From: Salinibacterium sp. SWN167
GTDB lineage: Bacteria; Actinomycetota; Actinomycetes; Actinomycetales; Microbacteriaceae
Length of the DNA stretch: 64,000 bases
Assembly (NCBI RefSeq): GCF_015864665.1
Contig: NZ_JADYWU010000001.1
Location: 1,922,001 to 1,986,000 of the forward strand
Reading direction: 5' to 3'
Every line of letters begins with the position of its first letter. The stretch's first letter is position 1. A program made the translations under genes and the position numbers. Below, one piece after another: positions 1 to 64,000 of this stretch. The notes beneath the pieces are model-generated. The model saw only the letters and a list, made by a program, of their open reading frames with translations, did not search any database and had not been told where the DNA came from.

Positions 1-488
1 TTGGGAACAACGATGAGGGTGTCGACCTCATTCTTGAGAGTCTCCACTCCGATCTCTGCCTGAGACGAACGGCGTTTGCCCTCGAAGCCGAAGGGCTTCG
101 TGACAACACCAATCGTAAGTGCGCCAATCGACTTAGCGATGCGGGCGACGACGGGAGCACCACCGGTGCCCGTTCCACCACCCTCACCAGCGGTAACAAA
201 GACCATGTCGGCGCCGGCAAGCGCCTCTTCGATCTCTTCAGCGTGATCTTCGGCAGCACGACGGCCAACCTCAGGATCGGCGCCGGCTCCAAGTCCGCGC
301 GTGAGTTCGCGACCGACGTCAAGCTTGACGTCTGCATCGCTCATGAGCAGCGCCTGGGCGTCGGTATTGATCGCAATAAACTCGACGCCTCGCAGGCCGA
401 GCTCGATCATCCGGTTGACAGCGTTCACGCCACCGCCACCGATGCCGACTACCTTGATGACTGCGAGGTAGTTCTGGTTTGATGTCAC
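1..488 (-). CDS. ftsZ: Cell division protein FtsZ (5' part; gene continues beyond the window)
   Basis: Tubulin-like GTPase that polymerises into the cytokinetic Z ring. The visible 162 residues cover most of the nucleotide-binding domain: the [10 protein letters not shown] loop at about residues 16-24 and the tubulin signature GGGTGTGG at about 103-110. I place the start at the GTG at 488 because GGAGG lies 7 bases upstream and the protein then begins [10 protein letters not shown], a usual FtsZ N-terminus. It is the last dcw gene seen here, 177 bases after ftsQ, so it can have its own promoter. The 3' part is outside the window. Identification is near certain. Confidence 0.97.
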
Positions 489-513
489 TTTTCGGCCTCC
501 ACTGGAAACTATC

Positions 514-530
514 AACCTCGACTTGAGGTT
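514..530. promoter_or_regulatory. Inverted repeat upstream of ftsZ
   Basis: AACCTC and GAGGTT arms (6 bases each) are separated by 5 bases, 26 bases upstream of the ftsZ GTG within the 177-base ftsQ-ftsZ gap. The gap is AT-richer than its surroundings and could hold an ftsZ promoter. The repeat may be a repressor or activator site or a 5' leader hairpin. The sequence does not say which protein binds it. Confidence 0.4.
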
Positions 531-665
531 TAAAGTTATGCTCAGTATGTATTTCTTTTGTTGAGAGTATGCGGACAGCACCCCACACGGATGCACAACA
601 GGCCGCGTGTCGGAAAGTGTTCTGGCAATTAGCGGCCTTGCCGCACGCTCAGCGCTCGCGAAGAG

Positions 666-1667
666 CTAGCTGGGACGGAAAATGCCATTGCTGGGAGCCG
701 ACACGTCGAACTCGCCCGCTTCGTCCGACGATCGAGTAGAGATAAGTGCTTCGAGCAAAGCTGCCTTTTCGTCCGAATCGCTAGCGCTGCCCCACACCAC
801 ACGCTGACCGACTCCAGTCAACACAAAGGACACGTCATCCTTGGTAGTCGCAGAAACGCTTTCGACCCGCGCTCGAAGCTCCGTTGGCAGAGATAACAAA
901 ACCTCCGTCGCCGCGGTAAAGGCGGAACTCGAGACATCCGCTCCCCCGATATCGATCAGCGGCACTCCGGGAATCCGTTCTGCTGATTCCTGAATGGTGA
1001 TGCCAGCGGGATCGACCAACGTGAAGACTCCGTCGATCTTTACTGACCCGATCGGTTCACGTTCAACGATGTGCACGAGCAGAGTATCGGGCGGCACAAT
1101 TTCGGTGACATAGCTGCGGATCAACGGAAAGACCGACAGTTCTTCGTTGATGGCGTCGAAGTCCAGGAGCGCGAGCGGCGTTCCCTGTTGGGTTTCGACG
1201 GCAGCTTGAACCTCAGCGGGATCGATGCGGTCCGTGCCGTCAACCACTACCGTGCGCAGCGCCAGAATCGGCGAAAACACAGCGACCGCAATCAGAGCGA
1301 GCAACACCACGACGAGCCCCGAAATGGAGAGCCACACAAACTTGCGAGTACGAGCGCGGCGCGTGAAACGGCGAAGCTCCGCTTTCTCCGCACGCTTGCG
1401 AGCTCGCGCAGCACGACGAAGCTGTCGCTTTGCGTGAGCTTCAGGATTGGGTTCTTTGCGCTGCTTTGTGGGGCGCGGACGCGCCTCGGCCGTGGGCTTC
1501 GGCGCTGCGGTGGGCTTCGCTTCGGGGTTCGCTACGGACGGACCGGGCTTCAGCACGCGGGCGGATGTGTTGTCTTTCTCAGGCTGCGGTGAACGCTTCC
1601 AGCGAGACTTCGCCGGAAGCGGATCCGGCTGAGCAGCAGACTTATCGAACCCTTCAGGCCTCTTCAC
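666..1667 (-). CDS. ftsQ: Cell division protein FtsQ/DivIB
   Basis: Bitopic septal protein that links the Z ring to the FtsW-FtsI synthase through FtsL and FtsB. The 333-residue product has a basic, Pro/Lys-rich cytosolic part of about 110 residues, one membrane helix (about 127-151, rich in V/L/I), then a POTRA domain (begins about 155 with [10 protein letters not shown]) and the FtsQ beta domain. The open frame extends further upstream, but the GTG at 1667 gives the start VKRPEGFDK with a modest AGGTG in front. It overlaps the end of murC by 14 bases, which suggests translational coupling. The long charged N-terminus is usual in actinobacteria. Confidence 0.9.
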
Positions 1668-3099
1668 TCGGCACCTGATCTGCGACCGTCTCGGATGCCG
1701 TGACAACAGGATAACGATCGATCGCTGCGACAAGCTGCGGGATGATGCGGTAAACATCACCACAGCTCAGAGTCATGACAATGTCACCCTCCCGAGCAAT
1801 CTCAGCGACGCGTTGCGCCGCCAACTCCCAGTCGGGCTGGTAGTCAACCCGCGAAGGATCGACAAAACCAGATGAGACGAGTTCTCCGGTGACACCGGGA
1901 ATTGGGTCCTCACGCGCACCGAACACTCCGAGAACAACGGTGTGGTCTGCCAAGCGTTCGTAAACCTCGGCAAATTCGGGCGCCATGTCACGAGTGCGGC
2001 TGAAGAGATGCGGTTGGTGCACAGCGATCAGCCGGCCGTTGCCCAACACACTGCGGGCGCCGCTGAGGGCTGCTTCGACTTCGGTGGGGTGATGAGCGTA
2101 GTCGTCGTACACGCTCACTCCATCGACAACAGCATGCAACTCGAAACGGCGCTGCGTCCCCGCAAAAGTGGAAACCGCGTCAATAGCGGCTCCCAGTTCG
2201 TGACCAAGACCGATCAGCACCGCAATCGCGCCTGCAGCGTTGAGAGCGTTGTGGTGCCCAGGGACAGCGAGTTGCACCCGCTCTTCGCGACCGTCAACCA
2301 CAACAGTGAATGCCACAGGGCCGAGAGACGTGACGGAATGGATGCGCACGGTGGCGTCATCCGCTTCACCAAACGTCACCACATTGTCGTGCGTGAGTCG
2401 CTTGGTCACACGAATCGCGCCAGCATCATCGCTGGACACGACGACGGCTTCAGTAGCACGCGAAGCAAAATCGACAAAAGCATCATCGAAGGCCGCGTGG
2501 GAGCCGTAGTGGTCGAGGTGATCTGCATCAACATTGGTGATCAACGCTACTGCTGTGGCGTAAAGCAAAAATGAACCATCGGACTCATCGGCTTCAACCA
2601 CGAACAGATCATCGGTCCCTGAGCCCGAACTGGTGCCAAGACCCTGAATCACTCCGCCATTCACAAAGCTCGGCGACGTGCCAAGCTCGCGCAGCGCAGT
2701 GATAATCATCCCGGTCGAAGTTGTCTTGCCATGAGCACCCGCAACGGCGACCAAGCGGGTCGATCCCACTAACCAAGCAAGGGCTTGAGAACGGTGCAAG
2801 ACAGGGATGCCACGCTCAACCGCAGCGAGGTACTCGGGATTATCGGGCCAGAGCGCGCCCGTGTACACCAGAGCTTCCGCATCTCCGAGGTGAGCGGCGT
2901 CATGGCCGATCGAGATCGTTGCACCCGCTGCGTTCAGCGATGCGGTGTTTGCGTTCGCCGCCTTGTCGGAGCCGGTTACCGTGATTCCGGCATCCAAGAA
3001 CATGCGCGCGATTCCGCTCATGCCTGCGCCACCGACACCAACGAAGTGCGCCGAACGCAGTGGTCCGGGCAACGGCATAGACAAGTCAGGAAAGATCAT
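1654..3099 (-). CDS. murC: UDP-N-acetylmuramate--L-alanine ligase
   Basis: Adds L-Ala to UDP-MurNAc in the cytoplasm, the first amino-acid ligation of peptidoglycan synthesis. The 481-residue length is normal for MurC. An N-terminal Rossmann-like UDP-binding motif ([11 protein letters not shown], about 21-31) precedes the ATP P-loop GAHGKTTST (about 121-129) and the Mur ligase central and C-terminal domains (for example [10 protein letters not shown]). The ATG at 3099 overlaps the murG stop in an [13 protein letters not shown], seven codons downstream, is a possible alternative start. Confidence 0.96.
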
Positions 3100-4190
3100 G
3101 ATGTCAATGGTAGATCGCGGTCGAGGGCCAGATGGACGAGCTCGAGCATGCGGTCAGTTCCATCGAGTGAACCAACGCTGGAGGCGCGGGCGGCCATGTC
3201 TGCGATCAAGGCCCGCTTGCGCAACATCGGAACGAGGTTGGAACTGACCCATTCAGGCACAAAGTCGGAATCCATGACAAGAATTGCGGCACCAGCCTCT
3301 ACAGCCGTTCGAGCGTTGAACTTCTGCTCACCATTACCAACAGGGTAGGGAACATAAATAGCGGGAACGCCGAGCCCCGTTAGTTCGGCGACAGTCGATG
3401 TGCCCGCCCGCGCAATCGCGAGGTCGGCCGCCGCGAGGGCGAGCTCCATGCGGTCGCAGTACTTGACGACTACATAGCCGGAGAGCTGCTGATCATCCAC
3501 AGCGTCCCGATACTCCCCCGTGATGTGCAGCACTTGCCAGCCCGCGCCCAAAATGCGCGTGATCGAAGCAGAAATGGTGTCGTTGATGCGCTTGGCTCCC
3601 GAAGAACCGCCGGTCACGAGAAGCGTCGGCTTCTTAGGATCAAGACCGAAAAAGCTGTCGGCCTCGGTGCGTGCCGCAAACCGATCGAGCTTCTCGATTT
3701 CGGCCCGCAGCGGCATCCCCACGACAACACCGCCACGAATTGGCGTGCGATCGAAAGCGGTGCCGACAAACTTCGTAAAAAAGGAACCAAGACGGTTCGC
3801 GATTCCCGGGCGGCTATTGGCCTCATGAATGACAAGGGGAACTCCCGCCTTGCGCGCACCCAAATATGCCGGAGCCGCAACGTAGCCACCAAAGCCGACG
3901 ACAACATCCACGCCGCGCTCGGCAATGATCGCGACAACCTCGTCGACAGTGGAGCGCAGTCGCGCCGGAAACTTCAACGCCGCCCGGTTCGGGCGACGCG
4001 GAAATGGAAGCTTCGCAATCGTCAGCAATTCAAAGCCGCGGGCAGGGACCAACCGTGCCTCTAACCCTTCCTCCGTGCCCAAAATCAGCACTTCGGCTTC
4101 GGGCTCACTCCAGCGAATACGTTCGGCTACGGCGAGTAGCGGATTCACGTGGCCAGCGGTTCCTCCGCCGGCAAGAAGGTAAGTAGTCAT
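3096..4190 (-). CDS. murG: Undecaprenyldiphospho-muramoylpentapeptide beta-N-acetylglucosaminyltransferase
   Basis: Transfers GlcNAc to lipid I to make lipid II on the inner membrane face. The 364-residue GT-B enzyme starts [17 protein letters not shown], which holds the first glycine-rich loop. Further motifs are [18 protein letters not shown] (usually HEQN), [10 protein letters not shown] and [15 protein letters not shown]. An upstream in-frame ATG exists, but ATG 4190 is chosen because it overlaps the ftsW stop as ATGA and gives the conserved N-terminus. It lies between ftsW and murC, as in most actinobacteria. Confidence 0.96.
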
Positions 4191-5581
4191 CGGCGTCCTC
4201 GTGCTCGATTTGCCGCCAGCATGCGGGAGCGATCTGCTGCAGTCTGAACGGGTGCCGCTGTCGGCACCGCCGTTGGGGCGGATGTTGGTTGAGCTGCGGG
4301 CCCAGAGGGTCGGGGCTTCGACTGTGCGGCCTTGTGGTCCGATCTCGCGAACGACAACACGATCCCGATAGCCAACAGGGTCGCGATGAGCGCAGATCCG
4401 CCCGTTGATATCAGCGGTAACGGCACACCAAGCACGGGAAGAACTCCCAGCACCACCGCAAAATTTACGAACGCCTGGCCGACCGTCCACACCATGACAC
4501 CAGCGGTCGCGATGCGAACGAAGCTGTCGTTAGTGGTGCGGATGATGCGGATAAAAGCGATTGCCAAGACAACGAACAACAGCAGAACAACGATCGCGCC
4601 GATCAGACCGAGTTCCTCACCGATGATCGCGAAAATATAGTCGTTGTCAGCGTGAGGCAACCAGCCGCGCTTGGCGACCGAGTTGCCAAGACCGCGACCA
4701 AAGAGACCGCCGCCGGCGAGAGCCCAATACGCGTGATCGATTTGCCAGCACGAGTCCTGATAGTCGAGCTCGGTGCATCCGTTCAACCAGATATCAATTC
4801 GCGAGGTACGAGAAGCACTAGTGGTGGCGAACAGCAGCGCCCCGACAACGACGGCAAGGAGACCGATCGACAGGAACTTCAACCGCACGCCGGCGAAGAA
4901 AAGGCACGCGAAGACGATGAGAAGCATGATGGATGCTGTTCCCAAGTCATTGCCGATAAGCACAAATCCGATAGCCGCACCGGCAACGGGCACGACGGGC
5001 AGTACGACTTGGCGCCAGTCACTAAGGACGTCTTGCTTGGTGGACAGTACCGCGGCCACCCAAATGATGATGGCGACCTTCACGAACTCAGATGGTTGTG
5101 CGCTGAACGATCCGATTTGAATCCAGTTTTGGTTACCTCCGTACTCCAAACCGATACCGGGAACGAAAACGAGAAGCTGCAAGATCGCGCCAAGCACAAG
5201 CCCCGGGAACGCCCACCGCTTCCAGAATCTTGTCGGTGCGCGTGACGCGATGAGCATCAGCGGGATGCCCAAAAGCGCGAACAATCCCTGACGCAAGAAG
5301 CTACCAAAGAAGCCTTGGTCTGCGGCGTATGACTCGACCGATGACGATGAGAGCACCATCACAAGCCCAAAAATCACCAGGAAGAGCGTTGTTCCCAAGA
5401 GCAGAAAAAAGTTGCTCGATTCCCCCGAAAAAATGCGCTTGACCGGGACGCGTGCGGCAACAGGCTCCTTCGACTTTGATGCGGAGCCAGCGGCGGCCAC
5501 AGCAGGCTGTGAAGGCTGAGGATCGTCGTTGGACCCGCTACTCGGCCGCTGGGGTCGGTGTGGTCGCTGAGGAGGCGTCAT
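4187..5581 (-). CDS. ftsW: Lipid II polymerase FtsW (SEDS family)
   Basis: SEDS-family septal peptidoglycan glycosyltransferase that works with the class B PBP FtsI. The 464-residue protein has a Pro/Ser-rich cytosolic N-terminus of about 50 residues, about ten membrane helices, the SEDS stretch GFVLIGNDLGTASIML, the DNDYIFAIIGEELGLIGA region and a late LPLISTGGSA motif. The C-terminal tail is Ala/Pro/Thr-rich. GGAGGG lies 7 bases before ATG 5581, so this start is well supported even though it overlaps murD by 44 bases. Confidence 0.95.
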   Translation of the reverse strand: MTPPQRPHRPQRPSSGSNDDPQPSQPAVAAAGSASKSKEPVAARVPVKRIFSGESSNFFLLLGTTLFLVIFGLVMVLSSSSVESYAADQGFFGSFLRQGLFALLGIPLMLIASRAPTRFWKRWAFPGLVLGAILQLLVFVPGIGLEYGGNQNWIQIGSFSAQPSEFVKVAIIIWVAAVLSTKQDVLSDWRQVVLPVVPVAGAAIGFVLIGNDLGTASIMLLIVFACLFFAGVRLKFLSIGLLAVVVGALLFATTSASRTSRIDIWLNGCTELDYQDSCWQIDHAYWALAGGGLFGRGLGNSVAKRGWLPHADNDYIFAIIGEELGLIGAIVVLLLFVVLAIAFIRIIRTTNDSFVRIATAGVMVWTVGQAFVNFAVVLGVLPVLGVPLPLISTGGSALIATLLAIGIVLSFARSDHKAAQSKPRPSGPAAQPTSAPTAVPTAAPVQTAADRSRMLAANRARGRR

Positions 5582-7082
5582 CGTCGTTCCCTCCTACTCG
5601 TTCGAGCACTGCTGCTGCGAACTTGTCTCCGCGATCTGCGTAACTTGTGAATTGATCCATGGATGCTGCCGCTGGCGCTAACAAGACGGTGTCGCCTTCG
5701 GTAGCGATTCCGTGCGCCATCTCGACGGCACGGGACATCACGTGATTAGTGTCAGTCGCGTCAACCTCGAAGACCGGAATCTGCGGCGCGTGTCGCTGGA
5801 ATGCGGCCTGTATTGCCAGCCTGTCGTTACCAATTACGATTGCAGCTTTGAGCCTCGGAGCGTGTTTTTCGATCAAGGGCGCGACATCGATTCCCTTGAG
5901 CAGGCCACCCAGAATCCACACCACAGGGTCGGCTGCAGAAAGCGAAGCACTCGCCGCGTGCGAATTAGTGGCCTTGGAATCGTTGATCCACGTCACTCCC
6001 CCACTGACGAGCACGACCTGATTACGGTGGCCATCGATTTCGAAACTAGCTACACCCTCACGCACTGCTTCGATACTCACCCCGGCGGCTCGAGTGAGTG
6101 CACTCGCCGCAAGAATGTTGGCGACCATGTGCGGCGCCGCGAGGTTGCGCTGGCGCAGCTCGTCAAGCGTGAAAAGTTCGAGGGCAGCGTTGTGGCGGTC
6201 ATCGCCGAACGCGCGGTCAGCTAGCAGGTCGCTGACAATACCGAAGTCGCTGGGACCCGGCGTATCGAGTCCGAAACCGATTGCACGGCATCCGTCGACC
6301 ACTTCAGCATTTTCCACCATGGCCAGCGTCTCGGGCACCGCGCGATTGTAAACCGCGGCAATCTTCGTGTTGGCGTACACGGTCGCTTTTGCGTGCGCGT
6401 ATGCCTCACGGGAACCGTGCCAATCGAGATGGTCGTCGGCAAAATTGAGACAGACGCTCGCGAGCGGTGAGATCGCACCAGCGCCCTCGCGCGGCATTCC
6501 GTGAAGTTGAAAACTCGAGAGTTCAACGACGAGAAAGTCAAAGCCATCGGGGTATCGAATCGCGTCGAGCACTGGAATACCGATGTTGCCGACGGCCCCA
6601 GCCCGGAAACCGGCCGTTGTCAGAATGTGGGCGGTCAGCTGCGCCGTGGTCGTTTTGCCGTTGGTGCCGGTGATAGCAATCCATTCGGCAGGGGTACCCG
6701 TTTTGTCGCGCAGGCGCCAGGCGAGTTCAATCTCAGTCCACATCGGAACAGTGTTCGTGCGGCACCACTCCACGAGGACATGATCAAGCGGATAGCCAGG
6801 CGAGACGATGACGACGTCTGGGGCATGCGCGGTGATCGCAGCGAGCTGGTCGTCAGTGCTGCCGCCGATCGCCAGCTCGGCACCGATGACCTTCGCCATT
6901 TCAACGCGGTTGTCGGATGCCGCATCCGCGATCACGAGAACCCGAGCCTTGAGTTCGGTGAGGGTGTCGGCCGCCGAGAAGCCAGTCGCCCCCAGCCCGA
7001 GGACTGCGACGCTCAGTTCGCTCCAGGCCGAGTTCCAGCTGGTGAATGAGTTGAAATCGCGCACGACTACTGATTGATCCAT
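5538..7082 (-). CDS. murD: UDP-N-acetylmuramoyl-L-alanine--D-glutamate ligase
   Basis: Adds D-Glu to UDP-MurNAc-L-Ala in the cytoplasm. The 514-residue product has a Rossmann-type N-terminus ([17 protein letters not shown]), the P-loop [13 protein letters not shown] at about 140-150, and the C-terminal Mur ligase domain ([21 protein letters not shown]). ATG 7082 gives [12 protein letters not shown] and overlaps mraY by 16 bases. The ribosome site is weak, so translation is probably coupled to mraY. It is somewhat longer than many MurD proteins because of an Asp/Thr/Pro-rich tail that overlaps the ftsW start. Confidence 0.95.
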
Positions 7083-8164
7083 TCCAGATAGAAGGTTCCG
7101 ACGCCGGCCGCGACGAAGAGCGCAGCAATAAGCCAGAAACGCACCACAACAGTCACTTCTGCCCAACCTTTGAGCTCGAAGTGATGATGCAGGGGACTCA
7201 TGAGGAAAATACGTTTACCGCCGGTGATCTTGAAGTAAGCACGTTGCAGAATCACGGAACCGGTAACGATAAGGAAGAGTCCACCGATCAGGATAAGCAA
7301 CAGCTCGGTGCGGCTCATGATCGCGAGAGCAGCGAGGGCGCCTCCGAGACTAAGCGAACCTGTGTCGCCCATGAAGACCTGTGCCGGCGAGGTATTCCAC
7401 CAGAGGAAGCCGATAAGCGCGCCGACGATCGCTGCGGCGATGATGGCGAGGTCAAGCGGGTCGCGTACCTCGTAGCACTTGTAGAGCACTTCACGATCGA
7501 TGCTGGGGTTGCTGCACGACTGATTGGCTTGCCAAAACCCGATGACGATGTAGGACGCGATCGCGAAGATCGCTGACCCGGTCGCGAGGCCGTCAAGACC
7601 GTCGGCAACGTTCACACCGTTCGACGTGCTGACGATGATCAACGTCACCCAGATGGCGAACAAAATAGCACCGATAACTACGCCGAAAGTGGCGAGGTCG
7701 AGCCAATTGATGTCCCGCAATCCCGAAATCTTTGAGGATGCTGGCGTGAGTCCGCCAGGATCAGGGAAGTTGAGGGCGAGGGCCGCGAAACCCGCGGCGA
7801 CGATGACCTGGCCAGCAACCTTTGACCAACCGCCAAGGCCTAGGCTTCGCTGTTTACGAGTCTTCATGAAGTCATCGATGAAGCCGATGACGCCGAGACC
7901 CACCATGAGGTAGATCACGAGAAGCCCGGAAAGAGTTACGGGCTCACTAGCAACCCAGTGTCCGACGAAATAACCGATCGTCGAGCCCAAAATGAAGACG
8001 ATTCCGCCCATCGTGGGAGTGCCACGCTTGGTGTGATGGCTCTCGGGACCATCGTCACGAATGAACTGGCCCCACTTCAAGCGCACAAAGAGCTTGATGA
8101 ACAGCGGGGTAAGCAGCAGCGTAAAGAAGAGCGAGAAGCCAGCAGCGACAAGGAGCGCGATCAT
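7067..8164 (-). CDS. mraY: Phospho-N-acetylmuramoyl-pentapeptide-transferase
   Basis: Integral membrane enzyme that moves phospho-MurNAc-pentapeptide onto undecaprenyl phosphate to make lipid I. The 365-residue length and about ten membrane helices fit. Family signatures are present: KRGTPTMGG near residue 50, GFIDDFMK near 95, [12 protein letters not shown] near 185, [12 protein letters not shown] near 265, and [13 protein letters not shown] near 325. ATG 8164 overlaps the murF stop as ATGA. The gene sits between murF and murD, the standard order. Confidence 0.97.
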
Positions 8165-9564
8165 GCGGTCACCCCGGCGATCCGGTCGCCCAAGTGTCGC
8201 AAGCCAGCAGAGTTCGACGATTTCACCAACACGACGTCGCCCTCTCGCAGTTCTTCACGCAGCACAGCGTATGCCTCTTCGACGCTATCCACGAGGACCG
8301 ACTCTCCATCCCACGAACCTTCGAGGCCTGCAGCATTATGGATATGACGCGCTGCGTGACCGACCACAATGAGCTTCTGCACGTTCAGTCGCACGATCAA
8401 CCGACCGATACGGTCATGCTCGTCATTCGCATAATCTCCGAGTTCAGCAAGCTCCCCCAACACCGCAACGGAGCGATTTTCGGGGCCAACGATCTGAACG
8501 AGCGTCTTGAGCGCGGCCGCCATCGAGTCAGGGCTCGCGTTGTAGGCGTCATTGATGACTGTGATGCCACCGGGCGCCTCCAACAGTTCCATTCGCCAAC
8601 GTTCCGCGCGGTCGATGGACTCCAACGCCTCAACCGCGCGAGCAGGGTCTACCCCCACAGCGCGTGCTGCCGAAATCGCGGCCAACGCGTTGGTGACGTG
8701 GTGTTCGCCGAGAATACGCAACTGCACCGGAATCGTCTCGCCGCCGATGTGTAGCCCAAAAGCGGTGCCGTGAGCAGTCGCCTGAATATCGTCAGCCCAC
8801 ACCGCAGCACTCGAATCGAGGCCGAAGAGGACGACCTTAGCCTGCGTCTGCTGTGCCATAGCCTTCACGCGACCGTCATCACCGTTCAATACCGCAGTCG
8901 CGGTCGACGGCAAATGGGAAACCATCTCAGACTTTGCTCGGGCCGTGACTGCGGCATCCCCAAATTTGCCGATGTGAGCCAAGCCGACCATCAGGACAAT
9001 ACCGACATCGGGCACGACGATCGACTGAAGGCGCGTGATGTCGCCGAGACCGTCTGCCCCCATCTCGACAACAAGAAACTTCGTGGAATCGGTGACGTTG
9101 AGCATCGTGATGGGCGCACCGACGTCATTATTGAACGAGCCCTCAGGGGCAACCGTTTCGCCTTGGCGCTCCAAAATCGCGCGCAACATGTTCTTCGTCG
9201 TCGTCTTGCCGTTTGAACCGGTTACCGCGACAACTTGAAGATCACCTTTGCTTCGCACAGACGCAACGACAGTGCGTGCGAGAGCGTGGAGAGCCTCTAC
9301 CCCATCCGCCACAATGATCTGCGGAACATCGAGCTCGAGCGGTCGTTCAGCGATCACGAGCGCTGCGCCATTTTCCACTGCTTTGGCAGCAAAGAGATGA
9401 CCATCAGTGCTTTCGCCCCGCAGAGCAAAGAAAATGGAGCCCGGAGTATTGAGACGCGAATCAGTCTGCACGCTGCTCGCAGGGAGGCGTTGCTGACCGT
9501 CACTGCCATCACGGAGTTCTCCGTTGACGGCGGTGGCAATCTCGGCAATGCTCAGTTCGATCAC
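8161..9564 (-). CDS. murF: UDP-N-acetylmuramoyl-tripeptide--D-alanyl-D-alanine ligase
   Basis: Adds D-Ala-D-Ala to the UDP-MurNAc-tripeptide, the last soluble step before MraY. The 467-residue product has the N-terminal Mur ligase domain ([20 protein letters not shown]), the P-loop [10 protein letters not shown] at about 114-123, and [12 protein letters not shown] in the central domain. The start is GTG 9564 with GGAG about 9 bases upstream. It directly follows ftsI with a 37-base gap, exactly where murE would be expected. MurF rather than MurE is indicated by the [11 protein letters not shown] motif and the absence of the DAP-binding DNPR motif. Confidence 0.94.
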
Positions 9565-9601
9565 GTGATGTGCTCCAGGGGTAGTTGACGCGGGGGGAAG
9601 C

Positions 9602-11335
9602 TCACCAACGCAACGGCAGATCCGGTCCCGCGGTGTTTGACGGGGTTACACGGTAAGTGGTGAGCGTTTGGGCCATAATGTCGCGGAACGTCGAGGCAAT
9701 GGCGCCGGAATATATGCTATCCGGGATCCCGGCTGTCGCGATCACAATGTACTCAGGGTCGTCTGCTGGGGCGAGGCCGGCGTAGGAAATTACTACGTCG
9801 CCGCCGTAGGCACCGTTTTCGGCGACCTGGGCCGTTCCACTCTTCACCGCGACCCGGTAACCGGGAATCTGAAGATTCGGAGCCGAACCACTAGAGCTGT
9901 ACACCATCTCCATCATTTGGAGAGTCTGATCAGCAGCCGTCTCGGAAATAACCCGAGTGCCTTCGGTGGACGGAGTATCGGTGACCGTGCCGTCAGGCCA
10001 TTCGCATCCCTCCACGAGCACGGGGGGAAGGCGAACGCCATCGTTACCGAGAGCTTGGTAGGCGCTCGCCATCTGAATGGATGTCGTGCTCAGTCCCTGC
10101 CCGAATTGAACCGCGTAGTTGGTGCGCGCGTCCCAATCCTTGGCTTCATAGAGCGTGCCGCTCGATTCACCGTTGAAATCGATCCCAGTCTCTTCGCCAA
10201 GCCCGAAGGCCTGCAGGTAATCGTGGCGAGACGCCGCGTCAAGTAGGTCCGTGTATTGCGCGATCGCCGTGTTCGATGACTCAACGAGAGCGCCCGCAAG
10301 GGTCAGCCGCTGGTCTTCGTGATAGAAGGAATCGCTGATCGTTCCGCCACCGTTTGTCAGTTCAAGCGCATACGGCGAGACAACTTGCGTTTGCTGGTTG
10401 GCAACTCCAGCGTCGATCAACGAGGCAGCAGTCAACGCCTTCACCGTCGACCCAGGCTCATAAGGCGTGCTAAATGCTCGCGAACCCAAAGCGCCACGAT
10501 CAGCGAGGTCGACATTGTTGGGGTCCACGGTCGGCCAGTCGCTAACCGCAAGAAGGTGAGCATCGCTGACGCGCATCACGACACCCGTTGCCCACGTAGC
10601 GCCGAGCGACTCCGCGGTCTGCGCCATCCGCTGCTGAACGTAGAACTGAAGATCTCGGTCGATCGTCAGCGTGAGCGTGCCACCGTCCTGCGGTTCGATC
10701 GATTCCACCGAGCTTCCGGGCAACGCGACGCCATCTTCACCGCGCGCGTAACTCGCTTCAACGTCTTGGCCTGCGAGGCACTCATCGCCCGTCAGCTCGA
10801 CGCCAGCCTGAGGGCCGTCTGTACCGATGAATCCCACAAGGTTACCGGCGATTTCGCCGTTCGGATAGCTGCGTTCTGGGCTCAGCTCGTAGTAAAGCCA
10901 CGTGATGTCTAACTCGCCAACGGCCTGATACTGCTCGAGAGTGATGCCCTTCGCCAAGTACTCGAAGTCGGATTCCGGGTTGTCCAGAATCATGGCGAGA
11001 AGTTCATCGGGATCTCCCCCAATGATGTCCGTGATCTTCGTCAAGTCCTCAAGCACCACCACAGAAGCATTCTCACGCAGAAGAGTCACCCGTGGCGAGA
11101 TGACGACATCGAAACGCTCAACGCTGTCAGCGAGCACTGCACCATTCGTATCGACGATGTCGCCGCGAGTTCCGTAGGTCACCTGGGTCAGCGTTCGCTT
11201 GGTGTCCGCCTCCGCATTGAGCGTTTCGGCCTGGACGATCTGCAGGTCAACAAGACGAACAACAAAAATGCCGGTCAAGACGACGATTGTGAGGATGACA
11301 AAGGCCACTCGCGCGCGAGTTGAGCGTGGTTTCAT
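9602..11335 (-). CDS. ftsI: Septal penicillin-binding protein FtsI/PBP3 (class B transpeptidase)
   Basis: Class B PBP that cross-links septal peptidoglycan in partnership with FtsW. The 577-residue product has a short cytosolic start, one membrane helix at about 9-28, the PBP dimer domain (TRGDIVDTNGAVLA near 56-69) and a transpeptidase domain. That domain has the catalytic SxxK box STVK (about 296-299), SSN (about 353-355) and KSGT (about 498-501). ATG 11335 is preceded by GGGGGAG at good spacing. The C-terminus ends soon after the transpeptidase fold with no PASTA domains. Confidence 0.95.
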   Translation of the reverse strand: MKPRSTRARVAFVILTIVVLTGIFVVRLVDLQIVQAETLNAEADTKRTLTQVTYGTRGDIVDTNGAVLADSVERFDVVISPRVTLLRENASVVVLEDLTKITDIIGGDPDELLAMILDNPESDFEYLAKGITLEQYQAVGELDITWLYYELSPERSYPNGEIAGNLVGFIGTDGPQAGVELTGDECLAGQDVEASYARGEDGVALPGSSVESIEPQDGGTLTLTIDRDLQFYVQQRMAQTAESLGATWATGVVMRVSDAHLLAVSDWPTVDPNNVDLADRGALGSRAFSTPYEPGSTVKALTAASLIDAGVANQQTQVVSPYALELTNGGGTISDSFYHEDQRLTLAGALVESSNTAIAQYTDLLDAASRHDYLQAFGLGEETGIDFNGESSGTLYEAKDWDARTNYAVQFGQGLSTTSIQMASAYQALGNDGVRLPPVLVEGCEWPDGTVTDTPSTEGTRVISETAADQTLQMMEMVYSSSGSAPNLQIPGYRVAVKSGTAQVAENGAYGGDVVISYAGLAPADDPEYIVIATAGIPDSIYSGAIASTFRDIMAQTLTTYRVTPSNTAGPDLPLRW

Positions 11336-11363
11336 CGAGTCTCCCCCAGAAGGTTCATCTCAA

Positions 11364-11984
11364 TCATCGCGTGACAGGAGCAGGAATAGCGTTATTCGCA
11401 GGCTCTGGCGCGGCGGTAGCCGACTCCGTCGCAGCAGCTCCCGAGGCAGTAGCAGTAGCCGTCGTCGCGGCGGACGCCGCAGCAGTCTTTGCCGCCGCAG
11501 CGGCAGCCGCCGTCTCCGCGCTCACGAGCGGAACGTCGGTAAGAAGAGTGTTGCCGACAAGGCCACAGCTGCCACCGCATCCGGTCGGATCTGCGCTTCC
11601 AGGAAGTCGGAAGACAGAACCGTCAGAAATGTTCAACGAATACGGTGTCGCGTTGGGCACCATGCCAAACCCAGCCGCCTGAGCAGCAAGATTTTGAGAT
11701 GACGACTGCAATGAAAGGGACTCGAGCAAGCTCTGCTCCGTGCGGATGAGCACCTTCTGCTCATACTGCAAAGAGTCAATTTGGTACGCACCCTGAGTCA
11801 CCACAATGCTGAGCAGGAGTTGCGCAGCAAGGATCACGAAAAAGCTTGCGACCGTAACCACCGCGTACAGCATGCGCGGTCGAGCTTTGCGCTGAGCTTT
11901 CGTCGTAACGATCTCGATGTGAGACGGACGCGCGGTCGGCTGGTGAAGCGGCAGTGGCTGAGCGTGAGCGAGGTTAGTGCTCAT
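11364..11984 (-). CDS. ftsL: FtsL-like division protein with an Ala/Thr-rich tail
   Basis: Small bitopic protein at the FtsL position between rsmH and ftsI. The 206 residues have a basic N-terminus, one membrane helix (about 40-63), and a short extracytoplasmic coiled-coil-like segment ([20 protein letters not shown]). The motif AAGFGMVPN follows, which resembles the end of other FtsL and FtsB-like proteins. After about residue 130 come two close cysteines (TGCGGSCG) and an unusual low-complexity tail rich in Ala, Thr and Pro. ATG 11984 overlaps the rsmH stop as ATGA. The assignment rests on position and topology, because FtsL sequences are poorly conserved. Confidence 0.78.
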
Positions 11985-12934
11985 GAGATGACTCGCATTC
12001 GTTCTATCGCTCGCAGTCGAACGGGCTTTGCTCGGGGGTTAAGGGCTTGTTCTGCTTCGCTGGCTTGCTCTGATCCGCGAACAAGCAGCTTGAGTTCCGG
12101 CTTGTGCTCGGGAAGCTCAACGGGAAGTCCGGCCGGAGCGGTGGACTTGGCGCGTCGTTGTAGCTCGCGCTTGACGATGCGGTCTTCCAGCGACTGATAC
12201 GCCAACACGACCATCCGTCCGCCGAGGGTGAGGGAGTCGACAGCGGCGGGAATCGCCCGTTCGAGAACCGACAGCTCTTGGTTCACTTCGATGCGCAACG
12301 CCTGAAACACACGCTTGGCAGGATGTCCCGCACGCTGGGCCGCCGCGGGAGTGGCGGCAATGACGAGCTCCACCAATTGAGCGGATGTCGTCAGCGGCTG
12401 CTGTTCGCGGAACTGCACGATGCGACTAGCAAATCGCGGCGCAAGTTTTTCGTCGCCGTAGGCGTAGAAGATGCGACGGAGTTCGAGCTCGCTGTACGTG
12501 GCGAGGATGTGCTCGGCGGTGACCGGCGTCGAGGCATCCATGCGCATATCTAGCGGAGCATCTTGAGAATAGGAGAATCCGCGCTCAACACGGTCGAGTT
12601 GAAGGGATGAGACTCCGAGGTCGAAAAAGATGCCTTCGACTGACGTGATTCCCAACGAATCGAGTGCCTGCGGAATTTCGTCGTAGACAGCATGAACAAA
12701 GTGCGTGCGGCTAGCGAAAGGCTCAAGCCGACGTCGAGCGATAGCAAGAGCGTCCTCGTCTCTGTCAATGCCCACGAGTGTGAGGTCGGGGAACCGCTGG
12801 AGGAATGCCTCTGCGTGCCCTGCCATTCCGAGGGTTCCGTCGACGAGAACTGCTCCCGGTGCGTTCAGCGCTGGAGCGAGCAACTCAATCGAGCGCTCAA
12901 GGAGTACTGGGGTGTGAATGGTGTTGTCAGCCAT
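11981..12934 (-). CDS. rsmH: 16S rRNA (cytosine1402-N4)-methyltransferase RsmH (MraW)
   Basis: SAM-dependent enzyme that N4-methylates C1402 of 16S rRNA. The 317-residue length is typical. Motifs are [13 protein letters not shown], the SAM-binding [12 protein letters not shown] (about 33-44), [22 protein letters not shown], and the C-terminal [14 protein letters not shown]. The ATG at 12934 has only a weak ribosome site and lies 98 bases after mraZ. Its presence right after mraZ is the standard start of a dcw cluster. Confidence 0.96.
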
Positions 12935-13032
12935 GGTGTTAGGGCTAGTTCTCAGATGCTGATCCCCATCCGACTCGACCTGATATCGGGGAAGAAAATC
13001 AGGGCGTTCGGCTGGGAGTCAGCGTCGAAGAG

Positions 13033-13464
13033 CTAGAAGAGTCCCGGAATCACCTCCTCGGTGGTATTGACGAAATCGGCCTCGGTGGCCTCGTAGTAGT
13101 TGTTCCAGGCCTCGGTGTCCCAGATTTCAGCGCGGTTACCCGCGCCAATCACAGTCAGATCGCGCCCCAGCCCGGCGTACTCGCGTAGCCCAGCGGGGAT
13201 CGTTACCCGGTGCTGCTTGTCAGGCGTCTCTTGGTTAGCGCCAGACAGAAAGAGACGCAAAAAATCGCGACCCTGCTTGCTCGTGACCGGCGCCTTGCGA
13301 ATCGCTTCGTGCATTACTTCAAACTCGCGCTGGCTGAACACGTAGAGGCAGCGCTCTTGGCCACGAGTGACCACAACGCCCGATGCGAGTTCCTCGCGAA
13401 ACTTCGCCGGCAGGATGATGCGGCCCTTGTCGTCGAGCTTGGGGGCGTAGGTGCCTAGAAACAC
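13033..13464 (-). CDS. mraZ: Transcriptional regulator MraZ
   Basis: AbrB-fold, ring-forming DNA-binding protein that regulates the dcw operon, including its own promoter. The 143 residues contain the two MraZ repeats with the marker motifs [14 protein letters not shown] (about 11-24) and [18 protein letters not shown] (about 82-99). The start is GTG 13464, preceded by GGGGAGGG. Three tandem MraZ boxes lie 36 bases upstream, which supports autoregulation. It is the first gene of the dcw transcript. Confidence 0.96.
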
Positions 13465-13499
13465 GGCGCCCTCCCCTCAATCTCCGGCCCGGATTCTGG

Positions 13500-13529
13500 T
13501 TGCCTCCACTTTACTCCACTTTCAACCAC
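13500..13529 (-). promoter_or_regulatory. Three tandem MraZ boxes
   Basis: On the minus strand, three head-to-tail 10-base units read GTGGTTGAAA, GTGGAGTAAA and GTGGAGGCAA. The 10-base spacing and GTGG/AAAGTGG core fit the direct-repeat operators known for MraZ (for example AAAGTG-type boxes in Mollicutes and TGGG-type boxes in E. coli). They start 1 base after the predicted -10 element, so bound MraZ would cover the transcription start. MraZ binding is inferred from this match and the adjacent mraZ gene. Confidence 0.8.
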
Positions 13530-13530
13530 A

Positions 13531-13560
13531 TATCTAAGGTTTTTCGGCAAACTGCGTAAA
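13531..13560 (-). promoter_or_regulatory. Predicted mraZ/dcw promoter
   Basis: On the minus strand, TTTACG (13560-13555) and TAGATA (13536-13531) are separated by 18 bases and resemble -35 and -10 elements of the housekeeping sigma factor. The predicted start of transcription falls inside the first MraZ box. No other promoter of similar quality is visible in this gap. Confidence 0.5.
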
Positions 13561-13562
13561 AG

Positions 13563-13571
13563 TTATCCACA
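13563..13571 (+). promoter_or_regulatory. Perfect DnaA-box-like sequence upstream of mraZ
   Basis: TTATCCACA matches the 9-base E. coli DnaA box consensus exactly. It lies immediately upstream of the predicted -35 element of the mraZ promoter. A single box is not an origin. It could let DnaA influence dcw transcription, or be chance, since a 9-base match is expected every few hundred kilobases. Confidence 0.4.
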
Positions 13572-13656
13572 GAGCCCAGCAATTACAAGGAATTTTGGGG
13601 TGGAGGAAAATGGAGCAAAAATGACCGATTGTTGGTCGTCAACCCCAATCAGGGCA

Positions 13657-13688
13657 CAAAAAAAGGACCAGCCCGAAGGCTGGTCCTT
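13657..13688 (-). terminator. Rho-independent terminator of the DUF3040 gene
   Basis: A perfect 11-base-pair stem (AAGGACCAGCC with GGCTGGTCCTT) closes a 4-base CGAA loop. On the minus strand the stem is followed by a run of T residues. It lies 21 bases after the stop at 13709 and separates this gene from the mraZ promoter region. Confidence 0.85.
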
Positions 13689-13708
13689 GAAAGTGGAGGG
13701 AGTGGGAG

Positions 13709-14092
13709 TTAGCTATTGCCGTCCTGACGGCGATCCCAACGCTGGTTGATCGTGTCCATAAACGAGGTGCCGCGCTTAGCCGAGCGGCCAGACGAGGCAG
13801 ATGACGGTTCAGGTATTTCGTCGGCGTCTCCGGCACGGGGTGGCGCTACGAAAAGCAAAACACCAACAAACATGACGACGAACCCAAGCACGCCGACAAG
13901 AGGCTGCTGGATGATGACACCCGTCAGTAACGCAATGATTCCGGCGACCCCGACAAGCACGCCGACAACCATCATTCGATAGTTGGGCTTACCTTTGCGG
14001 GGGCTGACTGCGCTGACGAAGTCGGCATCGTTTTGATAGAGGCTGCGCTCCATCTCGTCGAGGGCCCGCTGCTCTTGCTCTGAAAGCGGCAT
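13709..14092 (-). CDS. DUF3040 membrane protein
   Basis: Small membrane protein of unknown function found beside mraZ across actinobacteria. The 127 residues begin MPLSEQEQRALDEMERSLYQND, the conserved DUF3040 opening (an acidic amphipathic helix). Two membrane helices follow (about 38-58 and 63-82) and then a soluble Ser/Arg-rich tail. A GAGGGGAA ribosome site precedes ATG 14092. It is divergent from the prenyl synthase gene and has its own terminator. Its conserved link to mraZ hints at an envelope or division role, but none is known to me. Confidence 0.85.
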   Translation of the reverse strand: MPLSEQEQRALDEMERSLYQNDADFVSAVSPRKGKPNYRMMVVGVLVGVAGIIALLTGVIIQQPLVGVLGFVVMFVGVLLFVAPPRAGDADEIPEPSSASSGRSAKRGTSFMDTINQRWDRRQDGNS

Positions 14093-14165
14093 TCCGTTCC
14101 CCTCTCTCTGGGATTCACGGCTAGATCTCTATAGTACGCCCCCATTCACTAGGTAGGCTAGACGG

Positions 14166-15284
14166 GTGCCTGAGAGTAACCAGTTAGTTGACCTTGTCCA
14201 GCTGAAAATCGACGAATTTCTCACCGAGAAGCGCGATGAACTTAATGCGATCGCTCCCGAATTGACAGCCCTCACCGACGTCGGTGGTGGGCTTCTCTCG
14301 GGCGGCAAGCGTTTTCGGGCGCTGTTCTGTTACTGGGGATGGCAATCAGTCGCCGGTCTCTCCTCTTCTGACGACCCATTCGCTGAGAACTCCGCGAGTA
14401 AAGACCTCACGGGTGTGTTGCTTTCGGCATCCGCCCTCGAGCTCTTCCACGCGGCAGCACTCGTGCACGACGACATTATGGATCGCTCCGACACCCGCCG
14501 CGGTGCGCCTTCCGCTCATCGCCGCTTCGAAAAAATGCACATCGACGGCGGATGGAGTGGCAATGCCGAAGCATACGGAGAATCATCCGCACTCCTGCTC
14601 GGAGATTTGCTCTTGGGCTGGAGCGACGAGCTCTTAGGGCGCGGTATCGCTACGCTCCCCCGCCCCTCAGCTCTGGCGGCGCGCAAAGAATTCATGACGA
14701 TGCGCACAGAAGTCATGGCTGGGCAGTTTTTAGACATCCACGATGAAAGCGCGTGGGCAAGCTACCCCGAGTCAGAAGCCCTCGACCGTGCGCAGCGTGT
14801 CTTAATCTACAAGTCTGCGAAGTACAGCGTTGAGGCCCCGCTCGCGCTCGGCGCCAGTTTGGGTGCCGGCACCGACGAGCAAATGGCTGCGCTCCGCAGC
14901 TTCGGGCTTCCCCTTGGCGTTGCGTTCCAATTGCGCGATGACGTGCTCGGCATTTTCGGAGATCCCGAAGTGACGGGCAAGCCCGCCGGCGACGACCTGC
15001 GCGAAGGCAAGCGCACAGCAATCATTGCGATCGCTCGCGAAAAACTCTCGACCAGCGCCAACGCCATCCTGGACGAGCTGCTTGGCGACCCCGATCTCAG
15101 CGATGAGCAAGTGAACATGATTCGTTCAACGCTCGAAGAGTCTGGTGCTGTCGCAAAGGTAGAGAAGGTTATCGCCCGCAACCTTGAACGCGCGTGTGAG
15201 GCAATCGAGACAGCAAACCTCGCGCCGACAGCGCGTGCCCGCCTCCTAGAATTGGCCGAAGCCGCTACAACGCGATCGTTCTAG
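14166..15284 (+). CDS. Polyprenyl (geranylgeranyl-type) diphosphate synthase
   Basis: Trans-prenyl transferase that condenses isopentenyl diphosphate with allylic diphosphates. The 372 residues have GGKRFRALFCYWG near 40-52, the first Asp-rich motif in LVHDDIMDRSDTRRG (about 104-118) and the second in FQLRDDVLGIFGDPEVTGKP (about 256-275). The GTG start at 14166 has no clear ribosome site, and TAGGCT six bases upstream suggests a leaderless transcript. M. tuberculosis has idsA2 in the same place near pknL. Product chain length cannot be read from the sequence. Confidence 0.9.
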   Translation: MPESNQLVDLVQLKIDEFLTEKRDELNAIAPELTALTDVGGGLLSGGKRFRALFCYWGWQSVAGLSSSDDPFAENSASKDLTGVLLSASALELFHAAALVHDDIMDRSDTRRGAPSAHRRFEKMHIDGGWSGNAEAYGESSALLLGDLLLGWSDELLGRGIATLPRPSALAARKEFMTMRTEVMAGQFLDIHDESAWASYPESEALDRAQRVLIYKSAKYSVEAPLALGASLGAGTDEQMAALRSFGLPLGVAFQLRDDVLGIFGDPEVTGKPAGDDLREGKRTAIIAIAREKLSTSANAILDELLGDPDLSDEQVNMIRSTLEESGAVAKVEKVIARNLERACEAIETANLAPTARARLLELAEAATTRSF

Positions 15285-15370
15285 GGCGCTAGTGAGCTCG
15301 AGCGATTACAGAGCTGGCTGCCACAGAGTGTGGCCGCCCGTGCACTAGTGCGCTGCCGCGCTGAGCGTGC

Positions 15371-15712
15371 TTAGAAACCGAGGGCCTGAGCGACACGGCG
15401 AACTTCAGCCTTGCGACCAGCTCTGAGAGCCTCAACGGGCGCGACGCCCAAACTCGGCTCGCTAGTGAGCAACCAGTTCATTGATTCATCGGACGAGAAT
15501 CCGGCGTCCGAAAGAACGATCACGGTTCCCCTCAGTTCGCGCAGCGGCGATCCGTCGACGATGAATACGTCGGGAACCTGCCACACCCCATCGATTTTGC
15601 TCGCGAGGAGGGCGCCTTCCTCAATGAGGCGACGCACTTGGCTCACCTTGAGTCCGAGGAGCTCGGTGAGGTCTGGAACAGTAAGCCAGTTGATGGTGGG
15701 TGATTCAGTCAC
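15371..15712 (-). CDS. Rv2175c-like winged-helix DNA-binding protein
   Basis: A 113-residue protein with an N-terminal helix-turn-helix (TVPDLTELLGLKVSQVRRLI, about 11-30) and a conserved C-terminal domain ending RAGRKAEVRRVAQALGF. This matches actinobacterial Rv2175c proteins. In M. tuberculosis Rv2175c binds DNA and is a substrate of the kinase PknL, whose homologue lies here two genes away. Start is GTG 15712. It is convergent with the prenyl synthase and divergent from the LysM gene. Targets are unknown. Confidence 0.85.
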   Translation of the reverse strand: MTESPTINWLTVPDLTELLGLKVSQVRRLIEEGALLASKIDGVWQVPDVFIVDGSPLRELRGTVIVLSDAGFSSDESMNWLLTSEPSLGVAPVEALRAGRKAEVRRVAQALGF

Positions 15713-15790
15713 ACGTTAAGACTGCCACGACACAGGTGTTAAATCTGACAGTTAGCACGGCATACCCAGAATATTCACTAGTGAACTTAG

Positions 15791-15826
15791 GTAACACCAG
15801 TCACATCAGTCACGCTAGCCACAATG
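15791..15826 (+). promoter_or_regulatory. Four 9-base direct repeats upstream of the LysM hydrolase gene
   Basis: Four consecutive 9-base units read GTAACACCA, GTCACATCA, GTCACGCTA and GCCACAATG, each starting G(T/C)(A/C)AC. A related GTGACAGCG lies at 15847-15855. The pattern resembles the GTCAC-type direct repeats reported for the response regulator MtrA in mycobacteria, which controls wall hydrolases. A 12-base palindrome TTCACTAGTGAA precedes it at 15774-15785. A TTGACA at 15828 could be a -35 element. MtrA binding is inference. Confidence 0.45.
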
Positions 15827-15916
15827 GTTGACACTAATAAGCTTCTGTGACAGCGTTGAGCCGGTGATCTCAGTGATCACATGTACCTTCTCGGGGCCGG
15901 GAGCAGGAAGAACGCC

Positions 15917-17389
15917 ATGACACATTTTACAATTGACGACACAGACAACATTGCTTCGACCGTTTTTGCTGGGCTAGTGCCCGCAGCATCCGTCGAATCA
16001 CCTGATCGAGCTCGACGCATCGCTCAACAGCGCGCCCGCGTCAACCGTGGCGTCATGAATACCGTTCCCGTTCTCTTGGTCGGGTCACTCGCCGCTGCGA
16101 CGTTCAACCTCACCGGGCCAGTAGAACCTGTCAACGCTAAAACGCCTGACGATCCCCGACTTTCGACGGAACGCGCCGCCAAGCCGACTCGGGTAGCGAC
16201 TACGACGATCAGCGAAGCGTCAACCACAATCATCGGGCCCGCTCCGGCGAGCTACCGCGTTGCTGAAGGCGATACTGTCAGCGACATCGCCTCGCGCTAT
16301 GGACTCTCCACCGCATCCGTCTTGGCATTGAACGGGCTGAGCTGGTCATCGATGATCTTCCCCGGACAAGAGCTCAAGCTGACGAAGGACGTCGTCAACA
16401 CCGTCCCCAGCGTGAACCACGTCAAAACCACCAACGGTCAGTACACGATCGTCGCTGGTGACACGATCAGCGGCATCGCCCACAAATTTGGCGTCTCAAC
16501 GATTTCAGTGATGTCGGCAAACGGTCTCGGCTGGTCGAGCATCATCTACCCGGGGCAGCTGCTGATAATTCCCGGCAACTTGAGCTCCCCCAGCCAGGAA
16601 ACCGAAGAGTACGATTTCACCGCCGATAACGACGACGCCCCCAGCGAGAACGCGTCATCAATCGTCACCGAGGATGCCGCAGCGGATGTCGTCGAGACTC
16701 CCGCCGAAGTCGAGGTTGAGGTCGAAGCCCCAGCCCCCGTCGTGGAACCAGAGTCCGAACCAGCGCCTATCGCTGAAACGGCCCCGACTCCTGTCGAGGG
16801 AAGCACCTACCTAGTCGTTTCTGGTGACACCGCCTCCTCCATCGCATCGCGCGCCGGAATCTCCACTCAAGCGCTACTCGACGCAAACGGCCTAACCTCG
16901 TCAACCGTGATCTTCATCGGCGACAAACTGACGATCCCCTCGTCAAGCTCTGTACTCGCCAGCACCGGCGGAAGTGTCACCTACCTCAACTCCGAAATGC
17001 AGGCGAACGCCCAAGTGATCATTCAAGTCGGCCGCGATCTTGGCGTCTCCGACTACGGCATCACAATTGCGCTCGCCACCGCCATGCAAGAGTCGAGCTT
17101 GCGCAACCTCACCTGGGGTGACCGCGACTCTGTCGGCCTCTTCCAACAGCGCCCAAGCTCAGGCTGGGGAACTGTCAGCCAACTCACCACACCGTCTTAT
17201 GCTGCGCGGCTGTTCTACGGCGGATCGAGCAACCCCAACAAGGGAATCACGCGCGGACTGTTGGAAATCTCGGGCTGGCAGAACATGAGCCTGACCCAAG
17301 CAGCACAGGCCGTTCAAATCTCAGCACACCCTGATGCATACGCAAAATGGGAGACATCCGCCCGATCTTGGCTAGAACAGCTCGGCTAA
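15917..17389 (+). CDS. Membrane-anchored LysM wall hydrolase (lysozyme/transglycosylase-like)
   Basis: Predicted cell-wall enzyme of 490 residues. A cytosolic N-terminus of about 45 residues leads to one membrane helix (about 47-65). Three LysM peptidoglycan-binding repeats follow at about 112-156, 175-219 and 296-341, separated by Pro/Glu/Val-rich linkers. The C-terminal domain (about 355-490) contains ALATAMQESSLRNL with a likely catalytic Glu at about 392 and GDRDSVGLFQQRPS, as in actinobacterial lysozyme-like folds. ATG 15917 has AGGAAG at good spacing. It sits directly before the PASTA kinase, which suggests a wall-remodelling role. Confidence 0.85.
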   Translation: MTHFTIDDTDNIASTVFAGLVPAASVESPDRARRIAQQRARVNRGVMNTVPVLLVGSLAAATFNLTGPVEPVNAKTPDDPRLSTERAAKPTRVATTTISEASTTIIGPAPASYRVAEGDTVSDIASRYGLSTASVLALNGLSWSSMIFPGQELKLTKDVVNTVPSVNHVKTTNGQYTIVAGDTISGIAHKFGVSTISVMSANGLGWSSIIYPGQLLIIPGNLSSPSQETEEYDFTADNDDAPSENASSIVTEDAAADVVETPAEVEVEVEAPAPVVEPESEPAPIAETAPTPVEGSTYLVVSGDTASSIASRAGISTQALLDANGLTSSTVIFIGDKLTIPSSSSVLASTGGSVTYLNSEMQANAQVIIQVGRDLGVSDYGITIALATAMQESSLRNLTWGDRDSVGLFQQRPSSGWGTVSQLTTPSYAARLFYGGSSNPNKGITRGLLEISGWQNMSLTQAAQAVQISAHPDAYAKWETSARSWLEQLG

Positions 17390-17447
17390 GCGCCAGAATA
17401 GCCGTGTCTAGCGGCACTCTCGAAGCTCAGAACTTTAGACTCTGAAG

Positions 17448-19421
17448 GTGAATGCGAACTCTACTGATCCGATGATCGGCCGTCTGCTCGACGGTCGGTA
17501 TCAGATTCGTTCGCGCATCGCGCGTGGCGGCATGGCAACCGTGTACCTTGCCACCGACCAACGGCTCGAACGCAAAGTCGCTATCAAGGTAATGCACGGC
17601 CACCTTGCCGACGACAGCAAGTTCAAGGAACGCTTCGTTCAAGAGGCTCGATCCTCAGCACGGTTGGCCCACCCCAACGTCGTCAATGTCTTCGACCAAG
17701 GTCAAGACAGCGACATGGCCTACTTGGTAATGGAATACCTGCCCGGCATCACTCTGCGCGATCTACTGCTCGAACACCGCATCCTCACAACCGAGCAGAC
17801 ACTCGACATCATGGAAGCCGTGCTCGCCGGCCTCGCCGCCGCCCACAAAGCTGGCATCGTTCACCGCGACCTCAAACCAGAGAACGTCTTACTCGCCGAC
17901 GACGGCCGCATCAAGATCGCCGACTTCGGACTCGCCCGTGCCGCTAGCGCCAACACTGCTACCGGCGCCTCACTGCTCGGGACAATCGCGTATCTCTCCC
18001 CCGAACTTGTGACTCGTGGACTGGCTGACACCCGTAGCGACATCTACGCCGTCGGCATCATGATGTACGAAATGCTCGTGGGCGAGCAACCCTTCAAGGG
18101 TGAGCAACCCATGCAGATTGCTTATCAGCACGCCAATGACGCCGTGCCGAGCCCCAGCTCACGCAACCACCTCGTTCCCGCAGAACTAGACGACCTCGTG
18201 CTCTGGGCGACCGCGCGCGAGCCGGATGACCGCCCCAAAGACGCACGAGTGCTGCTCGACCAGCTGTACCAAACGCACAGTTCGCTCATGACCGCGCTGC
18301 CGCCCACGGCATCCACTGCAGTTCAGCGAACGATGGTGCTTCCGAGCGCTCCGGCGGAAGAACCACAGAACTCGACGGCAGACACCCAGGTATTCGGCGC
18401 AGAGCTTCAGCAGGTTGCCGCTCCGGCTCCGACCCAAGTGTCCGAGAACACCACCACGCTGTCGACCCGCGCGACGAAACGAAAGTCACGCGGCTGGTGG
18501 CTGCTCGTCCTCATCGTTCTGCTCGTCGGTGGGGCAGCCGGTGCTGGCTGGTACTTCGGGGCTGGCCCCGGCTCACAAGTGACGATTCCTGACAGCATCC
18601 GCAATGCTACGCCCGAAGAAGCCCAAGCAATCTTGGAAGACCTTGGGCTCGTCGTCAGCGATGAACTCGGCGAAACCTATGACCCAGTGGTCGCGGTCGA
18701 CCTTGTGGCGAACTCCGCTCCAGAAGTGGGTGCGAGCGTGCCGAACGGCTCTCCCGTGCAGCTACTGATCTCGCAGGGTCCACGCCCACTCGCTGTGCCT
18801 GACTTCTCTGGAATGACGGAAGAAGAAGCGCGCGCTGCTATCGAAGCAGCCCCCTTCACTCTCGTCGAGCCCATCATCAAACAGTTCGACAGCGATATCG
18901 CGGCGGGTCTCGTCGTTGATGTACTTGGTGCAGACTCCGCATCAATTCTCGGAGCCGAAAACTACGGCGAGCTTCAAGACGTAACCCTCGTTATCTCCGC
19001 AAGCGCGCTGCCCGATGTCACGTGCTCTACCGTCGACGAAGCAACGCAAACCCTTGCCGGAGTCGGGCTGAACGCCGAGACCGGCATCCAAGTATTCAGC
19101 GACTGCCAAGAAGGTACCGTGGTTGCCATCGACTCCGAAAAGAATGCGGATGGGGTTGCACGCACATTCCGCGAAGGCGATACGGCGACCCTGATCATCT
19201 CGAAGGGCCCGGACCTCGTGCAGGTACCCGACGTTTCCGGAGAGACGATCAATGGGGCCATCGCAGAGCTCGAGGAACTCGACTTCATCGTCAACGTCGA
19301 GACCGACCTGCCGCAGGGATTCTGGGGTTCCGGCCTCGCCATAGTTTCCGGCACCGACCCGTCAGCGGGCGAGGCGATCAAGCGCGGCTCTGAAGTCACC
19401 GTTTACGGTCCGCAGATCTAG
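17448..19421 (+). CDS. PASTA-domain Ser/Thr protein kinase (PknL/PknB-like)
   Basis: Transmembrane eukaryotic-type kinase sensing peptidoglycan or lipid II fragments. The 657 residues have a kinase domain (about 18-275) with the glycine loop IARGGMATVY, Lys47 in VAIKV, HRDLKPEN (139-146) and DFG (159-161). A juxtamembrane linker, one membrane helix (about 349-370) and four extracytoplasmic PASTA repeats (from about 376 to the end) follow. Position beside an Rv2175c-like gene and class II DAHP synthase matches PknL, although M. tuberculosis PknL lacks PASTA repeats, so it may serve as the PknB-type sensor. Start GTG 17448 has a weak ribosome site. Confidence 0.92.
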   Translation: MNANSTDPMIGRLLDGRYQIRSRIARGGMATVYLATDQRLERKVAIKVMHGHLADDSKFKERFVQEARSSARLAHPNVVNVFDQGQDSDMAYLVMEYLPGITLRDLLLEHRILTTEQTLDIMEAVLAGLAAAHKAGIVHRDLKPENVLLADDGRIKIADFGLARAASANTATGASLLGTIAYLSPELVTRGLADTRSDIYAVGIMMYEMLVGEQPFKGEQPMQIAYQHANDAVPSPSSRNHLVPAELDDLVLWATAREPDDRPKDARVLLDQLYQTHSSLMTALPPTASTAVQRTMVLPSAPAEEPQNSTADTQVFGAELQQVAAPAPTQVSENTTTLSTRATKRKSRGWWLLVLIVLLVGGAAGAGWYFGAGPGSQVTIPDSIRNATPEEAQAILEDLGLVVSDELGETYDPVVAVDLVANSAPEVGASVPNGSPVQLLISQGPRPLAVPDFSGMTEEEARAAIEAAPFTLVEPIIKQFDSDIAAGLVVDVLGADSASILGAENYGELQDVTLVISASALPDVTCSTVDEATQTLAGVGLNAETGIQVFSDCQEGTVVAIDSEKNADGVARTFREGDTATLIISKGPDLVQVPDVSGETINGAIAELEELDFIVNVETDLPQGFWGSGLAIVSGTDPSAGEAIKRGSEVTVYGPQI

Positions 19422-19471
19422 CTTCGGTTCTCGCCCACAGCGCCAAGTGGGCTGTGGCTCGCTACACCGCG

Positions 19472-19530
19472 AAAAACGCCCGGCACCCGTGACGCTCTCC
19501 TGAGAGAGTGCGGGGATGGCGGGCGTTTTC
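19472..19530. terminator. Bidirectional terminator between kinase and DAHP synthase genes
   Basis: GAAAACGCCCG and CGGGCGTTTTC form an outer perfect stem, with an inner hairpin around CTCTCCTGAGAG and a CCCG/CGGG pair. The A run on the left and T run on the right allow termination from either side. It lies between two genes that converge here. Confidence 0.8.
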
Positions 19531-19537
19531 AGTGGCG

Positions 19538-20908
19538 CTAGAAAGCGCGAAGCTCCTCGGCTACCAAGAAAGCGAGTTCAAGCGACTGCATGTGGTTGAG
19601 TCGCGGGTCACACAGCGACTCGTAGCGAGTCGCGAGAGTAGCCTCATCGATCTGCTCTGAACCGCCCAGGCACTCCGTGACATCGTCACCAGTGAGCTCA
19701 ATGTGGATACCACCGGGGTAGGTTCCCGCGGCGCGGTGCGATTCGAAGAAGCCCTTGACCTCATCAACAACATCGTCGAAACGACGCGTCTTGTAGCCAG
19801 TGGGTGTGGTGAGCCCGTTGCCGTGCATCGGGTCGGTGATCCACAGCGGCGTCGCGTCCATCTCCTTGATGGCCTCAAGCAGCGGCGGGAGCGCGTCGCG
19901 AACCTTGCCAGCACCCATGCGGGTGATGAAGGTCAGACGGCCAGGCTCGCGCTCAGGGTCAAGCTTGTCGATGAGCTGCTTCATAGTCTCGGGCGTCGTA
20001 GTCGGACCGAGCTTGACGCCGATCGGGTTACGCAGTCGCGAGAAGTAGTCGATGTGAGCACCATCGAGGTCGCGCGTGCGCTCCCCGATCCACAAGAAGT
20101 GGGCGCTCGTGTTGTACGGCGTGCCGGTGCGCGAATCAATGCGCGTCATCGGACGCTCGTAGTCCATGAGCAGACCCTCGTGGCTCGAGTAGAACTCGGT
20201 ACGCTTGAGTTCGTCGAAGTCGGCTCCTGCTGCTTCCATGAAGCGCACTGCCTTGTCGATCTCTTTAGCAAGGCTCTCGTACTGGCGATTCGCCGGGTTG
20301 GCAGCGAAGCCCCTGTTCCACGAATGAACCTGGCGAAGGTCGGCGAAGCCACCCTGCGTGAACGCACGGATGAGATTCAGGGTCGAGGCTGCCGTGTGGT
20401 AGCCCTCAACCAGACGAGCAGGATCAGCAGTGCGGGACTCCGGCGTGAAGTCGTAACCATTGACGATGTCGCCGCGGTAGGCCGGCAGCGTGACGTCGCC
20501 GCGTGTCTCAGTGTCGCTCGACCGAGGCTTAGCGAACTGGCCAGCCATGCGGCCCATCTTCACGATCGGCTTCGACGCGCCGTACGTGAGCACAACAGCC
20601 ATCTGCAGGATTGTCTTGACACGATCGCTGATCTGCTGCGCAGTCGCGCCCGCAAAAGTCTCGGCACAGTCACCGCCCTGCAAGAGGAACGCTTCGCCCT
20701 GAGCCGCACGCGCGAGACGAGTGCGCAGACGATCTACTTCGCCCGCGAAAACCAGGGGCGGCAGCGACGCAATCTTGCTGGATGCTTCTCCAACGGCGTC
20801 GGCATCCGGCCACTGTGGCTGCTGTTTGATGGGGAGCGTGCGCCAGTTGTCTAGACCCGCAATCACGGCGGGATCAGCAAGTACGACTGGTTCTGACGGG
20901 TCGACCAC
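19538..20908 (-). CDS. aroG: 3-deoxy-7-phosphoheptulonate synthase, class II
   Basis: First enzyme of the shikimate pathway: phosphoenolpyruvate plus erythrose 4-phosphate gives DAHP. The 456 residues match the class II (plant/mycobacterial AroG) type. Motifs are WRTLPIKQQPQWPD, the metal-ligand Cys in LLQGGDCAETFAG, KMGRMAGQFAKPRS, YRGDIVNGY, THFITRMG-type substrate loops and DPMHGNG. GTG 20908 is preceded by AAGGA at 8 bases. In M. tuberculosis aroG (Rv2178c) lies next to pknL too. Confidence 0.96.
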   Translation of the reverse strand: MVDPSEPVVLADPAVIAGLDNWRTLPIKQQPQWPDADAVGEASSKIASLPPLVFAGEVDRLRTRLARAAQGEAFLLQGGDCAETFAGATAQQISDRVKTILQMAVVLTYGASKPIVKMGRMAGQFAKPRSSDTETRGDVTLPAYRGDIVNGYDFTPESRTADPARLVEGYHTAASTLNLIRAFTQGGFADLRQVHSWNRGFAANPANRQYESLAKEIDKAVRFMEAAGADFDELKRTEFYSSHEGLLMDYERPMTRIDSRTGTPYNTSAHFLWIGERTRDLDGAHIDYFSRLRNPIGVKLGPTTTPETMKQLIDKLDPEREPGRLTFITRMGAGKVRDALPPLLEAIKEMDATPLWITDPMHGNGLTTPTGYKTRRFDDVVDEVKGFFESHRAAGTYPGGIHIELTGDDVTECLGGSEQIDEATLATRYESLCDPRLNHMQSLELAFLVAEELRAF

Positions 20909-21048
20909 GAGGAGTTTCCTTCATACAATTACAGCGAAAATGAACGGGTTTGTGACCCACTATGAGCCTACCGGCACAAGTGGGTGCTGAGTGTCACCGT
21001 TACAGCACTGCTGCACGGCGAGACGCTTCGGTGAATAGCCCGCCGTTA

Positions 21049-21732
21049 CTAACGACGTGCGGCGCGGTCCTTCACCGAGGTGGCATAGACATCCACATAC
21101 TCCTGACCGCTGATGCGGTTGAGCTCGTACATGATCTCGTCAGTGATCGAGCGAAGGATGAACCGGTCACCCTCCATGCCCTCGAAACGGCTGAAGTCGA
21201 GCGGCTCACCGAACACGATTCCGATACGGCCCATGCGAGGAATCTTCGTGCCGATGGGCATGACCTTTTCAGTGTCGATCATTGCGACAGGAACAACGGG
21301 CACATGGCCTTCAAGAATCATGCGTGCGACTCCGGTACGGCCGCGATACATCTTGCCGTCGGGGCTGCGCGTTCCCTCGGGATAGATGCCGAGCACCTCT
21401 CCACGAGCCAAAACCGCTAGGCCGGTGTTGAGCGATGCCTCTGAAGCTTTGCCGCCGGAACGGTCAATCGGCAGCATCCCCGTGCCGTTGAAGAACGCCC
21501 GCGAGAGCCAGCCCTTAATGCCACGCCCAGTGAAATAGTCACTCTTGGCGAGAAAGAAGATGCGGCGGTCCATGATGAGTGGCAGGAACACCGAGTCGAT
21601 GAACGACAAGTGATTGCTCGCCAAGATGACGCCGCCCTTGCGAGGAACGTTCTCAAGACCGGAAACCCACGGACGGAAGACGGTCTTCAAGATGGGACCG
21701 GCAACCAGATTCTTCATAAACCAATAGAACAT
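21049..21732 (-). CDS. PlsC-type 1-acyl-sn-glycerol-3-phosphate acyltransferase
   Basis: Membrane-associated acyltransferase that makes phosphatidic acid from lysophosphatidic acid. The 227 residues have the catalytic HX4D motif in SNHLSFIDSVF (about 40-50), a FLAKSDYF block, and the glycerophosphate-binding EGTRSPDGKMYRGRTG (about 117-132). Only the N-terminus is hydrophobic enough to meet the membrane. It corresponds by position to Rv2182c. It is divergent from the acyl-CoA ligase gene, which could supply its activated acyl chains. The substrate is inferred from the family. Confidence 0.9.
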   Translation of the reverse strand: MFYWFMKNLVAGPILKTVFRPWVSGLENVPRKGGVILASNHLSFIDSVFLPLIMDRRIFFLAKSDYFTGRGIKGWLSRAFFNGTGMLPIDRSGGKASEASLNTGLAVLARGEVLGIYPEGTRSPDGKMYRGRTGVARMILEGHVPVVPVAMIDTEKVMPIGTKIPRMGRIGIVFGEPLDFSRFEGMEGDRFILRSITDEIMYELNRISGQEYVDVYATSVKDRAARR

Positions 21733-21832
21733 GGCACCTCAATTCCTCGTCGCGGGACTCCCCACTCTACCGTTTGCCGGAACGTACCCCACAAACGGGT
21801 GCAAATTTTCTCACGCGCCAATGCGCACGTGG

Positions 21833-21851
21833 TTAGGCGAGCCTGACCTCG
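21833..21851. promoter_or_regulatory. Iron-box-like sequence (DtxR/IdeR type) before the acyl-CoA ligase gene
   Basis: TTAGG, AGCCT and ACCT blocks occur at the spacing of the 19-base DtxR/IdeR consensus, and I count 14 of 19 positions matching. It lies 42 bases before the GTG and just upstream of a TAGAGT that could be the -10 element. The location fits repression of the ligase gene by an iron or manganese sensor. No such regulator gene lies in this window, so binding is inference. Confidence 0.4.
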
Positions 21852-21893
21852 CTAGAGTGGAGTAGACCACCTACCGGTGCCAAAGGAGTTGCC

Positions 21894-23717
21894 GTGAAAC
21901 AGTTTGATGTACCAGCCCTAGTTGAGGCTGACCCGGAAGCAAACGCTACCGATCTATTGATGGATCGCGTTGCGGCCACACCCAATAACGCGTTGTTCTC
22001 GCTCCCCACCGCCAATGGTGGCTGGAGCGATGTGACTTCGTCAGAATTTCTTACCCAAGTGAAAGCCCTCGCCAAGGGACTCGTCGCTGCTGGCATTGAG
22101 CCCGGCGACAAAATTGGCCTCATGTGCAAGACCCGCTATGAGTGGACGCTCATTGACTTCGCGACTTGGTTTGCGGGCGCAGTGCTCGTGCCAATTTACG
22201 AGACCAGCTCGCCCAGCCAGATTCTGTGGAACATCACGGACTCCGGCGCGACCGGGATGATCACAGAAACACCCGATCACTTCGCGCGCTTCGACGAGAT
22301 TCGCGCCGACGTGCCCGGCATCGCCAATCTGTGGCAGATCGATTTGGGAGACCTCGACAAACTCGCCAAGTCGGGCACCGACGTCACCGACGAAGAAATC
22401 GAACGTCGCCGTAATCTGGCCAAGGGCTCCGATCTCGCGACGCTCATCTACACCTCGGGAACCACCGGAAAGCCCAAGGGCTGCATCATCACTCACTCCA
22501 ACTTTGTTGAGCTGTGCCGCAACTCGCAAAAGGCGATCCCCGAGGTCGTCAACCCCGATTCGAGCACGCTGCTCTTCATTACGACAGCGCACATTTTCGC
22601 TCGTTTCATTTCGATCCTGTGCGTTCATGGCGGGGTGAAGGTCGGACACCAGCCTGACACCAAGATGCTCTTGCCATCGATGGCGTCATTCAAGCCGACG
22701 TTCCTCTTGGCTGTGCCACGGGTATTCGAGAAGGTCTACAACTCCTCGGAGCAGAAGGCTGAAGCTGGCGGCAAGGGCAAGATCTTCCGCAAGGCTGCCG
22801 ACGTTGCGATCGCACATTCGAAGGCTCTCGATGAAGGACACGTTCCGCTGGGACTCAAGATCCAGTTCGCCGTCTTCGACCGTCTCGTGCTCTCCAAGAT
22901 TCGGGCAGCACTCGGTGGTCGCGTGAAGTACGCGGTCTCCGGATCAGCTCCGCTCGGACTGCGTCTCGGTCACTTCTACCGCAGCCTCGGCCTCACGATC
23001 CTTGAGGGGTACGGCCTCACCGAGACAACCGCCCCCATCTCGGTCAACAAGCCGTCGAACTTCAAGATCGGCAAGGTCGGCCCGCCACTTCCTGGAGTAT
23101 CGGTGCGCATCGCCGACGACGGCGAAATCCAAGCCAAGGGCGTGTGCGTCTTCGACGGGTACTGGAACAACCAGGCTGCCACCGACGACGTTTTTGAAGA
23201 CGGTTGGTTCAAGACCGGAGATATCGGTCAGTTCGACGAAGATGGCTACCTCGAGATCACCGGTCGCAAGAAGGAAATCATTGTGACCGCCGGCGGCAAG
23301 AATGTTGCTCCCGCGGCACTCGAAGACCCCATCCGCGCTAACCCGATCATCGGCCAAGTAATCGTCGTAGGTGAACAGCGTCCGTTCATTTCGGCCCTCG
23401 TCACGCTCGATGAAGAAATGCTGCCCGTGTGGCTCGCCAACAACGGGCTCGACGCAACCTGGACACTAGAGCAGGCGGCGAAAAATCCTGCAGTACTCGC
23501 CGAAGTCCAGCGCGCGATTGACGTGGGAAACTCTCAAGTCTCCCGTGCCGAGTCAATCCGTAAGTTCCACATCCTCGATGCGGACCTCACCGAAGAGAGC
23601 GGTCACTTGACGCCCAAGATGAGCATCAAGCGCAATGTGATTCTGGCTGACTTTGCCGATGTAATCGACTCACTGTACTCAAACTCACCGGCGACAGAAG
23701 GTATCTCGCTGAAGTAA
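21894..23717 (+). CDS. Long-chain acyl-CoA synthetase (FadD15-like)
   Basis: ATP-dependent ligase that activates long-chain fatty acids to acyl-CoA through an acyl-adenylate. The 607 residues have the AMP-binding P-loop LIYTSGTTGKPKG (about 184-196), the YGLTETTAPI motif, the WFKTGDIGQFDEDGYLEITGR hinge region in its usual place and the KKEIIVTAGGKNVAP block. AAAGGAG lies before GTG 21894. Full length and the absence of a transporter domain point to a FadD15 (Rv2187)-type enzyme, consistent with synteny. Confidence 0.92.
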   Translation: MKQFDVPALVEADPEANATDLLMDRVAATPNNALFSLPTANGGWSDVTSSEFLTQVKALAKGLVAAGIEPGDKIGLMCKTRYEWTLIDFATWFAGAVLVPIYETSSPSQILWNITDSGATGMITETPDHFARFDEIRADVPGIANLWQIDLGDLDKLAKSGTDVTDEEIERRRNLAKGSDLATLIYTSGTTGKPKGCIITHSNFVELCRNSQKAIPEVVNPDSSTLLFITTAHIFARFISILCVHGGVKVGHQPDTKMLLPSMASFKPTFLLAVPRVFEKVYNSSEQKAEAGGKGKIFRKAADVAIAHSKALDEGHVPLGLKIQFAVFDRLVLSKIRAALGGRVKYAVSGSAPLGLRLGHFYRSLGLTILEGYGLTETTAPISVNKPSNFKIGKVGPPLPGVSVRIADDGEIQAKGVCVFDGYWNNQAATDDVFEDGWFKTGDIGQFDEDGYLEITGRKKEIIVTAGGKNVAPAALEDPIRANPIIGQVIVVGEQRPFISALVTLDEEMLPVWLANNGLDATWTLEQAAKNPAVLAEVQRAIDVGNSQVSRAESIRKFHILDADLTEESGHLTPKMSIKRNVILADFADVIDSLYSNSPATEGISLK

Positions 23718-23727
23718 CACTACAAAA

Positions 23728-23769
23728 GCTGAAGGCCCCGTCATACGCAAGTATGGCGGGGCCTTCAGC
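23728..23769. terminator. Strong terminator hairpin between the acyl-CoA ligase and def genes
   Basis: A 19-base-pair stem (GCTGAAGGCCCCGTCATAC with GTATGGCGGGGCCTTCAGC, one G-T type mismatch) closes a GCAA loop. A short T run follows on the minus strand, so it should stop def transcripts and probably also the converging ligase transcript. Confidence 0.8.
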
Positions 23770-23855
23770 GTGTGATCCCCCGCAGACGTTCGCTAACGGG
23801 CGCACTCAATCACACGCGATCTCTCGAAGCGAGAGGGGCGTGATGTGGCTGAGGT

Positions 23856-24347
23856 TTAGTACCAGGGCGCCTGACGGATCGCGCGCATCGCTTCGCGCTT
23901 AGCCTCAGGCTCGAGGCCCTCGATATACAAATGGCCATCGAGATGATCGGTCTCGTGCTGCAACGCCTGAGCCATGAGCCCTTCGCCGCTGAGCTCGACG
24001 GGCTCGCCCGCGAGGTCTACTCCTGTGACGCGGGCGAAAGGATAGCGACGGCGCAAGAAATAGAAGCCGGGCACAGACAAGCAGCCCTCGTCCACCAGTT
24101 CCGACTCCCCCGACACTTCCTCAAGCACCGGGTTGATGATGTAGCCGATATCGCCGTCAATGTTGTAGCTGAATGCGCGCAAGCCGACACCGATTTGGTT
24201 AGCGGCGAGGCCGGCGCGGCCAGGCAGCTTGACCGTCTCAATAAGGTCGTCGATGAGGGCAGCAGCACGGGGATCGCCTATGACAATGGGATCGCATGCT
24301 GAGCGAAGGACGGGATCGCCAAAAAGGCGAATCTCACGAACAGCCAT
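23856..24347 (-). CDS. def: Peptide deformylase
   Basis: Removes the N-formyl group from new proteins, using a divalent metal. The 163 residues hold the three deformylase motifs: GLAANQIG (motif 1), EGCLSVPG with the metal Cys (motif 2) and QHETDHLDG with the two metal His and the catalytic Glu (motif 3). The frame is open upstream, but ATG 24347 gives [15 protein letters not shown], the usual beginning. It starts 4 bases after the MinD-like gene and is probably translated with it. Confidence 0.95.
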
Positions 24348-24351
24348 AGTG

Positions 24352-25677
24352 TCAGTTAGCCCGAACTGCGGGAAGACCATCCATGACAACCGCCGCGAGT
24401 TCGCGAGCAGCAGCCTTGGTCAACCTGTTGAGGTCGCGGTAATGCACAACGGACCCCGTAGCCAGGCTGGGGTCGTAGGGCACGCGAACGATCTCACGCA
24501 CGCGCGACCTGAAATGAGCCTCGATCTCCTCAAGCTTCACCAAGTTGGTGCCCTGAGTGGCGGTGTTGATAGCCACGACAGCGTTCTTGACGAGATCTTC
24601 GTGCCCGTTGGATTCGAGCCACGTAAGAGTCTCTGATGCGAGACGCGCTTCGTCTACGCTGCCGCCGGAAACGATGACAATGGAGTCAGCTCGCTGCAGC
24701 GTTGCCCGCATAACCGAGTGAACAATTCCCGTGCCACAGTCAGTGATAGCGACCGAATAGAAACGCTCGGCCATGTCGGCGACAACGTTGTAGTCGTTTT
24801 CGTCGAACGCTTCTGACACATGCGGGTCAGTATCGGATGCCAAAACGTCGAGGCGAGTCTCGTCACGAGACACAACGGTTTGGAATTCGCTAAACGTGTG
24901 GAGCGACTCCGCACGCATCACGACATCGCGAACCGTTGCACGAGTTTGCTTGTCGATTCGCTCGGCAAGCGTTCCGCGGTCGGGGTTGGCATCGATCGCA
25001 ATAATGCGGTCCTCGCGGGTATCTGCCAAGGCCATCCCCAGAAGAGCTGTGATCGTGGTCTTGCCCACCCCACCCTTGCGCGTGAGAACAGGAACGAAAC
25101 GCGTTCCACCGACAAAAGTCTTGGTAACACGAGCCTCAAGAGCCTTGCGCTCTTTCACGCGGTACGAATCGCCGAGGTTCACGAGATGGAACGTCGCAGC
25201 GTAAACGAGTTCTTGGAAAAATCCCTCGGGCGCCGCGGTGCGGTTCTTCTTGCCAGGGTTGATGAGGCGCTCAGCCGTCAGCATCGTCGCCGTCTCTGGC
25301 GTCGTGGTGCGCACCTCGGTGCGCTGGCGACCGCGACGGGTCGTCGGACGGTCTGTTGGTGGCAGCTCCGGAATAACAGCCACTTCAGGCACGGACTCGG
25401 GCGGGATAGTCACAACCGACTCCGGCGCGAACGTGATTGTGGTGGTTGCCATGGATGCGACATCGACATGATGAGCGTTGACAGCAACATCGTCAATCGC
25501 TACGGCAGCTTCATGCTCAGGAGTCTCGCGAACAGCGACCGGCAGCGAGAGCGTGAAGGTCACGTTGTCGGTGTTCGGGGCCTGCTCGACCGTCGACTCC
25601 TTCGCATCGTGATCGGTCGACGTATCGTGCGCGTCGACGGACGGCTGCACATCAGGTTCATTGCGCTTCGTAGTCAC
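24352..25677 (-). CDS. MinD/ParA-like P-loop ATPase with a long disordered N-terminus
   Basis: The 441 residues have an acidic, low-complexity first half (about 1-140, rich in V, T, P, E, D) and a C-terminal SIMIBI ATPase. The deviant Walker A KGGVGKTT is at about 201-208, followed by [17 protein letters not shown] and VAITDCGTG. Layout resembles actinobacterial EspI-type and other MinD-like proteins whose targets are membrane or secretion complexes. GTG 25677 is chosen because GGAGGGG lies 9 bases upstream. Linkage with def is the only context. The function is unknown. Confidence 0.8.
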
Positions 25678-25785
25678 GTATCGATCCCCTCCAGAAAGCA
25701 AACACACCACTTTACCGCGTTAACGAGCGAGACGTGACCGATGTGGTTACAACGATCACGTCCCTACCCTACAAACTTCTGCGGT

Positions 25786-28700
25786 TTAGCTGGGTTCTAT
25801 TTCCACAAGCAAGTCGCCGCCGTCTACCTGCTGCGTCTTCGGAATGGCCAATCGCTTGACCGTTCCGGCAACGGATGCCGTGATTGCGGCTTCCATCTTC
25901 ATCGCTTCGATCGAAGCTACAGCGTCGCCGACTGCAACAGTTGTGCCCTCTTCTACCTGCAGCGTGACAACACCGGAGAACGGCGCCGCTACGTGTCCAG
26001 GCTTCGACGGATCAGCCTTCTCAGCCGCAGTCGAATCGACCTTGATGCTCTGATCGCGAATGAACACCGGCCGCAACTGCCCGTTCAGGGTCGCCATGAC
26101 GGTGCGCATTCCCTTCTCGTCAGCCTCGCCGATCGCTTCGAGACCGACGAACAATTGCACGCCCTTCTCGATCTCAACGACGTGCTCGTGACCCTGCTGG
26201 ATGCCGTAGAGGTAATCCTTGCTATCGAGGGCCGACAAGTCTCCATAGGTTTCGCGAGCCGTCTCAAAGATCTGGGTGGGGCCAGCGAACAGCAACCGGT
26301 TGAGCGCTGAACGGCGCTCCTGCGGCTCACCGTCGAGAGCAGCCTGATCTTCAGCGCTGATTTCCTCAATGCCGATCTTGACGTTGCGCCCCTTCAGCAC
26401 CTTCGAGCGGAAGGGCTCCGGCCAGCCACCGGGCAGTTCGCCCAACTCACCAGCCATGAAGCCAATCACTGAATCGGGGATGTCGTACTTGTCGGGGTTC
26501 TCTTCGAAGTCGGCAGGGTCTGCGTGCGCTGCAGCAAGAGCTAGCGCCAGATCGCCAACGACCTTCGAGGACGGGGTGACCTTCGGCGGACGGCCGAGCA
26601 TCTTGTTTGCCGCAGCGTAAAGGTTCTCAATCGTCTCGAACTGGTCAGCGAGACCCAGCGCAATCGCCTGCTGGCGCAGGTTCGACAACTGTCCACCAGG
26701 GATTTCGTGGTGGTAGACCCGCCCCGTCGGACCGGGCAGGCCCGATTCGAATGGCGCGTAGGCGTGACGCACAGCTTCCCAGTACGGTTCGAGATCGGAG
26801 ACCGCGTCGAGCGAGATGCCCGTGTCGCGTTCGGTGTGGGCGAGAGCCGCAACCAAAGCCGACATGGATGGCTGACTTGTCGTTCCTGCCATGGGAGCGC
26901 TCGCGACATCCACTGCGTCCGCACCGGCACGGGAGGCCGCCAGCAGAGTAGCCAGCTGGCCGCCTGCCGTGTCGTGAGTGTGAACGTGCACCGGAGCATC
27001 GAAACGCTCACGTAGGGCCGTCACAAGCTTCTCAGCGGCTTCCGCACGCAATAGACCAGCCATGTCCTTGATCGCGAGCACATGGGCGCCGCTTTCCATG
27101 ATCTGATCGGCAAGCTTGAGGTAGTAGTCGAGCGTGTAGAGATCCTCATTCGGGTCAAGCAAGTCACCCGTGTAGCAGAGGGCAACTTCAGCAACGGCAG
27201 TGCCCGTGTTCAGCACAGCATCGATAGCCGGTCGCATCTGCGAAACATCGTTGAGCGCGTCAAAGATGCGGAAGATATCGACACCGGTATCAGCCGCCTC
27301 GCGCACGAAGGCATCCGTAACTTCGGTCGGATACGGCGTGTAGCCAACCGTGTTACGACCACGCAAGAGCATTTGAATCGCGATGTTCGGCAGGGCTTCG
27401 CGCATGGACGCGAGACGCTCCCACGGGTCTTCGGCTAGGAACCGCAGAGCAACGTCGTACGTTGCCCCGCCCCAGGCCTCGACCGAAAGCAACTCTGGCG
27501 TCATGCGAGCCACGTGCGGCATTACCGCGACAAGGTCGCGAGTGCGCACTCGAGTGGCAAGCAACGACTGATGGGCATCGCGGAAAGTTGTTTCGGTCAC
27601 GGCAAGGGACCTCTGCTGGCGCAGAGCCGAGGCGAACCCGGCCGGGCCGAGCTCCAACAAACGCTGACGCGACCCGGCCGGAGCTTCGGCCGAAAGATCG
27701 ATTGCAGGCAACTTCAATTGCGGGCTGATGATGCCAGCACCGTCGCCATTGGGTTGGTTGACGGTGACATCGGCCAGCCACGTGAGGATCTTTGTTCCGC
27801 GGTCCTTGGAACGATGCGAGTTGACGAGCCACGGGCGCTCATCAATGAACGCGGTGCTCAAATCTCCGGCAATAAACTCGGGGTCATCGAGCACTCCCTG
27901 AAGGAACGGGATGTTCGTCGTGACACCGCGAAGACGGAACTCAGCGAGTCCACGACGGGCGCGACGCACAGCGGACGCGAAGTCGCGGCCACGGCACGTC
28001 ATCTTCACGAGCATGGAGTCGAAGTGCGGGGAAATCTGCGAACCAGCAGAGACCGTTCCACCATCCAGACGGATGCCGGCGCCACCAGGTGAGCGGTACG
28101 TCGTGATCTTGCCTGTGTCGGGGCGGAAACCGCTAGCGGGATCTTCGGTCGTGATGCGGCACTGCAGAGCCGCTCCACGCAGCTTCAGTTCGTCTTGACG
28201 CAGGCCCAAATCTTCTAACGACTCACCAAAGGCAATTCGCATTTGAGATTGCACGAGGTCAACATCGGTGACTTCTTCTGTCACCGTGTGCTCGACCTGG
28301 ATACGCGGGTTCATCTCGATGAAGACGTGTTCGCCCTTACGCTCCCCCGCCGTGTCGAGCAGGAACTCGACCGTGCCGGCGTTGACGTAGTCAATCGACT
28401 TCGCAAAAGCGATCGCGTCGCGGTACATCGCTTGACGCGTGTCTTCGTCGAGGTTCGGGGCCGGTGCGATCTCGACAACCTTCTGGTGACGTCGCTGCAC
28501 CGAGCAGTCACGCTCGAACAAGTGGATGACGCCGCCATGGGCGTCGGCCAAGATTTGGACTTCGATGTGGCGAGGACGAACGACGGCCTGCTCAACAAAC
28601 ATCGTGGGATCACCGAACGCGCTGTCGGCTTCACGCATTGCCTCTTCTAGAGCACCGCGCAAATCTTCTTTTTTCTCGACGCGACGCATACCGCGCCCGC

Positions 28701-29190
28701 CACCACCGGCAACAGCCTTGGCGAAGACCGGGAAGCCGATCTCCTCGGCACCCGCAATGAGTTCCTCAAGATCCGTGCTGGCAGGAGTCGACTTGAGAAC
28801 GGGAACTCCCGCTGCGATCGCGTGCTCCTTTGCCGTCACCTTGTTTCCAGCCATTTCGAGCACCTTGGTGGGTGGGCCGATGAAAGCGATACCGGCATCC
28901 GCTGCAGCATGCGCGAGCTCAGGATTCTCAGAAAGGAAGCCATAGCCCGGGTAGATCGCGTCAGCGCCAGATTCTTTGGCGACACGGATAATCTCGGAAA
29001 CATCGAGATAGGCGCGGACAGGATGCCCCTCTTCACCAATCTGGTAAGCCTCATCAGCTTTCAGACGATGCACCGAATTTCGGTCTTCGTAAGGGAAAAC
29101 GGCCACAGTTCTTGCCCCGAGTTCGACAGCCGCACGCATTGCGCGGATAGCAATCTCACCTCGGTTGGCAACGAGAATCTTCTTAAACAT
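25786..29190 (-). CDS. pyc: Pyruvate carboxylase
   Basis: Biotin-dependent enzyme that carboxylates pyruvate to oxaloacetate to refill the TCA cycle. The 1134 residues contain, in order, biotin carboxylase (MFKKILVANRGEIAIR start; ATP-grasp KAVAGGGGRGMR and EMNPRIQVEHTVTEE), the carboxyltransferase domain (ETTFRDAHQSLLATRVRTRD, HTHDTAGGQLATLLA), the PC-specific domain and a C-terminal biotinyl domain with EAMKMEA. The biotinylated Lys is at about 1098. ATG 29190 has AGGAAGGA at 6 bases, and the open frame above it lacks such a site. It is divergent from a parA-like gene. Confidence 0.97.
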   Translation of the reverse strand: MFKKILVANRGEIAIRAMRAAVELGARTVAVFPYEDRNSVHRLKADEAYQIGEEGHPVRAYLDVSEIIRVAKESGADAIYPGYGFLSENPELAHAAADAGIAFIGPPTKVLEMAGNKVTAKEHAIAAGVPVLKSTPASTDLEELIAGAEEIGFPVFAKAVAGGGGRGMRRVEKKEDLRGALEEAMREADSAFGDPTMFVEQAVVRPRHIEVQILADAHGGVIHLFERDCSVQRRHQKVVEIAPAPNLDEDTRQAMYRDAIAFAKSIDYVNAGTVEFLLDTAGERKGEHVFIEMNPRIQVEHTVTEEVTDVDLVQSQMRIAFGESLEDLGLRQDELKLRGAALQCRITTEDPASGFRPDTGKITTYRSPGGAGIRLDGGTVSAGSQISPHFDSMLVKMTCRGRDFASAVRRARRGLAEFRLRGVTTNIPFLQGVLDDPEFIAGDLSTAFIDERPWLVNSHRSKDRGTKILTWLADVTVNQPNGDGAGIISPQLKLPAIDLSAEAPAGSRQRLLELGPAGFASALRQQRSLAVTETTFRDAHQSLLATRVRTRDLVAVMPHVARMTPELLSVEAWGGATYDVALRFLAEDPWERLASMREALPNIAIQMLLRGRNTVGYTPYPTEVTDAFVREAADTGVDIFRIFDALNDVSQMRPAIDAVLNTGTAVAEVALCYTGDLLDPNEDLYTLDYYLKLADQIMESGAHVLAIKDMAGLLRAEAAEKLVTALRERFDAPVHVHTHDTAGGQLATLLAASRAGADAVDVASAPMAGTTSQPSMSALVAALAHTERDTGISLDAVSDLEPYWEAVRHAYAPFESGLPGPTGRVYHHEIPGGQLSNLRQQAIALGLADQFETIENLYAAANKMLGRPPKVTPSSKVVGDLALALAAAHADPADFEENPDKYDIPDSVIGFMAGELGELPGGWPEPFRSKVLKGRNVKIGIEEISAEDQAALDGEPQERRSALNRLLFAGPTQIFETARETYGDLSALDSKDYLYGIQQGHEHVVEIEKGVQLFVGLEAIGEADEKGMRTVMATLNGQLRPVFIRDQSIKVDSTAAEKADPSKPGHVAAPFSGVVTLQVEEGTTVAVGDAVASIEAMKMEAAITASVAGTVKRLAIPKTQQVDGGDLLVEIEPS

Positions 29191-29311
29191 TCGGTCCTTC
29201 CTGACAAAAACCAAGCCTAGAGTGATTGAACTCTGGCAGTTTCCTCAAGGGTGCGCAAAAGTTGGCGGTGTTTTAGGTTTCTTAACAGTAGTGAAGGTAT
29301 CGTCGTTACTC

Positions 29312-30115
29312 GTGCACGTACTTAGCGTTAGTTCCCTCAAGGGGGGCGTCGGAAAGACGACTGTCACGCTTGGGCTCGCTTCGGCGGCTTTTGCTCGCGG
29401 TCTTCGAACTCTCGTCGTCGACCTTGATCCCCAGTCCGATGTGTCGACCGGAATGGACATTGATGTCGCCGGCCACCTGAACGTGGCTGACGTACTCGCC
29501 TCTCCCAAAGAGAAGATCGTGCGTGCTGCGATCGCGCCGAGTGGCTGGACAAAGGGCCGCCCCGGCAAAGTGGACGTTCTGATTGGTTCGCCTTCGGCTA
29601 TCAATTTCGATGGACCGCACCCGAGCATCCGCGATATCTGGAAGCTTGAAGAAGCCCTCGCTAATGTCGAAGCTGACTACGATCTCGTGCTCATTGACTG
29701 CGCACCATCGCTCAATGCCCTCACACGCACCGCGTGGGCAGCCAGCGATCGTGTAGCTATTGTCACCGAACCTGGCCTTTTCTCGGTCGCCGCCGCTGAC
29801 CGCGCTCTGCGCGCGATCGAAGAGATCCGTCGCGGCCTCTCCCCCCGTCTTCAGCCGCTCGGCCTCATCGTGAACCGCCTGCGGTCACAATCGCTTGAGC
29901 ACCAATTCCGCATCAAAGAACTGCGGGACATGTTTGGCCCGCTCGTGCTTTCGCCACAGCTTCCCGAGCGCACGTCGCTCCAGCAAGCTCAAGGTGCCGC
30001 GAAGCCCCTGCACGTATGGCCCGGTGAGAGCGCGCAAGAAATGGCGCGTTACTTCGACCAGCTACTCGACCGCGTCATGCGTGCGGCACGCATGGGCGAA
30101 TACAGCAACGGCTAG
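29312..30115 (+). CDS. ParA-family ATPase
   Basis: P-loop ATPase of 267 residues related to ParA/Soj partition proteins. [18 protein letters not shown] (about 6-23) holds the deviant Walker A, and LVVDLDPQSDVSTGMD and YDLVLIDCAPSLNALT hold the other switch motifs. Two in-frame GTG codons are possible (29291 and 29312). I use 29312 because it gives the usual ParA opening just before the Walker A. No parB or parS-like gene lies next to it, so it may position another cargo rather than the chromosome. Confidence 0.88.
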   Translation: MHVLSVSSLKGGVGKTTVTLGLASAAFARGLRTLVVDLDPQSDVSTGMDIDVAGHLNVADVLASPKEKIVRAAIAPSGWTKGRPGKVDVLIGSPSAINFDGPHPSIRDIWKLEEALANVEADYDLVLIDCAPSLNALTRTAWAASDRVAIVTEPGLFSVAAADRALRAIEEIRRGLSPRLQPLGLIVNRLRSQSLEHQFRIKELRDMFGPLVLSPQLPERTSLQQAQGAAKPLHVWPGESAQEMARYFDQLLDRVMRAARMGEYSNG

Positions 30116-30300
30116 CAACGAACCTCCGGCCTGCGCTGGGGTGCTGAAGCACGTCATTGTTAGGGCGAGCGCTGTCTGGCTAAGCGGTGTTGTCGCGACC
30201 GAGCACAGCAAGTATCTGGCGTGAGCGCGCCAAAAAATTCAGCGCAGCGACTGTGCGCCAGAAAGAAGAAATGCCGGAAGCGGCGCCCAGCAGGGGTTGC

Positions 30301-30849
30301 TTAGGAGGCGCGGGATGCGCGGCGCTTCGCCAGCTCATCCATGGGATCTTCACCCTTGACCGTGTCGAGGTCGATGAGGCTTGTTTCGACCTCACGAAGA
30401 ACCTTGCCTACGGCGATGCCAAAGACTCCCTGGCCGCGGCTAACGAGGTCAATAACTTCGTCGTTGGATGTGCACAAATAGACACCGGCACCATCACTCA
30501 TCAGAGTGGTCTGAGCGAGGTCGTGAATGCCGGACTCACGAAGTTGGTTGACAGCGATACGGATCTGCTGAAGCGAGATTCCCGTGTCGAGAAGGCGCTT
30601 AACAAGCTTGAGCACCAAGATGTCGCGAAAGCCATAGAGTCGCTGCGAACCTGACCCTGCCGCGCTGCGGACAGTGGGTTCAACAAGCTGGGTGCGAGCC
30701 CAGTAGTCGAGCTGACGATAGCTAATGCCTGCTGCGCGCGCGGCGACGGCGCCACGGTAGCCGGAGGTGTGGTCGAGGTCTGGCATTCCGTCGGTAAAGA
30801 GGAGGCCGAGGTCGTAGCGTGACTCTTCGCTACGGTTAACTTCACTCAT
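30301..30849 (-). CDS. MerR-family regulator, Rv1830 (ResR)-like
   Basis: Cytoplasmic transcription regulator of 182 residues. After an acidic leader (about 1-28) comes a MerR-type winged helix-turn-helix starting GYRGAVAARAAGISYRQLDY and continuing with WARTQLVEP and SGSQRLYGFRDILVLKLVKR. A conserved C-terminal ligand or interaction part includes QGVFGIAVGKVLREVE. This pattern matches Rv1830, implicated in growth and division control and in drug tolerance in M. tuberculosis. ATG 30849 has AAGGGG upstream. It lies after a second MerR gene and garA, as in mycobacteria. Confidence 0.88.
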   Translation of the reverse strand: MSEVNRSEESRYDLGLLFTDGMPDLDHTSGYRGAVAARAAGISYRQLDYWARTQLVEPTVRSAAGSGSQRLYGFRDILVLKLVKRLLDTGISLQQIRIAVNQLRESGIHDLAQTTLMSDGAGVYLCTSNDEVIDLVSRGQGVFGIAVGKVLREVETSLIDLDTVKGEDPMDELAKRRASRAS

Positions 30850-31074
30850 GGCTTTGCCCCTTTAGTTCTGATTGACCAGCACGAAAACAACGAACCTTCA
30901 TGTTGAAGTTGACGCTTAGTGTTTCGTGTTACCCCACGGTAGTCACGCCCACCGCCTCTATCAACGACATTCGCAAAAAGTCAGCGGCGTGTCGGAATCA
31001 GTCGGATAAAACTGGGCCAACCTCGCGGAACCGCGTTCAGCGCGAGCCAGAAAACGGTCAACAGATCGACCGTA
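30850..31074. other. 225-base gap between the two MerR genes
   Basis: This is the largest gap in the window. In M. tuberculosis a DUF151 nuclease gene (Rv1829) lies between the two MerR genes. No open frame of that kind is found here. A CTTCA-TGT-TGAAG inverted repeat at 30896-30908 lies 47 bases before the start of the Rv1830-like gene and could be an autoregulatory site. Nothing else is recognisable. Confidence 0.5.
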
Positions 31075-31773
31075 CTACGAATCCATCCGACTGAGGGCGG
31101 ATCGGATAAGACTGCTGCGAACAATCTCCAACTGGCCCGCAATTTCGCGCGCCATCTCCGCAGCACGTGCTCGACTTGACGCGTCCTTGCGACGGGCAAC
31201 CGGCATTAGGGCGCTCTCAATGAGCCCCAGTTCCCGCTCAGCCGCCGCGCGGAAGCCGCGAAGGTGTCGTGGTTCGATACCGCTGCGTTGAAGCTCCACA
31301 AGCGATTTGAGAACAGCAAGCGCATCTTCACCAAAAACATCGGAGGCAACAATGAGAGACGACGAAATAGCATCGCCCAACAGCATCGGGCTGGCACCAG
31401 CCTCGCGGATCAACTCGTCGCGAGTGAGCTTGCGCTCGGCCGACAGCATGGATGCTGCAGCAACGGCGCCACCAGGAAGCTCAGGCGTGCGCCCGGCATC
31501 CATCTCTTCCAAATAGCCACGAATGACCTTCAGCGGAAGGTAGTGGTCACGCTGCATCGTGAGAACGAAGCGCAAGCGCTCCATATCTGCCGACGAAAAC
31601 TTGCGGTAACCCGAGGCTGTGCGCGCCGGCGAGACCAGTTTGCGCTCCTCGAGAAAGCGCAGCTTCGATGGAGTTAGATCAGGAAACTCTGGGCTGAGCT
31701 TGGCAAGAACCTGCCCAATGCTCAGAAGCGCTGGTGCCGGAGTCGAACGCGTCTGACGCGCTACCCCAGCCAC
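31075..31773 (-). CDS. MerR-family regulator, Rv1828-like
   Basis: The 232 residues start with LLSIGQVLAKLSPEFPDLTP, the MerR-type helix-turn-helix (about 17-36). SKLRFLEERKLVSPARTASG and YRKFSSADMERLRFVLTMQR follow and then DHYLPLKVIRGYLEEM. This matches Rv1828, a DNA-binding protein next to garA in M. tuberculosis. The C-terminal half is helical and contains several Arg/Ala-rich segments. GTG 31773 shares one base with the garA stop (TAGTG), so the two genes are translationally coupled. Confidence 0.88.
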   Translation of the reverse strand: MAGVARQTRSTPAPALLSIGQVLAKLSPEFPDLTPSKLRFLEERKLVSPARTASGYRKFSSADMERLRFVLTMQRDHYLPLKVIRGYLEEMDAGRTPELPGGAVAAASMLSAERKLTRDELIREAGASPMLLGDAISSSLIVASDVFGEDALAVLKSLVELQRSGIEPRHLRGFRAAAERELGLIESALMPVARRKDASSRARAAEMAREIAGQLEIVRSSLIRSALSRMDS

Positions 31774-32282
31774 TAATTACCAACCGCCGACGCAAGATCG
31801 CGACGCGACGGGTAGAACGTGAGCTTGTACTTGCCGATTTGAACCTCAGCACGATCGCGAAGGACAGCAGTGGACTCAATGCGATCGCCGCCAAGATAGG
31901 TGCCATTGAGCGACCCCAAATCTTTGACGTCAAATGCTGTGCCTGAACGCAAGAACTCGACATGACGGCGAGACACCGTGACGTCATCGAGAAAAATATC
32001 AGCCTCAGGATGACGCCCCACCGTAGTGATGTCAGCATCCAAAAGAAAACGCGCCCCCACGTTTGGGCCGCGGCGAACGATCAACAACGCAGATCCCGAA
32101 GGCAATGCGGCGATCGCTTCCTGCTCATCGACGGAAACGTCTACCCCCATAGCGGCGACCTGAGCCGCAAACTCGTGACTGTACGTGGCAGTGGTGTCGA
32201 TCCGCTCGACAATAGGCTGCGCGGACGTCTCATTTGCCGACTCTACGTCGGCGCCGTGACCATTATTCATTGACTCAACCAT
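31773..32282 (-). CDS. garA: FHA-domain regulator GarA/OdhI
   Basis: Forkhead-associated protein that, in its unphosphorylated form, inhibits 2-oxoglutarate dehydrogenase; PASTA kinases and PknG phosphorylate it in relatives. The 169 residues have an N-terminal leader with the paired-Thr site RIDTTATYS (Thr30-Thr31), then an FHA domain with GRHPEADIFLDD, VSRRHVEF and LGSLNGTYLGG. The leader site differs from the ETTSVF motif of mycobacteria and corynebacteria. ATG 32282 has GGGAGG at 6 bases. The window also has a PASTA kinase that could act on it. Confidence 0.9.
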   Translation of the reverse strand: MVESMNNGHGADVESANETSAQPIVERIDTTATYSHEFAAQVAAMGVDVSVDEQEAIAALPSGSALLIVRRGPNVGARFLLDADITTVGRHPEADIFLDDVTVSRRHVEFLRSGTAFDVKDLGSLNGTYLGGDRIESTAVLRDRAEVQIGKYKLTFYPSRRDLASAVGN

Positions 32283-32326
32283 CGCAAACCTCCCTGACTG
32301 ACCAGCGTATCGGATCGGAGCACAAC

Positions 32327-32911
32327 TCAGACCCTCGGGAGGCGAGAAATACGGACGGATTGCGCAACATAGATGAAGCCAGCCCACCAATACAAGAACG
32401 CACCCCAGAGCGCGAACGCCCACCCGATTGGATCAGTAACCCCTGCAATTGCCGGGAATGCTTGGCCCAGCATCAAAATGGGCAACGCATAGAACAGTGC
32501 AGCCGTGGCAACTTTGCCCAAATGGTGCACCGGTAGCGGGCCAAAACCGAAGTTCGCCGAGATAATTCCCAAAATCACCAGCATGATGTCGCGCCCGACA
32601 ATGACCAAGAACAACCACCAAGGGATGACGTCGCGCGCGGCGAGACCAATCAGCGCGGCAAAAATAAACAGGCGGTCAGCCGCCGGATCAAGTAACTGGC
32701 CGAGCCTCGTGATTTGGTTGAAACGACGAGCAATCACGCCATCGGCATAGTCGCTCAGGCTGGAGAACACGAGAACGATCAGAGCCAGCGCATCTTGGGC
32801 CGAGATGATCAAATAGAGGAAGACCGGAACCAACGCGAGCCGGATGAAGCTCAAGACATTGGGCACAGTCCATACACGATCGCTGATCTCGGGTGAACTG
32901 CGTGTGGCCAC
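32327..32911 (-). CDS. CDP-alcohol phosphatidyltransferase (PgsA-like)
   Basis: Membrane enzyme that joins a CDP-diacylglycerol phosphatidyl group to an alcohol such as glycerol 3-phosphate. The 194 residues have about five membrane helices and the family motif DG-x2-AR-x8-G-x3-D-x3-D in ADGVIARRFNQITRLGQ-LLDPAADRL (about 57-81). It corresponds by position to pgsA2 (Rv1822), upstream of garA. The GTG start at 32911 abuts a GGAGG with almost no spacing, so a leaderless or different start is possible. The alcohol acceptor cannot be told from sequence. Confidence 0.87.
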   Translation of the reverse strand: MATRSSPEISDRVWTVPNVLSFIRLALVPVFLYLIISAQDALALIVLVFSSLSDYADGVIARRFNQITRLGQLLDPAADRLFIFAALIGLAARDVIPWWLFLVIVGRDIMLVILGIISANFGFGPLPVHHLGKVATAALFYALPILMLGQAFPAIAGVTDPIGWAFALWGAFLYWWAGFIYVAQSVRISRLPRV

Positions 32912-32994
32912 CCTCCAAGTCTAGCGATCATCCGCGCGCAAAATGCCGAGAAAGCAACTCAATCTTCTCTGGACGCAGGCGTACCCTTGAACGC

Positions 32995-33438
32995 ATGTCA
33001 TGCATCCGCTTCAACACTCCAGCCCAGCGGGAACAAATGCGGGCAATGGCCCCGTCGATGCTCACTGCCGCGGAAGCCGCGGAACTCCACCCCGCCCCCG
33101 AGGTAACCGCCAGCAAAATCGCGAGGATCCGCATCCTGGCGGCCGACCCCAATCCGAAAATTCGCGAAAGTGCCGCGAGTAACCACAACACGCCCATCGA
33201 CGTGTTCGAAACGCTCGCCCGCGATACTGACGACGGGGTGCGCGCCTGTGTGGCTCGCAACGAATACGCTCCCTGCGACGTTCTCCGGATGCTCGCCGAC
33301 GACCCCTCGGAGACCGTGCGCGGTTTCTTGGCGATCAACTTCTTTGTTCCCGAAGACACCATGCTCACACTCGCCGCGGACACCAGCGCCACAGTGCAGC
33401 GACTCGTGCAGTGGAAAACTGAACTCGCCTCCGCCTAA
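32995..33438 (+). CDS. LRV/HEAT-like helical-repeat protein
   Basis: Unrecognised beyond fold: 147 residues with about four consecutive helical repeats of 24 residues, each starting near L-A-x-D (LAADPNPKIRESAASNHN, LARDTDDGVRACVARNEY, LADDPSETVRGFLAINFF, LAADTSATVQRLVQ). This is the pattern of leucine-rich-repeat variant (LRV) proteins, which act as scaffolds. ATG 32995 is picked as the first Met in front of the repeats. It is coupled (TAATG) to an S4 RNA-binding gene, so a link to RNA or ribosomes is possible. Confidence 0.7.
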   Translation: MSCIRFNTPAQREQMRAMAPSMLTAAEAAELHPAPEVTASKIARIRILAADPNPKIRESAASNHNTPIDVFETLARDTDDGVRACVARNEYAPCDVLRMLADDPSETVRGFLAINFFVPEDTMLTLAADTSATVQRLVQWKTELASA

Positions 33439-33845
33439 TGGCTGCCGGAGCAGTTCGCGTCGATAGCTGGTTGTGGGCGGTGCGCGTCTACAAGACCCGC
33501 TCTCAAGCGACTACGGCGTGCCGTGCCGGCCACGTGAAAGTCGGCGGCACGAGTGTTAAAGCAGCACAGGCAGTAAAAATCGGCGACCAAGTGCGGGTTC
33601 GAATTGCCGGATTCGACCGCATCCTGGTCGTTAGGCAGACGATTGTGAAACGGGTTTCAGCGGTAACGGCAGCCGAGAGCTACATCGACGAGACTCCCCC
33701 GCCGCCTTCTCGCGAAGAACGTGCCTTCGCGCCGATGCGTGATCGTGGCGCCGGTCGTCCCACCAAACGTGAGCGACGAGAACTTGAGAAACTGCGCGGC
33801 AGAGACAACACGGACTCCGGCGACGAATGGATGACCGAGCTTTAG
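33438..33845 (+). CDS. S4-domain RNA-binding protein (Hsp15-like)
   Basis: The 135 residues begin with an S4 RNA-binding domain (VRVDSWLWAVRVYKTRSQAT, GHVKVGGTSVKAAQAVKIGD, about 7-50) and end with a basic segment (RPTKRERRELEKLRGRD) and an acidic tail. Hsp15-type proteins bind the 50S subunit that still carries a nascent chain-tRNA and help to recycle it. ATG 33438 shares one base with the upstream stop. Its 3' end overlaps the converging ccdA gene by 4 bases. Confidence 0.85.
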   Translation: MAAGAVRVDSWLWAVRVYKTRSQATTACRAGHVKVGGTSVKAAQAVKIGDQVRVRIAGFDRILVVRQTIVKRVSAVTAAESYIDETPPPPSREERAFAPMRDRGAGRPTKRERRELEKLRGRDNTDSGDEWMTEL

Positions 33846-34714
33846 CGTTCAGGCGCTTCAGTTTGTTCAGGCGCTTGCAGGAGTGCTTTGGCCCGGGCCT
33901 GACGCGACACCAGCCACACAACGACGCCGGCAGAAGCAGAAGCCGCGACTACCCCGAGCAAGAACACAACGTTGTTGATGCTCGCGCCCGTTGTCGCGGC
34001 CCATGACTCTGCACGGTACTGAGCGGTGATCGGGACGAAACCGCCCAGCGACGCGGTTCCGTCGCTGACCAACAGAAGGATGCCGATCCCGATCGTGAGC
34101 GCGCCAGAAATGATCATGGTCCACGAATTCGACCAGCTGCGGATCGTGAGCGTGCGCGGACGCAGCCATGACCGACCACGCGCCCCCACGCGCTTCCACA
34201 CCGCAGCAAGCACGAGCAGAGGGACCGTGAGCCCGAGCGCATAGAGCGTAAGCATGATGGCACCGTAGGTAGCGTTTCCGCTCAGAGCCGCAACCGCGAG
34301 CACCGACCCGAGGATGGGGCCAGCGCAGACACCGGCGACCGCGTAAACCATGCCGAGGGCGAACACGGAAACTGCCGAGGTTCGATCCGTCGCGGCATCC
34401 GCGTTTTCGGTTCGGCTGAAACCGGGAATCGGGATGCCGAACAGCTGAATCGCGCCGGCGACGATCACCACGATTGCTGCGCCAACCACGAGAGCACCGC
34501 GATGCTCATTAACGAGTGACCCCAGCGTGGCCGAAAACACTCCCAACGGAACCAACGTGGTCACCAAGCCGCCAAAGAACAATCCTGTTCGCGCAAAAAG
34601 CTTTGCCGCTGAACCAAACGCATAGGCGAAAAACGCCGGCAACAGCATGACTGAGCATGGGCTCAATAGCGCAAACAATCCGCCGATGAATGCCCCGGCG
34701 TAACCGATGTCCAC
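33842..34714 (-). CDS. ccdA: CcdA-like cytochrome c biogenesis/thiol-relay membrane protein
   Basis: Six-helix membrane protein of 290 residues in the DsbD/CcdA family that carries reducing electrons from cytoplasmic thioredoxin to outside partners. Two conserved Cys lie in LLSPCSVMLLP (about 20) and GVCAGPILG (about 130), with Pro residues near each, as in CcdA. The C-terminal part adds two further segments and a charged tail. Its GTG start follows the stop of the DsbA-like gene by 2 bases. The pair points to reduction or recycling of that thioredoxin-fold protein. Confidence 0.87.
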   Translation of the reverse strand: MDIGYAGAFIGGLFALLSPCSVMLLPAFFAYAFGSAAKLFARTGLFFGGLVTTLVPLGVFSATLGSLVNEHRGALVVGAAIVVIVAGAIQLFGIPIPGFSRTENADAATDRTSAVSVFALGMVYAVAGVCAGPILGSVLAVAALSGNATYGAIMLTLYALGLTVPLLVLAAVWKRVGARGRSWLRPRTLTIRSWSNSWTMIISGALTIGIGILLLVSDGTASLGGFVPITAQYRAESWAATTGASINNVVFLLGVVAASASAGVVVWLVSRQARAKALLQAPEQTEAPER

Positions 34715-34716
34715 CG

Positions 34717-35478
34717 TTACTGGCCGGCCAATCGGAGCTGCTCATCGATGACGTCGCGGAAGACCTGAAGTGGCTGAGCACCCGCGATCGGCACATCGTC
34801 GATCACAATGGACGGCACACTCGTGACACCAATTTGCTGCGCTTCGGAGACGTTCGCTTGAACCCGAGCGATCAGAGCCGGACTACGGAGATCTGCCTCA
34901 AATTGAGCAAGGTCGGGCACCCCAATGTCGCGAGCGTACGCAAGAAGCTTTTCTTGGTCGATCTCGAGATGTCCCGTTTCGGGCGCCGATTCATAGACCG
35001 CTGTGTTGTATTCCCAAAAGAGACCTTGCTCGCCCGCCGCGTGGGCTGCAACAGCCGCTAGCACCGAGGTTTCACCAAAAATGGGGTAATCGCGCCATTC
35101 GATGCGCAGCTGTCCCGAGTCGACGTATTCGCTGATCAGCTCAGGAAGCGTCTCGCGCGACAACACACCACAGAAAGGACAGCGATAGTCCGCATACTCG
35201 ACGAGTACGACGGGAGCATCAATCGCCCCAATCGCCGTGGGGTCTCCATCGATTCGACGCGCTAAGTCAATCGCGGGCTGGCTGCCCTCCTCGGCAGAGA
35301 CCGACGGCGATGAGTGAGGCGTTGCTGATCCAGAGTTTGCCTGGGCACCGGCTACGAACGCGACGGCGAGCAGCGCCAGCGCGCCTAGACCGCCGAGTAG
35401 CATGACGAGCTGCTTGCGGGAATACTTGCGGCCGCCTCGTGGAGCTCGGTTCGACTGTGGCTGGCCGCTGTTTCTCAC
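34717..35478 (-). CDS. Membrane-anchored DsbA-like thioredoxin-fold protein
   Basis: Predicted extracytoplasmic thiol oxidoreductase of 253 residues. A short basic N-terminus leads to one membrane helix (about 25-47), a Ser-rich linker, then a DsbA-type fold with active site RCPFCG (about 104-109) and the cis-Pro loop GVTSVPSIVID (about 215-225). The GTG at 35478 is used because GAGAGGAT lies about 10 bases upstream. The CcdA-like gene downstream would act as its electron partner. Whether it oxidises or reduces substrates is not visible. Confidence 0.85.
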   Translation of the reverse strand: MRNSGQPQSNRAPRGGRKYSRKQLVMLLGGLGALALLAVAFVAGAQANSGSATPHSSPSVSAEEGSQPAIDLARRIDGDPTAIGAIDAPVVLVEYADYRCPFCGVLSRETLPELISEYVDSGQLRIEWRDYPIFGETSVLAAVAAHAAGEQGLFWEYNTAVYESAPETGHLEIDQEKLLAYARDIGVPDLAQFEADLRSPALIARVQANVSEAQQIGVTSVPSIVIDDVPIAGAQPLQVFRDVIDEQLRLAGQ

Positions 35479-35608
35479 GCTACAGATCCTCTCGGGGCAC
35501 TCAACTACCCTGCTTCTCGACCCCAAGAAGAGTCACTCCTTCACCCTACCCAGTGTCGGCACACCCCAGCGCCAGCGCACTGCCCGCCACCACGCTCACA
35601 TCGCGCGG

Positions 35609-35899
35609 TTAGTCTGGTTTGCTCGCGGCACCGTCAAGCCACAGCGTGTCTGACTCGTCGCGATGCGTCCCCGAAATGCCGACATGCTTGGAGTCGATAC
35701 GCGCACCCTTCGTGATGACGTGAACAATTGCCATGCCGTGTCCACGGCCCAGCTGGTAATCGCTCGCGAGCCACTCAAGAATCTCTCCCGCTTTCGCCGA
35801 GTCATCGACGAAACCCTTCGCTGCCGCTTTCGCGATCAATTGCCACGGCGTGAGCCCTGTCTTCTTCTCGACCGCATCGAGATACGCCTGAAATGACAA
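35609..35899 (-). CDS. DUF4287 family protein
   Basis: Small soluble protein of 96 residues: MSFQAYLDAVEKKTGLTPWQ, then AKAGEILEWLASDYQLGRGHG and an MAIVHVITKG motif. This is the DUF4287 pattern, found alone or beside SRPBCC proteins as here. The start codon is TTG 35899, with GAGGGG 6 bases upstream. It probably shares a transcript with the AHSA1 and ArsR genes upstream. Function unknown. Confidence 0.82.
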   Translation of the reverse strand: MSFQAYLDAVEKKTGLTPWQLIAKAAAKGFVDDSAKAGEILEWLASDYQLGRGHGMAIVHVITKGARIDSKHVGISGTHRDESDTLWLDGAASKPD

Positions 35900-35911
35900 G
35901 AGCAGCCCCTC

Positions 35912-36397
35912 TTAGTCTTCGGAGAGCAGTGCGTCGATTTGGCCGATAGCCTCTCGCATGCCTTCTTCCATGCCCATCTTCACCATTTCTTCGAGCTGCT
36001 CTGCAGAGGCGAAGCCCGACAGGATCGTCAGCCGGGTGCCGCCGTCGATGGGCTCGAACGTCAGAAGAGCGGTCGTGACACCGATATCCCCCGATGGTTC
36101 GCCGTGATCATCCGCAAATTCATCTTCGATGGAGACTTCACGCGGCTCGGTGATCGACAAGATGCGCCACATACCGTGCATCCGCTCACCATCAGGACCT
36201 TGCATGAAGTAATGAGCGCGCCCACCGGGAACGAACTCGTAACGCACGAAGGTTGCCGGCCACTCTGGCGGGCCCCACCAGCGCTCGAGCTGGCGCGGAT
36301 CGCTCACCAACCGCCAGGCGCGCTCAAGAGACGCGGCAAGTTCGGTGGTGGTCGTCAGGGTGAGTGCTTCAGGATCAGTGTGAGTCGTGACGTTCAT
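35912..36397 (-). CDS. SRPBCC/AHSA1 family protein
   Basis: START-like helix-grip protein of 161 residues with ELAASLERAWRLVSDPRQLERWWGP at the N-terminus (AHSA1 hallmark: W/WWGPP) and GGTRLTILSGFASAEQLEEM near the end. Such proteins bind small hydrophobic molecules or act as cochaperone-like modules. It lies 15 bases after an ArsR gene, a very common pair in actinobacteria, so the regulator probably controls it. The ligand is unknown. Confidence 0.88.
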   Translation of the reverse strand: MNVTTHTDPEALTLTTTTELAASLERAWRLVSDPRQLERWWGPPEWPATFVRYEFVPGGRAHYFMQGPDGERMHGMWRILSITEPREVSIEDEFADDHGEPSGDIGVTTALLTFEPIDGGTRLTILSGFASAEQLEEMVKMGMEEGMREAIGQIDALLSED

Positions 36398-36412
36398 TGC
36401 TTCACCATTTCT

Positions 36413-36808
36413 CTAGTCGTGAGGGATATCGACCCGAGCCCCTGAGCTCGCGGGGTTCGGTGGCGCCTCAGTGGTTGCGTCATCCCGCAACACCTCAGCC
36501 ATTTGCAGTGCACGCTGCTTCCACACCGTTTCGAAGTGAGAAAGAAGCTTTTGGATGTGATGAATGGACGCGAGATTGCCGCTGACAATCTGCTCGCGAC
36601 CGCGTCGGGACTTTGTCACCAACCCAGCTGCCTGCAGGACGGCCACGTGCTTTTGCACTGCGGCGAAACTCATGTCGTAGCGCTCGGCGAGACGCGATAC
36701 TGAAGCATTTTCGTGCAGCACGCGATTGACGATGTCACGTCGGGTGGCATCGGCGAGGGCGCGGAACATCGCGTCAACTTCGGAGTCTGTCAATTCATAT
36801 ACAACCAT
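36413..36808 (-). CDS. ArsR-family transcriptional regulator
   Basis: Winged-helix repressor of 131 residues. It begins MVVYELTDSEVDAMFRALAD, has the recognition region SVSRLAERYDMSFAAVQKHV (about 37-56) and a beta-wing with KSRRGREQI. It lacks the ELCV-type metal-binding Cys pair of ArsR/SmtB metal sensors, so its signal is probably not a metal. The promoter contains a perfect operator that includes its own ATG, and TTGCGC-17-TAATAT upstream fits a leaderless mRNA. It sits upstream of, and probably with, the AHSA1 and DUF4287 genes. Confidence 0.9.
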   Translation of the reverse strand: MVVYELTDSEVDAMFRALADATRRDIVNRVLHENASVSRLAERYDMSFAAVQKHVAVLQAAGLVTKSRRGREQIVSGNLASIHHIQKLLSHFETVWKQRALQMAEVLRDDATTEAPPNPASSGARVDIPHD

Positions 36809-36820
36809 TTGGTTGTATAT
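36797..36820. promoter_or_regulatory. Perfect ArsR operator centred on the arsR start codon
   Basis: Two 10-base arms, ATATACAACC and GGTTGTATAT, flank a 4-base centre. The ATG at 36808 of the arsR-like gene overlaps the centre and one arm. TAATAT lies 7-12 bases upstream and TTGCGC a further 17 bases, so transcription should start at or near the ATG. A repressor bound here would block the start itself. Confidence 0.75.
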
Positions 36821-36889
36821 TATGGCAGCGAGAAAATCAGCGCAAGAGGTAGTGAGAAAACTTTCTCCGCAGTCTCGCGCCGGGGAAAG

Positions 36890-37675
36890 CTAGACCTTGC
36901 GTAGCGTCAAGATTTGCTCGGCGCGACCGAACGGCCCCCGCTCGTCGTGGAGCACCGTGGAGGTCAGGCCAATGCCATCCGAGCCAAAGTTCACCGCATT
37001 CTCGAGACCAAGCCACTCACCAGCCGGCAAGCGGTACAAGTGCACTTGCAGGTCGACATTGGGAAACGCATATCCGCCCACTCCCGGCTTCACGCGAGTT
37101 GCGATGCCGTTGCTGGTGTCCACAAGGCCAGTCAGCCGAGCAAAGTCACTCACCGGCTCATTAGCGAGCAAGGGATACGGCGTGCGCAACCACACCCGGC
37201 CACTGCCCGACGCGTGCTCGGGAAGCGCCCGCGCCTCAATCGATTGGATGTAGCCGCCGGGCCACTCGGAAAGGTTCACTGGCTCCCCCGCGAGCTCACG
37301 GCCGGGCATCCGTTGATCGACGATCCCCTCAACCTCTGAGGTATCCGAAATCTGGAGGCGCCACGCCGTCGCGCGCACGGCAACGCGGCCACCCGCGGTG
37401 AGCTCCGCTTGCACGAGTTCAATCGTGCGGCCAGGACGAACGACTGACGTCACAATGTCGAATTCGCCCGCGGGGATGAGACCCAAGATCTCGTAACTAA
37501 TGCGAGCGATGCGGAGGCCTTCGCGTGGTTCGAACCCTTCAAGGACGTGGGCGAGAATGCCAGCAACCGGGGCCATGTGCTGCTCGTGGGGATTCCACGC
37601 GCCCTGCGCATGAATCGTCGATTCGAAATGGGTGGCATCGTGCCGGAGATAGTAAGACTCTGCTGGTGTGGTCAC
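36890..37675 (-). CDS. Acyl-CoA thioesterase-like protein (double hotdog)
   Basis: Thioesterase-superfamily protein of 261 residues related to the TesB-like and PaaI-like acyl-CoA thioesterases. The first hotdog half holds RIARISYEILGLIPAGEF and the second ends with NFGSDGIGLTSTVLHDERGP, typical of the family. GTG 37675 has a GGGGGA immediately upstream, an unusually short spacing. It is not linked to an operon on either side. The substrate is unknown. Confidence 0.8.
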   Translation of the reverse strand: MTTPAESYYLRHDATHFESTIHAQGAWNPHEQHMAPVAGILAHVLEGFEPREGLRIARISYEILGLIPAGEFDIVTSVVRPGRTIELVQAELTAGGRVAVRATAWRLQISDTSEVEGIVDQRMPGRELAGEPVNLSEWPGGYIQSIEARALPEHASGSGRVWLRTPYPLLANEPVSDFARLTGLVDTSNGIATRVKPGVGGYAFPNVDLQVHLYRLPAGEWLGLENAVNFGSDGIGLTSTVLHDERGPFGRAEQILTLRKV

Positions 37676-37750
37676 TCCCCCAGACTAGTTAGCTCGCCGC
37701 TCGCCGTCATCGTTTCGACGCCTGCAGCCTTTCGATGCCCTGCACGGTTG

Positions 37751-38017
37751 TTAGTGCGAGCGAAGCAACTCGATCACTTCGGATTTCGTGAGCGGCGAAT
37801 AGCCGTGGAGGCCCAGCTCTCGAGCCCGCTTCTTGAGGTCTGCAACGGTCCAGTCCTCATACGAACCGGCTGCTCCCCCGCGATGGCCAACCTCAGAACG
37901 CCCATCCCGTGCGGCGGCGTTAGAAATACGGGCCGCTTTCTCCTCTGAGGCGCCATCCTCTCTCAACGACTCATACAGTTCGGGATCCTTGAGGCGTGAA
38001 TTCTTATTCTTAGGCAA
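37751..38017 (-). CDS. Small Rho-N/SAP-like protein (DUF7218-type)
   Basis: The 88 residues start MPKNKNSRLKDPELYESLRE and continue with DGASEEKAARISNAAARDG. The C-terminal part (WTVADLKKRARELGLHGYSP, LTKSEVIELLRSH) is a Rho-N/SAP-like helical motif that can bind nucleic acid. Such short proteins are common in actinobacteria. Its role is unknown. It may be cotranscribed with the next genes upstream. Confidence 0.8.
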   Translation of the reverse strand: MPKNKNSRLKDPELYESLREDGASEEKAARISNAAARDGRSEVGHRGGAAGSYEDWTVADLKKRARELGLHGYSPLTKSEVIELLRSH

Positions 38018-38023
38018 CCGCCT

Positions 38024-38212
38024 TCACCTTTCTGACGTCGTCGAGCACGGCTGTGCTCGTTCAGCGAAACAGTACGCACAGCAGCCGGCGTTCTTGGCGA
38101 TTGTGCGAAAACGCTCAGTGAGCGCGGACCGGATACCCAGCAAGACGGCGACGACGGCGACAGCGAGACCAACGAAGACAGCGCTAGAAGAGAGTCGGTT
38201 GCGGCATTGCAC
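38024..38212 (-). CDS. Small hypothetical membrane protein with a Cys-rich tail
   Basis: A 62-residue frame with one membrane helix (SAVFVGLAVAVVAVLLGIRS) followed by a basic segment and CCAYCFAERAQPC. It starts at GTG 38212 inside the end of the radical SAM gene and overlaps it by 29 bases. The ribosome site is poor. Codon use and the helix are compatible with a real gene, but it is not supported by anything else here. Function unknown. Confidence 0.4.
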   Translation of the reverse strand: MQCRNRLSSSAVFVGLAVAVVAVLLGIRSALTERFRTIAKNAGCCAYCFAERAQPCSTTSER

Positions 38213-39275
38213 GCGCCGCCAGCTCGGGCGGCATTTCCTCGGCGATGAGCGAACGACCGACTAGACCGGAATGTACCGGAGTACGAGCGCGGGATCCCAC
38301 GATGCCCGTCGCCGGATCGAGCAGCGTTCTCTCTAAGCCATGACGCCGGATGATCGGCTTCAGCTTGGCTGCCAGCCACTGTCGATACTCCTTGGGGGCA
38401 TAGTTGCCTCGCGAATACATCGAACGATACTTGCCCAGCAATTCCGGATGCGCCTGCTCCAGCCACCCGAGGTACCACTCCTTCGTTCCCTGCTTCAAGT
38501 GCAACGCCGAGTACGTAATGGAGGTTGCCCCTGCCTCTTTAGCCTGAGAAACGGCGCGCTCGAGATGATCCCGTGTATCAGTCAAGAACGGAAGAATCGG
38601 CATCAAGAAGACCGCGCAATCGAGTCCAGCATCACGCACAGCGCTCACCGTGGCCAAACGAGCCTTGGCGGTGGGTGTGCCCGGCTCGACGGACTGCTGA
38701 AGCTCGTCGTCGTAAATCGCGATCGACATGCCCACGTCGACGGGAACGTGCTGGCTTGCCTCTGACAAGAGGGCAAGATCGCGCCGCAACAACGTGCCTT
38801 TCGTCAAGATTGACAGAGGCGTTCCGGATGCCGCGAGGGCGGCAATGATGCCGGGCATGAGCCGATAACGCCCCTCAGCGCGCTGGTAGGGATCCGTATT
38901 CGTGCCGAGCGCGACCGGATGCCGCCCCCAACTGGGTTTGCTCAGCTCCCTAGCCAACACCTCAGCGACATTCACCTTGACGATGATCTGCGTGTCAAAG
39001 TCTTTGCCCGCGTCGAGGTCAAGGAACTCGTGGGTGGGACGAGCGAAGCAGTACGTGCACTGGTGGAGACATCCACGCATGGGATTGATGGTCCAGCCGA
39101 ATGGCATATCACTGGCGGTGGGCACCTTGTTGAGCGCACTCTTGGCGGCGACTTCGTAAAACGTGACGCCGTCGAATTCAGGGGTTCGCACTGTGCGCAC
39201 CAGGTTGTTGAGCTTGGCGAGACCGGGCAGCGCGTCGGGAGCCTCACTGCCAATTTGTTGCCCACTCCATCGCAT
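38184..39275 (-). CDS. Radical SAM protein of the Rv2578c/SplB-like family
   Basis: Iron-sulfur enzyme of 363 residues that uses SAM to form a radical. The cluster motif is MRGCLHQCTYCFARP (Cys69, Cys73, Cys76; CxxxCxxC). After it come GTNTDPYQRAEGRYRLMPG and SILTKGTLLRRDLALL as in spore photoproduct lyase-like proteins of M. tuberculosis (Rv2578c). A perfect SOS box lies 10 bases before ATG 39275. A DNA damage response role is therefore likely. The reaction is not known for this family. Confidence 0.88.
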   Translation of the reverse strand: MRWSGQQIGSEAPDALPGLAKLNNLVRTVRTPEFDGVTFYEVAAKSALNKVPTASDMPFGWTINPMRGCLHQCTYCFARPTHEFLDLDAGKDFDTQIIVKVNVAEVLARELSKPSWGRHPVALGTNTDPYQRAEGRYRLMPGIIAALAASGTPLSILTKGTLLRRDLALLSEASQHVPVDVGMSIAIYDDELQQSVEPGTPTAKARLATVSAVRDAGLDCAVFLMPILPFLTDTRDHLERAVSQAKEAGATSITYSALHLKQGTKEWYLGWLEQAHPELLGKYRSMYSRGNYAPKEYRQWLAAKLKPIIRRHGLERTLLDPATGIVGSRARTPVHSGLVGRSLIAEEMPPELAARAMPQPTLF

Positions 39276-39284
39276 TACACTATT

Positions 39285-39298
39285 CGAACATACGTTCG
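39285..39298. promoter_or_regulatory. SOS box (LexA operator)
   Basis: CGAACATACGTTCG matches the Gram-positive/mycobacterial SOS box consensus CGAAC-N4-GTTCG exactly. It is 10 bases upstream of the ATG of the radical SAM gene at 39275. Flanking ATT and AAT extend the symmetry. LexA should repress the gene until DNA damage. Confidence 0.85.
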
Positions 39299-39326
39299 AA
39301 TCATGCGCAAGCCAACGAACCCACGG

Positions 39327-39890
39327 CTAGCCCCCTGACACCAGCTCCCGTGCGAACTGTGCAACATCGCGAACCTGGGCCGAATCTCTCGTGAGCTTCG
39401 CCGTCGTGAGCGCTCCGTCGTAGAGAACAATGAGCCGCGTGATCACGCCCTCGGCCGCATCTGGTCCGATGATGTGGGTCACGTGAGTGCGAAGCACCCG
39501 GCGGTAGCGGGCAATTGATGACTGCACGTCAGCCATATCGGGGCACTCGATGGCCGCATTGGTGAAGGGGCAGCCGTAAAAAGTGCCCTCATCGACTTGA
39601 TCGGCGACTGCAGTGAAGAGACGCGCGACGCGTTCGGCGGTCGAGGCGTGCTCGTCGTCAAACTCCGTTACCCGGTCTAGCCAGGCATCCGCCTCTTCAT
39701 CGAGGTAGGCCGCAATGAGAGCTTCTTTGCTCGGGAAGTGGTGGTACATGCTGCCTTTCGCCACCCCCGCCTTGGCGATCACCGTATCGATTCCCGTCGC
39801 ATTGATGCCGTGCGCATAGAAAAGGTCCGCCGCGGTAGCGAGAAGTTTCATGCGCGAAGTAACGCGGATCTGCGAGGTTTCTGAAGCCAT
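39327..39890 (-). CDS. TetR-family transcriptional regulator
   Basis: Repressor of 187 residues with an N-terminal TetR helix-turn-helix (ADLFYAHGINATGIDTVIAK and GVAKGSMYHHFPSKEALI, about 20-60) and a C-terminal ligand domain. A TAGAAT 7 bases upstream of ATG 39890 suggests a leaderless transcript. Two matching palindromes lie between it and the divergent DsrE-like gene. The effector is unknown; the DsrE neighbour hints at a sulfur or redox signal. Confidence 0.9.
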   Translation of the reverse strand: MASETSQIRVTSRMKLLATAADLFYAHGINATGIDTVIAKAGVAKGSMYHHFPSKEALIAAYLDEEADAWLDRVTEFDDEHASTAERVARLFTAVADQVDEGTFYGCPFTNAAIECPDMADVQSSIARYRRVLRTHVTHIIGPDAAEGVITRLIVLYDGALTTAKLTRDSAQVRDVAQFARELVSGG

Positions 39891-39899
39891 GTTGCAATT

Positions 39900-39942
39900 C
39901 TAGACGAACCCGTCTATATTTTCTAGACGGATCCGTCTAGAA
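39900..39942. promoter_or_regulatory. Two TetR operator copies in a divergent promoter
   Basis: A perfect palindrome with 11-base arms (half TTCTAGACGGA) lies at 39921-39942. A second, imperfect copy (CTAGACG-aacc-CGTCTAT) is at 39900-39917, 23 bases away centre to centre. The plus-strand promoter TTGCAA (39892)-17-TATATT (39915) overlaps them. The TetR gene and the DsrE-like gene would thus be repressed together. Confidence 0.75.
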
Positions 39943-39972
39943 GTGCTGGATGGCCAATACAAGGAGTTTTCA

Positions 39973-40329
39973 ATGTCAGATCTCAAGATCGCCGTAGTCA
40001 TCCTCGAGACCCTCGAGAACAACAGCGCTCGCGTCTACCGCGGCCTCAAGACCGCCCTGGAATTCAAGGCTGCTGGCGACGACGTAATCGTCATGTTCGA
40101 CGGTTCAGGCGTTGAGACCCTCGCGAAGATTGCTGACGCTGGAAACCCCATGCACGGCCTCGTGACGGCACTCGGCGACACCATCATCGGCGCCTGCGAA
40201 TTTTGCGCCAAGTCGCACAAGGTCTACGAGCCTCTTCGGGATGGCGGATTCCCGCTGCTCTCCGATAACGGCGGCGAAGCCAGCGTTCGCAAGCTCGTTG
40301 TCGACGGCTACCAGATCATGAACTACTAG
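39973..40329 (+). CDS. DsrE-family protein
   Basis: The 118 residues start MSDLKIAVVILETLENNSARVYRGL and contain DDVIVMFDGSGVETL and IIGACEFCAKSHKV. This is a DsrE/F-like fold, whose members carry or sense sulfur on a Cys. The Cys pair ACEFCAK (about 76-79) is the candidate site. AAGGAG lies before ATG 39973. It is under a divergent promoter with the TetR gene, so it is probably the main target. The precise activity is unknown. Confidence 0.82.
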   Translation: MSDLKIAVVILETLENNSARVYRGLKTALEFKAAGDDVIVMFDGSGVETLAKIADAGNPMHGLVTALGDTIIGACEFCAKSHKVYEPLRDGGFPLLSDNGGEASVRKLVVDGYQIMNY

Positions 40330-40534
40330 CGCCAACTCCCCCGAGCAGCGCAACGGCCCGGCGTGACCCACCTCACCGGTGGGCACCCGGACTGCGCACA
40401 CTGCGCACACTGATTCAGGGTCGCGAAGCGGGAACTCACGGTGGCTAGGAATGACGCCAGTTTGCTGCACACTTGAGCACCGCTGGCTCGCGGGCAGTGG
40501 TAGCGCTGCTATCGTCGTGGGAGTGTTTTCTAAA

Positions 40535-41059
40535 GTGACTGTTCCCACAACTCTCCAGACGCGAGACGGCGAAATGATTCTTCGCTACTCCGCTCTTGGC
40601 GACATCGACACTATTCTTCAACTGCTCGCGGACGACGCAATCAGCGCGCTGCGAGGCGACACTGCGCGGCCAGAAGACCGCCCCGCTTACGAAAAAGCGT
40701 TTCACGCGATCGCCACGACTCCCGCCAACGCGCTCCTCGTAGTGGAAGCCCCCTCCGGGGATGTTGTTGCCACGATGCAGCTCACCGCCATTCCCGGAAT
40801 GGCCCGCCGTGGTTCGCACCGCCTCCAAGTTGAAGCAGTGCGCGTAGCCGCGAGCCAGCGTTCGAGCGGAATCGGCGGCGCCATGATGCGGTGGGTTATC
40901 GACACCGCAGCGCCCACGCTTGGCGCCTCCCTCATCCAACTGACTTCTGACGAAGCCCGCACTGACGCCCACCGGTTCTACACGAAGCTCGGCTTCGAAG
41001 CGTCGCACATCGGTTTCAAGTACGCCGTCGACCTGCACCGCGAAACCCCCGCAGAGTAG
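40535..41059 (+). CDS. GNAT-family N-acetyltransferase
   Basis: Acetyl-CoA-dependent transferase of 174 residues. The GNAT fold shows MILRYSALGDIDTILQLLAD at the start, the acetyl-CoA loop VRVAASQRSSGIGGAMMRW (about 107-125, with the Q/RxxGxG/A-type motif), and DAHRFYTKLGFEASHIGFKY at the end. The GTG at 40535 is chosen since GGGAG lies upstream; a GTG at 40523 is equally open. The substrate is unknown. Confidence 0.85.
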   Translation: MTVPTTLQTRDGEMILRYSALGDIDTILQLLADDAISALRGDTARPEDRPAYEKAFHAIATTPANALLVVEAPSGDVVATMQLTAIPGMARRGSHRLQVEAVRVAASQRSSGIGGAMMRWVIDTAAPTLGASLIQLTSDEARTDAHRFYTKLGFEASHIGFKYAVDLHRETPAE

Positions 41060-41097
41060 ACGCTGGTTCGCGGTGCACCAGTGACGGCGGGCGCCCC

Positions 41098-42462
41098 CTA
41101 GCGCCGATAGCGTGCGCCGGCATGCTCCGCTGGGAGCCTGTTGCCACGCCCATGTAGCTTGTGTCGGAGCGTGCCTTCCGCGTATTCCTCGGGATAAGAC
41201 CCGCGCGCCCGAAGCACCGGGATGACGTGCTCGACCACATCCTCAAACGTGCCCGGCGTGATCGCGTAAGCAAGGTTGAAGCCATCGACATCGGTCTCTG
41301 CGACCCACGCTTCGAGTTCATCCGCAATCTCCTCGCCAGAGCCGATAATGAACGGCCCCAGGCCACCAATCGCCCCGAGCCGCGCGATGTCGCGAACCTT
41401 CCATTCGCTGCCGTCGTCATTGGCCTGCTGAAAGTTCGCCACCGTTGACTGGATTGCGTTGCTCTTGACATTGCCGATGGGCTCATCGAGGTCGTACTGC
41501 GAGAGGTCGATGCCCATCCATCCCGACATGAAGACCAGCGCACCTTCTTCGCTGGCGTAGCTCAAGTAGTCGGCATACTTCGCGTGAGCTTTCTCCGTTG
41601 TCTCATCGGTGATGATCGTCAGAAGCGTGTAGATGCGCGCTGAGTATCGATCACGCCCGGCCGCTTCGAGAGCATCCCGGATGCGACCCACCGTTGCCTT
41701 GAGCCCTGCCTTGGTCGATGCCGCCACAAAGATCGCTTCAGCGTTTCCTGCGGCGAACTGAATACCCCGAGGCGAAGCACCGGCTTGGTAAATGACCGGT
41801 GTTCGCTGCACAGATGGCTCCGAAAGATGGATGCCGGGAACCGTGAAGTGTTTGCCCTTGTGCTCGATGTCGTGAACCTTGCTGGGGTCAGTGAACACAC
41901 CGGACTCCCGGTCACGAATAACCGCATCGTCTTCCCAAGAGCCCTCCCACAACTTGTAAAGCACCTCAAGATATTCGTCAGCGTGGTCATAGCGGTCGTC
42001 GTGCTCGAGCTGATCGTCGTTGCCCATGTTGCGGGCCGCCGAGGGCAGGTAGCCGGTCACGACATTCCAGCCGATCCGACCCTGCGTGAGGTGATCAAGC
42101 GTCGACATCCGGCGAGCGAAAGGGTAGGGATGCTCGTAGGCGGTTCCGGCCGTGATACCGAATCCGAGGTTCTCGGTGACATGCGCCATAGCCGAGACGA
42201 GCAACAGCGGATCGTTCACCGGAACCTGGGCACCGTGGCGAATGGCGGCCTCATTCGAGCCGGCGTAGACGTCATAGGTGCCGAGGACATCCGCAATGAA
42301 GATGCCGTCAAAGGTTCCTTTTTCGAGCAGCTTTGCGAGCTCGGTCCAGTAATTGAGGTCTTTGTAGCGCCACGATTGGTCGTCGGGATGGCGCCACATT
42401 CCGGAGGACTGGTGAGCGACGCAGTTCATATCAAAGGCGTTGAAGCGAATTTGTCTAGGCAT
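41098..42462 (-). CDS. FMN-dependent monooxygenase, NtaA/SnaA/DszA family
   Basis: Two-component luciferase-like enzyme of 454 residues that oxidises small molecules with reduced FMN from a separate reductase. It starts MPRQIRFNAFDMNCVAHQS, contains HPYPFARRMSTLDHLTQGRI and GWNVVTGYLPSAARNMG and a late AYAITPGTFEDVVEHVIPVL, all typical of the family. ATG 42462 matches the usual family start. It is divergent from a flavin reductase gene, its likely partner. The substrate (for example nitrilotriacetate or a sulfur heterocycle) is not visible. Confidence 0.9.
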   Translation of the reverse strand: MPRQIRFNAFDMNCVAHQSSGMWRHPDDQSWRYKDLNYWTELAKLLEKGTFDGIFIADVLGTYDVYAGSNEAAIRHGAQVPVNDPLLLVSAMAHVTENLGFGITAGTAYEHPYPFARRMSTLDHLTQGRIGWNVVTGYLPSAARNMGNDDQLEHDDRYDHADEYLEVLYKLWEGSWEDDAVIRDRESGVFTDPSKVHDIEHKGKHFTVPGIHLSEPSVQRTPVIYQAGASPRGIQFAAGNAEAIFVAASTKAGLKATVGRIRDALEAAGRDRYSARIYTLLTIITDETTEKAHAKYADYLSYASEEGALVFMSGWMGIDLSQYDLDEPIGNVKSNAIQSTVANFQQANDDGSEWKVRDIARLGAIGGLGPFIIGSGEEIADELEAWVAETDVDGFNLAYAITPGTFEDVVEHVIPVLRARGSYPEEYAEGTLRHKLHGRGNRLPAEHAGARYRR

Positions 42463-42606
42463 GCCTTTATGGTGCGCCGCAGCATCCGATAACGCACCTG
42501 AGGACGAAACAATCGGCGAAACAGAAGGACACATATCGACATATTCTCGCTTCGTCGCGTACCCGGGTGCACGCTTGTTCGCATCCCCGAAACATTGGAT
42601 GGACGA

Positions 42607-43194
42607 ATGCAGACAATCACCGAAAAACCACCGGCCGCCGCTAGCCAGAGCCCTGCCCACGAGGTCGAGGTAGAGGTAGAGGAGACGATGTCGGGAATAA
42701 GCGCCGCGGAATTCTCGAGCGCATTTCGCCACTACCCCGGTGGAGTCGCCGTTGTCACAGCGCAGTCACCGCTCGGGCCAGTCGCGCTGACGGTGACGTC
42801 GGTCGTTTCGGTGAGTGCCGAGCCGCCGTTGCTCGCGTTCTCGATCGGACACCGCGCATCTACTGCGCCTGGAATCCGGGCGGCTGAATCGTACGTCATC
42901 CACTTTCTCGGGAGCGAACAACTTGACCTTGCGCAACTGTGCGCGACAAGCGGGGTTGACCGGTTCGCCGACCGTGGACTGTGGGCACGGCTGCCCACGG
43001 GAGAGCCCTATTTTCCGAGCGCACCTGCACGAATTGTCGGCAAACGTATCGACCAGCTCGATACCGAATCCGCATCGCTCATTCTCGTGCTCGCCCAAGA
43101 CGCCCACATCACCCCGGAGGCCGATTTCGCTCCCCCTCTGGTTCACCACAATCGGGCGTGGCACCGCTTAGGAGAGCATTCTCACCTCAACTGA
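42607..43194 (+). CDS. Flavin reductase (NADH:FMN oxidoreductase-like)
   Basis: The 195 residues contain the flavin reductase fold: FRHYPGGVAVVTAQSPLGPV, ALTVTSVVSVSAEPPLLAFS and a mid LCATSGVDRFAD block. The FMN-binding split-barrel is complete. It is likely to reduce FMN for the divergent monooxygenase at 41098-42462. ATG 42607 has a weak GGATGGA upstream. The leader EVEVEVEE is acidic and low complexity. Confidence 0.86.
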   Translation: MQTITEKPPAAASQSPAHEVEVEVEETMSGISAAEFSSAFRHYPGGVAVVTAQSPLGPVALTVTSVVSVSAEPPLLAFSIGHRASTAPGIRAAESYVIHFLGSEQLDLAQLCATSGVDRFADRGLWARLPTGEPYFPSAPARIVGKRIDQLDTESASLILVLAQDAHITPEADFAPPLVHHNRAWHRLGEHSHLN

Positions 43195-43201
43195 GGCGTC
43201 G

Positions 43202-43726
43202 CTAGCCGGCGTGTGACTCGGCGATAGCTTCGTCGTCGTCCCAGCTCTCCACAAGAGTGACCCGACCGCGTGAATCCTTCACCGCAAGCACCAACGCAAT
43301 AATGGCCGTCGCTAGACCAACAACTCCCAGCGGGTTCGCGATACCGATCGCAATACCGAGAGCGGGCTCATTGGGGCCGCTGATGATGGTCTGCAGACCG
43401 ATCGGCGTGGAATCAGGAATCGTCAACCCGAGCAGAAAGGCACAAACGCCGGATGCGATGAGCATCGTGTGCGTGAGAGCCCGCGTCTCAAAACCACGGA
43501 GTTCGGTGCGCCGCATCGCTAGCCCAATGAGGACCAGCAGCACGCCGAAAAGAACACCCAATGTCGTCGCGTAGATGATGGTGAGATCGCCGCCAATACC
43601 AAAAAGGTGGCGTCCGAACGAAACCCAACCCGCCACCGCGACACCACACACGATCGCGGCAACTCCCGCTCGACCAGAACCAGGTGTACTCGGAGTCGCG
43701 CGAACTCGAATAGCGCTATACGTCAC
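43202..43726 (-). CDS. Four-helix membrane protein of unknown function
   Basis: I do not recognise this 174-residue protein. It has four predicted helices (about 20-40, 45-70, 85-103, 120-150) and a soluble acidic C-terminus (ESWDDDEAIAESHAG). GTG 43726 is supported by AGGGAA 8 bases upstream. It is divergent from the NYN-LOTUS gene and ends 7 bases from the flavin reductase gene on the opposite strand. No function is proposed. Confidence 0.7.
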   Translation of the reverse strand: MTYSAIRVRATPSTPGSGRAGVAAIVCGVAVAGWVSFGRHLFGIGGDLTIIYATTLGVLFGVLLVLIGLAMRRTELRGFETRALTHTMLIASGVCAFLLGLTIPDSTPIGLQTIISGPNEPALGIAIGIANPLGVVGLATAIIALVLAVKDSRGRVTLVESWDDDEAIAESHAG

Positions 43727-43870
43727 GTGAGGTTCCCTACTCTTACTGTGTTCTCCTCTAATGCTACCGAGCGAAAGTGCGCGAGGTTTTCCACCGATCA
43801 CCCCGGAAAAGGGGATTGTCATGAGCGAGGCTCACGATAAGACTGAGAGTAACTTTCCCGAGGAGACCAC

Positions 43871-44965
43871 ATGGCAACCGCCACCGAAGGCCGCGTGGCC
43901 GTGTACATCGATTTCGACAACATCGTGATCTCGCGATACAACCAAATACATGGCAACGGGCAGTTTCAAAAAGACAAGGCTCGGTTTCACAATTCGAATC
44001 GCATGACTACGAGCGTGATTGGCAACAAACTCATCGAAGCCACTGTGGATGTCGAAGCTATCCTCGACTACGCCTCTTCGTTTGGAACGGTGGCTTTCAG
44101 TCGCGCCTACGCCGACTGGTCGGTGCCGGTGAATTCTAGCTACCAGAAGCAGCTCATCAATCGCGCAGTGGAGCTCGTGCAGCTCTTTCCCCTTACCGCG
44201 CAGATGAAAAACGGTGCCGACATACGGCTCTCAGTCGACGCGATGGAAGACATGTTCCGACTGCCCGACATCACGCATGTTGTTATTGTCGCTGGGGATT
44301 CGGACTATGTGGCACTTGCCCAACGCGCCAAGACGCTCGGCCGGTACGTCATCGGCATCGGCGTTGCCGGAGGCACTAGCGATGCGCTCACTTCATCCTG
44401 TGACAAGTTCGCGGACTACGATTCGCTTCCCGGTGTCGAGTTCGGCACGCCACCATCGCTTCAACAGACCGCCGCAACCACAAAGCCGACCTCGGTAACA
44501 GACACACCGAAATCGGCAGCTGCACCTGCAGCAGCCGCTACGCCTGCGCCGGCACCGAAGCTCACGACGATTGTGGCTTCAAAAACGTCCACGGCCGCAG
44601 GGCCCAAGAAGTCGCCGGCGACCCCACAAACCAACGCGATGAAAGCGGGATCGGCAAAGAATACCGCTGCGGTCGCCAAGCAAACCACTCAGTCAGATAA
44701 AGACTCTCCTGCGAACGGAATGCGACCCTTCAAGATGCTGGTGAGGGCTATGCGACTCGTTCAGCAAAAAGAAGATTCAGAGTGGCTCAACAGCTCGGGA
44801 GTGAAGAATCAGATGTTGAGAATTGACCCGTCGTTCAACGAAGCCGCACTGAAGTTTAAGACCTTCAGCGAGTTTGTCTCGTCTCATAGTTCGCACATCG
44901 AAGTGCGCGAACGCGACGGTGTGCGCGAGCTGAAGTTGCGTGCGAATGCATCTCAAATTAAATAG
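43871..44965 (+). CDS. NYN-domain putative ribonuclease with C-terminal LOTUS (OST-HTH) domain
   Basis: The 364 residues have an N-terminal NYN/PIN-like nuclease domain (VYIDFDNIVISRYNQIHG, KNGADIRLSVDAMEDM, VIVAGDSDYVALAQRAKTLG) whose Asp residues are the expected metal-binding site. An Ala/Thr/Pro-rich linker (about 195-285) leads to a C-terminal OST-HTH/LOTUS-like winged domain (PFKMLVRAMRLVQQ, SSGVKNQMLRIDPSFNE). The layout recalls LabA-like and MARF1-type proteins that act on RNA. GGAG lies 7 bases before ATG 43871. The target is unknown. Confidence 0.83.
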   Translation: MATATEGRVAVYIDFDNIVISRYNQIHGNGQFQKDKARFHNSNRMTTSVIGNKLIEATVDVEAILDYASSFGTVAFSRAYADWSVPVNSSYQKQLINRAVELVQLFPLTAQMKNGADIRLSVDAMEDMFRLPDITHVVIVAGDSDYVALAQRAKTLGRYVIGIGVAGGTSDALTSSCDKFADYDSLPGVEFGTPPSLQQTAATTKPTSVTDTPKSAAAPAAAATPAPAPKLTTIVASKTSTAAGPKKSPATPQTNAMKAGSAKNTAAVAKQTTQSDKDSPANGMRPFKMLVRAMRLVQQKEDSEWLNSSGVKNQMLRIDPSFNEAALKFKTFSEFVSSHSSHIEVRERDGVRELKLRANASQIK

Positions 44966-45004
44966 CCGCGCGAACACGACAGATGCCCCGCGTCGTAGCG
45001 CGAA

Positions 45005-46057
45005 TTACGCGAGCAACTGCTCCGCAAGCAGTTCGAGCGCGCGCACTCGCACGGGCGAGGTGTTCGCCGCGTCCGCATTGTGAGCCGACAGCCCAGGCAC
45101 GACCATGACCTCGTCAACGCCGAAGCGTGTGGCGAGCGAGCGAATGCGTTGCGCTGCAGCCACTGGTTCGTCGATAACCCACCGTTCGGCCATGTCATCC
45201 ACCATTTGTTGTTGCGGCGCGGCGAGCTCTGTCGCGGCAGCGTCTTCGATGGTCGAGAGCGGGCCGAGCGGCATACCGCTGAGCAGGCGCGCCATTTGCT
45301 GAAGTTGGGGCAGGGCTGCGGCACGCGCATCCGCCGCCGTTTCGGCGACAGCCACGTTCAGGGTCAGGAATGTCTTGGGGGCCTTCAGCAAGTCTGACGG
45401 CACAAAGTTGTCGCGGTAGAGGCCAAGAATGCGCGCGGTTCCTTCGCCCGAGAAGTGGTGGGCAAAAACGTACGGCATGCCCTGCGCTGCGGCCAGACGT
45501 GCCGAATAGTCACTTGAGCCGAGCAACCAAAGATCAGCAACGGATGCCGCATTCGGCGTCGCCGTGAGTTCGTAGGTGCGCCCCTGCTGCAGTTGCAACG
45601 TGGCGCCGTCGGGATTCATGAGGCTGCGGATGTCGGCCACGTTGCGCGGGAACGCGTCGACATCGCTAGTGGTGCCGGTCATCCGCAAATACGAAGTGAT
45701 CACAGGGTCGCTGCCGGGAGCGCGGCCGATGCCGAGGTCGATGCGGCCGGGGAACGCGGCCTCGAGGATCGCGAACTGCTCAGCAACGACGAGAGGCGCG
45801 TGGTTGGGCAGCATCACTCCCCCAGAACCGAGGCGAATGTTCTTGGTCTGCGCCGCCAAAATGCCAATCAGCACAGCCGGGTTCGTCGACGCCACGGCCT
45901 TCATGTTGTGGTGCTCAGCCACCCAGTAGCGCGAGAAACCAAGGTCATCGGCGCGTTGCGCGAGCGCGGTTGTCGCCGCCAGGGCGTCAGAAGAAGTCTG
46001 GTTGCTGCGAACAGGAATGAGATCAAGAACAGAAAGGCGAAGTGGTGTAGTCATCAC
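45005..46057 (-). CDS. Luciferase-like flavin-dependent oxidoreductase (MsnO8 type)
   Basis: LLM-class enzyme of 350 residues that uses FMN or F420. It starts LRLSVLDLIPVRSNQTSSDA, has RYWVAEHHNM, GRIDLGIGRAPGSDP and LLGSSDYSARLAAAQGMPY, features of the MsnO8 branch of LLM oxidoreductases. GTG 46057 gives AAGGAG better spacing than the adjacent ATG 46054. It is divergent from an alpha/beta hydrolase gene. The substrate is unknown. Confidence 0.87.
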   Translation of the reverse strand: MMTTPLRLSVLDLIPVRSNQTSSDALAATTALAQRADDLGFSRYWVAEHHNMKAVASTNPAVLIGILAAQTKNIRLGSGGVMLPNHAPLVVAEQFAILEAAFPGRIDLGIGRAPGSDPVITSYLRMTGTTSDVDAFPRNVADIRSLMNPDGATLQLQQGRTYELTATPNAASVADLWLLGSSDYSARLAAAQGMPYVFAHHFSGEGTARILGLYRDNFVPSDLLKAPKTFLTLNVAVAETAADARAAALPQLQQMARLLSGMPLGPLSTIEDAAATELAAPQQQMVDDMAERWVIDEPVAAAQRIRSLATRFGVDEVMVVPGLSAHNADAANTSPVRVRALELLAEQLLA

Positions 46058-46187
46058 TAGTATTCAACTCCTTACCAGCGTGGATATTCCTGAATGAGAG
46101 AGTTAGCGGGCCCGCGGCACGAAGCGACCACGATTCTCAGGTCGCCCTTCAGTGCGCGCGCGACTTGCCACTCCCTAGACTGGGGCG

Positions 46188-47015
46188 ATGCACGCTGCTG
46201 ATTCCTCTCCCGCTGATCCGACCGAGTCGATTGCGCCAGCGCAGCCAACATCATCGAACTCAACTCCCGGTCCTCAGCGAACTCGACGCGTCGCGCGCAC
46301 GATTTTCATCGCACTCGCCGCAATCGTTGTTCTGCTCGTGGCCGGAATGCTCGTGTGGGCGAATGTGGGAGTGATGCAGGCAGAACCCGACGCGCTGGAG
46401 AGCGTGCAAACAAACCCGGCCGTGCACATCACCGAAAATCAAAACTCCTTCGTTCTCACCCCCACCGGCGACGCTTCAGGCGAAGGCTTTGTGTTCATCC
46501 CCGGAGCAAAGGTCAGCGCGGATGCCTACCTCTATAAGCTCTCCGGAGCGGTGGCCGAATCGGGGCTCACGGTTGTCGTGACGAAGCCCATCCTGAATCT
46601 GGCATTTTTCGACCAACGATCGCTCGATACCTTCACGGATGCGGCGCCCGACGTTGATGACTGGATTGTCGGCGGACATTCCCTGGGTGGCGTGCGCGCG
46701 TGCCAATACGCCGAGCAGCCCGACGTCAGCGGCCTCGTGCTTTTCGGCAGCTACTGCGCCAACGATCTTTCCGAAGTCGACATTCGCGTCTTGAGCCTCA
46801 GCGGAAGCAATGACCTCCTGAGCACACCCGAGAAGATCATGAATGCGGCCCACCTGTTGCCGACATCCACCACCTTCTTTCCCATCGATGGCGCCAATCA
46901 CGCCAGCTTCGGAGACTACGGAGTGCAGGCCGGAGACGGTATCGCGACCCTCGACACCTCAGTGGTGCGAGACGTGATCGCCGCCGAAGTGAACAGTTTT
47001 GTGAACAATGGATAG
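46188..47015 (+). CDS. Membrane-anchored alpha/beta hydrolase
   Basis: The 275 residues have a cytosolic Ser/Pro-rich head, one membrane helix (about 38-60), then an extracytoplasmic alpha/beta hydrolase fold. The nucleophile elbow GGHSLGG is at about 163-169, with GSNDLLS and a late DGANHASFG His region (catalytic Asp and His). ATG 46188 lacks a good ribosome site. It overlaps the antiporter gene by 8 bases, so the two are probably coupled. The natural substrate is unknown. Confidence 0.82.
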   Translation: MHAADSSPADPTESIAPAQPTSSNSTPGPQRTRRVARTIFIALAAIVVLLVAGMLVWANVGVMQAEPDALESVQTNPAVHITENQNSFVLTPTGDASGEGFVFIPGAKVSADAYLYKLSGAVAESGLTVVVTKPILNLAFFDQRSLDTFTDAAPDVDDWIVGGHSLGGVRACQYAEQPDVSGLVLFGSYCANDLSEVDIRVLSLSGSNDLLSTPEKIMNAAHLLPTSTTFFPIDGANHASFGDYGVQAGDGIATLDTSVVRDVIAAEVNSFVNNG

Positions 47016-48267
47016 CACCGAAGAAGCTATGGAAGCTGCCAACTGGGGTATCGTGCTCATCCCAATTTTGGCTGTCATGGCACCGTTGCTGGCACGCGCA
47101 CTCTCTCCGCTGGTCCGCATCTCGATCGTCGTTTTCGAGCTGCTTCTCGGCATTCTGATTGGGCCAAGTGTTCTTGGCTGGGTTGGCGAATCCGAGTTCG
47201 TCGAACAGCTCTCCGACTTCGGCTTGGCCATGCTGTTCTTTATGGCCGGAAATGAAATCCGACTGAGCGCTATTCGCGGCCGGAATGGTCGACGCGCATC
47301 ACTCGGGTGGCTCGTTGGGCTAGTCGCAGGAGTGGCGATTGGTTATCTCATCGAGCCAGGATTTGGCGCCGTCGTTATCGGGATCGCGCTTTGTTCGACG
47401 GCACTCGGAGTAATCATGCCCCTCCTGCGTGACGCCGGGGAACTGCCCACCCGCTTTGGCAATTCCGCAGTCGCACTCGGCGCCGTCGGCGAATTTGGGC
47501 CGCTCATTGCCATCTCCATTTTTCTCGGAGCCAGCTCACTCGGAGTCTCCACGATCGTGTTGGGTATATTCATCCTGATTGCGATGACGCTGCTGTTCCT
47601 CGCGGCCCGCATCGAACACAACTCGCTCCACCGCCTCGTGACAGCAACCCTGCACACCTCAGGCCAGTTCGCGATCCGACTGGTTATCTTCATTGTTGCC
47701 GCACTGGTCGTGCTGAGCATCGTTCTCGACCTAGATATGCTCCTCGGTGCATTCGTCGCCGGATTGCTCTGGCAGGTCATGATGCGCCAGGCGCCCGAAC
47801 GCGACCGCGCGATGGTCGACTCCAAGTTGGATGCGATCGCCTTCGGATTCCTTGTTCCGATCTTTTACATCAACACGGGAGTGTCGTTCGAACTCGGCGC
47901 CCTCACTTCCGACTTGAGCGTGGCGGCTCTCGTGCCCGTGTTCCTCGTGCTTCTGCTCGTCGTGCGCGGTGTACCCTCGATGTTCGCCGCACGGAAAGGC
48001 GCGAGCACCCGCGAACGCGCCGCGCTCGGCCTTCTCGGCGCCACAGGATTGCCCATCATCGTCGCCGTCACCGCAATTGGCGTCGATAGCGAATATATCG
48101 ACTCTGGTATCGCCGCCGCTCTCGTCGGAGCCGGTTTGCTATCCGTGCTGATCTTCCCGGTCATCGCAATGGCGTTGCGCGGAGACGCTGCCCAGTTGCA
48201 CGCCAGCGGCACGGGAGATGAGGCCCAAAACCTTCCCGGCGAACCACACATCACCGAAGAGGCCTAA
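47008..48267 (+). CDS. Monovalent cation:proton antiporter (CPA2/KefB type)
   Basis: Secondary transporter of 419 residues with about 12 helices. The ELLLGILIGPSVLG segment, the LFFMAGNEI helix, and GAFVAGLLWQVMM with FYINTGVSF match the Na+/H+ exchanger domain. There is no C-terminal TrkA-N domain, and the tail is acidic and short. It overlaps the hydrolase stop by 8 bases. The transported ion (Na+ or K+) is inferred only from the family. Confidence 0.87.
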   Translation: MDSTEEAMEAANWGIVLIPILAVMAPLLARALSPLVRISIVVFELLLGILIGPSVLGWVGESEFVEQLSDFGLAMLFFMAGNEIRLSAIRGRNGRRASLGWLVGLVAGVAIGYLIEPGFGAVVIGIALCSTALGVIMPLLRDAGELPTRFGNSAVALGAVGEFGPLIAISIFLGASSLGVSTIVLGIFILIAMTLLFLAARIEHNSLHRLVTATLHTSGQFAIRLVIFIVAALVVLSIVLDLDMLLGAFVAGLLWQVMMRQAPERDRAMVDSKLDAIAFGFLVPIFYINTGVSFELGALTSDLSVAALVPVFLVLLLVVRGVPSMFAARKGASTRERAALGLLGATGLPIIVAVTAIGVDSEYIDSGIAAALVGAGLLSVLIFPVIAMALRGDAAQLHASGTGDEAQNLPGEPHITEEA

Positions 48268-48334
48268 GCGTCGCGACGAGCGGATCGCTGAAGCCGTCGC
48301 GACGTCACCAATGCTCTAGGCGAGCACCACCCCG

Positions 48335-48847
48335 CTAAGCGAGAATCGGGATCGTGCCTGTCGCCGTGTAACCCGCAGAGTGTGGCAATGGCTCGCCCAG
48401 AACATCCGACGTGTCGTGCGCGACAACGGCCGCTTCGACGGGAGGCTCGGCGTGGGAGTGAATGATCGGAATGGACTCGGTGAGAGCCACTAAGCCGTCG
48501 CTGATGGTGACGAGCGGATCGGCATCCGTGCTCGAGAAAATCGGGAATGAACGCCCCTCATCGGGCAAGCGGCGACCACGGCGAATGACCACGATCGTGG
48601 CGGCGGCAAGCGGGATCGCGACAGCGCTGGGAGCGGCAACCCAGAACGACGAACTCATCAGACCGTAAGCGCCCCAGACGGTGTAACCAAAGACCAACAG
48701 CCACTGCGTGGTCTCCGAAATACCGGCAAGACGCACGGCGTCGTTGCGGCTCTGCCAGGTGATACGGGCCTGAGGAACCCACATTAGGAAGGAGAAAACG
48801 GTGCCCGCGAATCCGAGTGCGTTAATAGCGATTTCGGTGATGTTCAT
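48335..48847 (-). CDS. PQ-loop (SemiSWEET-like) membrane protein with a long tail
   Basis: One triple-helix bundle with the PQ motif FLMWVPQARITWQSRND near residue 20-36 and helices at about 8-25, 47-64 and 70-88. SemiSWEET sugar transporters have this fold and dimerise. The 170 residues are longer than the usual 85-95, because of a soluble, Pro/Ala-rich C-terminal tail of about 75 residues with no known domain. ATG 48847 has no strong ribosome site. A small-sugar role is only inferred. Confidence 0.75.
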   Translation of the reverse strand: MNITEIAINALGFAGTVFSFLMWVPQARITWQSRNDAVRLAGISETTQWLLVFGYTVWGAYGLMSSSFWVAAPSAVAIPLAAATIVVIRRGRRLPDEGRSFPIFSSTDADPLVTISDGLVALTESIPIIHSHAEPPVEAAVVAHDTSDVLGEPLPHSAGYTATGTIPILA

Positions 48848-49044
48848 ACCGGTTGATCTGATCTTTCTGACGGCCTAGGGAAGAACTCCCGAATGGGCAC
48901 AATTGCCGGGCATCAACGCGATGTCACGCTCATTCTAAGCACAAAATACGTCGTGCACCATCACCCCATGGGAGGTACTTTTTTGCTGGCCGTCAGCATC
49001 AAAAATAGCGTCCAAATACGACTGTCAGCACTGCGCTGAGCGCG

Positions 49045-51468
49045 TCACGACCGGTTCCACTTCCAGTCGGCCACTTCGGGCATATCCTCGCCGTGTTCTC
49101 GCGTGTATTGACGCGCGTGCAATCGGGTGTCATGCAGTTCCTGCCAGAAGGCCGCATGCCGCGAGGTGAGGCCCGGAACCCGCTCAAGCACGTCGATGAC
49201 CAGGTGGTAGCGGTCAAGATCGTTGAGCATCACCATGTCGAACGGTGTCGTCGTCGTGCCCTCGTCTTTGTACCCGCGCACATGCAGGTTTGCGTGCCCC
49301 GCGCGCTTATAGGTGAGGCGGTGAATCAGCCACGGATAACCGTGGTGGGCGAAAATCACTGGCTTGTCTGTTGTGAAGATCGCGTCGTACTCGGCATCGC
49401 TGAGACCGTGCGGATGCTCCGATTCGCTGTGCAGGCGCATCAAGTCGATGACGTTGACGACCCGCACGCGCAGCTCAGGGATCCGCTCGCGCAAGATTTG
49501 CGCGGCCGCCAAGGTTTCTAGGGTCGGAACGTCGCCGGCACAGGCGAGGACGACATCCGGTTCCTGGCCGACAACTTCGGTGCCAGCCCACTCAAACAGC
49601 CCGATGCCGCGCGTGCAGTGTTCAATCGCCGCGGGCATGGCGAGCCAGTTGTTCTCCGGGTGTTTGCCAGCGATGACGACGTTGATCTTGTTGACGGATC
49701 GCAAGCAGTGGTCGTAGGTGGCGATCAACGTGTTGGCATCGCACGGGAGGTAGGCCCGCACGACATCGGGCTTCTTGTTCATGACCAGATCAAGAAAGCC
49801 GGGGTCCTGATGCGAAGCGCCGTTGTGATCTTGACGCCAGACATGCGAGCTCAGCAGATAGTTGAGCGACGCCACTGGGCGACGCCACGGAATCGCGATT
49901 GCACCCTCGAGCCACTTGGCGTGCTGATTGAACATCGAATCGACGATATGAATGAACGCCTCGTAGGAGTTAAACATGCCGTGCCGACCCGTGAGTAGGT
50001 ATCCCTCGAGCCAGCCCTGACACTGGTGCTCGCTGAGCATCTCCATGACCCGCCCCGCGCGCGCGAGGTGGTTGTCGGAATCGATGGGGAGGTAGTCGGC
50101 ATCCCACTGTTTATCGGTGGTGTCGAAGACAGCACTCAGACGATTGGATGCCGTGACATCGGCCCCAAAGATACGGAAGTTCTCGGGGTTGTCGCGAATC
50201 ACATCGCGCAGCCACTCCCCGAGCGCGCCCGTCGCCGAGCTCGTAGTTTCGCCCGGATTCGGTACGTCGACGGCGTACTCCCGAAAGTCAGGGAGGCGCA
50301 GCGGCGCACGGAGCAGTCCACCGTTAGCGACGGGATTGGCGCTCATACGGCGATCCCCCGAAGGAGCAAGTGCGATCGTCAATTCGCGCGGCGCCCCGCT
50401 CTCGTCGAAGAGTTCCTCTGGGTGGTACGAGGCCATCCATTCCTCAAGCTGCTGCAAATGTTCCTCGGTGTCGCGCACGCTCGCGAGCGGCACCTGGTGC
50501 GAACGCCAGTTGTTTTCAACTGGGTGCCCGTCGACCACTTTCGGGCCCGTCCAGCCCTTGGGCGTGCGCAGAATGAGCATCGGCCAGGCCGGGCGTCCCT
50601 CGAGCGTTCCTGCCGCGGCATCCGCTTTGATCCGAGCGATGTGATCGACAATGTCGTCAAGCGTCGCCGCCATGCGCTCATGCACAGCACGAGGATCTTC
50701 GCTGTCGAACCCACCAGAGACGACGTAGGGCGTGTGCCCGTACCCGCGCATCAGATCACACAGTTCGTCTTCGGGAATGCGGGCCAGCACTGTCGGGTTC
50801 GCAATTTTGTAGCCATTGAGGTGCAGGATCGGCAAGACCACGCCATCTCGCTCCGGGTCAATGAACTTGTTCGAATGCCAGCTGGTCGCGAGCGGCCCCG
50901 TTTCGGCTTCACCATCGCCGACGACCGCGGCGACAAGCAGGTTGGGGTTGTCGAAGACGGCGCCGTAGGCATGCGACAGGGCATAGCCCAGCTCGCCACC
51001 CTCGTGGATGGAGCCCGGCGTTTCGGGAGCGGCATGGCTCGGAATACCACCCGGGAACGAAAACTGTCTGAACAACTTGCGGATGCCATCCGCACTCTTA
51101 TCAATATCGCCGTACGTCTCGCTGTAAGTGCCATCGAGGTACGCACTCGCGACAACGGCAGGACCTCCATGACCCGGCCCAGCCACGAAAATGGTGTCGG
51201 TGTCGCGTTCCTGAATGATGCGATTCAGATGGGCCCACACAAAGTTCAGGCCGGGCGTCGTGCCCCAGTGCCCCAAGAGTCGAGGCTTGGTGTGCTCGCG
51301 GCGGAGAGGTTCACGCAGCAGCGGATTGTCGAGGAGATAGATCTGGCCGACAGCGAGATAGTTGGCTGCGCGCCACCATGCGTCTAGCTGATCGAGCGTG
51401 TGCGGTTGCACTTCGGCGGGGCGAGGGCCACACCACGGCTGGCGGGCGACGGGTTCTTGAACAGGCAC
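49045..51468 (-). CDS. xfp: Phosphoketolase (xylulose 5-phosphate/fructose 6-phosphate)
   Basis: Thiamine diphosphate enzyme that splits xylulose 5-phosphate (and often fructose 6-phosphate) with phosphate to give acetyl phosphate. The 807 residues show [37 protein letters not shown] and [19 protein letters not shown] (TPP-binding) in the XFP N-terminal part, with the C-terminal domain ending [12 protein letters not shown] 51468 ([11 protein letters not shown]) is preferred to GTG 51489 because it alone has an AGAGAG in front. It stands alone; no acetate kinase lies in the window. Confidence 0.94.
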
Positions 51469-51646
51469 GAGATTCTCTCTTCTCTTCACGATGATGTGGT
51501 CGAGGTCATCCGTTCGATCACGACCCCCTTCTTGCTGAGGGCGCCCCGCCAGTTTAGGAGCAGACCTCAGCTCTGTGGGGCGAATTCAGCGAGTCTGAGG
51601 GTACGCCGATACCGCACACAGCGGCTCGGGCAGTTACCCTCAATAC

Positions 51647-52345
51647 ATGGGTTCGCGAAGCGCACGACAGCAGGGTGCGTTGGCGTCATGGAACGACGAA
51701 CGTGGCTTCGGGTTCATCACCGTTGACGACCCACGCGGCACCAACGGCGCTGGCAGCAGCAACGGCAACGGCGAAAGCAACGGCGAAAGCGTCTTTGCCC
51801 ACATCTCTGCCTTCCCACGCCGTGACACCCGCCCGACTCCCGGTGAACGGGTGAGTTTTGTGGTCGAGCACACGAACGAAGGTAAGGTTCGGGCTCACAC
51901 AATCCGTTACCTCTCCGCCTCCGGTCGACCGCTGCGCACGAAACGGCGCAAGCCCGGCACCATGAGCTATGTCGTTCTGGCTACCTTCGTCGTCGCGATC
52001 GGTATTCTCACCGCGATCGGTGCCCTCCCCTGGCTATTTGCAGCGTTGTACCTCGTGATGAGCATCATCACGTATGCCCTGTATGCCAGCGACAAGAAGG
52101 CTGCGCAGTCCAGACAGTGGCGCGTAACTGAAAGCGCTCTTCTGGGGCTCGGATTGTTCGGCGGCTGGCCGGGAGCGATTCTTGCCCAACAGCGACTGCG
52201 GCACAAAACCCAGAAACCTCTCTTCCGCCAAGCATTCTGGGGCACTGTAGTACTCAATATTCTGGTTTTTGCGATCTTGACGACAGCCCTCCGGGAACCG
52301 ATGCTCAACCTCGTGCGCCTCATTCTCGACGTTACTTCCCCGTAG
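51647..52345 (+). CDS. Cold-shock domain-DUF1294 membrane fusion protein
   Basis: The 232 residues combine an N-terminal cold-shock-type nucleic acid-binding domain (ALASWNDERGFGFITVDD, VFAHISAFP) with a DUF1294 region of three or four helices (from about 105). The fusion is known in many bacteria. A 20-residue Gly/Ser/Asn insertion with two exact 12-base repeats (AACGGCGAAAGC at 51767 and 51779) splits the cold-shock domain between its two RNA motifs. ATG 51647 is the first in frame. Confidence 0.86.
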   Translation: MGSRSARQQGALASWNDERGFGFITVDDPRGTNGAGSSNGNGESNGESVFAHISAFPRRDTRPTPGERVSFVVEHTNEGKVRAHTIRYLSASGRPLRTKRRKPGTMSYVVLATFVVAIGILTAIGALPWLFAALYLVMSIITYALYASDKKAAQSRQWRVTESALLGLGLFGGWPGAILAQQRLRHKTQKPLFRQAFWGTVVLNILVFAILTTALREPMLNLVRLILDVTSP

Positions 52346-52383
52346 ACCTGCCGAGTTCATCGCCCGCGTTCTAGGGTGGAGCC

Positions 52384-54024
52384 ATGGAGTCTTCAGCCAA
52401 GTTCCGCACTGTCCGTCGCTCTCGCACAGCGCCCGCGATTGTGGCGCTGCTTGCTGTCTCTGTTGCTGTGTCTGGATGCACGGCAGCGGCATCCGGTGGT
52501 CTTGAGGTCATTGAGGGCGACTCCCCAGCCTCTGATGTCATCGCGCTGAGTGCGGGCAGCAGCGACGTGGCCGTGGTGCGAGCGGTCGACGCTGCGGTCG
52601 AACAACTTCCTGAGTTGGCCGCAATCGCGATGGATGAGACCGGCACCCCCGGCCTGGCGATCGCTGTCGTACACAACGGCGAGATGATCTATGCCGACGG
52701 TTTCGGAGTGCGCGAAGCAGGAACCGCTGACAGGGTGGATGCCGACACGGTGTTTCAAATAGCGTCAGTGTCGAAATCCCTCTCTGCCACGGTCGTCGCC
52801 CGCGCCATTACCCAAGACGCAGTGGAATGGGACACTCCCGTGCGCACGCTGCTGTCTGATTTCTCTCTTGCGGACTCGTACGTCACGCAGAACGCAACGA
52901 TTGGCGACTACTTCAGCCACCGCACCGGGCTCGCGACCGGGGCTGGCGATGATCTGGAATATGTGGGCTACGAGCGCGACTACATCCTCGACCACCTTCG
53001 GTATCAGCCTCTCGACGATTTCCGCAGTAGCTACCACTATTCGAACTACGGCATCACGGTAGGAGCGGAGGCGACTGCTGCAGCACTCGGCATGGACTGG
53101 AACGATGCCATCCGTGAACTCGTTTACGAACCGTTGGGAATGACTGCCACAAGCTCGAGCTACGCGGATTTTGTGGCGCAGCCCAATCGAGCACGCCTCC
53201 ACACCCTGATCGACGGCACCTTTCAGCCGCTCTTTGAGAGAAACCCCGACCCTCAATCCCCCGCAGGAGGAGTGTCGTCGACCGTCAGCGACCTATCGAA
53301 ATGGATGACGATGATCCTGTCCGGTGGTGAACATGACGGCCAGCCGTTCGTCACCCCCGAATCGCTCGTGCCTGCCATCACAGCCCAGAGCATAAGCTCA
53401 CAGGCCTCTGCCCCCGACCAGCGCACCGGAAGTTACGGCTATGGGTTCAACGTGGGCAGCCAAGCGGGGGGCCGCACGACGGTGAGCCATTCGGGCGGCT
53501 TCGTGTTGGGGGCCGGAACGAACTATCACCTCGTGCCCAGTCTCGATTTGGGCATCGTAACCCTGACCAATGCTGCGCCCATCGGCACCGCCGAAGCCAT
53601 CAATGCCCAGTTTCTCGATCTGGTTCAATACGGGGAGGTGCAAAGAGACTGGCTCGGCGACTACTCCGGTGCCCTTTCCGCACTCAACGCCCCGGCAGGA
53701 GATCTCGTCGGAGAGACCAAGCCCGGTACTGCGGGGGCTTCCCTCTATCTCAGTGACCACGAAGGCACGTACCGCAACGACTACTTCGGCGATCTTGTCG
53801 TGACCGAAGTCGACGGAGCGCTGCAGGCAGCCCTCGGGCCGCGCGGCAACTACCTTCTCGAACTAGAAGCGTGGGATGCGGACACTTTTGCCTTCACTCC
53901 CACGGGCGAGAATGCGCCCCACGGCTCTCTCTCGTCGGCCACATTTTCGCGGTCAGGCGGAGCCGTCACCGGGGTGACGCTGGAGTTTTTTGACGCGCAG
54001 GGACTCGGAGAATGGCGCCGCTAA
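52384..54024 (+). CDS. Beta-lactamase-fold (class C-like) serine hydrolase lipoprotein
   Basis: Predicted lipoprotein of 546 residues with a signal peptide and lipobox AVSGC (Cys32). The hydrolase domain has SVSK (Ser128, Lys131), YSN (Tyr219-Asn221) and a late VSHSGG as the third motif, as in AmpC-like and esterase EstB-like serine hydrolases. A beta-rich C-terminal domain of about 130 residues follows. It is more likely a peptidase or esterase acting outside the membrane than a true beta-lactamase. Confidence 0.87.
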   Translation: MESSAKFRTVRRSRTAPAIVALLAVSVAVSGCTAAASGGLEVIEGDSPASDVIALSAGSSDVAVVRAVDAAVEQLPELAAIAMDETGTPGLAIAVVHNGEMIYADGFGVREAGTADRVDADTVFQIASVSKSLSATVVARAITQDAVEWDTPVRTLLSDFSLADSYVTQNATIGDYFSHRTGLATGAGDDLEYVGYERDYILDHLRYQPLDDFRSSYHYSNYGITVGAEATAAALGMDWNDAIRELVYEPLGMTATSSSYADFVAQPNRARLHTLIDGTFQPLFERNPDPQSPAGGVSSTVSDLSKWMTMILSGGEHDGQPFVTPESLVPAITAQSISSQASAPDQRTGSYGYGFNVGSQAGGRTTVSHSGGFVLGAGTNYHLVPSLDLGIVTLTNAAPIGTAEAINAQFLDLVQYGEVQRDWLGDYSGALSALNAPAGDLVGETKPGTAGASLYLSDHEGTYRNDYFGDLVVTEVDGALQAALGPRGNYLLELEAWDADTFAFTPTGENAPHGSLSSATFSRSGGAVTGVTLEFFDAQGLGEWRR

Positions 54025-54054
54025 CCGGCACTCGCTTCACCCGTGCGGTAGCTG

Positions 54055-54345
54055 TCACGCTAGCGAAAGGAAGAGCTTCTCGATCTCTTCTGACTGGGGC
54101 GATCCTTCCGCATCCGGGTTGATCAAGCACTCTTTCATAGCTTCGGAGATCACAAGGAAGCCTGCGCGATCAAGGGCTTTCGACACCGCGGCAAGTTGAT
54201 GCACGACGTCACGGCAGCCGGCGCCCGTTTCCACGGTGGCGATCAGGGCACCCAACTGTCCTTGAGCGCGGCGCAATCTGTTCACAATTTTCTTTTGCGC
54301 GTCTGAATCGGCATTCGGTAGCGATCCGGCGATCTCGGCAACCAT
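54055..54345 (-). CDS. cstR: CstR-like persulfide-sensing repressor (CsoR family)
   Basis: Four-helix CsoR/RcnR/CstR-family repressor of 96 residues. It has QKKIVNRLRRAQGQLGALIA and Cys44 and Cys73, which are 29 residues apart as in both CsoR and CstR. The His that CsoR uses for copper, four residues before the second Cys, is Ala69 here. This points to the CstR class, which forms sulfane-sulfur bridges between these two Cys. ATG 54345 is chosen with GAGAGACC upstream. Two operators lie in the divergent promoter to a sulfur operon, which agrees. Confidence 0.85.
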   Translation of the reverse strand: MVAEIAGSLPNADSDAQKKIVNRLRRAQGQLGALIATVETGAGCRDVVHQLAAVSKALDRAGFLVISEAMKECLINPDAEGSPQSEEIEKLFLSLA

Positions 54346-54370
54346 AGGTCTCTCGTCTCTCTCAGGTGAG

Positions 54371-54423
54371 TTGACAGTCTCGATACCCCATAGGGTATAG
54401 TTCAAGCATACCCCCTAGGGTAT
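54371..54423. promoter_or_regulatory. Divergent promoter with two CstR-type operators
   Basis: Two near-identical 16-base palindromes, ATACCCCATAGGGTAT (54383-54398) and ATACCCCCTAGGGTAT (54408-54423), have a 25-base centre distance. This form is typical of CsoR-family operators. TTGACA at 54371 and a TATAGT at 54396 form a plus-strand promoter overlapping the first operator. The second lies just downstream of the likely start. The cstR gene begins 38 bases to the left, so one pair can control both sides. Confidence 0.8.
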
Positions 54424-54454
54424 TTAGAAATGGTCAGTCAACGAAAGCAGAGTT

Positions 54455-54640
54455 ATGTGCAGAGCAGTTACGTGTCGTACATGCGGCAAAACTACGTGGG
54501 CAGGATGCGGACAACACATCCAGTCCGTCAAGCGCAGCGTGCCCGCATCCAACTGGTGCAACGGCAAGCACTCGCAGTCTGAGATTGACGCCGCAAAATC
54601 CGCTCAGGGCGGCTTCTTTGCCCGCCTCTTCGGTCGTTAG
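54455..54640 (+). CDS. Small cysteine-rich protein 1 (TWAGCG family)
   Basis: The 61 residues have Cys2, Cys7, Cys10, Cys18 and Cys35, with His21 (MCRAVTCRTCGKTTWAGCG, then QH). The CxxC plus GC-x-H pattern is like a small zinc ribbon, though it may instead carry sulfane sulfur. The C-terminal part is basic and ends FFARLFGR, a possible membrane-touching helix. It is the first gene of the operon under the CstR-type operators, and ATG 54455 is 31 bases after the last one. A weak ribosome site precedes it. I know of no assigned function. Confidence 0.8.
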   Translation: MCRAVTCRTCGKTTWAGCGQHIQSVKRSVPASNWCNGKHSQSEIDAAKSAQGGFFARLFGR

Positions 54641-54648
54641 GAGACCAC

Positions 54649-54762
54649 ATGTGCGCACAAGTTATTTGTCAAAAGTGCAGTAAACCCACTTGGGCTGGCT
54701 GCGGAGAACACATCGAGGATGCCCTCGCCAACGTCGCTGAACGCGACCGTTGCCACTGCTAA
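54649..54762 (+). CDS. Small cysteine-rich protein 2 (TWAGCG family)
   Basis: A 37-residue paralogue of the previous protein, only 8 bases downstream. It keeps every key residue: Cys2, Cys7, Cys10, TWAGC with Cys18, His21 and Cys35, and adds Cys37 in a CHC end. AGGAG lies 6 bases before ATG 54649, a strong translation signal for so small a frame. It lacks the basic FFARLF-type tail of its partner. Conserved Cys spacing between the two copies argues that both are functional. Function unknown; a metal- or sulfane sulfur-carrier role is inferred. Confidence 0.8.
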   Translation: MCAQVICQKCSKPTWAGCGEHIEDALANVAERDRCHC

Positions 54763-54857
54763 CGAGCAACTACTACTCACCCGCAGCCACCGCTAACCAC
54801 GCACCGTCGTTAGCGTCTTCCCTCCCCCGGACATAGCGAACACTCACTGGAGTAAAA

Positions 54858-56267
54858 ATGCTTCTCGAACGCATCTATGACACCGACCTCGCTCAGGCTA
54901 GCTACTTCATCGGTTGCCAAGCCAAAGGCGAAGCGATCGTTGTTGACCCCCGCCGCGACCTCGACGTTTATCTTGAGATCGCCGCCAAGAACGGGATGAC
55001 CATCACGGCCGTCACCGAAACCCACATTCACGCCGACTACCTTTCCGGCACCCGCGAGCTTGCCGCTCGCACCGGTGCGGAGATTCTGGTGTCTGACGAA
55101 GGTGGCCCCGACTGGACCTACGGAAGCGCCTTCGACGGTGCTGTACGTATGAAAGACGGCCACATCATTACCCTCGGCAACATCACGCTGAAGGCCGTCC
55201 ACACTCCCGGGCACACTCCCGAGCACTTCTCCTTCTTGGTCACCGATGGCGCGCAGGCTGACGCTCCCGGTTTCATGCTCAGCGGAGACTTTGTCTTCGT
55301 CGGAGACCTCGGACGCCCCGACCTTCTCGACGAAGCTGCCGGCGGCGTTGACACCCGTTTCGGCGGAGCGAAAGACATTTTCGCCAGCCTGCGCGACCGC
55401 TTCCTCACCCTTCCCGACTATGTGCAGGTGTTGCCCGCCCACGGTGCCGGTAGCGCCTGCGGCAAAGCTCTCGGCGCAATTCCGACGACCACTGTCGGGT
55501 ACGAACGCGCGTTCGCGTGGTGGAGCCACTACGTCGAAAACAACGACGAACAAGGCTTTATCGACGAACTGCTCAACGGTCAACCGGATGCGCACGCCTA
55601 CTTTGGCCGCATGAAGGTGCAGAACCGACAGGGCCCGAACGTCATGGGCACCGTAACCCCGCTGCGCGAGTACACGACCGAGGAAGTCGCGACAGCGCTC
55701 GACGCCGACAGCGCGATCCTCATCGACACTCGCAACAATGCCGAAGTTCACCGTGGCACTGTGCCGCGCTCGCTCAACGTTCCCGGACCAGAGAAAGCAG
55801 CAAGCTACGGCGCTTGGGTCTACAACCCCGAGACAGAAACACGCCCCGTCATCCTTCTGGCTGACGATCTTGAACACGCCGAAGAGTTGCGTGACCACCT
55901 CGTGCGCGTGGGCATCGACACTGTTTCGGGCTTCGTGACGACCCTCGATGGACTCACCCTCGTTGTGCCCGAACTTGTCGATCCTGCCACGCTCGAAGAC
56001 GTTGATCGTGTGCTTCTGCTCGACGTGCGCAACAAAACCGAGTTTGCCGAGGGACACATCCCCGGTGCCGAGCAATTGAGCGGTGGCCGCGTCATGTGGG
56101 CGCTCGACCAGCTCCCCCGCGAAGGAACCATCGTGACGTACTGCCAAAGCGGAGTGCGCAACAGCGTGGCCGCGAGTGCCCTGCGCCGTGCTGGCTACGA
56201 CGTAGCCGAACTGGATGGCTCGTACCTTGGTTGGCTCGCAACTCCTGGTGCAGTCCCCGCGGTCTAA
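54858..56267 (+). CDS. cstB: CstB-like persulfide dioxygenase-rhodanese fusion
   Basis: Multidomain sulfur enzyme of 469 residues. The metallo-beta-lactamase part (about 1-260) has the metal site TETHIHADYLSG (His56, His58, Asp60), HTPGHTPEHF and the LSGDFVFVGD Asp, as in ETHE1-type persulfide dioxygenases. Two rhodanese domains follow. The first (about 275-370) has VILLADD in the active-site place and lacks the catalytic Cys; the second (about 380-469) has TYCQSGVRNS with Cys429. Cys20 and Cys201 are extra Cys in the dioxygenase part, at positions like those described for S. aureus CstB. GGAG precedes ATG 54858. Confidence 0.92.
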   Translation: MLLERIYDTDLAQASYFIGCQAKGEAIVVDPRRDLDVYLEIAAKNGMTITAVTETHIHADYLSGTRELAARTGAEILVSDEGGPDWTYGSAFDGAVRMKDGHIITLGNITLKAVHTPGHTPEHFSFLVTDGAQADAPGFMLSGDFVFVGDLGRPDLLDEAAGGVDTRFGGAKDIFASLRDRFLTLPDYVQVLPAHGAGSACGKALGAIPTTTVGYERAFAWWSHYVENNDEQGFIDELLNGQPDAHAYFGRMKVQNRQGPNVMGTVTPLREYTTEEVATALDADSAILIDTRNNAEVHRGTVPRSLNVPGPEKAASYGAWVYNPETETRPVILLADDLEHAEELRDHLVRVGIDTVSGFVTTLDGLTLVVPELVDPATLEDVDRVLLLDVRNKTEFAEGHIPGAEQLSGGRVMWALDQLPREGTIVTYCQSGVRNSVAASALRRAGYDVAELDGSYLGWLATPGAVPAV

Positions 56268-56276
56268 CGCGCCCTC

Positions 56277-57065
56277 ATGGAACCTAATCTGATCATCGCG
56301 CTGGCCCTTGCCGTGCTCGTGGGAGTTTCCCTCGGCATGCTCGGCGGGGGCGGCTCGATCCTCACGGTGCCGATCCTCACCTACGTTGCCGGCTTTGAGC
56401 CGCAGCAGGCGATTTCAGCTTCGCTGTTTATCGTGGGCGTCACGAGCGCAGTGAGCGTTTTTCATCACGCTCGGGTCGGACGCGTGCGCTGGCGAACCGG
56501 ATTGATTTTTGGTGTTTCAGGAATGGCGGGCGCTTTTGCCGGAGGCATCGTCGGCGGGTTCATCCCGGGCACGATTCTCATGGTTCTCTTCGCTGCCATG
56601 ATGGTGGCTACTGCGACCGCCATGATCCGCGGCCGCAAGAAAGTACCCGCCGGTTCACTTCACGAGCCCGCGAAACTCCCCGTCCTCCGCATTATTCGTG
56701 ACGGGTTCTTCGTCGGTATTGCCGCAGGGCTTGTTGGTGCCGGCGGCGGATTCCTTATCGTTCCCGCGCTCACCCTTCTTGGCGGTCTTCCGGTCGCGGT
56801 GGCAGTAGGAACCTCGCTGCTCGTCATTGCGATGCAGTCGTCCGCCGGCCTCGTCGCTCACCTCTTTACCGTCGACCTACCCTGGCCGACGATCCTTGCC
56901 TTCACCGGTATCGCCGTTGCGGGATCGTTTGTGGGAGCGGCTCTCGCCGGGCGCATCCCCGAAACGGCCCTCCGCAAGGGCTTTGGAATCTTTGTTCTCG
57001 TGATCGGCGCGTTCGTGCTCGTGCAAGAAATCCCGCAATTGATCCCTCTCCTGACAGGAGCGTGA
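56277..57065 (+). CDS. tauE: TauE/SafE-family anion exporter
   Basis: Membrane protein of 262 residues with about eight helices in two related halves, each starting with a glycine-rich loop (GVSLGMLGGGGSILTVP and GLVGAGGGFLIVPALT), the TauE/SafE hallmark. Family members move sulfite, sulfoacetate or related anions. Here the gene lies 9 bases after the CstB-like gene, and a TauE gene is also part of the S. aureus cst locus, so it most likely exports sulfite or thiosulfate made by persulfide oxidation. The precise anion is inferred. Confidence 0.88.
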   Translation: MEPNLIIALALAVLVGVSLGMLGGGGSILTVPILTYVAGFEPQQAISASLFIVGVTSAVSVFHHARVGRVRWRTGLIFGVSGMAGAFAGGIVGGFIPGTILMVLFAAMMVATATAMIRGRKKVPAGSLHEPAKLPVLRIIRDGFFVGIAAGLVGAGGGFLIVPALTLLGGLPVAVAVGTSLLVIAMQSSAGLVAHLFTVDLPWPTILAFTGIAVAGSFVGAALAGRIPETALRKGFGIFVLVIGAFVLVQEIPQLIPLLTGA

Positions 57066-57068
57066 CCG

Positions 57069-57635
57069 TTGCCCACGACAGAACCAGCAACGGCGGCAGC
57101 AACACCAGCGCCAGCACCGAGCCCGCCGAAAGTGCCCACCGTGGGTTCTCTCATTGAGGGCTACGACATTCCGGTGGTCAACGAGCGCGCTGTTCGCGTG
57201 GCGGCAGGCATTCTCTTTAGTGCCGGAGCCATCTCGATCACGCTTGCTGTCATCCAGCATTCGGCCGTTCCGCTTCGCCCTTTCGGTGTCTTTTTCATGA
57301 TGGATATGCTCATTCGGGTCACCGTCGGTGATCGTTGGTCGCCGACCCTCGCACTGGGCCGTCTCATTGTTCGACGACAGCCGCCGAGCTGGGTAGGTGC
57401 CCCGCAGAAAGAGTTCGCTTGGTGGCTTGGTTATGGCCTTGCCCTCCTCTCGTGCGCGGGAATGGGCGTGCTGGGCGCGCCCCTCGAGGCCACACTGGCG
57501 CTGTGCGGTTTGTGCCTTTCTCTGTTGTTCTTAGAAGCCGCCTTCGGTATTTGCGTTGGCTGTGCTCTTCAGCGCGTGCTCACAAAAACACCACCCCAAT
57601 ACTGCCCGGGCGATTCGTGCCGGGTTCCCGAATAA
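57069..57635 (+). CDS. DUF4395 membrane protein with Cys pairs
   Basis: The 188 residues have a Pro/Ala-rich start, four helices (about 45-62, 70-85, 118-135 and 140-160) and a DUF4395 pattern of VNERAVRVAAG and FGVFFMMDMLIRV. Cys pairs occur in LALCGLCLSLLF, FGICVGC and the C-terminal PQYCPGDSCRVPE. The start is TTG 57069 with AGGAG about 8 bases upstream, 3 bases after tauE. DUF4395 proteins occur beside rhodanese and thioredoxin genes. A membrane thiol-sulfur relay is a reasonable guess. Confidence 0.82.
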   Translation: MPTTEPATAAATPAPAPSPPKVPTVGSLIEGYDIPVVNERAVRVAAGILFSAGAISITLAVIQHSAVPLRPFGVFFMMDMLIRVTVGDRWSPTLALGRLIVRRQPPSWVGAPQKEFAWWLGYGLALLSCAGMGVLGAPLEATLALCGLCLSLLFLEAAFGICVGCALQRVLTKTPPQYCPGDSCRVPE

Positions 57636-57658
57636 CCACTCGTTTACAAGGAGAAAAA

Positions 57659-58021
57659 ATGTTCCGTCCCCTCGCCGCTCTCGCTGGCTCTCTCGTCGTG
57701 CTGGCATCGATCGCTGGATGCTCGGCCGCGGGCGATTCTGTTGAACTCAGCGCTGACACCATCCTCATCGACGTTCGCACCCCCGCGGAATACGACGCCG
57801 GACACCTCGAGGGCGCTACGCTGCTCGACCTCAACGGTGGCGAATTTGCTGCTGCGCTTCCGACTCTCGACCCCGAGGCCGAGTACGCCGTCTACTGCAA
57901 GTCGGGCAACCGTTCCGGTCAAGCTGTCGCCCTCATGGAAGAAGCTGGATTCGAGAACGTGATCGACCTCGGCTCCATTGGTGAGGCAGAAGCCTCCACC
58001 CAGATCGAGGTTGTGCAGTAG
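57659..58021 (+). CDS. Rhodanese-domain lipoprotein
   Basis: The 120-residue product has a signal peptide with lipobox SIAGC (Cys21) and a single rhodanese domain ending VYCKSGNRSGQAV, with catalytic Cys at about 81. It is therefore outside the membrane, anchored by a lipid. AAGGAG precedes ATG 57659; the open frame upstream lacks any site. It is the last gene of the sulfur operon. It would accept a sulfane sulfur from the DUF4395 neighbour or from the medium. The direction is unknown. Confidence 0.86.
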   Translation: MFRPLAALAGSLVVLASIAGCSAAGDSVELSADTILIDVRTPAEYDAGHLEGATLLDLNGGEFAAALPTLDPEAEYAVYCKSGNRSGQAVALMEEAGFENVIDLGSIGEAEASTQIEVVQ

Positions 58022-58070
58022 CGCACTTCCCTGCGACCCCAAACCGCAGCGAGCACGGCTCCGAACCACA

Positions 58071-59018
58071 GTGGTGAATACGACGCCAGCCTCCAGCACG
58101 CACTACAGCGCCGAGAACCGGTTTGACCGCGCGACCGCGGGCTTCACGCGCGTCGTCGTTCCGACCGATCTCGGCGATGTCGTGGCACACGTCGATCCGA
58201 ATGCTGCTGCGCTGTCCGATTCAGCGACCCTTCTCCTCCACGGGGCCGCCGGTTCGTGGACGACCTGGTTACCGTTGATTCGGGCTTCACATGCGACGGA
58301 CAGCCCTCTGCAGAACGTTGTCGCCCTCGACCTCCCCGGTTGGGGAGAAAGCGGCAGTATTTCTGCCACTGCGACGGTCGAAGACCTCGCGGATGCCGTA
58401 GCCCACGTCACGAGAACGCTCGGCTACGCGAAGTGGAACATCTTCGGCCACTCGCTGGGCGGACACCTCGGGCTCACGATTGCGGCCAGACACCCGGTGC
58501 GCACCGCGAGCGTAACGGCGATCTCAGCGACCGGGCCCGGCGCACTATCAGTGCTGCGGCATCCGGTTCGTCGTTTTGGCACCCTACCGCTGCTCGCTGG
58601 CATGCTCGGAGCTATGCGCTTCCTGAGCACCCTTGGCCCCGCCGGCACCGGCCTCGTTCGTATTCTTCATCGCCTTCGCGTGCTTGGCCCACTCAGCTCT
58701 CCCCTGTTCGCCGACCGTCGCGCTCTCGACCGTTCGGTGATCGATTCGCTCGCGACAGAGATTCGGCCGACCGCGTTCGCGCGCGGAGCTGCCGCAGCTG
58801 CTCGCTACGACGAAGCTCAGTGGGCCAGCATCCAGTGCCCCGTCACGCTCGTGCGCGGTGATCAGGATGTCTTCGTCAGTTCGACTGACGACGACTGGTT
58901 TGCCCGCATTATTCCGCACGCCCGCCAGCAGGTGTCGCCGCGTGCCGGACACTTCGCCCACATTGAGTCGTTCGAAACGGCAGCCTCGACGCGCAACGGG
59001 CACTCGATCGCCGCCTAG
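58071..59018 (+). CDS. Alpha/beta hydrolase
   Basis: Soluble hydrolase of 315 residues with oxyanion HGAAGSWTTW near 60-70, GHSLGGHLGL nucleophile elbow near 128-137, catalytic Asp in TLVRGDQDVF near 268 and His in RAGHFAHIESF near 294. The fold is complete. The first GTG of the GTG-GTG pair is used, but neither has a clear ribosome site. It follows the sulfur operon by 50 bases and may or may not belong with it. The substrate is unknown. Confidence 0.83.
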   Translation: MVNTTPASSTHYSAENRFDRATAGFTRVVVPTDLGDVVAHVDPNAAALSDSATLLLHGAAGSWTTWLPLIRASHATDSPLQNVVALDLPGWGESGSISATATVEDLADAVAHVTRTLGYAKWNIFGHSLGGHLGLTIAARHPVRTASVTAISATGPGALSVLRHPVRRFGTLPLLAGMLGAMRFLSTLGPAGTGLVRILHRLRVLGPLSSPLFADRRALDRSVIDSLATEIRPTAFARGAAAAARYDEAQWASIQCPVTLVRGDQDVFVSSTDDDWFARIIPHARQQVSPRAGHFAHIESFETAASTRNGHSIAA

Positions 59019-59134
59019 CCGCCGAGCATCGCTGTCGCTTGGCCGTTCGGCCGCTGCATATTTCGCTCGTGACCTGTCTCACGAGTTCGCCATGTGACTA
59101 AGCCGCCACCGCAGCTAGCACTAGCGCGTCCGGC

Positions 59135-59147
59135 AGGTAGCCTACCT
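59135..59147. promoter_or_regulatory. Small palindrome before the histidine kinase gene
   Basis: AGGTAG and CTACCT arms flank one base, and the palindrome ends 2 bases before the kinase ATG. TAGCCT within it could be a -10 element of a leaderless mRNA. A second inverted repeat, CTCGTGA-6-TCACGAG, is at 59066-59085. Both are candidates for the response-regulator site, but no binding data exist. Confidence 0.35.
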
Positions 59148-59149
59148 AG

Positions 59150-60499
59150 ATGCCTGATTCCTCTAGCGATGTGCACTCCGACGCACACCACCCCCGGCTC
59201 AATGAGGCCAGCTCCGACGCACCGATTAGTTCGGCGAACCCGCAGCCATCGGGCTATCGGCCCAGAATCAATCGTTGGGATGTCGTCCTCGCCGTGGGCA
59301 TGCTGGTCGGCACCCTGCTGAGCACAGTTCTCACTCGCATCGCCGGAATCTACGATGAGCCGGCTGATTCCGTTGTCACGCTACTCTGGGCCGCCGGAAT
59401 CACGCTGCCGCTTCTGTTCCGTCGCCAGCAGCCCCTCGCGGTCGTGATCGTGATCAGTGTCGTATTCATGGTCGGAGCGACCCTCCACGTGCCCGAAGTG
59501 ACATTCTGCAATATCGCTCTCTTCATCGCGCTGTACTCGGTGGGAGTGTGGGAAAGCAGACGCCGTATCGCCACGATCACCCGCATCGTAATCATCATCG
59601 CGATGTTCGTGTGGTTATCGATTTCAATCGCCCAAACTACGACTGACCCTGATGCGCTGAGCGGCCTCTCTCGCGCCGGGGCGTTCTCTCCCCTTTTGGC
59701 GTACCTCGTCATCCAGTTCATGACGAACGTGCTGTACTTCGGCGGGGCTTACTACTTCGGCGAACGAGCTTTCCGCTCGCGGGTACAGCAGGATGCTCTG
59801 CACGAACGCTCGGTCGAGCTGGTGCGCGAGCGAGAGCTATTGGCGGCACAAGCTGTAACGATCGAACGACTGCGCATTGCGCGCGAGCTGCATGACGTCG
59901 TTGCCCACCATGTGTCGATCATGGGAGTGCAGGCTGCGGCAGCGCGCACCGTGCTGACGCAGGATCCGCCGGCGGCATCCCAGGCCCTTCACGCTGTTGA
60001 GTCAGGGTCGCGCGCTGCGATCGACGAAATGCACCGGCTCCTCGGCACACTGCGGGATGCGGATAGTCGCGAGACAGCGACCGCCGCAGCGTCGACGCTC
60101 GGCGTTCACAGCATCGATGAGCTGATCGACACGACCCGAACAGCGGGAATGCCCACACGATTCGAACAACTGGGTGAACCGCGAGCCCTCAGCGCATCGA
60201 CCTCCGTAACGCTCTATCGCGTCACCCAAGAGGCCCTCACCAATGCCCGCAAACACGCCGGACCAGCCGGAGAGGCGGATGTTCGCCTTCGATGGAGCGC
60301 CTCCTCAGTCGAGATTGAGATCGGCAATTCCGGTCGCGCACCGAGCAAACGGCCATCCACCGGTCTCGGTTTGATCGGCATGGCGGAGCGAGTGAACGCC
60401 GTCGGGGGAACGCTTGAGTTGCGCCCGCGCTCTCGGGGCGGGTTTCTCGTTCGGGCGGAACTGCCCCTCCACGCCGACGCTACTGAGGGTCGCGCATGA
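59150..60499 (+). CDS. Sensor histidine kinase (NarL/DesK-type)
   Basis: Membrane sensor of 449 residues. Five to six helices (about 45-60, 75-110, 120-160, 178-205) sit before a coiled coil and a HisKA_3 box LRIARELHDVVAHHV with phosphorylated His248. The ATPase domain shows TQEALTNARKHAG and GLGLIGMAERV. It lacks PAS or HAMP domains, so the membrane part is the sensor. It is coupled to the response regulator by an ATGA overlap. The signal is unknown; envelope stress or antibiotics are usual for this type. Confidence 0.92.
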   Translation: MPDSSSDVHSDAHHPRLNEASSDAPISSANPQPSGYRPRINRWDVVLAVGMLVGTLLSTVLTRIAGIYDEPADSVVTLLWAAGITLPLLFRRQQPLAVVIVISVVFMVGATLHVPEVTFCNIALFIALYSVGVWESRRRIATITRIVIIIAMFVWLSISIAQTTTDPDALSGLSRAGAFSPLLAYLVIQFMTNVLYFGGAYYFGERAFRSRVQQDALHERSVELVRERELLAAQAVTIERLRIARELHDVVAHHVSIMGVQAAAARTVLTQDPPAASQALHAVESGSRAAIDEMHRLLGTLRDADSRETATAAASTLGVHSIDELIDTTRTAGMPTRFEQLGEPRALSASTSVTLYRVTQEALTNARKHAGPAGEADVRLRWSASSVEIEIGNSGRAPSKRPSTGLGLIGMAERVNAVGGTLELRPRSRGGFLVRAELPLHADATEGRA

Positions 60500-61197
60500 C
60501 CCCCGCACCGATTCGCATCCTGCTGGCCGATGACCACGAACTGGTTCGCACGGGCTTTCGCATCATCCTCGGTGCTCAACCAGACTTTGAGGTTGTCGGC
60601 GAGGCCCGAAACGGTCGTGAAGCCGTCGAACTAGCGGCCGAGTTGGCACCCGATGTGATTTGCATGGACATCCAGATGCCCGAAGTTGACGGCATCGAGG
60701 CCACCCGCCAGATCGTTGCGGACGCCGAGAGCACCGCGGCCGTTCTCGTGCTCACTACTTTCGACAACGAGTCGCAGCTGTTCGATGCCCTCGATGCGGG
60801 CGCAAGCGGTTTCTTGCTCAAGAATTCGTCACCCGACGATCTTGCGGATGCCGTGCGCACCTTGGCGAGCGGCGACGCGCTGCTGTCGCCCGCCGTGACC
60901 CGTCGCGTGCTGGAACGTCTCACGCGCGCCGGCACGCAACTCCCCCACACGGCGGAGCCCACTATCCCCGCCGAGTTGACCGCTCGCGAACACGAAGTAC
61001 TCGTGCTCGTGGCGGAGGGACTCTCGAATGCGGAGATTGCTGCGGCGCTGTTCTTGGGCGAAGCGACAGTGAAGACCCACGTTTCCAAGGTGCTGCAGAA
61101 GCTTCAGTTGCGTGACCGCATCCAAGCCATCGTGTACGCCTACGACAACGGAGTCGTCGTTCCCGGCACCCACCACGATCGACCCGCCGCGCACTAA
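60496..61197 (+). CDS. NarL/LuxR-type response regulator
   Basis: Partner of the upstream kinase, 233 residues. Receiver domain: IRILLADDHELVRTGFRIIL with the acidic pair, Asp58 in VICMDIQMP as phosphorylation site, and Lys in FLLKNSS. DNA-binding LuxR-type domain: LTAREHEVLVLVAEGLSNAE followed by TVKTHVSKVLQKLQLRDRIQ. ATG 60496 overlaps the kinase stop. It may control the ABC exporter downstream, the usual arrangement of this family. Confidence 0.95.
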   Translation: MTPAPIRILLADDHELVRTGFRIILGAQPDFEVVGEARNGREAVELAAELAPDVICMDIQMPEVDGIEATRQIVADAESTAAVLVLTTFDNESQLFDALDAGASGFLLKNSSPDDLADAVRTLASGDALLSPAVTRRVLERLTRAGTQLPHTAEPTIPAELTAREHEVLVLVAEGLSNAEIAAALFLGEATVKTHVSKVLQKLQLRDRIQAIVYAYDNGVVVPGTHHDRPAAH

Positions 61198-61315
61198 TAG
61201 CGCTCGGCCTGCAGCTCACTCCACCTCCCGCACCCTCCGCCTCCCCCTTCCGGCGGAGACCAGAACCCACCTACAGACTGATCCCTAAGCCATCCGTCGC
61301 TCGTAACCTTGAGAA

Positions 61316-61330
61316 CAGAAAGATTTTCTG
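61316..61330. promoter_or_regulatory. Inverted repeat upstream of the ABC transporter genes
   Basis: CAGAAA and TTTCTG arms flank GAT, 18 bases before the ABC ATPase GTG. It has the size of a response-regulator half-site pair. The preceding LuxR-type regulator is a candidate binder, on position only. Confidence 0.35.
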
Positions 61331-61348
61331 CGAACGAAGGCGGTATTC

Positions 61349-62230
61349 GTGCTCCAACTCGACAACATCTCTAAGACTTTCGGGACGCGTCCAGCGCTCG
61401 ACGGTGTGAGCTTTAGCGTGCGCGACGGCCGCATGACAGGTTTCGTCGGCGGTAACGGCGCCGGCAAGACCACGACCATGCGCATCCTGCTCGGAGTTCT
61501 CGAATCGGATGCCGGCAACATTCAGCTTGATGGCAAGCCACTGGATGCCGAGCAGCGTCGCCACTTCGGCTACATGCCCGAAGAACGCGGCCTGTACCCC
61601 AAGATGAAGGTTCGCGAGCAGCTCGTCTATCTCGCTCGCCTGCACGGCTACACGCAGGCCGCCGCTGGCCGCAATGCCGACAGCTTGCTCGAAGAACTTG
61701 GCCTCGGAGAGCGCCGCGACTCCACCCTCGAGAGCCTTTCTCTCGGCAACCAGCAGCGTGCTCAGATCGCGGCGTCACTCGTTCATGATCCCGCGGTGCT
61801 CGTGCTCGATGAACCATTTTCTGGCCTCGACCCGCTCGCTGTCGACACCGTTGTTGAGGTACTGAAGCAGCGTGCCGCGGGCGGAGCCGCCGTCCTGTTC
61901 TCGTCTCACCAACTCGAGATCGTCGAGCGGTTGTGCGACGACCTCGTCATCATAGCCGAGGGAAGCATCCGCGCCGCTGGCGAACGCGAAGCCCTGCGAG
62001 CACAGCACTCTGCCCCTCGCTACACCATCGTCACCTCGGGCGACCTCGGTTGGCTGCGCGACGAACCCGGCATCTCCGTCTTGGAATTCGATGGCGGCCA
62101 CGCGACGTTCGATGCCGCAGAAGCTTCCGCGTCACAGCGCGTCCTTCGTCGCGCTGTCGCCGAGGGCGACGTCACTTCTTTTGCTCCGCAACGGGCATCC
62201 CTCGCCCAAATCTTCCGAGAGGTTATCTAA
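61349..62230 (+). CDS. ABC transporter ATP-binding protein (NatA-like)
   Basis: The 293-residue ATPase has the Walker A GGNGAGKTTT (about 34-43), an LSLGNQQR signature (LSxGNQQ, typical of NatA/DrrA-like exporters), Walker B VLVLDEPFSGLDP and the switch His in FSSHQ. The C-terminal 90 residues form an accessory domain. GTG 61349 has GAAGG about 10 bases upstream. The permease gene starts on its stop (TAATG), so the two form a complex. Substrate unknown; Na+ or drug export is usual. Confidence 0.92.
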   Translation: MLQLDNISKTFGTRPALDGVSFSVRDGRMTGFVGGNGAGKTTTMRILLGVLESDAGNIQLDGKPLDAEQRRHFGYMPEERGLYPKMKVREQLVYLARLHGYTQAAAGRNADSLLEELGLGERRDSTLESLSLGNQQRAQIAASLVHDPAVLVLDEPFSGLDPLAVDTVVEVLKQRAAGGAAVLFSSHQLEIVERLCDDLVIIAEGSIRAAGEREALRAQHSAPRYTIVTSGDLGWLRDEPGISVLEFDGGHATFDAAEASASQRVLRRAVAEGDVTSFAPQRASLAQIFREVI

Positions 62231-63336
62231 TGAACTCCGCTACCGCTGGCCGCCCGTCGCCTCGCTTTTCCCAGTCCGTCGCGCTCGTCGCCGAGCGCGA
62301 AATCACCACCCGCCTTCGTTCGAAGAGTTTTCTCATCACGACCGGCATCCTGCTGCTGCTTGTTCTCGGTGGGGTAATCGCCGGCGGAATCTTCTCGAAG
62401 AGCATCAGCACCACAACGGTCGCGACGGTCGGATCGCTCTCCTCCGAGCTGTCGAACGTACCTGGCGTCGAGGTGACGACAGTCGAGGACCGCACCGAGG
62501 CTGAAGCGCTCGTGAGCGAGGAAACAGTGGATGCCGCAGTGCTGCCCTCCGAGAAAGGCGCTGTTTCACCCGTCCTCATCATCGCCAATTCAGAGGCACC
62601 CTCGCTGCTCGTGCAGTGGTTGAGCGTAAGCCCCGAAGTCATCTTGCTCGACCCCGAGAACCAGAGCAGCCCGCTCAGTTATATCGCGGCGTTGGGATTC
62701 GGAATCATCTTCTTCATCTCGGGCATGACCTTTGGCCCGATGATTGCGCAGAGCGTTGTTGAAGAGAAGCAGACTCGCATCGTGGAGATCCTCATGTCGG
62801 CGGTGCCCGTATCCGCTCTCATGGCCGGCAAGGTCATTGGAAACTCGCTCCTCGCCTTCGCCCAGATCATTGCGATCGCGGCTCTCGCGGTGGTTGGGTT
62901 GTCGGTTACCGGCCAGGCCGAGGTACTGTCTCTTCTCGGCGCTCCGCTGCTCTGGTTCGTCGGCTTCTTCATCATCGGCTTCGTGCTGCTCGCCGCGCTC
63001 TTCGCCGGTGTCGGAGCGATGGTCTCACGTCAAGAAGATCTGGGCTCAGCCATGACTCCCGTCACGATGCTGATCATGCTCCCGTACTTCGCAATCATTT
63101 TCTTCAATGACAACGCCACCGTGCTGACCGTGATGTCGTACATTCCGTTCTCCGCGCCCGTCGGGATGCCGATGCGACTGTTCCTCGGAACCGCTGAATG
63201 GTGGGAGCCGCTCATCTCCCTCGTGCTTCTGCTCGTGACCACGGGCCTCGCCGTGCTCCTCGGCGCCCGCATCTACAACAACTCGCTGCTGAAGGTGGGC
63301 AGCCGAGTTAGCTGGTCCGAAGCCATCAAGGGCTAG
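62230..63336 (+). CDS. ABC transporter permease (NatB-like, ABC-2 type)
   Basis: Membrane partner of the preceding ATPase, 368 residues. One helix (about 33-53) is followed by a large outside domain (about 55-150), then a block of five or six helices with the conserved EEKQTRIVEILMSAVPVSAL motif that couples to the ATPase. ATG 62230 overlaps the ATPase stop by one base (TAATG). The layout matches NatB/YhaP-type ABC-2 permeases. Confidence 0.9.
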   Translation: MNSATAGRPSPRFSQSVALVAEREITTRLRSKSFLITTGILLLLVLGGVIAGGIFSKSISTTTVATVGSLSSELSNVPGVEVTTVEDRTEAEALVSEETVDAAVLPSEKGAVSPVLIIANSEAPSLLVQWLSVSPEVILLDPENQSSPLSYIAALGFGIIFFISGMTFGPMIAQSVVEEKQTRIVEILMSAVPVSALMAGKVIGNSLLAFAQIIAIAALAVVGLSVTGQAEVLSLLGAPLLWFVGFFIIGFVLLAALFAGVGAMVSRQEDLGSAMTPVTMLIMLPYFAIIFFNDNATVLTVMSYIPFSAPVGMPMRLFLGTAEWWEPLISLVLLLVTTGLAVLLGARIYNNSLLKVGSRVSWSEAIKG

Positions 63337-63351
63337 CCGGCTGCGGCAGAG

Positions 63352-64000
63352 TTATAGCGCGGTGAGGTGCTCATTGTCAGCGGGCATCGCGAGCCGCTCA
63401 TCCGGTTCGTCGTTGATGGTCACACCGGAGAAGAGCATGGGCACTCCGTGACCGGTCCAAGCGGATGCCCGGTCCATCAGCTGAGCGTGCACGTGGGGCT
63501 CACTGGAGTTGCCGGAGTTTCCGCAGGCGGCGATCGGTTGCCCCGCGACGACCAGGTCGCCAGCTTTAACTAGCGCCGAGTGCTGCTTCACGTGAGCAAC
63601 GAGCGCGTAGATACCGTCGTTGCCCCGGATGGTGATGTGGTTGCCGACGATGAGGCGTGGCCCGCCGATCTCGCGAATCGTGCCTTCGATCATCATGTAC
63701 ATGAAGCCAAGCACCGAAGAGCGAGCCCGGTGGTCGCGCTGGGAATCGCTGGCGCGGACCACGACGCCATCGACCATGGCCCGCACAGGCTGGCCGAATG
63801 CGGGATATTCGCTCGGATAGCGCAGCACGATTCCGGTATCGAAGGCTGGTCGAGTACCTCCGAGCGGGTCGAAAACGAGATCGACTGCATGAGCCTGGCC
63901 ATAGGCGCGAACGCCGTGGCTAGGCACACGTGTCGCGGGGCTGTTGAGCGCGAGCCAACGACCACCGACGGGTGAGGCTACGGTCACAGGCTCGCGGTGC
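63352..64000 (-). CDS. M23-like peptidase family protein (5' end beyond the window)
   Basis: The frame is open to the window edge, so the true N-terminus is not visible. A GTG at 63987 is possible but the residues before it (REPVTVAS) are in frame and look like mid-protein. About 215 residues are seen: WLALNSPATRVPSHGVRAYG, AHAVDLVFDP, then VGNHITIRGNDGIYALVAHV and PHVHAQLMDR (the HVH zinc motif of M23/LytM peptidases). The first zinc motif is degenerate, so catalysis is uncertain. A wall-peptide or fold-only role is possible. Confidence 0.78.
   Translation of the reverse strand, partial: HREPVTVASPVGGRWLALNSPATRVPSHGVRAYGQAHAVDLVFDPLGGTRPAFDTGIVLRYPSEYPAFGQPVRAMVDGVVVRASDSQRDHRARSSVLGFMYMMIEGTIREIGGPRLIVGNHITIRGNDGIYALVAHVKQHSALVKAGDLVVAGQPIAACGNSGNSSEPHVHAQLMDRASAWTGHGVPMLFSGVTINDEPDERLAMPADNEHLTAL

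Follow-up and report, generated by a model that had tools for sequence, protein, structure and literature searches.

Two small cysteine-rich genes of Salinibacterium sp. SWN167, designated A and B, are found in the window (the whole 64,000-nucleotide stretch of DNA that was analysed) within a group of genes related to persulfide metabolism. Gene A encodes the 61-amino-acid protein MCRAVTCRTCGKTTWAGCGQHIQSVKRSVPASNWCNGKHSQSEIDAAKSAQGGFFARLFGR, and gene B, which follows after a gap of 8 bases, encodes the 37-amino-acid protein MCAQVICQKCSKPTWAGCGEHIEDALANVAERDRCHC. Both proteins possess Cys2, the Cys7-x2-Cys10 pair, the TWAGC motif with Cys18, His21 and Cys35, and Cys37 is an extra cysteine of protein B. 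The features of the locus are as follows.

54055..54345, minus strand: CsoR-family repressor of the CstR type (Pfam PF02583, E 1.9e-20; fingerprint GC-A-C)
54371..54376, plus strand: TTGACA, a -35-like hexamer by sequence, directly before operator 1
54383..54398, no strand assigned: operator 1, ATACCC-N4-GGGTAT, perfect 16-bp palindrome
54408..54423, no strand assigned: operator 2, ATACCC-N4-GGGTAT, perfect 16-bp palindrome
54455..54640, plus strand: gene A, 61-aa Cys-rich protein, long form with a GFFARLFGR tail
54639-54643, plus strand: AGGAG ribosome site of gene B, 5' of its ATG and overlapping the stop codon of gene A
54649..54762, plus strand: gene B, 37-aa Cys-rich protein, short form with a Cys-x-Cys end
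54858..56267, plus strand: CstB-like metallo-beta-lactamase/rhodanese fusion of the persulfide dioxygenase type (Pfam Lactamase_B and Rhodanese)
56277..57065, plus strand: TauE/SafE sulfite exporter family protein (Pfam PF01925, E 6.3e-48)
57069..57635, plus strand: DUF4395 protein (Pfam PF14340, E 3.8e-25)
57665..58021, plus strand: rhodanese (Pfam PF00581, E 2.4e-14), N-terminus lipoprotein-like by eye

The initial annotation described a small paralogous Cys-rich pair with this spacing and this shared Cys/His motif, a ribosome site ahead of the second reading frame, and a position after CstR-type operators and before a CstB-like enzyme; all of these were found as described, the last by both gene order and Pfam matches. 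The two operators are placed between gene A and the divergent CsoR-family gene, the product of which shows Cys-Ala-Cys with no His at the copper-ligand position and for which an alternative in-frame TTG start at 54405 is possible. A sigma-70 promoter scan upstream of gene A gave no full match. In comparisons with two congeners, pS was 0.217-0.614 and pN 0.035-0.151 for gene A, and pS was 0.364-0.412 and pN 0.034-0.079 for gene B; pN was lower than pS in 6/6 pairwise comparisons, and purifying selection acts on both genes.

Neither protein matched any Pfam, NCBIfam or PADLOC model over its curated cut-off, the best match of protein A below the cut-off being DUF702 (E 0.022), and 29 family members gave only weak matches to Pfam, the best being to DUF5651 (E 0.00052 in two of the 29). 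For A, B and these 29 members, no Pfam match to TusA, DsrC or rhodanese was obtained at E values up to 1. The best PDB match in a search for solved relatives by sequence was a cerato-platanin-like protein at chance level (E 0.26 and 0.11), and none of the titles and abstracts listed in searches of open-licence PMC articles names the family. That gene finders may miss the short protein, as had been foreseen, is borne out by a plasmid record in which the 61-aa form is entered as a "hypothetical protein" while the 37-aa form is left unannotated; a 55-aa form likewise has no annotated gene in a second plasmid record, and the PLSDB gene table that served as the source is itself incomplete.

Distribution and conserved residues of the family

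Judged by sequence, A and B are members of an actinobacterial family without a curated name. Of 150 genomes from the taxonomic family of the A/B host 64 gave a match, as did 36 of 296 genomes of the phylum, and a contig scan of named genomes gave at least 589 confirmed stretches, the best 80 of which were kept. Cys2, Cys7, Cys10, Gly17, Cys18, Gly19, His21 and Cys35 are retained in all 210 distinct members of 36-70 aa, and Trp15 in 207 of them, in a count from which shorter and longer members and the second fragment of a broken gene (L169) were dropped and in which repeated protein sequences were counted once. Members had been collected with a profile and, in L033-L112, by way of a TWxGCG[QE]H pattern, which favours Cys18 and His21. 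Random loss of the cysteine pattern among relatives, which the initial annotation had named as evidence against its proposal, was therefore not observed, as every one of the 210 keeps all six Cys/His positions. The matches in both genome sets, these invariant residues and the low pN relative to pS indicate that the family is real and not a product of chance.

Three forms, labelled here by length and ending, can be distinguished: form A has 61 aa and ends with WC followed by G-x-H, form B has approximately 37-40 aa and a C-x-C ending, and form C has approximately 55 aa and a C-x-G-H ending. Most of the endings listed contain a seventh possible ligand, which is Cys37, His38 or His39. Of the 160 forms with at least 48 aa, 141 fit a loose pattern for a GFFxRLFGR-like tail, and among 20 distinct same-strand pairs of family genes less than 900 bp apart the longer gene comes first in 18. 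Two family genes, both without an operator, are broken by in-frame stops (L169:4348-4419 and L211:5001).

Among the plasmid records that match the family, 82 of 85 belong to ten actinobacterial genera, and one of the other three is a chance-level match (E 0.8). Presence outside Actinomycetota was considered, among the best 80 stretches kept, for a MAG titled "Acidobacteria bacterium" (G442, locus L055) and rejected; its three family matches stand at the same contig positions as those of G066, a genome of the taxonomic family of the A/B host, and the title is probably wrong. The family is also matched by four IMG/VR contigs and one phage record. A viral role was discarded, the four IMG/VR contig stretches having no match to six regulon profiles; near the end of one such contig (L113) stands a gene of type A, under a perfect N4 site, which is probably part of a host flank.

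Gene neighbourhood, operators and repressor type

Eighty loci of the same taxonomic family, including the A/B locus, were taken with 5 kb on either side where contigs allow and scanned in six frames with profiles. A regulon gene, defined as a CsoR-type, persulfide dioxygenase (PDO), CoA-disulfide reductase (CoADR), rhodanese or TauE gene with thioredoxin excluded, lies within 3 kb in 47 of the 80 loci, versus 2.2% of control windows, which were taken from 400 kb of DNA in 20 of the genomes with these loci, as 20 stretches of 20 kb placed at round and hence non-random coordinates and scanned alike with the neighbour profiles, themselves built from the neighbours of the same 80 loci. By gene type, the counts of loci within 3 kb are 42 for CsoR, 26 for CoADR, 21 for rhodanese, 13 for PDO, 11 for TauE and 17 for thioredoxin. 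The search for such small proteins next to CsoR/CstR and rhodanese genes that the initial annotation had proposed thus revealed an enrichment across relatives, and the opposite outcome, homologues mostly away from sulfur genes, did not emerge, as 33 of the 80 loci stand apart from regulon genes and 25 of these 33 retain a perfect operator. Regulon genes were also found near 51 of the 80 named loci (L033-L112) and, within a flank of only 1.5 kb, in 12 of 27 loci outside the taxonomic family. Viewed in reverse and read by coordinates, 13 of 15 copies of the PDO-rhodanese gene at 62% identity or more have a family gene close by, the two exceptions being in G064 and, near a contig end, in G020.

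A Microbacterium plasmid contains, in order, form A, thioredoxin, form B (no annotated gene), a PDO-type metallo-beta-lactamase (MBL) enzyme, TauE, DUF4395 and rhodanese, which is the order of the Salinibacterium A/B locus plus thioredoxin. On a Curtobacterium plasmid the order is regulator, form C (no annotated gene), rhodanese, DsrE and TauE, and trxA and the gene of an MBL enzyme come later. In L150, L154, L155 and L166, the A and B genes flank a thioredoxin gene that has their orientation, and in L151, L219 and L224 a thioredoxin gene directly follows the long form. Short forms under an N4 site precede a P-type ATPase gene by 77-84 bp in L173 and L198 and by 622 bp in L176; these neighbours are a hint of a metal-related role and weigh against a purely sulfur-based reading. 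Isolated short forms follow isocitrate-dehydrogenase genes in five loci (L164, L176, L180, L193 and L198), as checked with Pfam in two.

A search with half sites taken from the A/B locus showed a perfect ATACCC-N3/4-GGGTAT site in the 200 nt preceding 108 of 213 distinct members, a count that left out members of L001-L032 and any member with less than 100 nt upstream, versus 0 of 2000 200-mers of control DNA and 0 of 1065 shuffled upstream regions. The spacing is N4 in 102 of the 108 perfect sites, N3 in 6 and N5 in none, and 104 of the sites begin 30-89 nt before the ATG. When inverted repeats were counted without guidance, ATACCC-N4 came first, at 102 of 213. By locus, a perfect site stands before some member in 56 of 80. 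Only 8 of the 33 loci apart from regulon genes also lack the operator, and two of these eight (L169 and L211) are those with in-frame stops. Outside the taxonomic family the perfect operator is rarer (5 of 27 loci).

At the level of whole genomes, N4 sites occur in 52 of 64 family-positive versus 8 of 86 family-negative genomes, the perfect N4 site being absent in 12 of the 64. The link persisted when a single genome was taken per genus to allow for kinship (N4 versus family, 32/5 against 5/43). Among the 14 genera in which presence is mixed, it is borne out in 9 and contradicted in none, and 5 are uninformative. N5 sites, present in 47 of 64 family-positive versus 59 of 86 family-negative genomes (p 0.59), show no such link. 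Reversed patterns in the 150 genomes gave no N4 site and one N5 site (in G141).

The type of the neighbouring repressor was read at a position that we take to be the copper-ligand His. Of the 84 CsoR-family proteins encoded within 2.5 kb of family genes, 71 could be read with the fingerprint pattern and 13 could not, and each of the 71 carries Ala, Gly or Ser there. The positive control consisted of nine CsoR proteins whose genes adjoin N5 sites (own genome, L281, L292 and L300-L305), chosen for a CsoR match at the site; the His is present in all nine, two of which were read by eye. In L300 and L301, the N5 sites stand at a third kind of CsoR-family gene, with Cys-His-His instead of Cys-His-Cys.

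The genes controlled by the two spacings were compared at 20 N4 and 20 N5 sites hand-picked among the matches listed, none of the N4 sites immediately preceding a family gene, although at least those of L256 and L263 belong to the same gene clusters as such genes. The picked N4 sites lead to CoADR-rhodanese (8) and rhodanese (7) genes, followed by genes for TauE, thioredoxin, a YgaP-like transmembrane protein (just below its Pfam cut-off), cytochrome bd subunit I and DUF2202. The last three types, before which N4 sites stand in L257, L259 and L261 (sites at 2001), are candidate new regulon members. P-type ATPase genes lie behind twelve of the picked N5 sites; two of the twelve encode a heavy-metal domain and three start almost 300 nt from the site, and we infer that the ATPases carry copper. 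Other N5 sites lie at a CsoR gene (L281) and before a CoADR-rhodanese gene (L282).

The N4 operator, the different target genes of N4 and N5 sites and the 71 repressors without the copper His together make it almost certain that the family genes belong to a CstR-type sulfane-sulfur regulon, the repressor of which would bind the N4 operator. Membership of A and B in a persulfide operon, as originally suggested, is strongly supported by operators, neighbours and repressor type. Identical half sites that differ by one base in their spacing largely set the sulfur regulon apart from the copper regulon, which offers a simple if imperfect way to tell the two apart in these genomes, N4 being mostly sulfur and N5 mostly copper. 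Exceptions are L282 and G135, a genome without the family in which a copper-type CsoR with the His present has an N4 site (L299). The CoADR-rhodanese gene has an N5 site in G059 (L282) and an N4 site in G128 (L260) of the same genus, which is possibly a natural change of control.

In the genome of Salinibacterium sp. SWN167 itself, N4 sites comprise the tandem pair at A/B, one site before a flavoprotein gene (Pfam Pyr_redox_2) and one before a carboxymuconolactone-decarboxylase-family gene, and the flavoprotein looks like a sulfide:quinone reductase. Two N5 sites are present, one at a CsoR gene with the His and one at a gene that is ATPase-like by eye. The site positions are G000:C1:310048, 728689, 1870978, 1976383 and 1976408, and C2:675579. 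A CoADR-rhodanese gene has an N4 site in the congener stretch L308 (G145:C1:658400-660400) and none in the corresponding own-genome stretch L307. The CoADR gene of the own genome, suspected of being broken, is intact, the stop being the end of the gene.

S. aureus CstR is the repressor of a sulfane-sulfur regulon. CstR and S. coelicolor ScCsoR represent the same regulator type without the copper His, the operator at A/B has the ScCsoR form, and their regulons share persulfide dioxygenase, rhodanese and TauE with the A/B operon. The 16-bp ScCsoR sulfane-sulfur site ATACC-N6-GGTAT has the length of the N4 site, and the MEME inputs that yielded this motif included sites of copper-type CsoR and RicR (PMC7533328), so that this source alone cannot separate sulfur from copper sites. 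The Streptomyces copper CsoR consensus has N5 between the same half sites (PMC3902906). In Thermus thermophilus, the sulfur and copper CsoR paralogues TTHA1953 and TtCsoR share no sites, and spacing matters for one of them; their operator sequence is a different one, and no small Cys protein appears in the passages of PMC10318464 consulted.

Possible functions of the small proteins

AlphaFold2 models of middling quality (pLDDT 81, pTM 0.42-0.52) predict strands at residues 3-6 and 13-16 and a helix from residue 19 in B or residue 22 in A. In these models, the location of Cys7-x2-Cys10 in a turn and of Cys18-x2-His21 at or just before the helix would make a zinc site plausible. Fold comparison with 18 and 16 chains gave no match that reached Z 2.

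TusA, DsrC and rhodanese are sulfur carriers that move sulfane sulfur between enzymes by means of a single carrier Cys, whereas the family of A and B has several invariant Cys and no Pfam match to them. Closer precedents are provided by metallothionein-3, a small zinc protein rich in Cys, which carries sulfane sulfur as C-S-S-Zn and is reset by thioredoxin (PMC12618007), and by PerR of Synechococcus PCC7002, which loses zinc on persulfidation of Cys121 and from the Cys4 site of which polysulfide releases zinc (PMC9952342). Metallothionein-3 is mammalian, and the invariant His and near-invariant Trp of the present family set the two apart; PerR, unlike A and B, is a transcription factor with a Cys4 site.

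On the strength of these two precedents and of the thioredoxin gene in several family operons, A and B are best read as zinc-thiolate mini-proteins that would accept sulfane sulfur and be reset by thioredoxin, with a probability of roughly 0.45, ahead of a structural adaptor. In the proposed sequence, a rise in persulfide would cause CstR to release the operator, and A and B would be produced. Zinc-bound Cys7, Cys10 and Cys18, together with Cys2, Cys35 and Cys37, may then take up sulfane sulfur as Cys-S-SH or Cys-S-S-Zn. The two proteins could buffer the sulfur and pass it to rhodanese, persulfide dioxygenase or CoA-disulfide reductase, and thioredoxin may cleave polysulfide bridges and reset them. 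The aromatic-basic tail of the long form could dock to the membrane or a partner enzyme, and the short form may be its soluble partner. Against the acceptor reading, the invariant ligands could be purely structural, and the four-gene sulfane-sulfur circuit of S. coelicolor works with no small Cys protein of this kind found in the passages of PMC7533328 consulted, in which respect it differs from the A/B operon; to that extent, the family is not required for such a circuit.

The known parts of sulfane-sulfur regulons are sensors, enzymes and exporters, and retention of the operator at most copies without a nearby sulfur gene points to a missing, non-enzymatic component. The N4 operator at isolated copies, the contrast with N5, the form of approximately 55 aa, the GFFxRLFGR-like tail and thioredoxin between A and B extend the first reading of the sequence. 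The complete concept of a "sulfothionein", a sulfane-sulfur-inducible mini zinc protein with a long form that docks to membrane or enzyme and a short soluble form, the zinc thiolates of which would store sulfane sulfur and be unloaded by thioredoxin, is more tentative than the acceptor reading and more probably wrong than right. If true, many Actinomycetota would possess a non-enzymatic level of persulfide control that annotation has passed over, and the unloading thioredoxin would be co-transcribed in some lineages. A and B are small enough for quick production and assay, which makes the holding and moving of labile persulfide directly testable.

The foremost competitor, itself unlikely, is a zinc-finger adaptor, in which the zinc site would be structural and sulfur-resistant and the tail of the long form would dock regulon enzymes to each other or to the membrane, the short form capping or competing. 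The tail of the long forms (141/160, loose pattern), the long-first order of 18 of 20 gene pairs and the predicted knuckle and helix are consistent with this idea; however, the short forms lack the tail, and partners vary by locus (PDO, CoADR-rhodanese, rhodanese or none), so that there is no single enzyme to dock. A considerably less probable role is that of a zinc reserve, which would buffer or supply zinc or another metal under sulfide or persulfide without a sulfur-transfer function. The six to seven conserved Cys/His, the release of zinc from the PerR Cys4 site by polysulfide (PMC9952342) and the P-type ATPase genes after the short form in L173, L176 and L198 would suit it, but the operator and most recognisable neighbours are those of sulfur genes. 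Slightly less probable again is a partner of the repressor that binds CstR and tunes the response as a co-repressor or anti-repressor, as could be suggested by the presence of a CsoR-family gene no more than 3 kb away at 42 of 80 loci; many copies lie far from any regulator and are themselves under its operator, which argues against it.

Mycobacterial MymT is a copper metallothionein under RicR, a CsoR-family repressor, and resembles A and B as a small Cys-rich actinobacterial protein with such a repressor, but differs in operator spacing, regulator type and neighbours. A MymT-like copper metallothionein under a copper CsoR/RicR, despite the small size, the abundance of Cys, the CsoR-family operators, the P-type ATPases in L173, L176 and L198 and the N4 site at a copper-type CsoR in the family-less G135, was rejected as the lead reading and is very improbable, as none of the 108 perfect sites has N5 spacing, family presence tracks N4 and not N5 across genomes, and the copper His is absent from all 71 readable neighbouring repressors and present in all nine at N5 sites.
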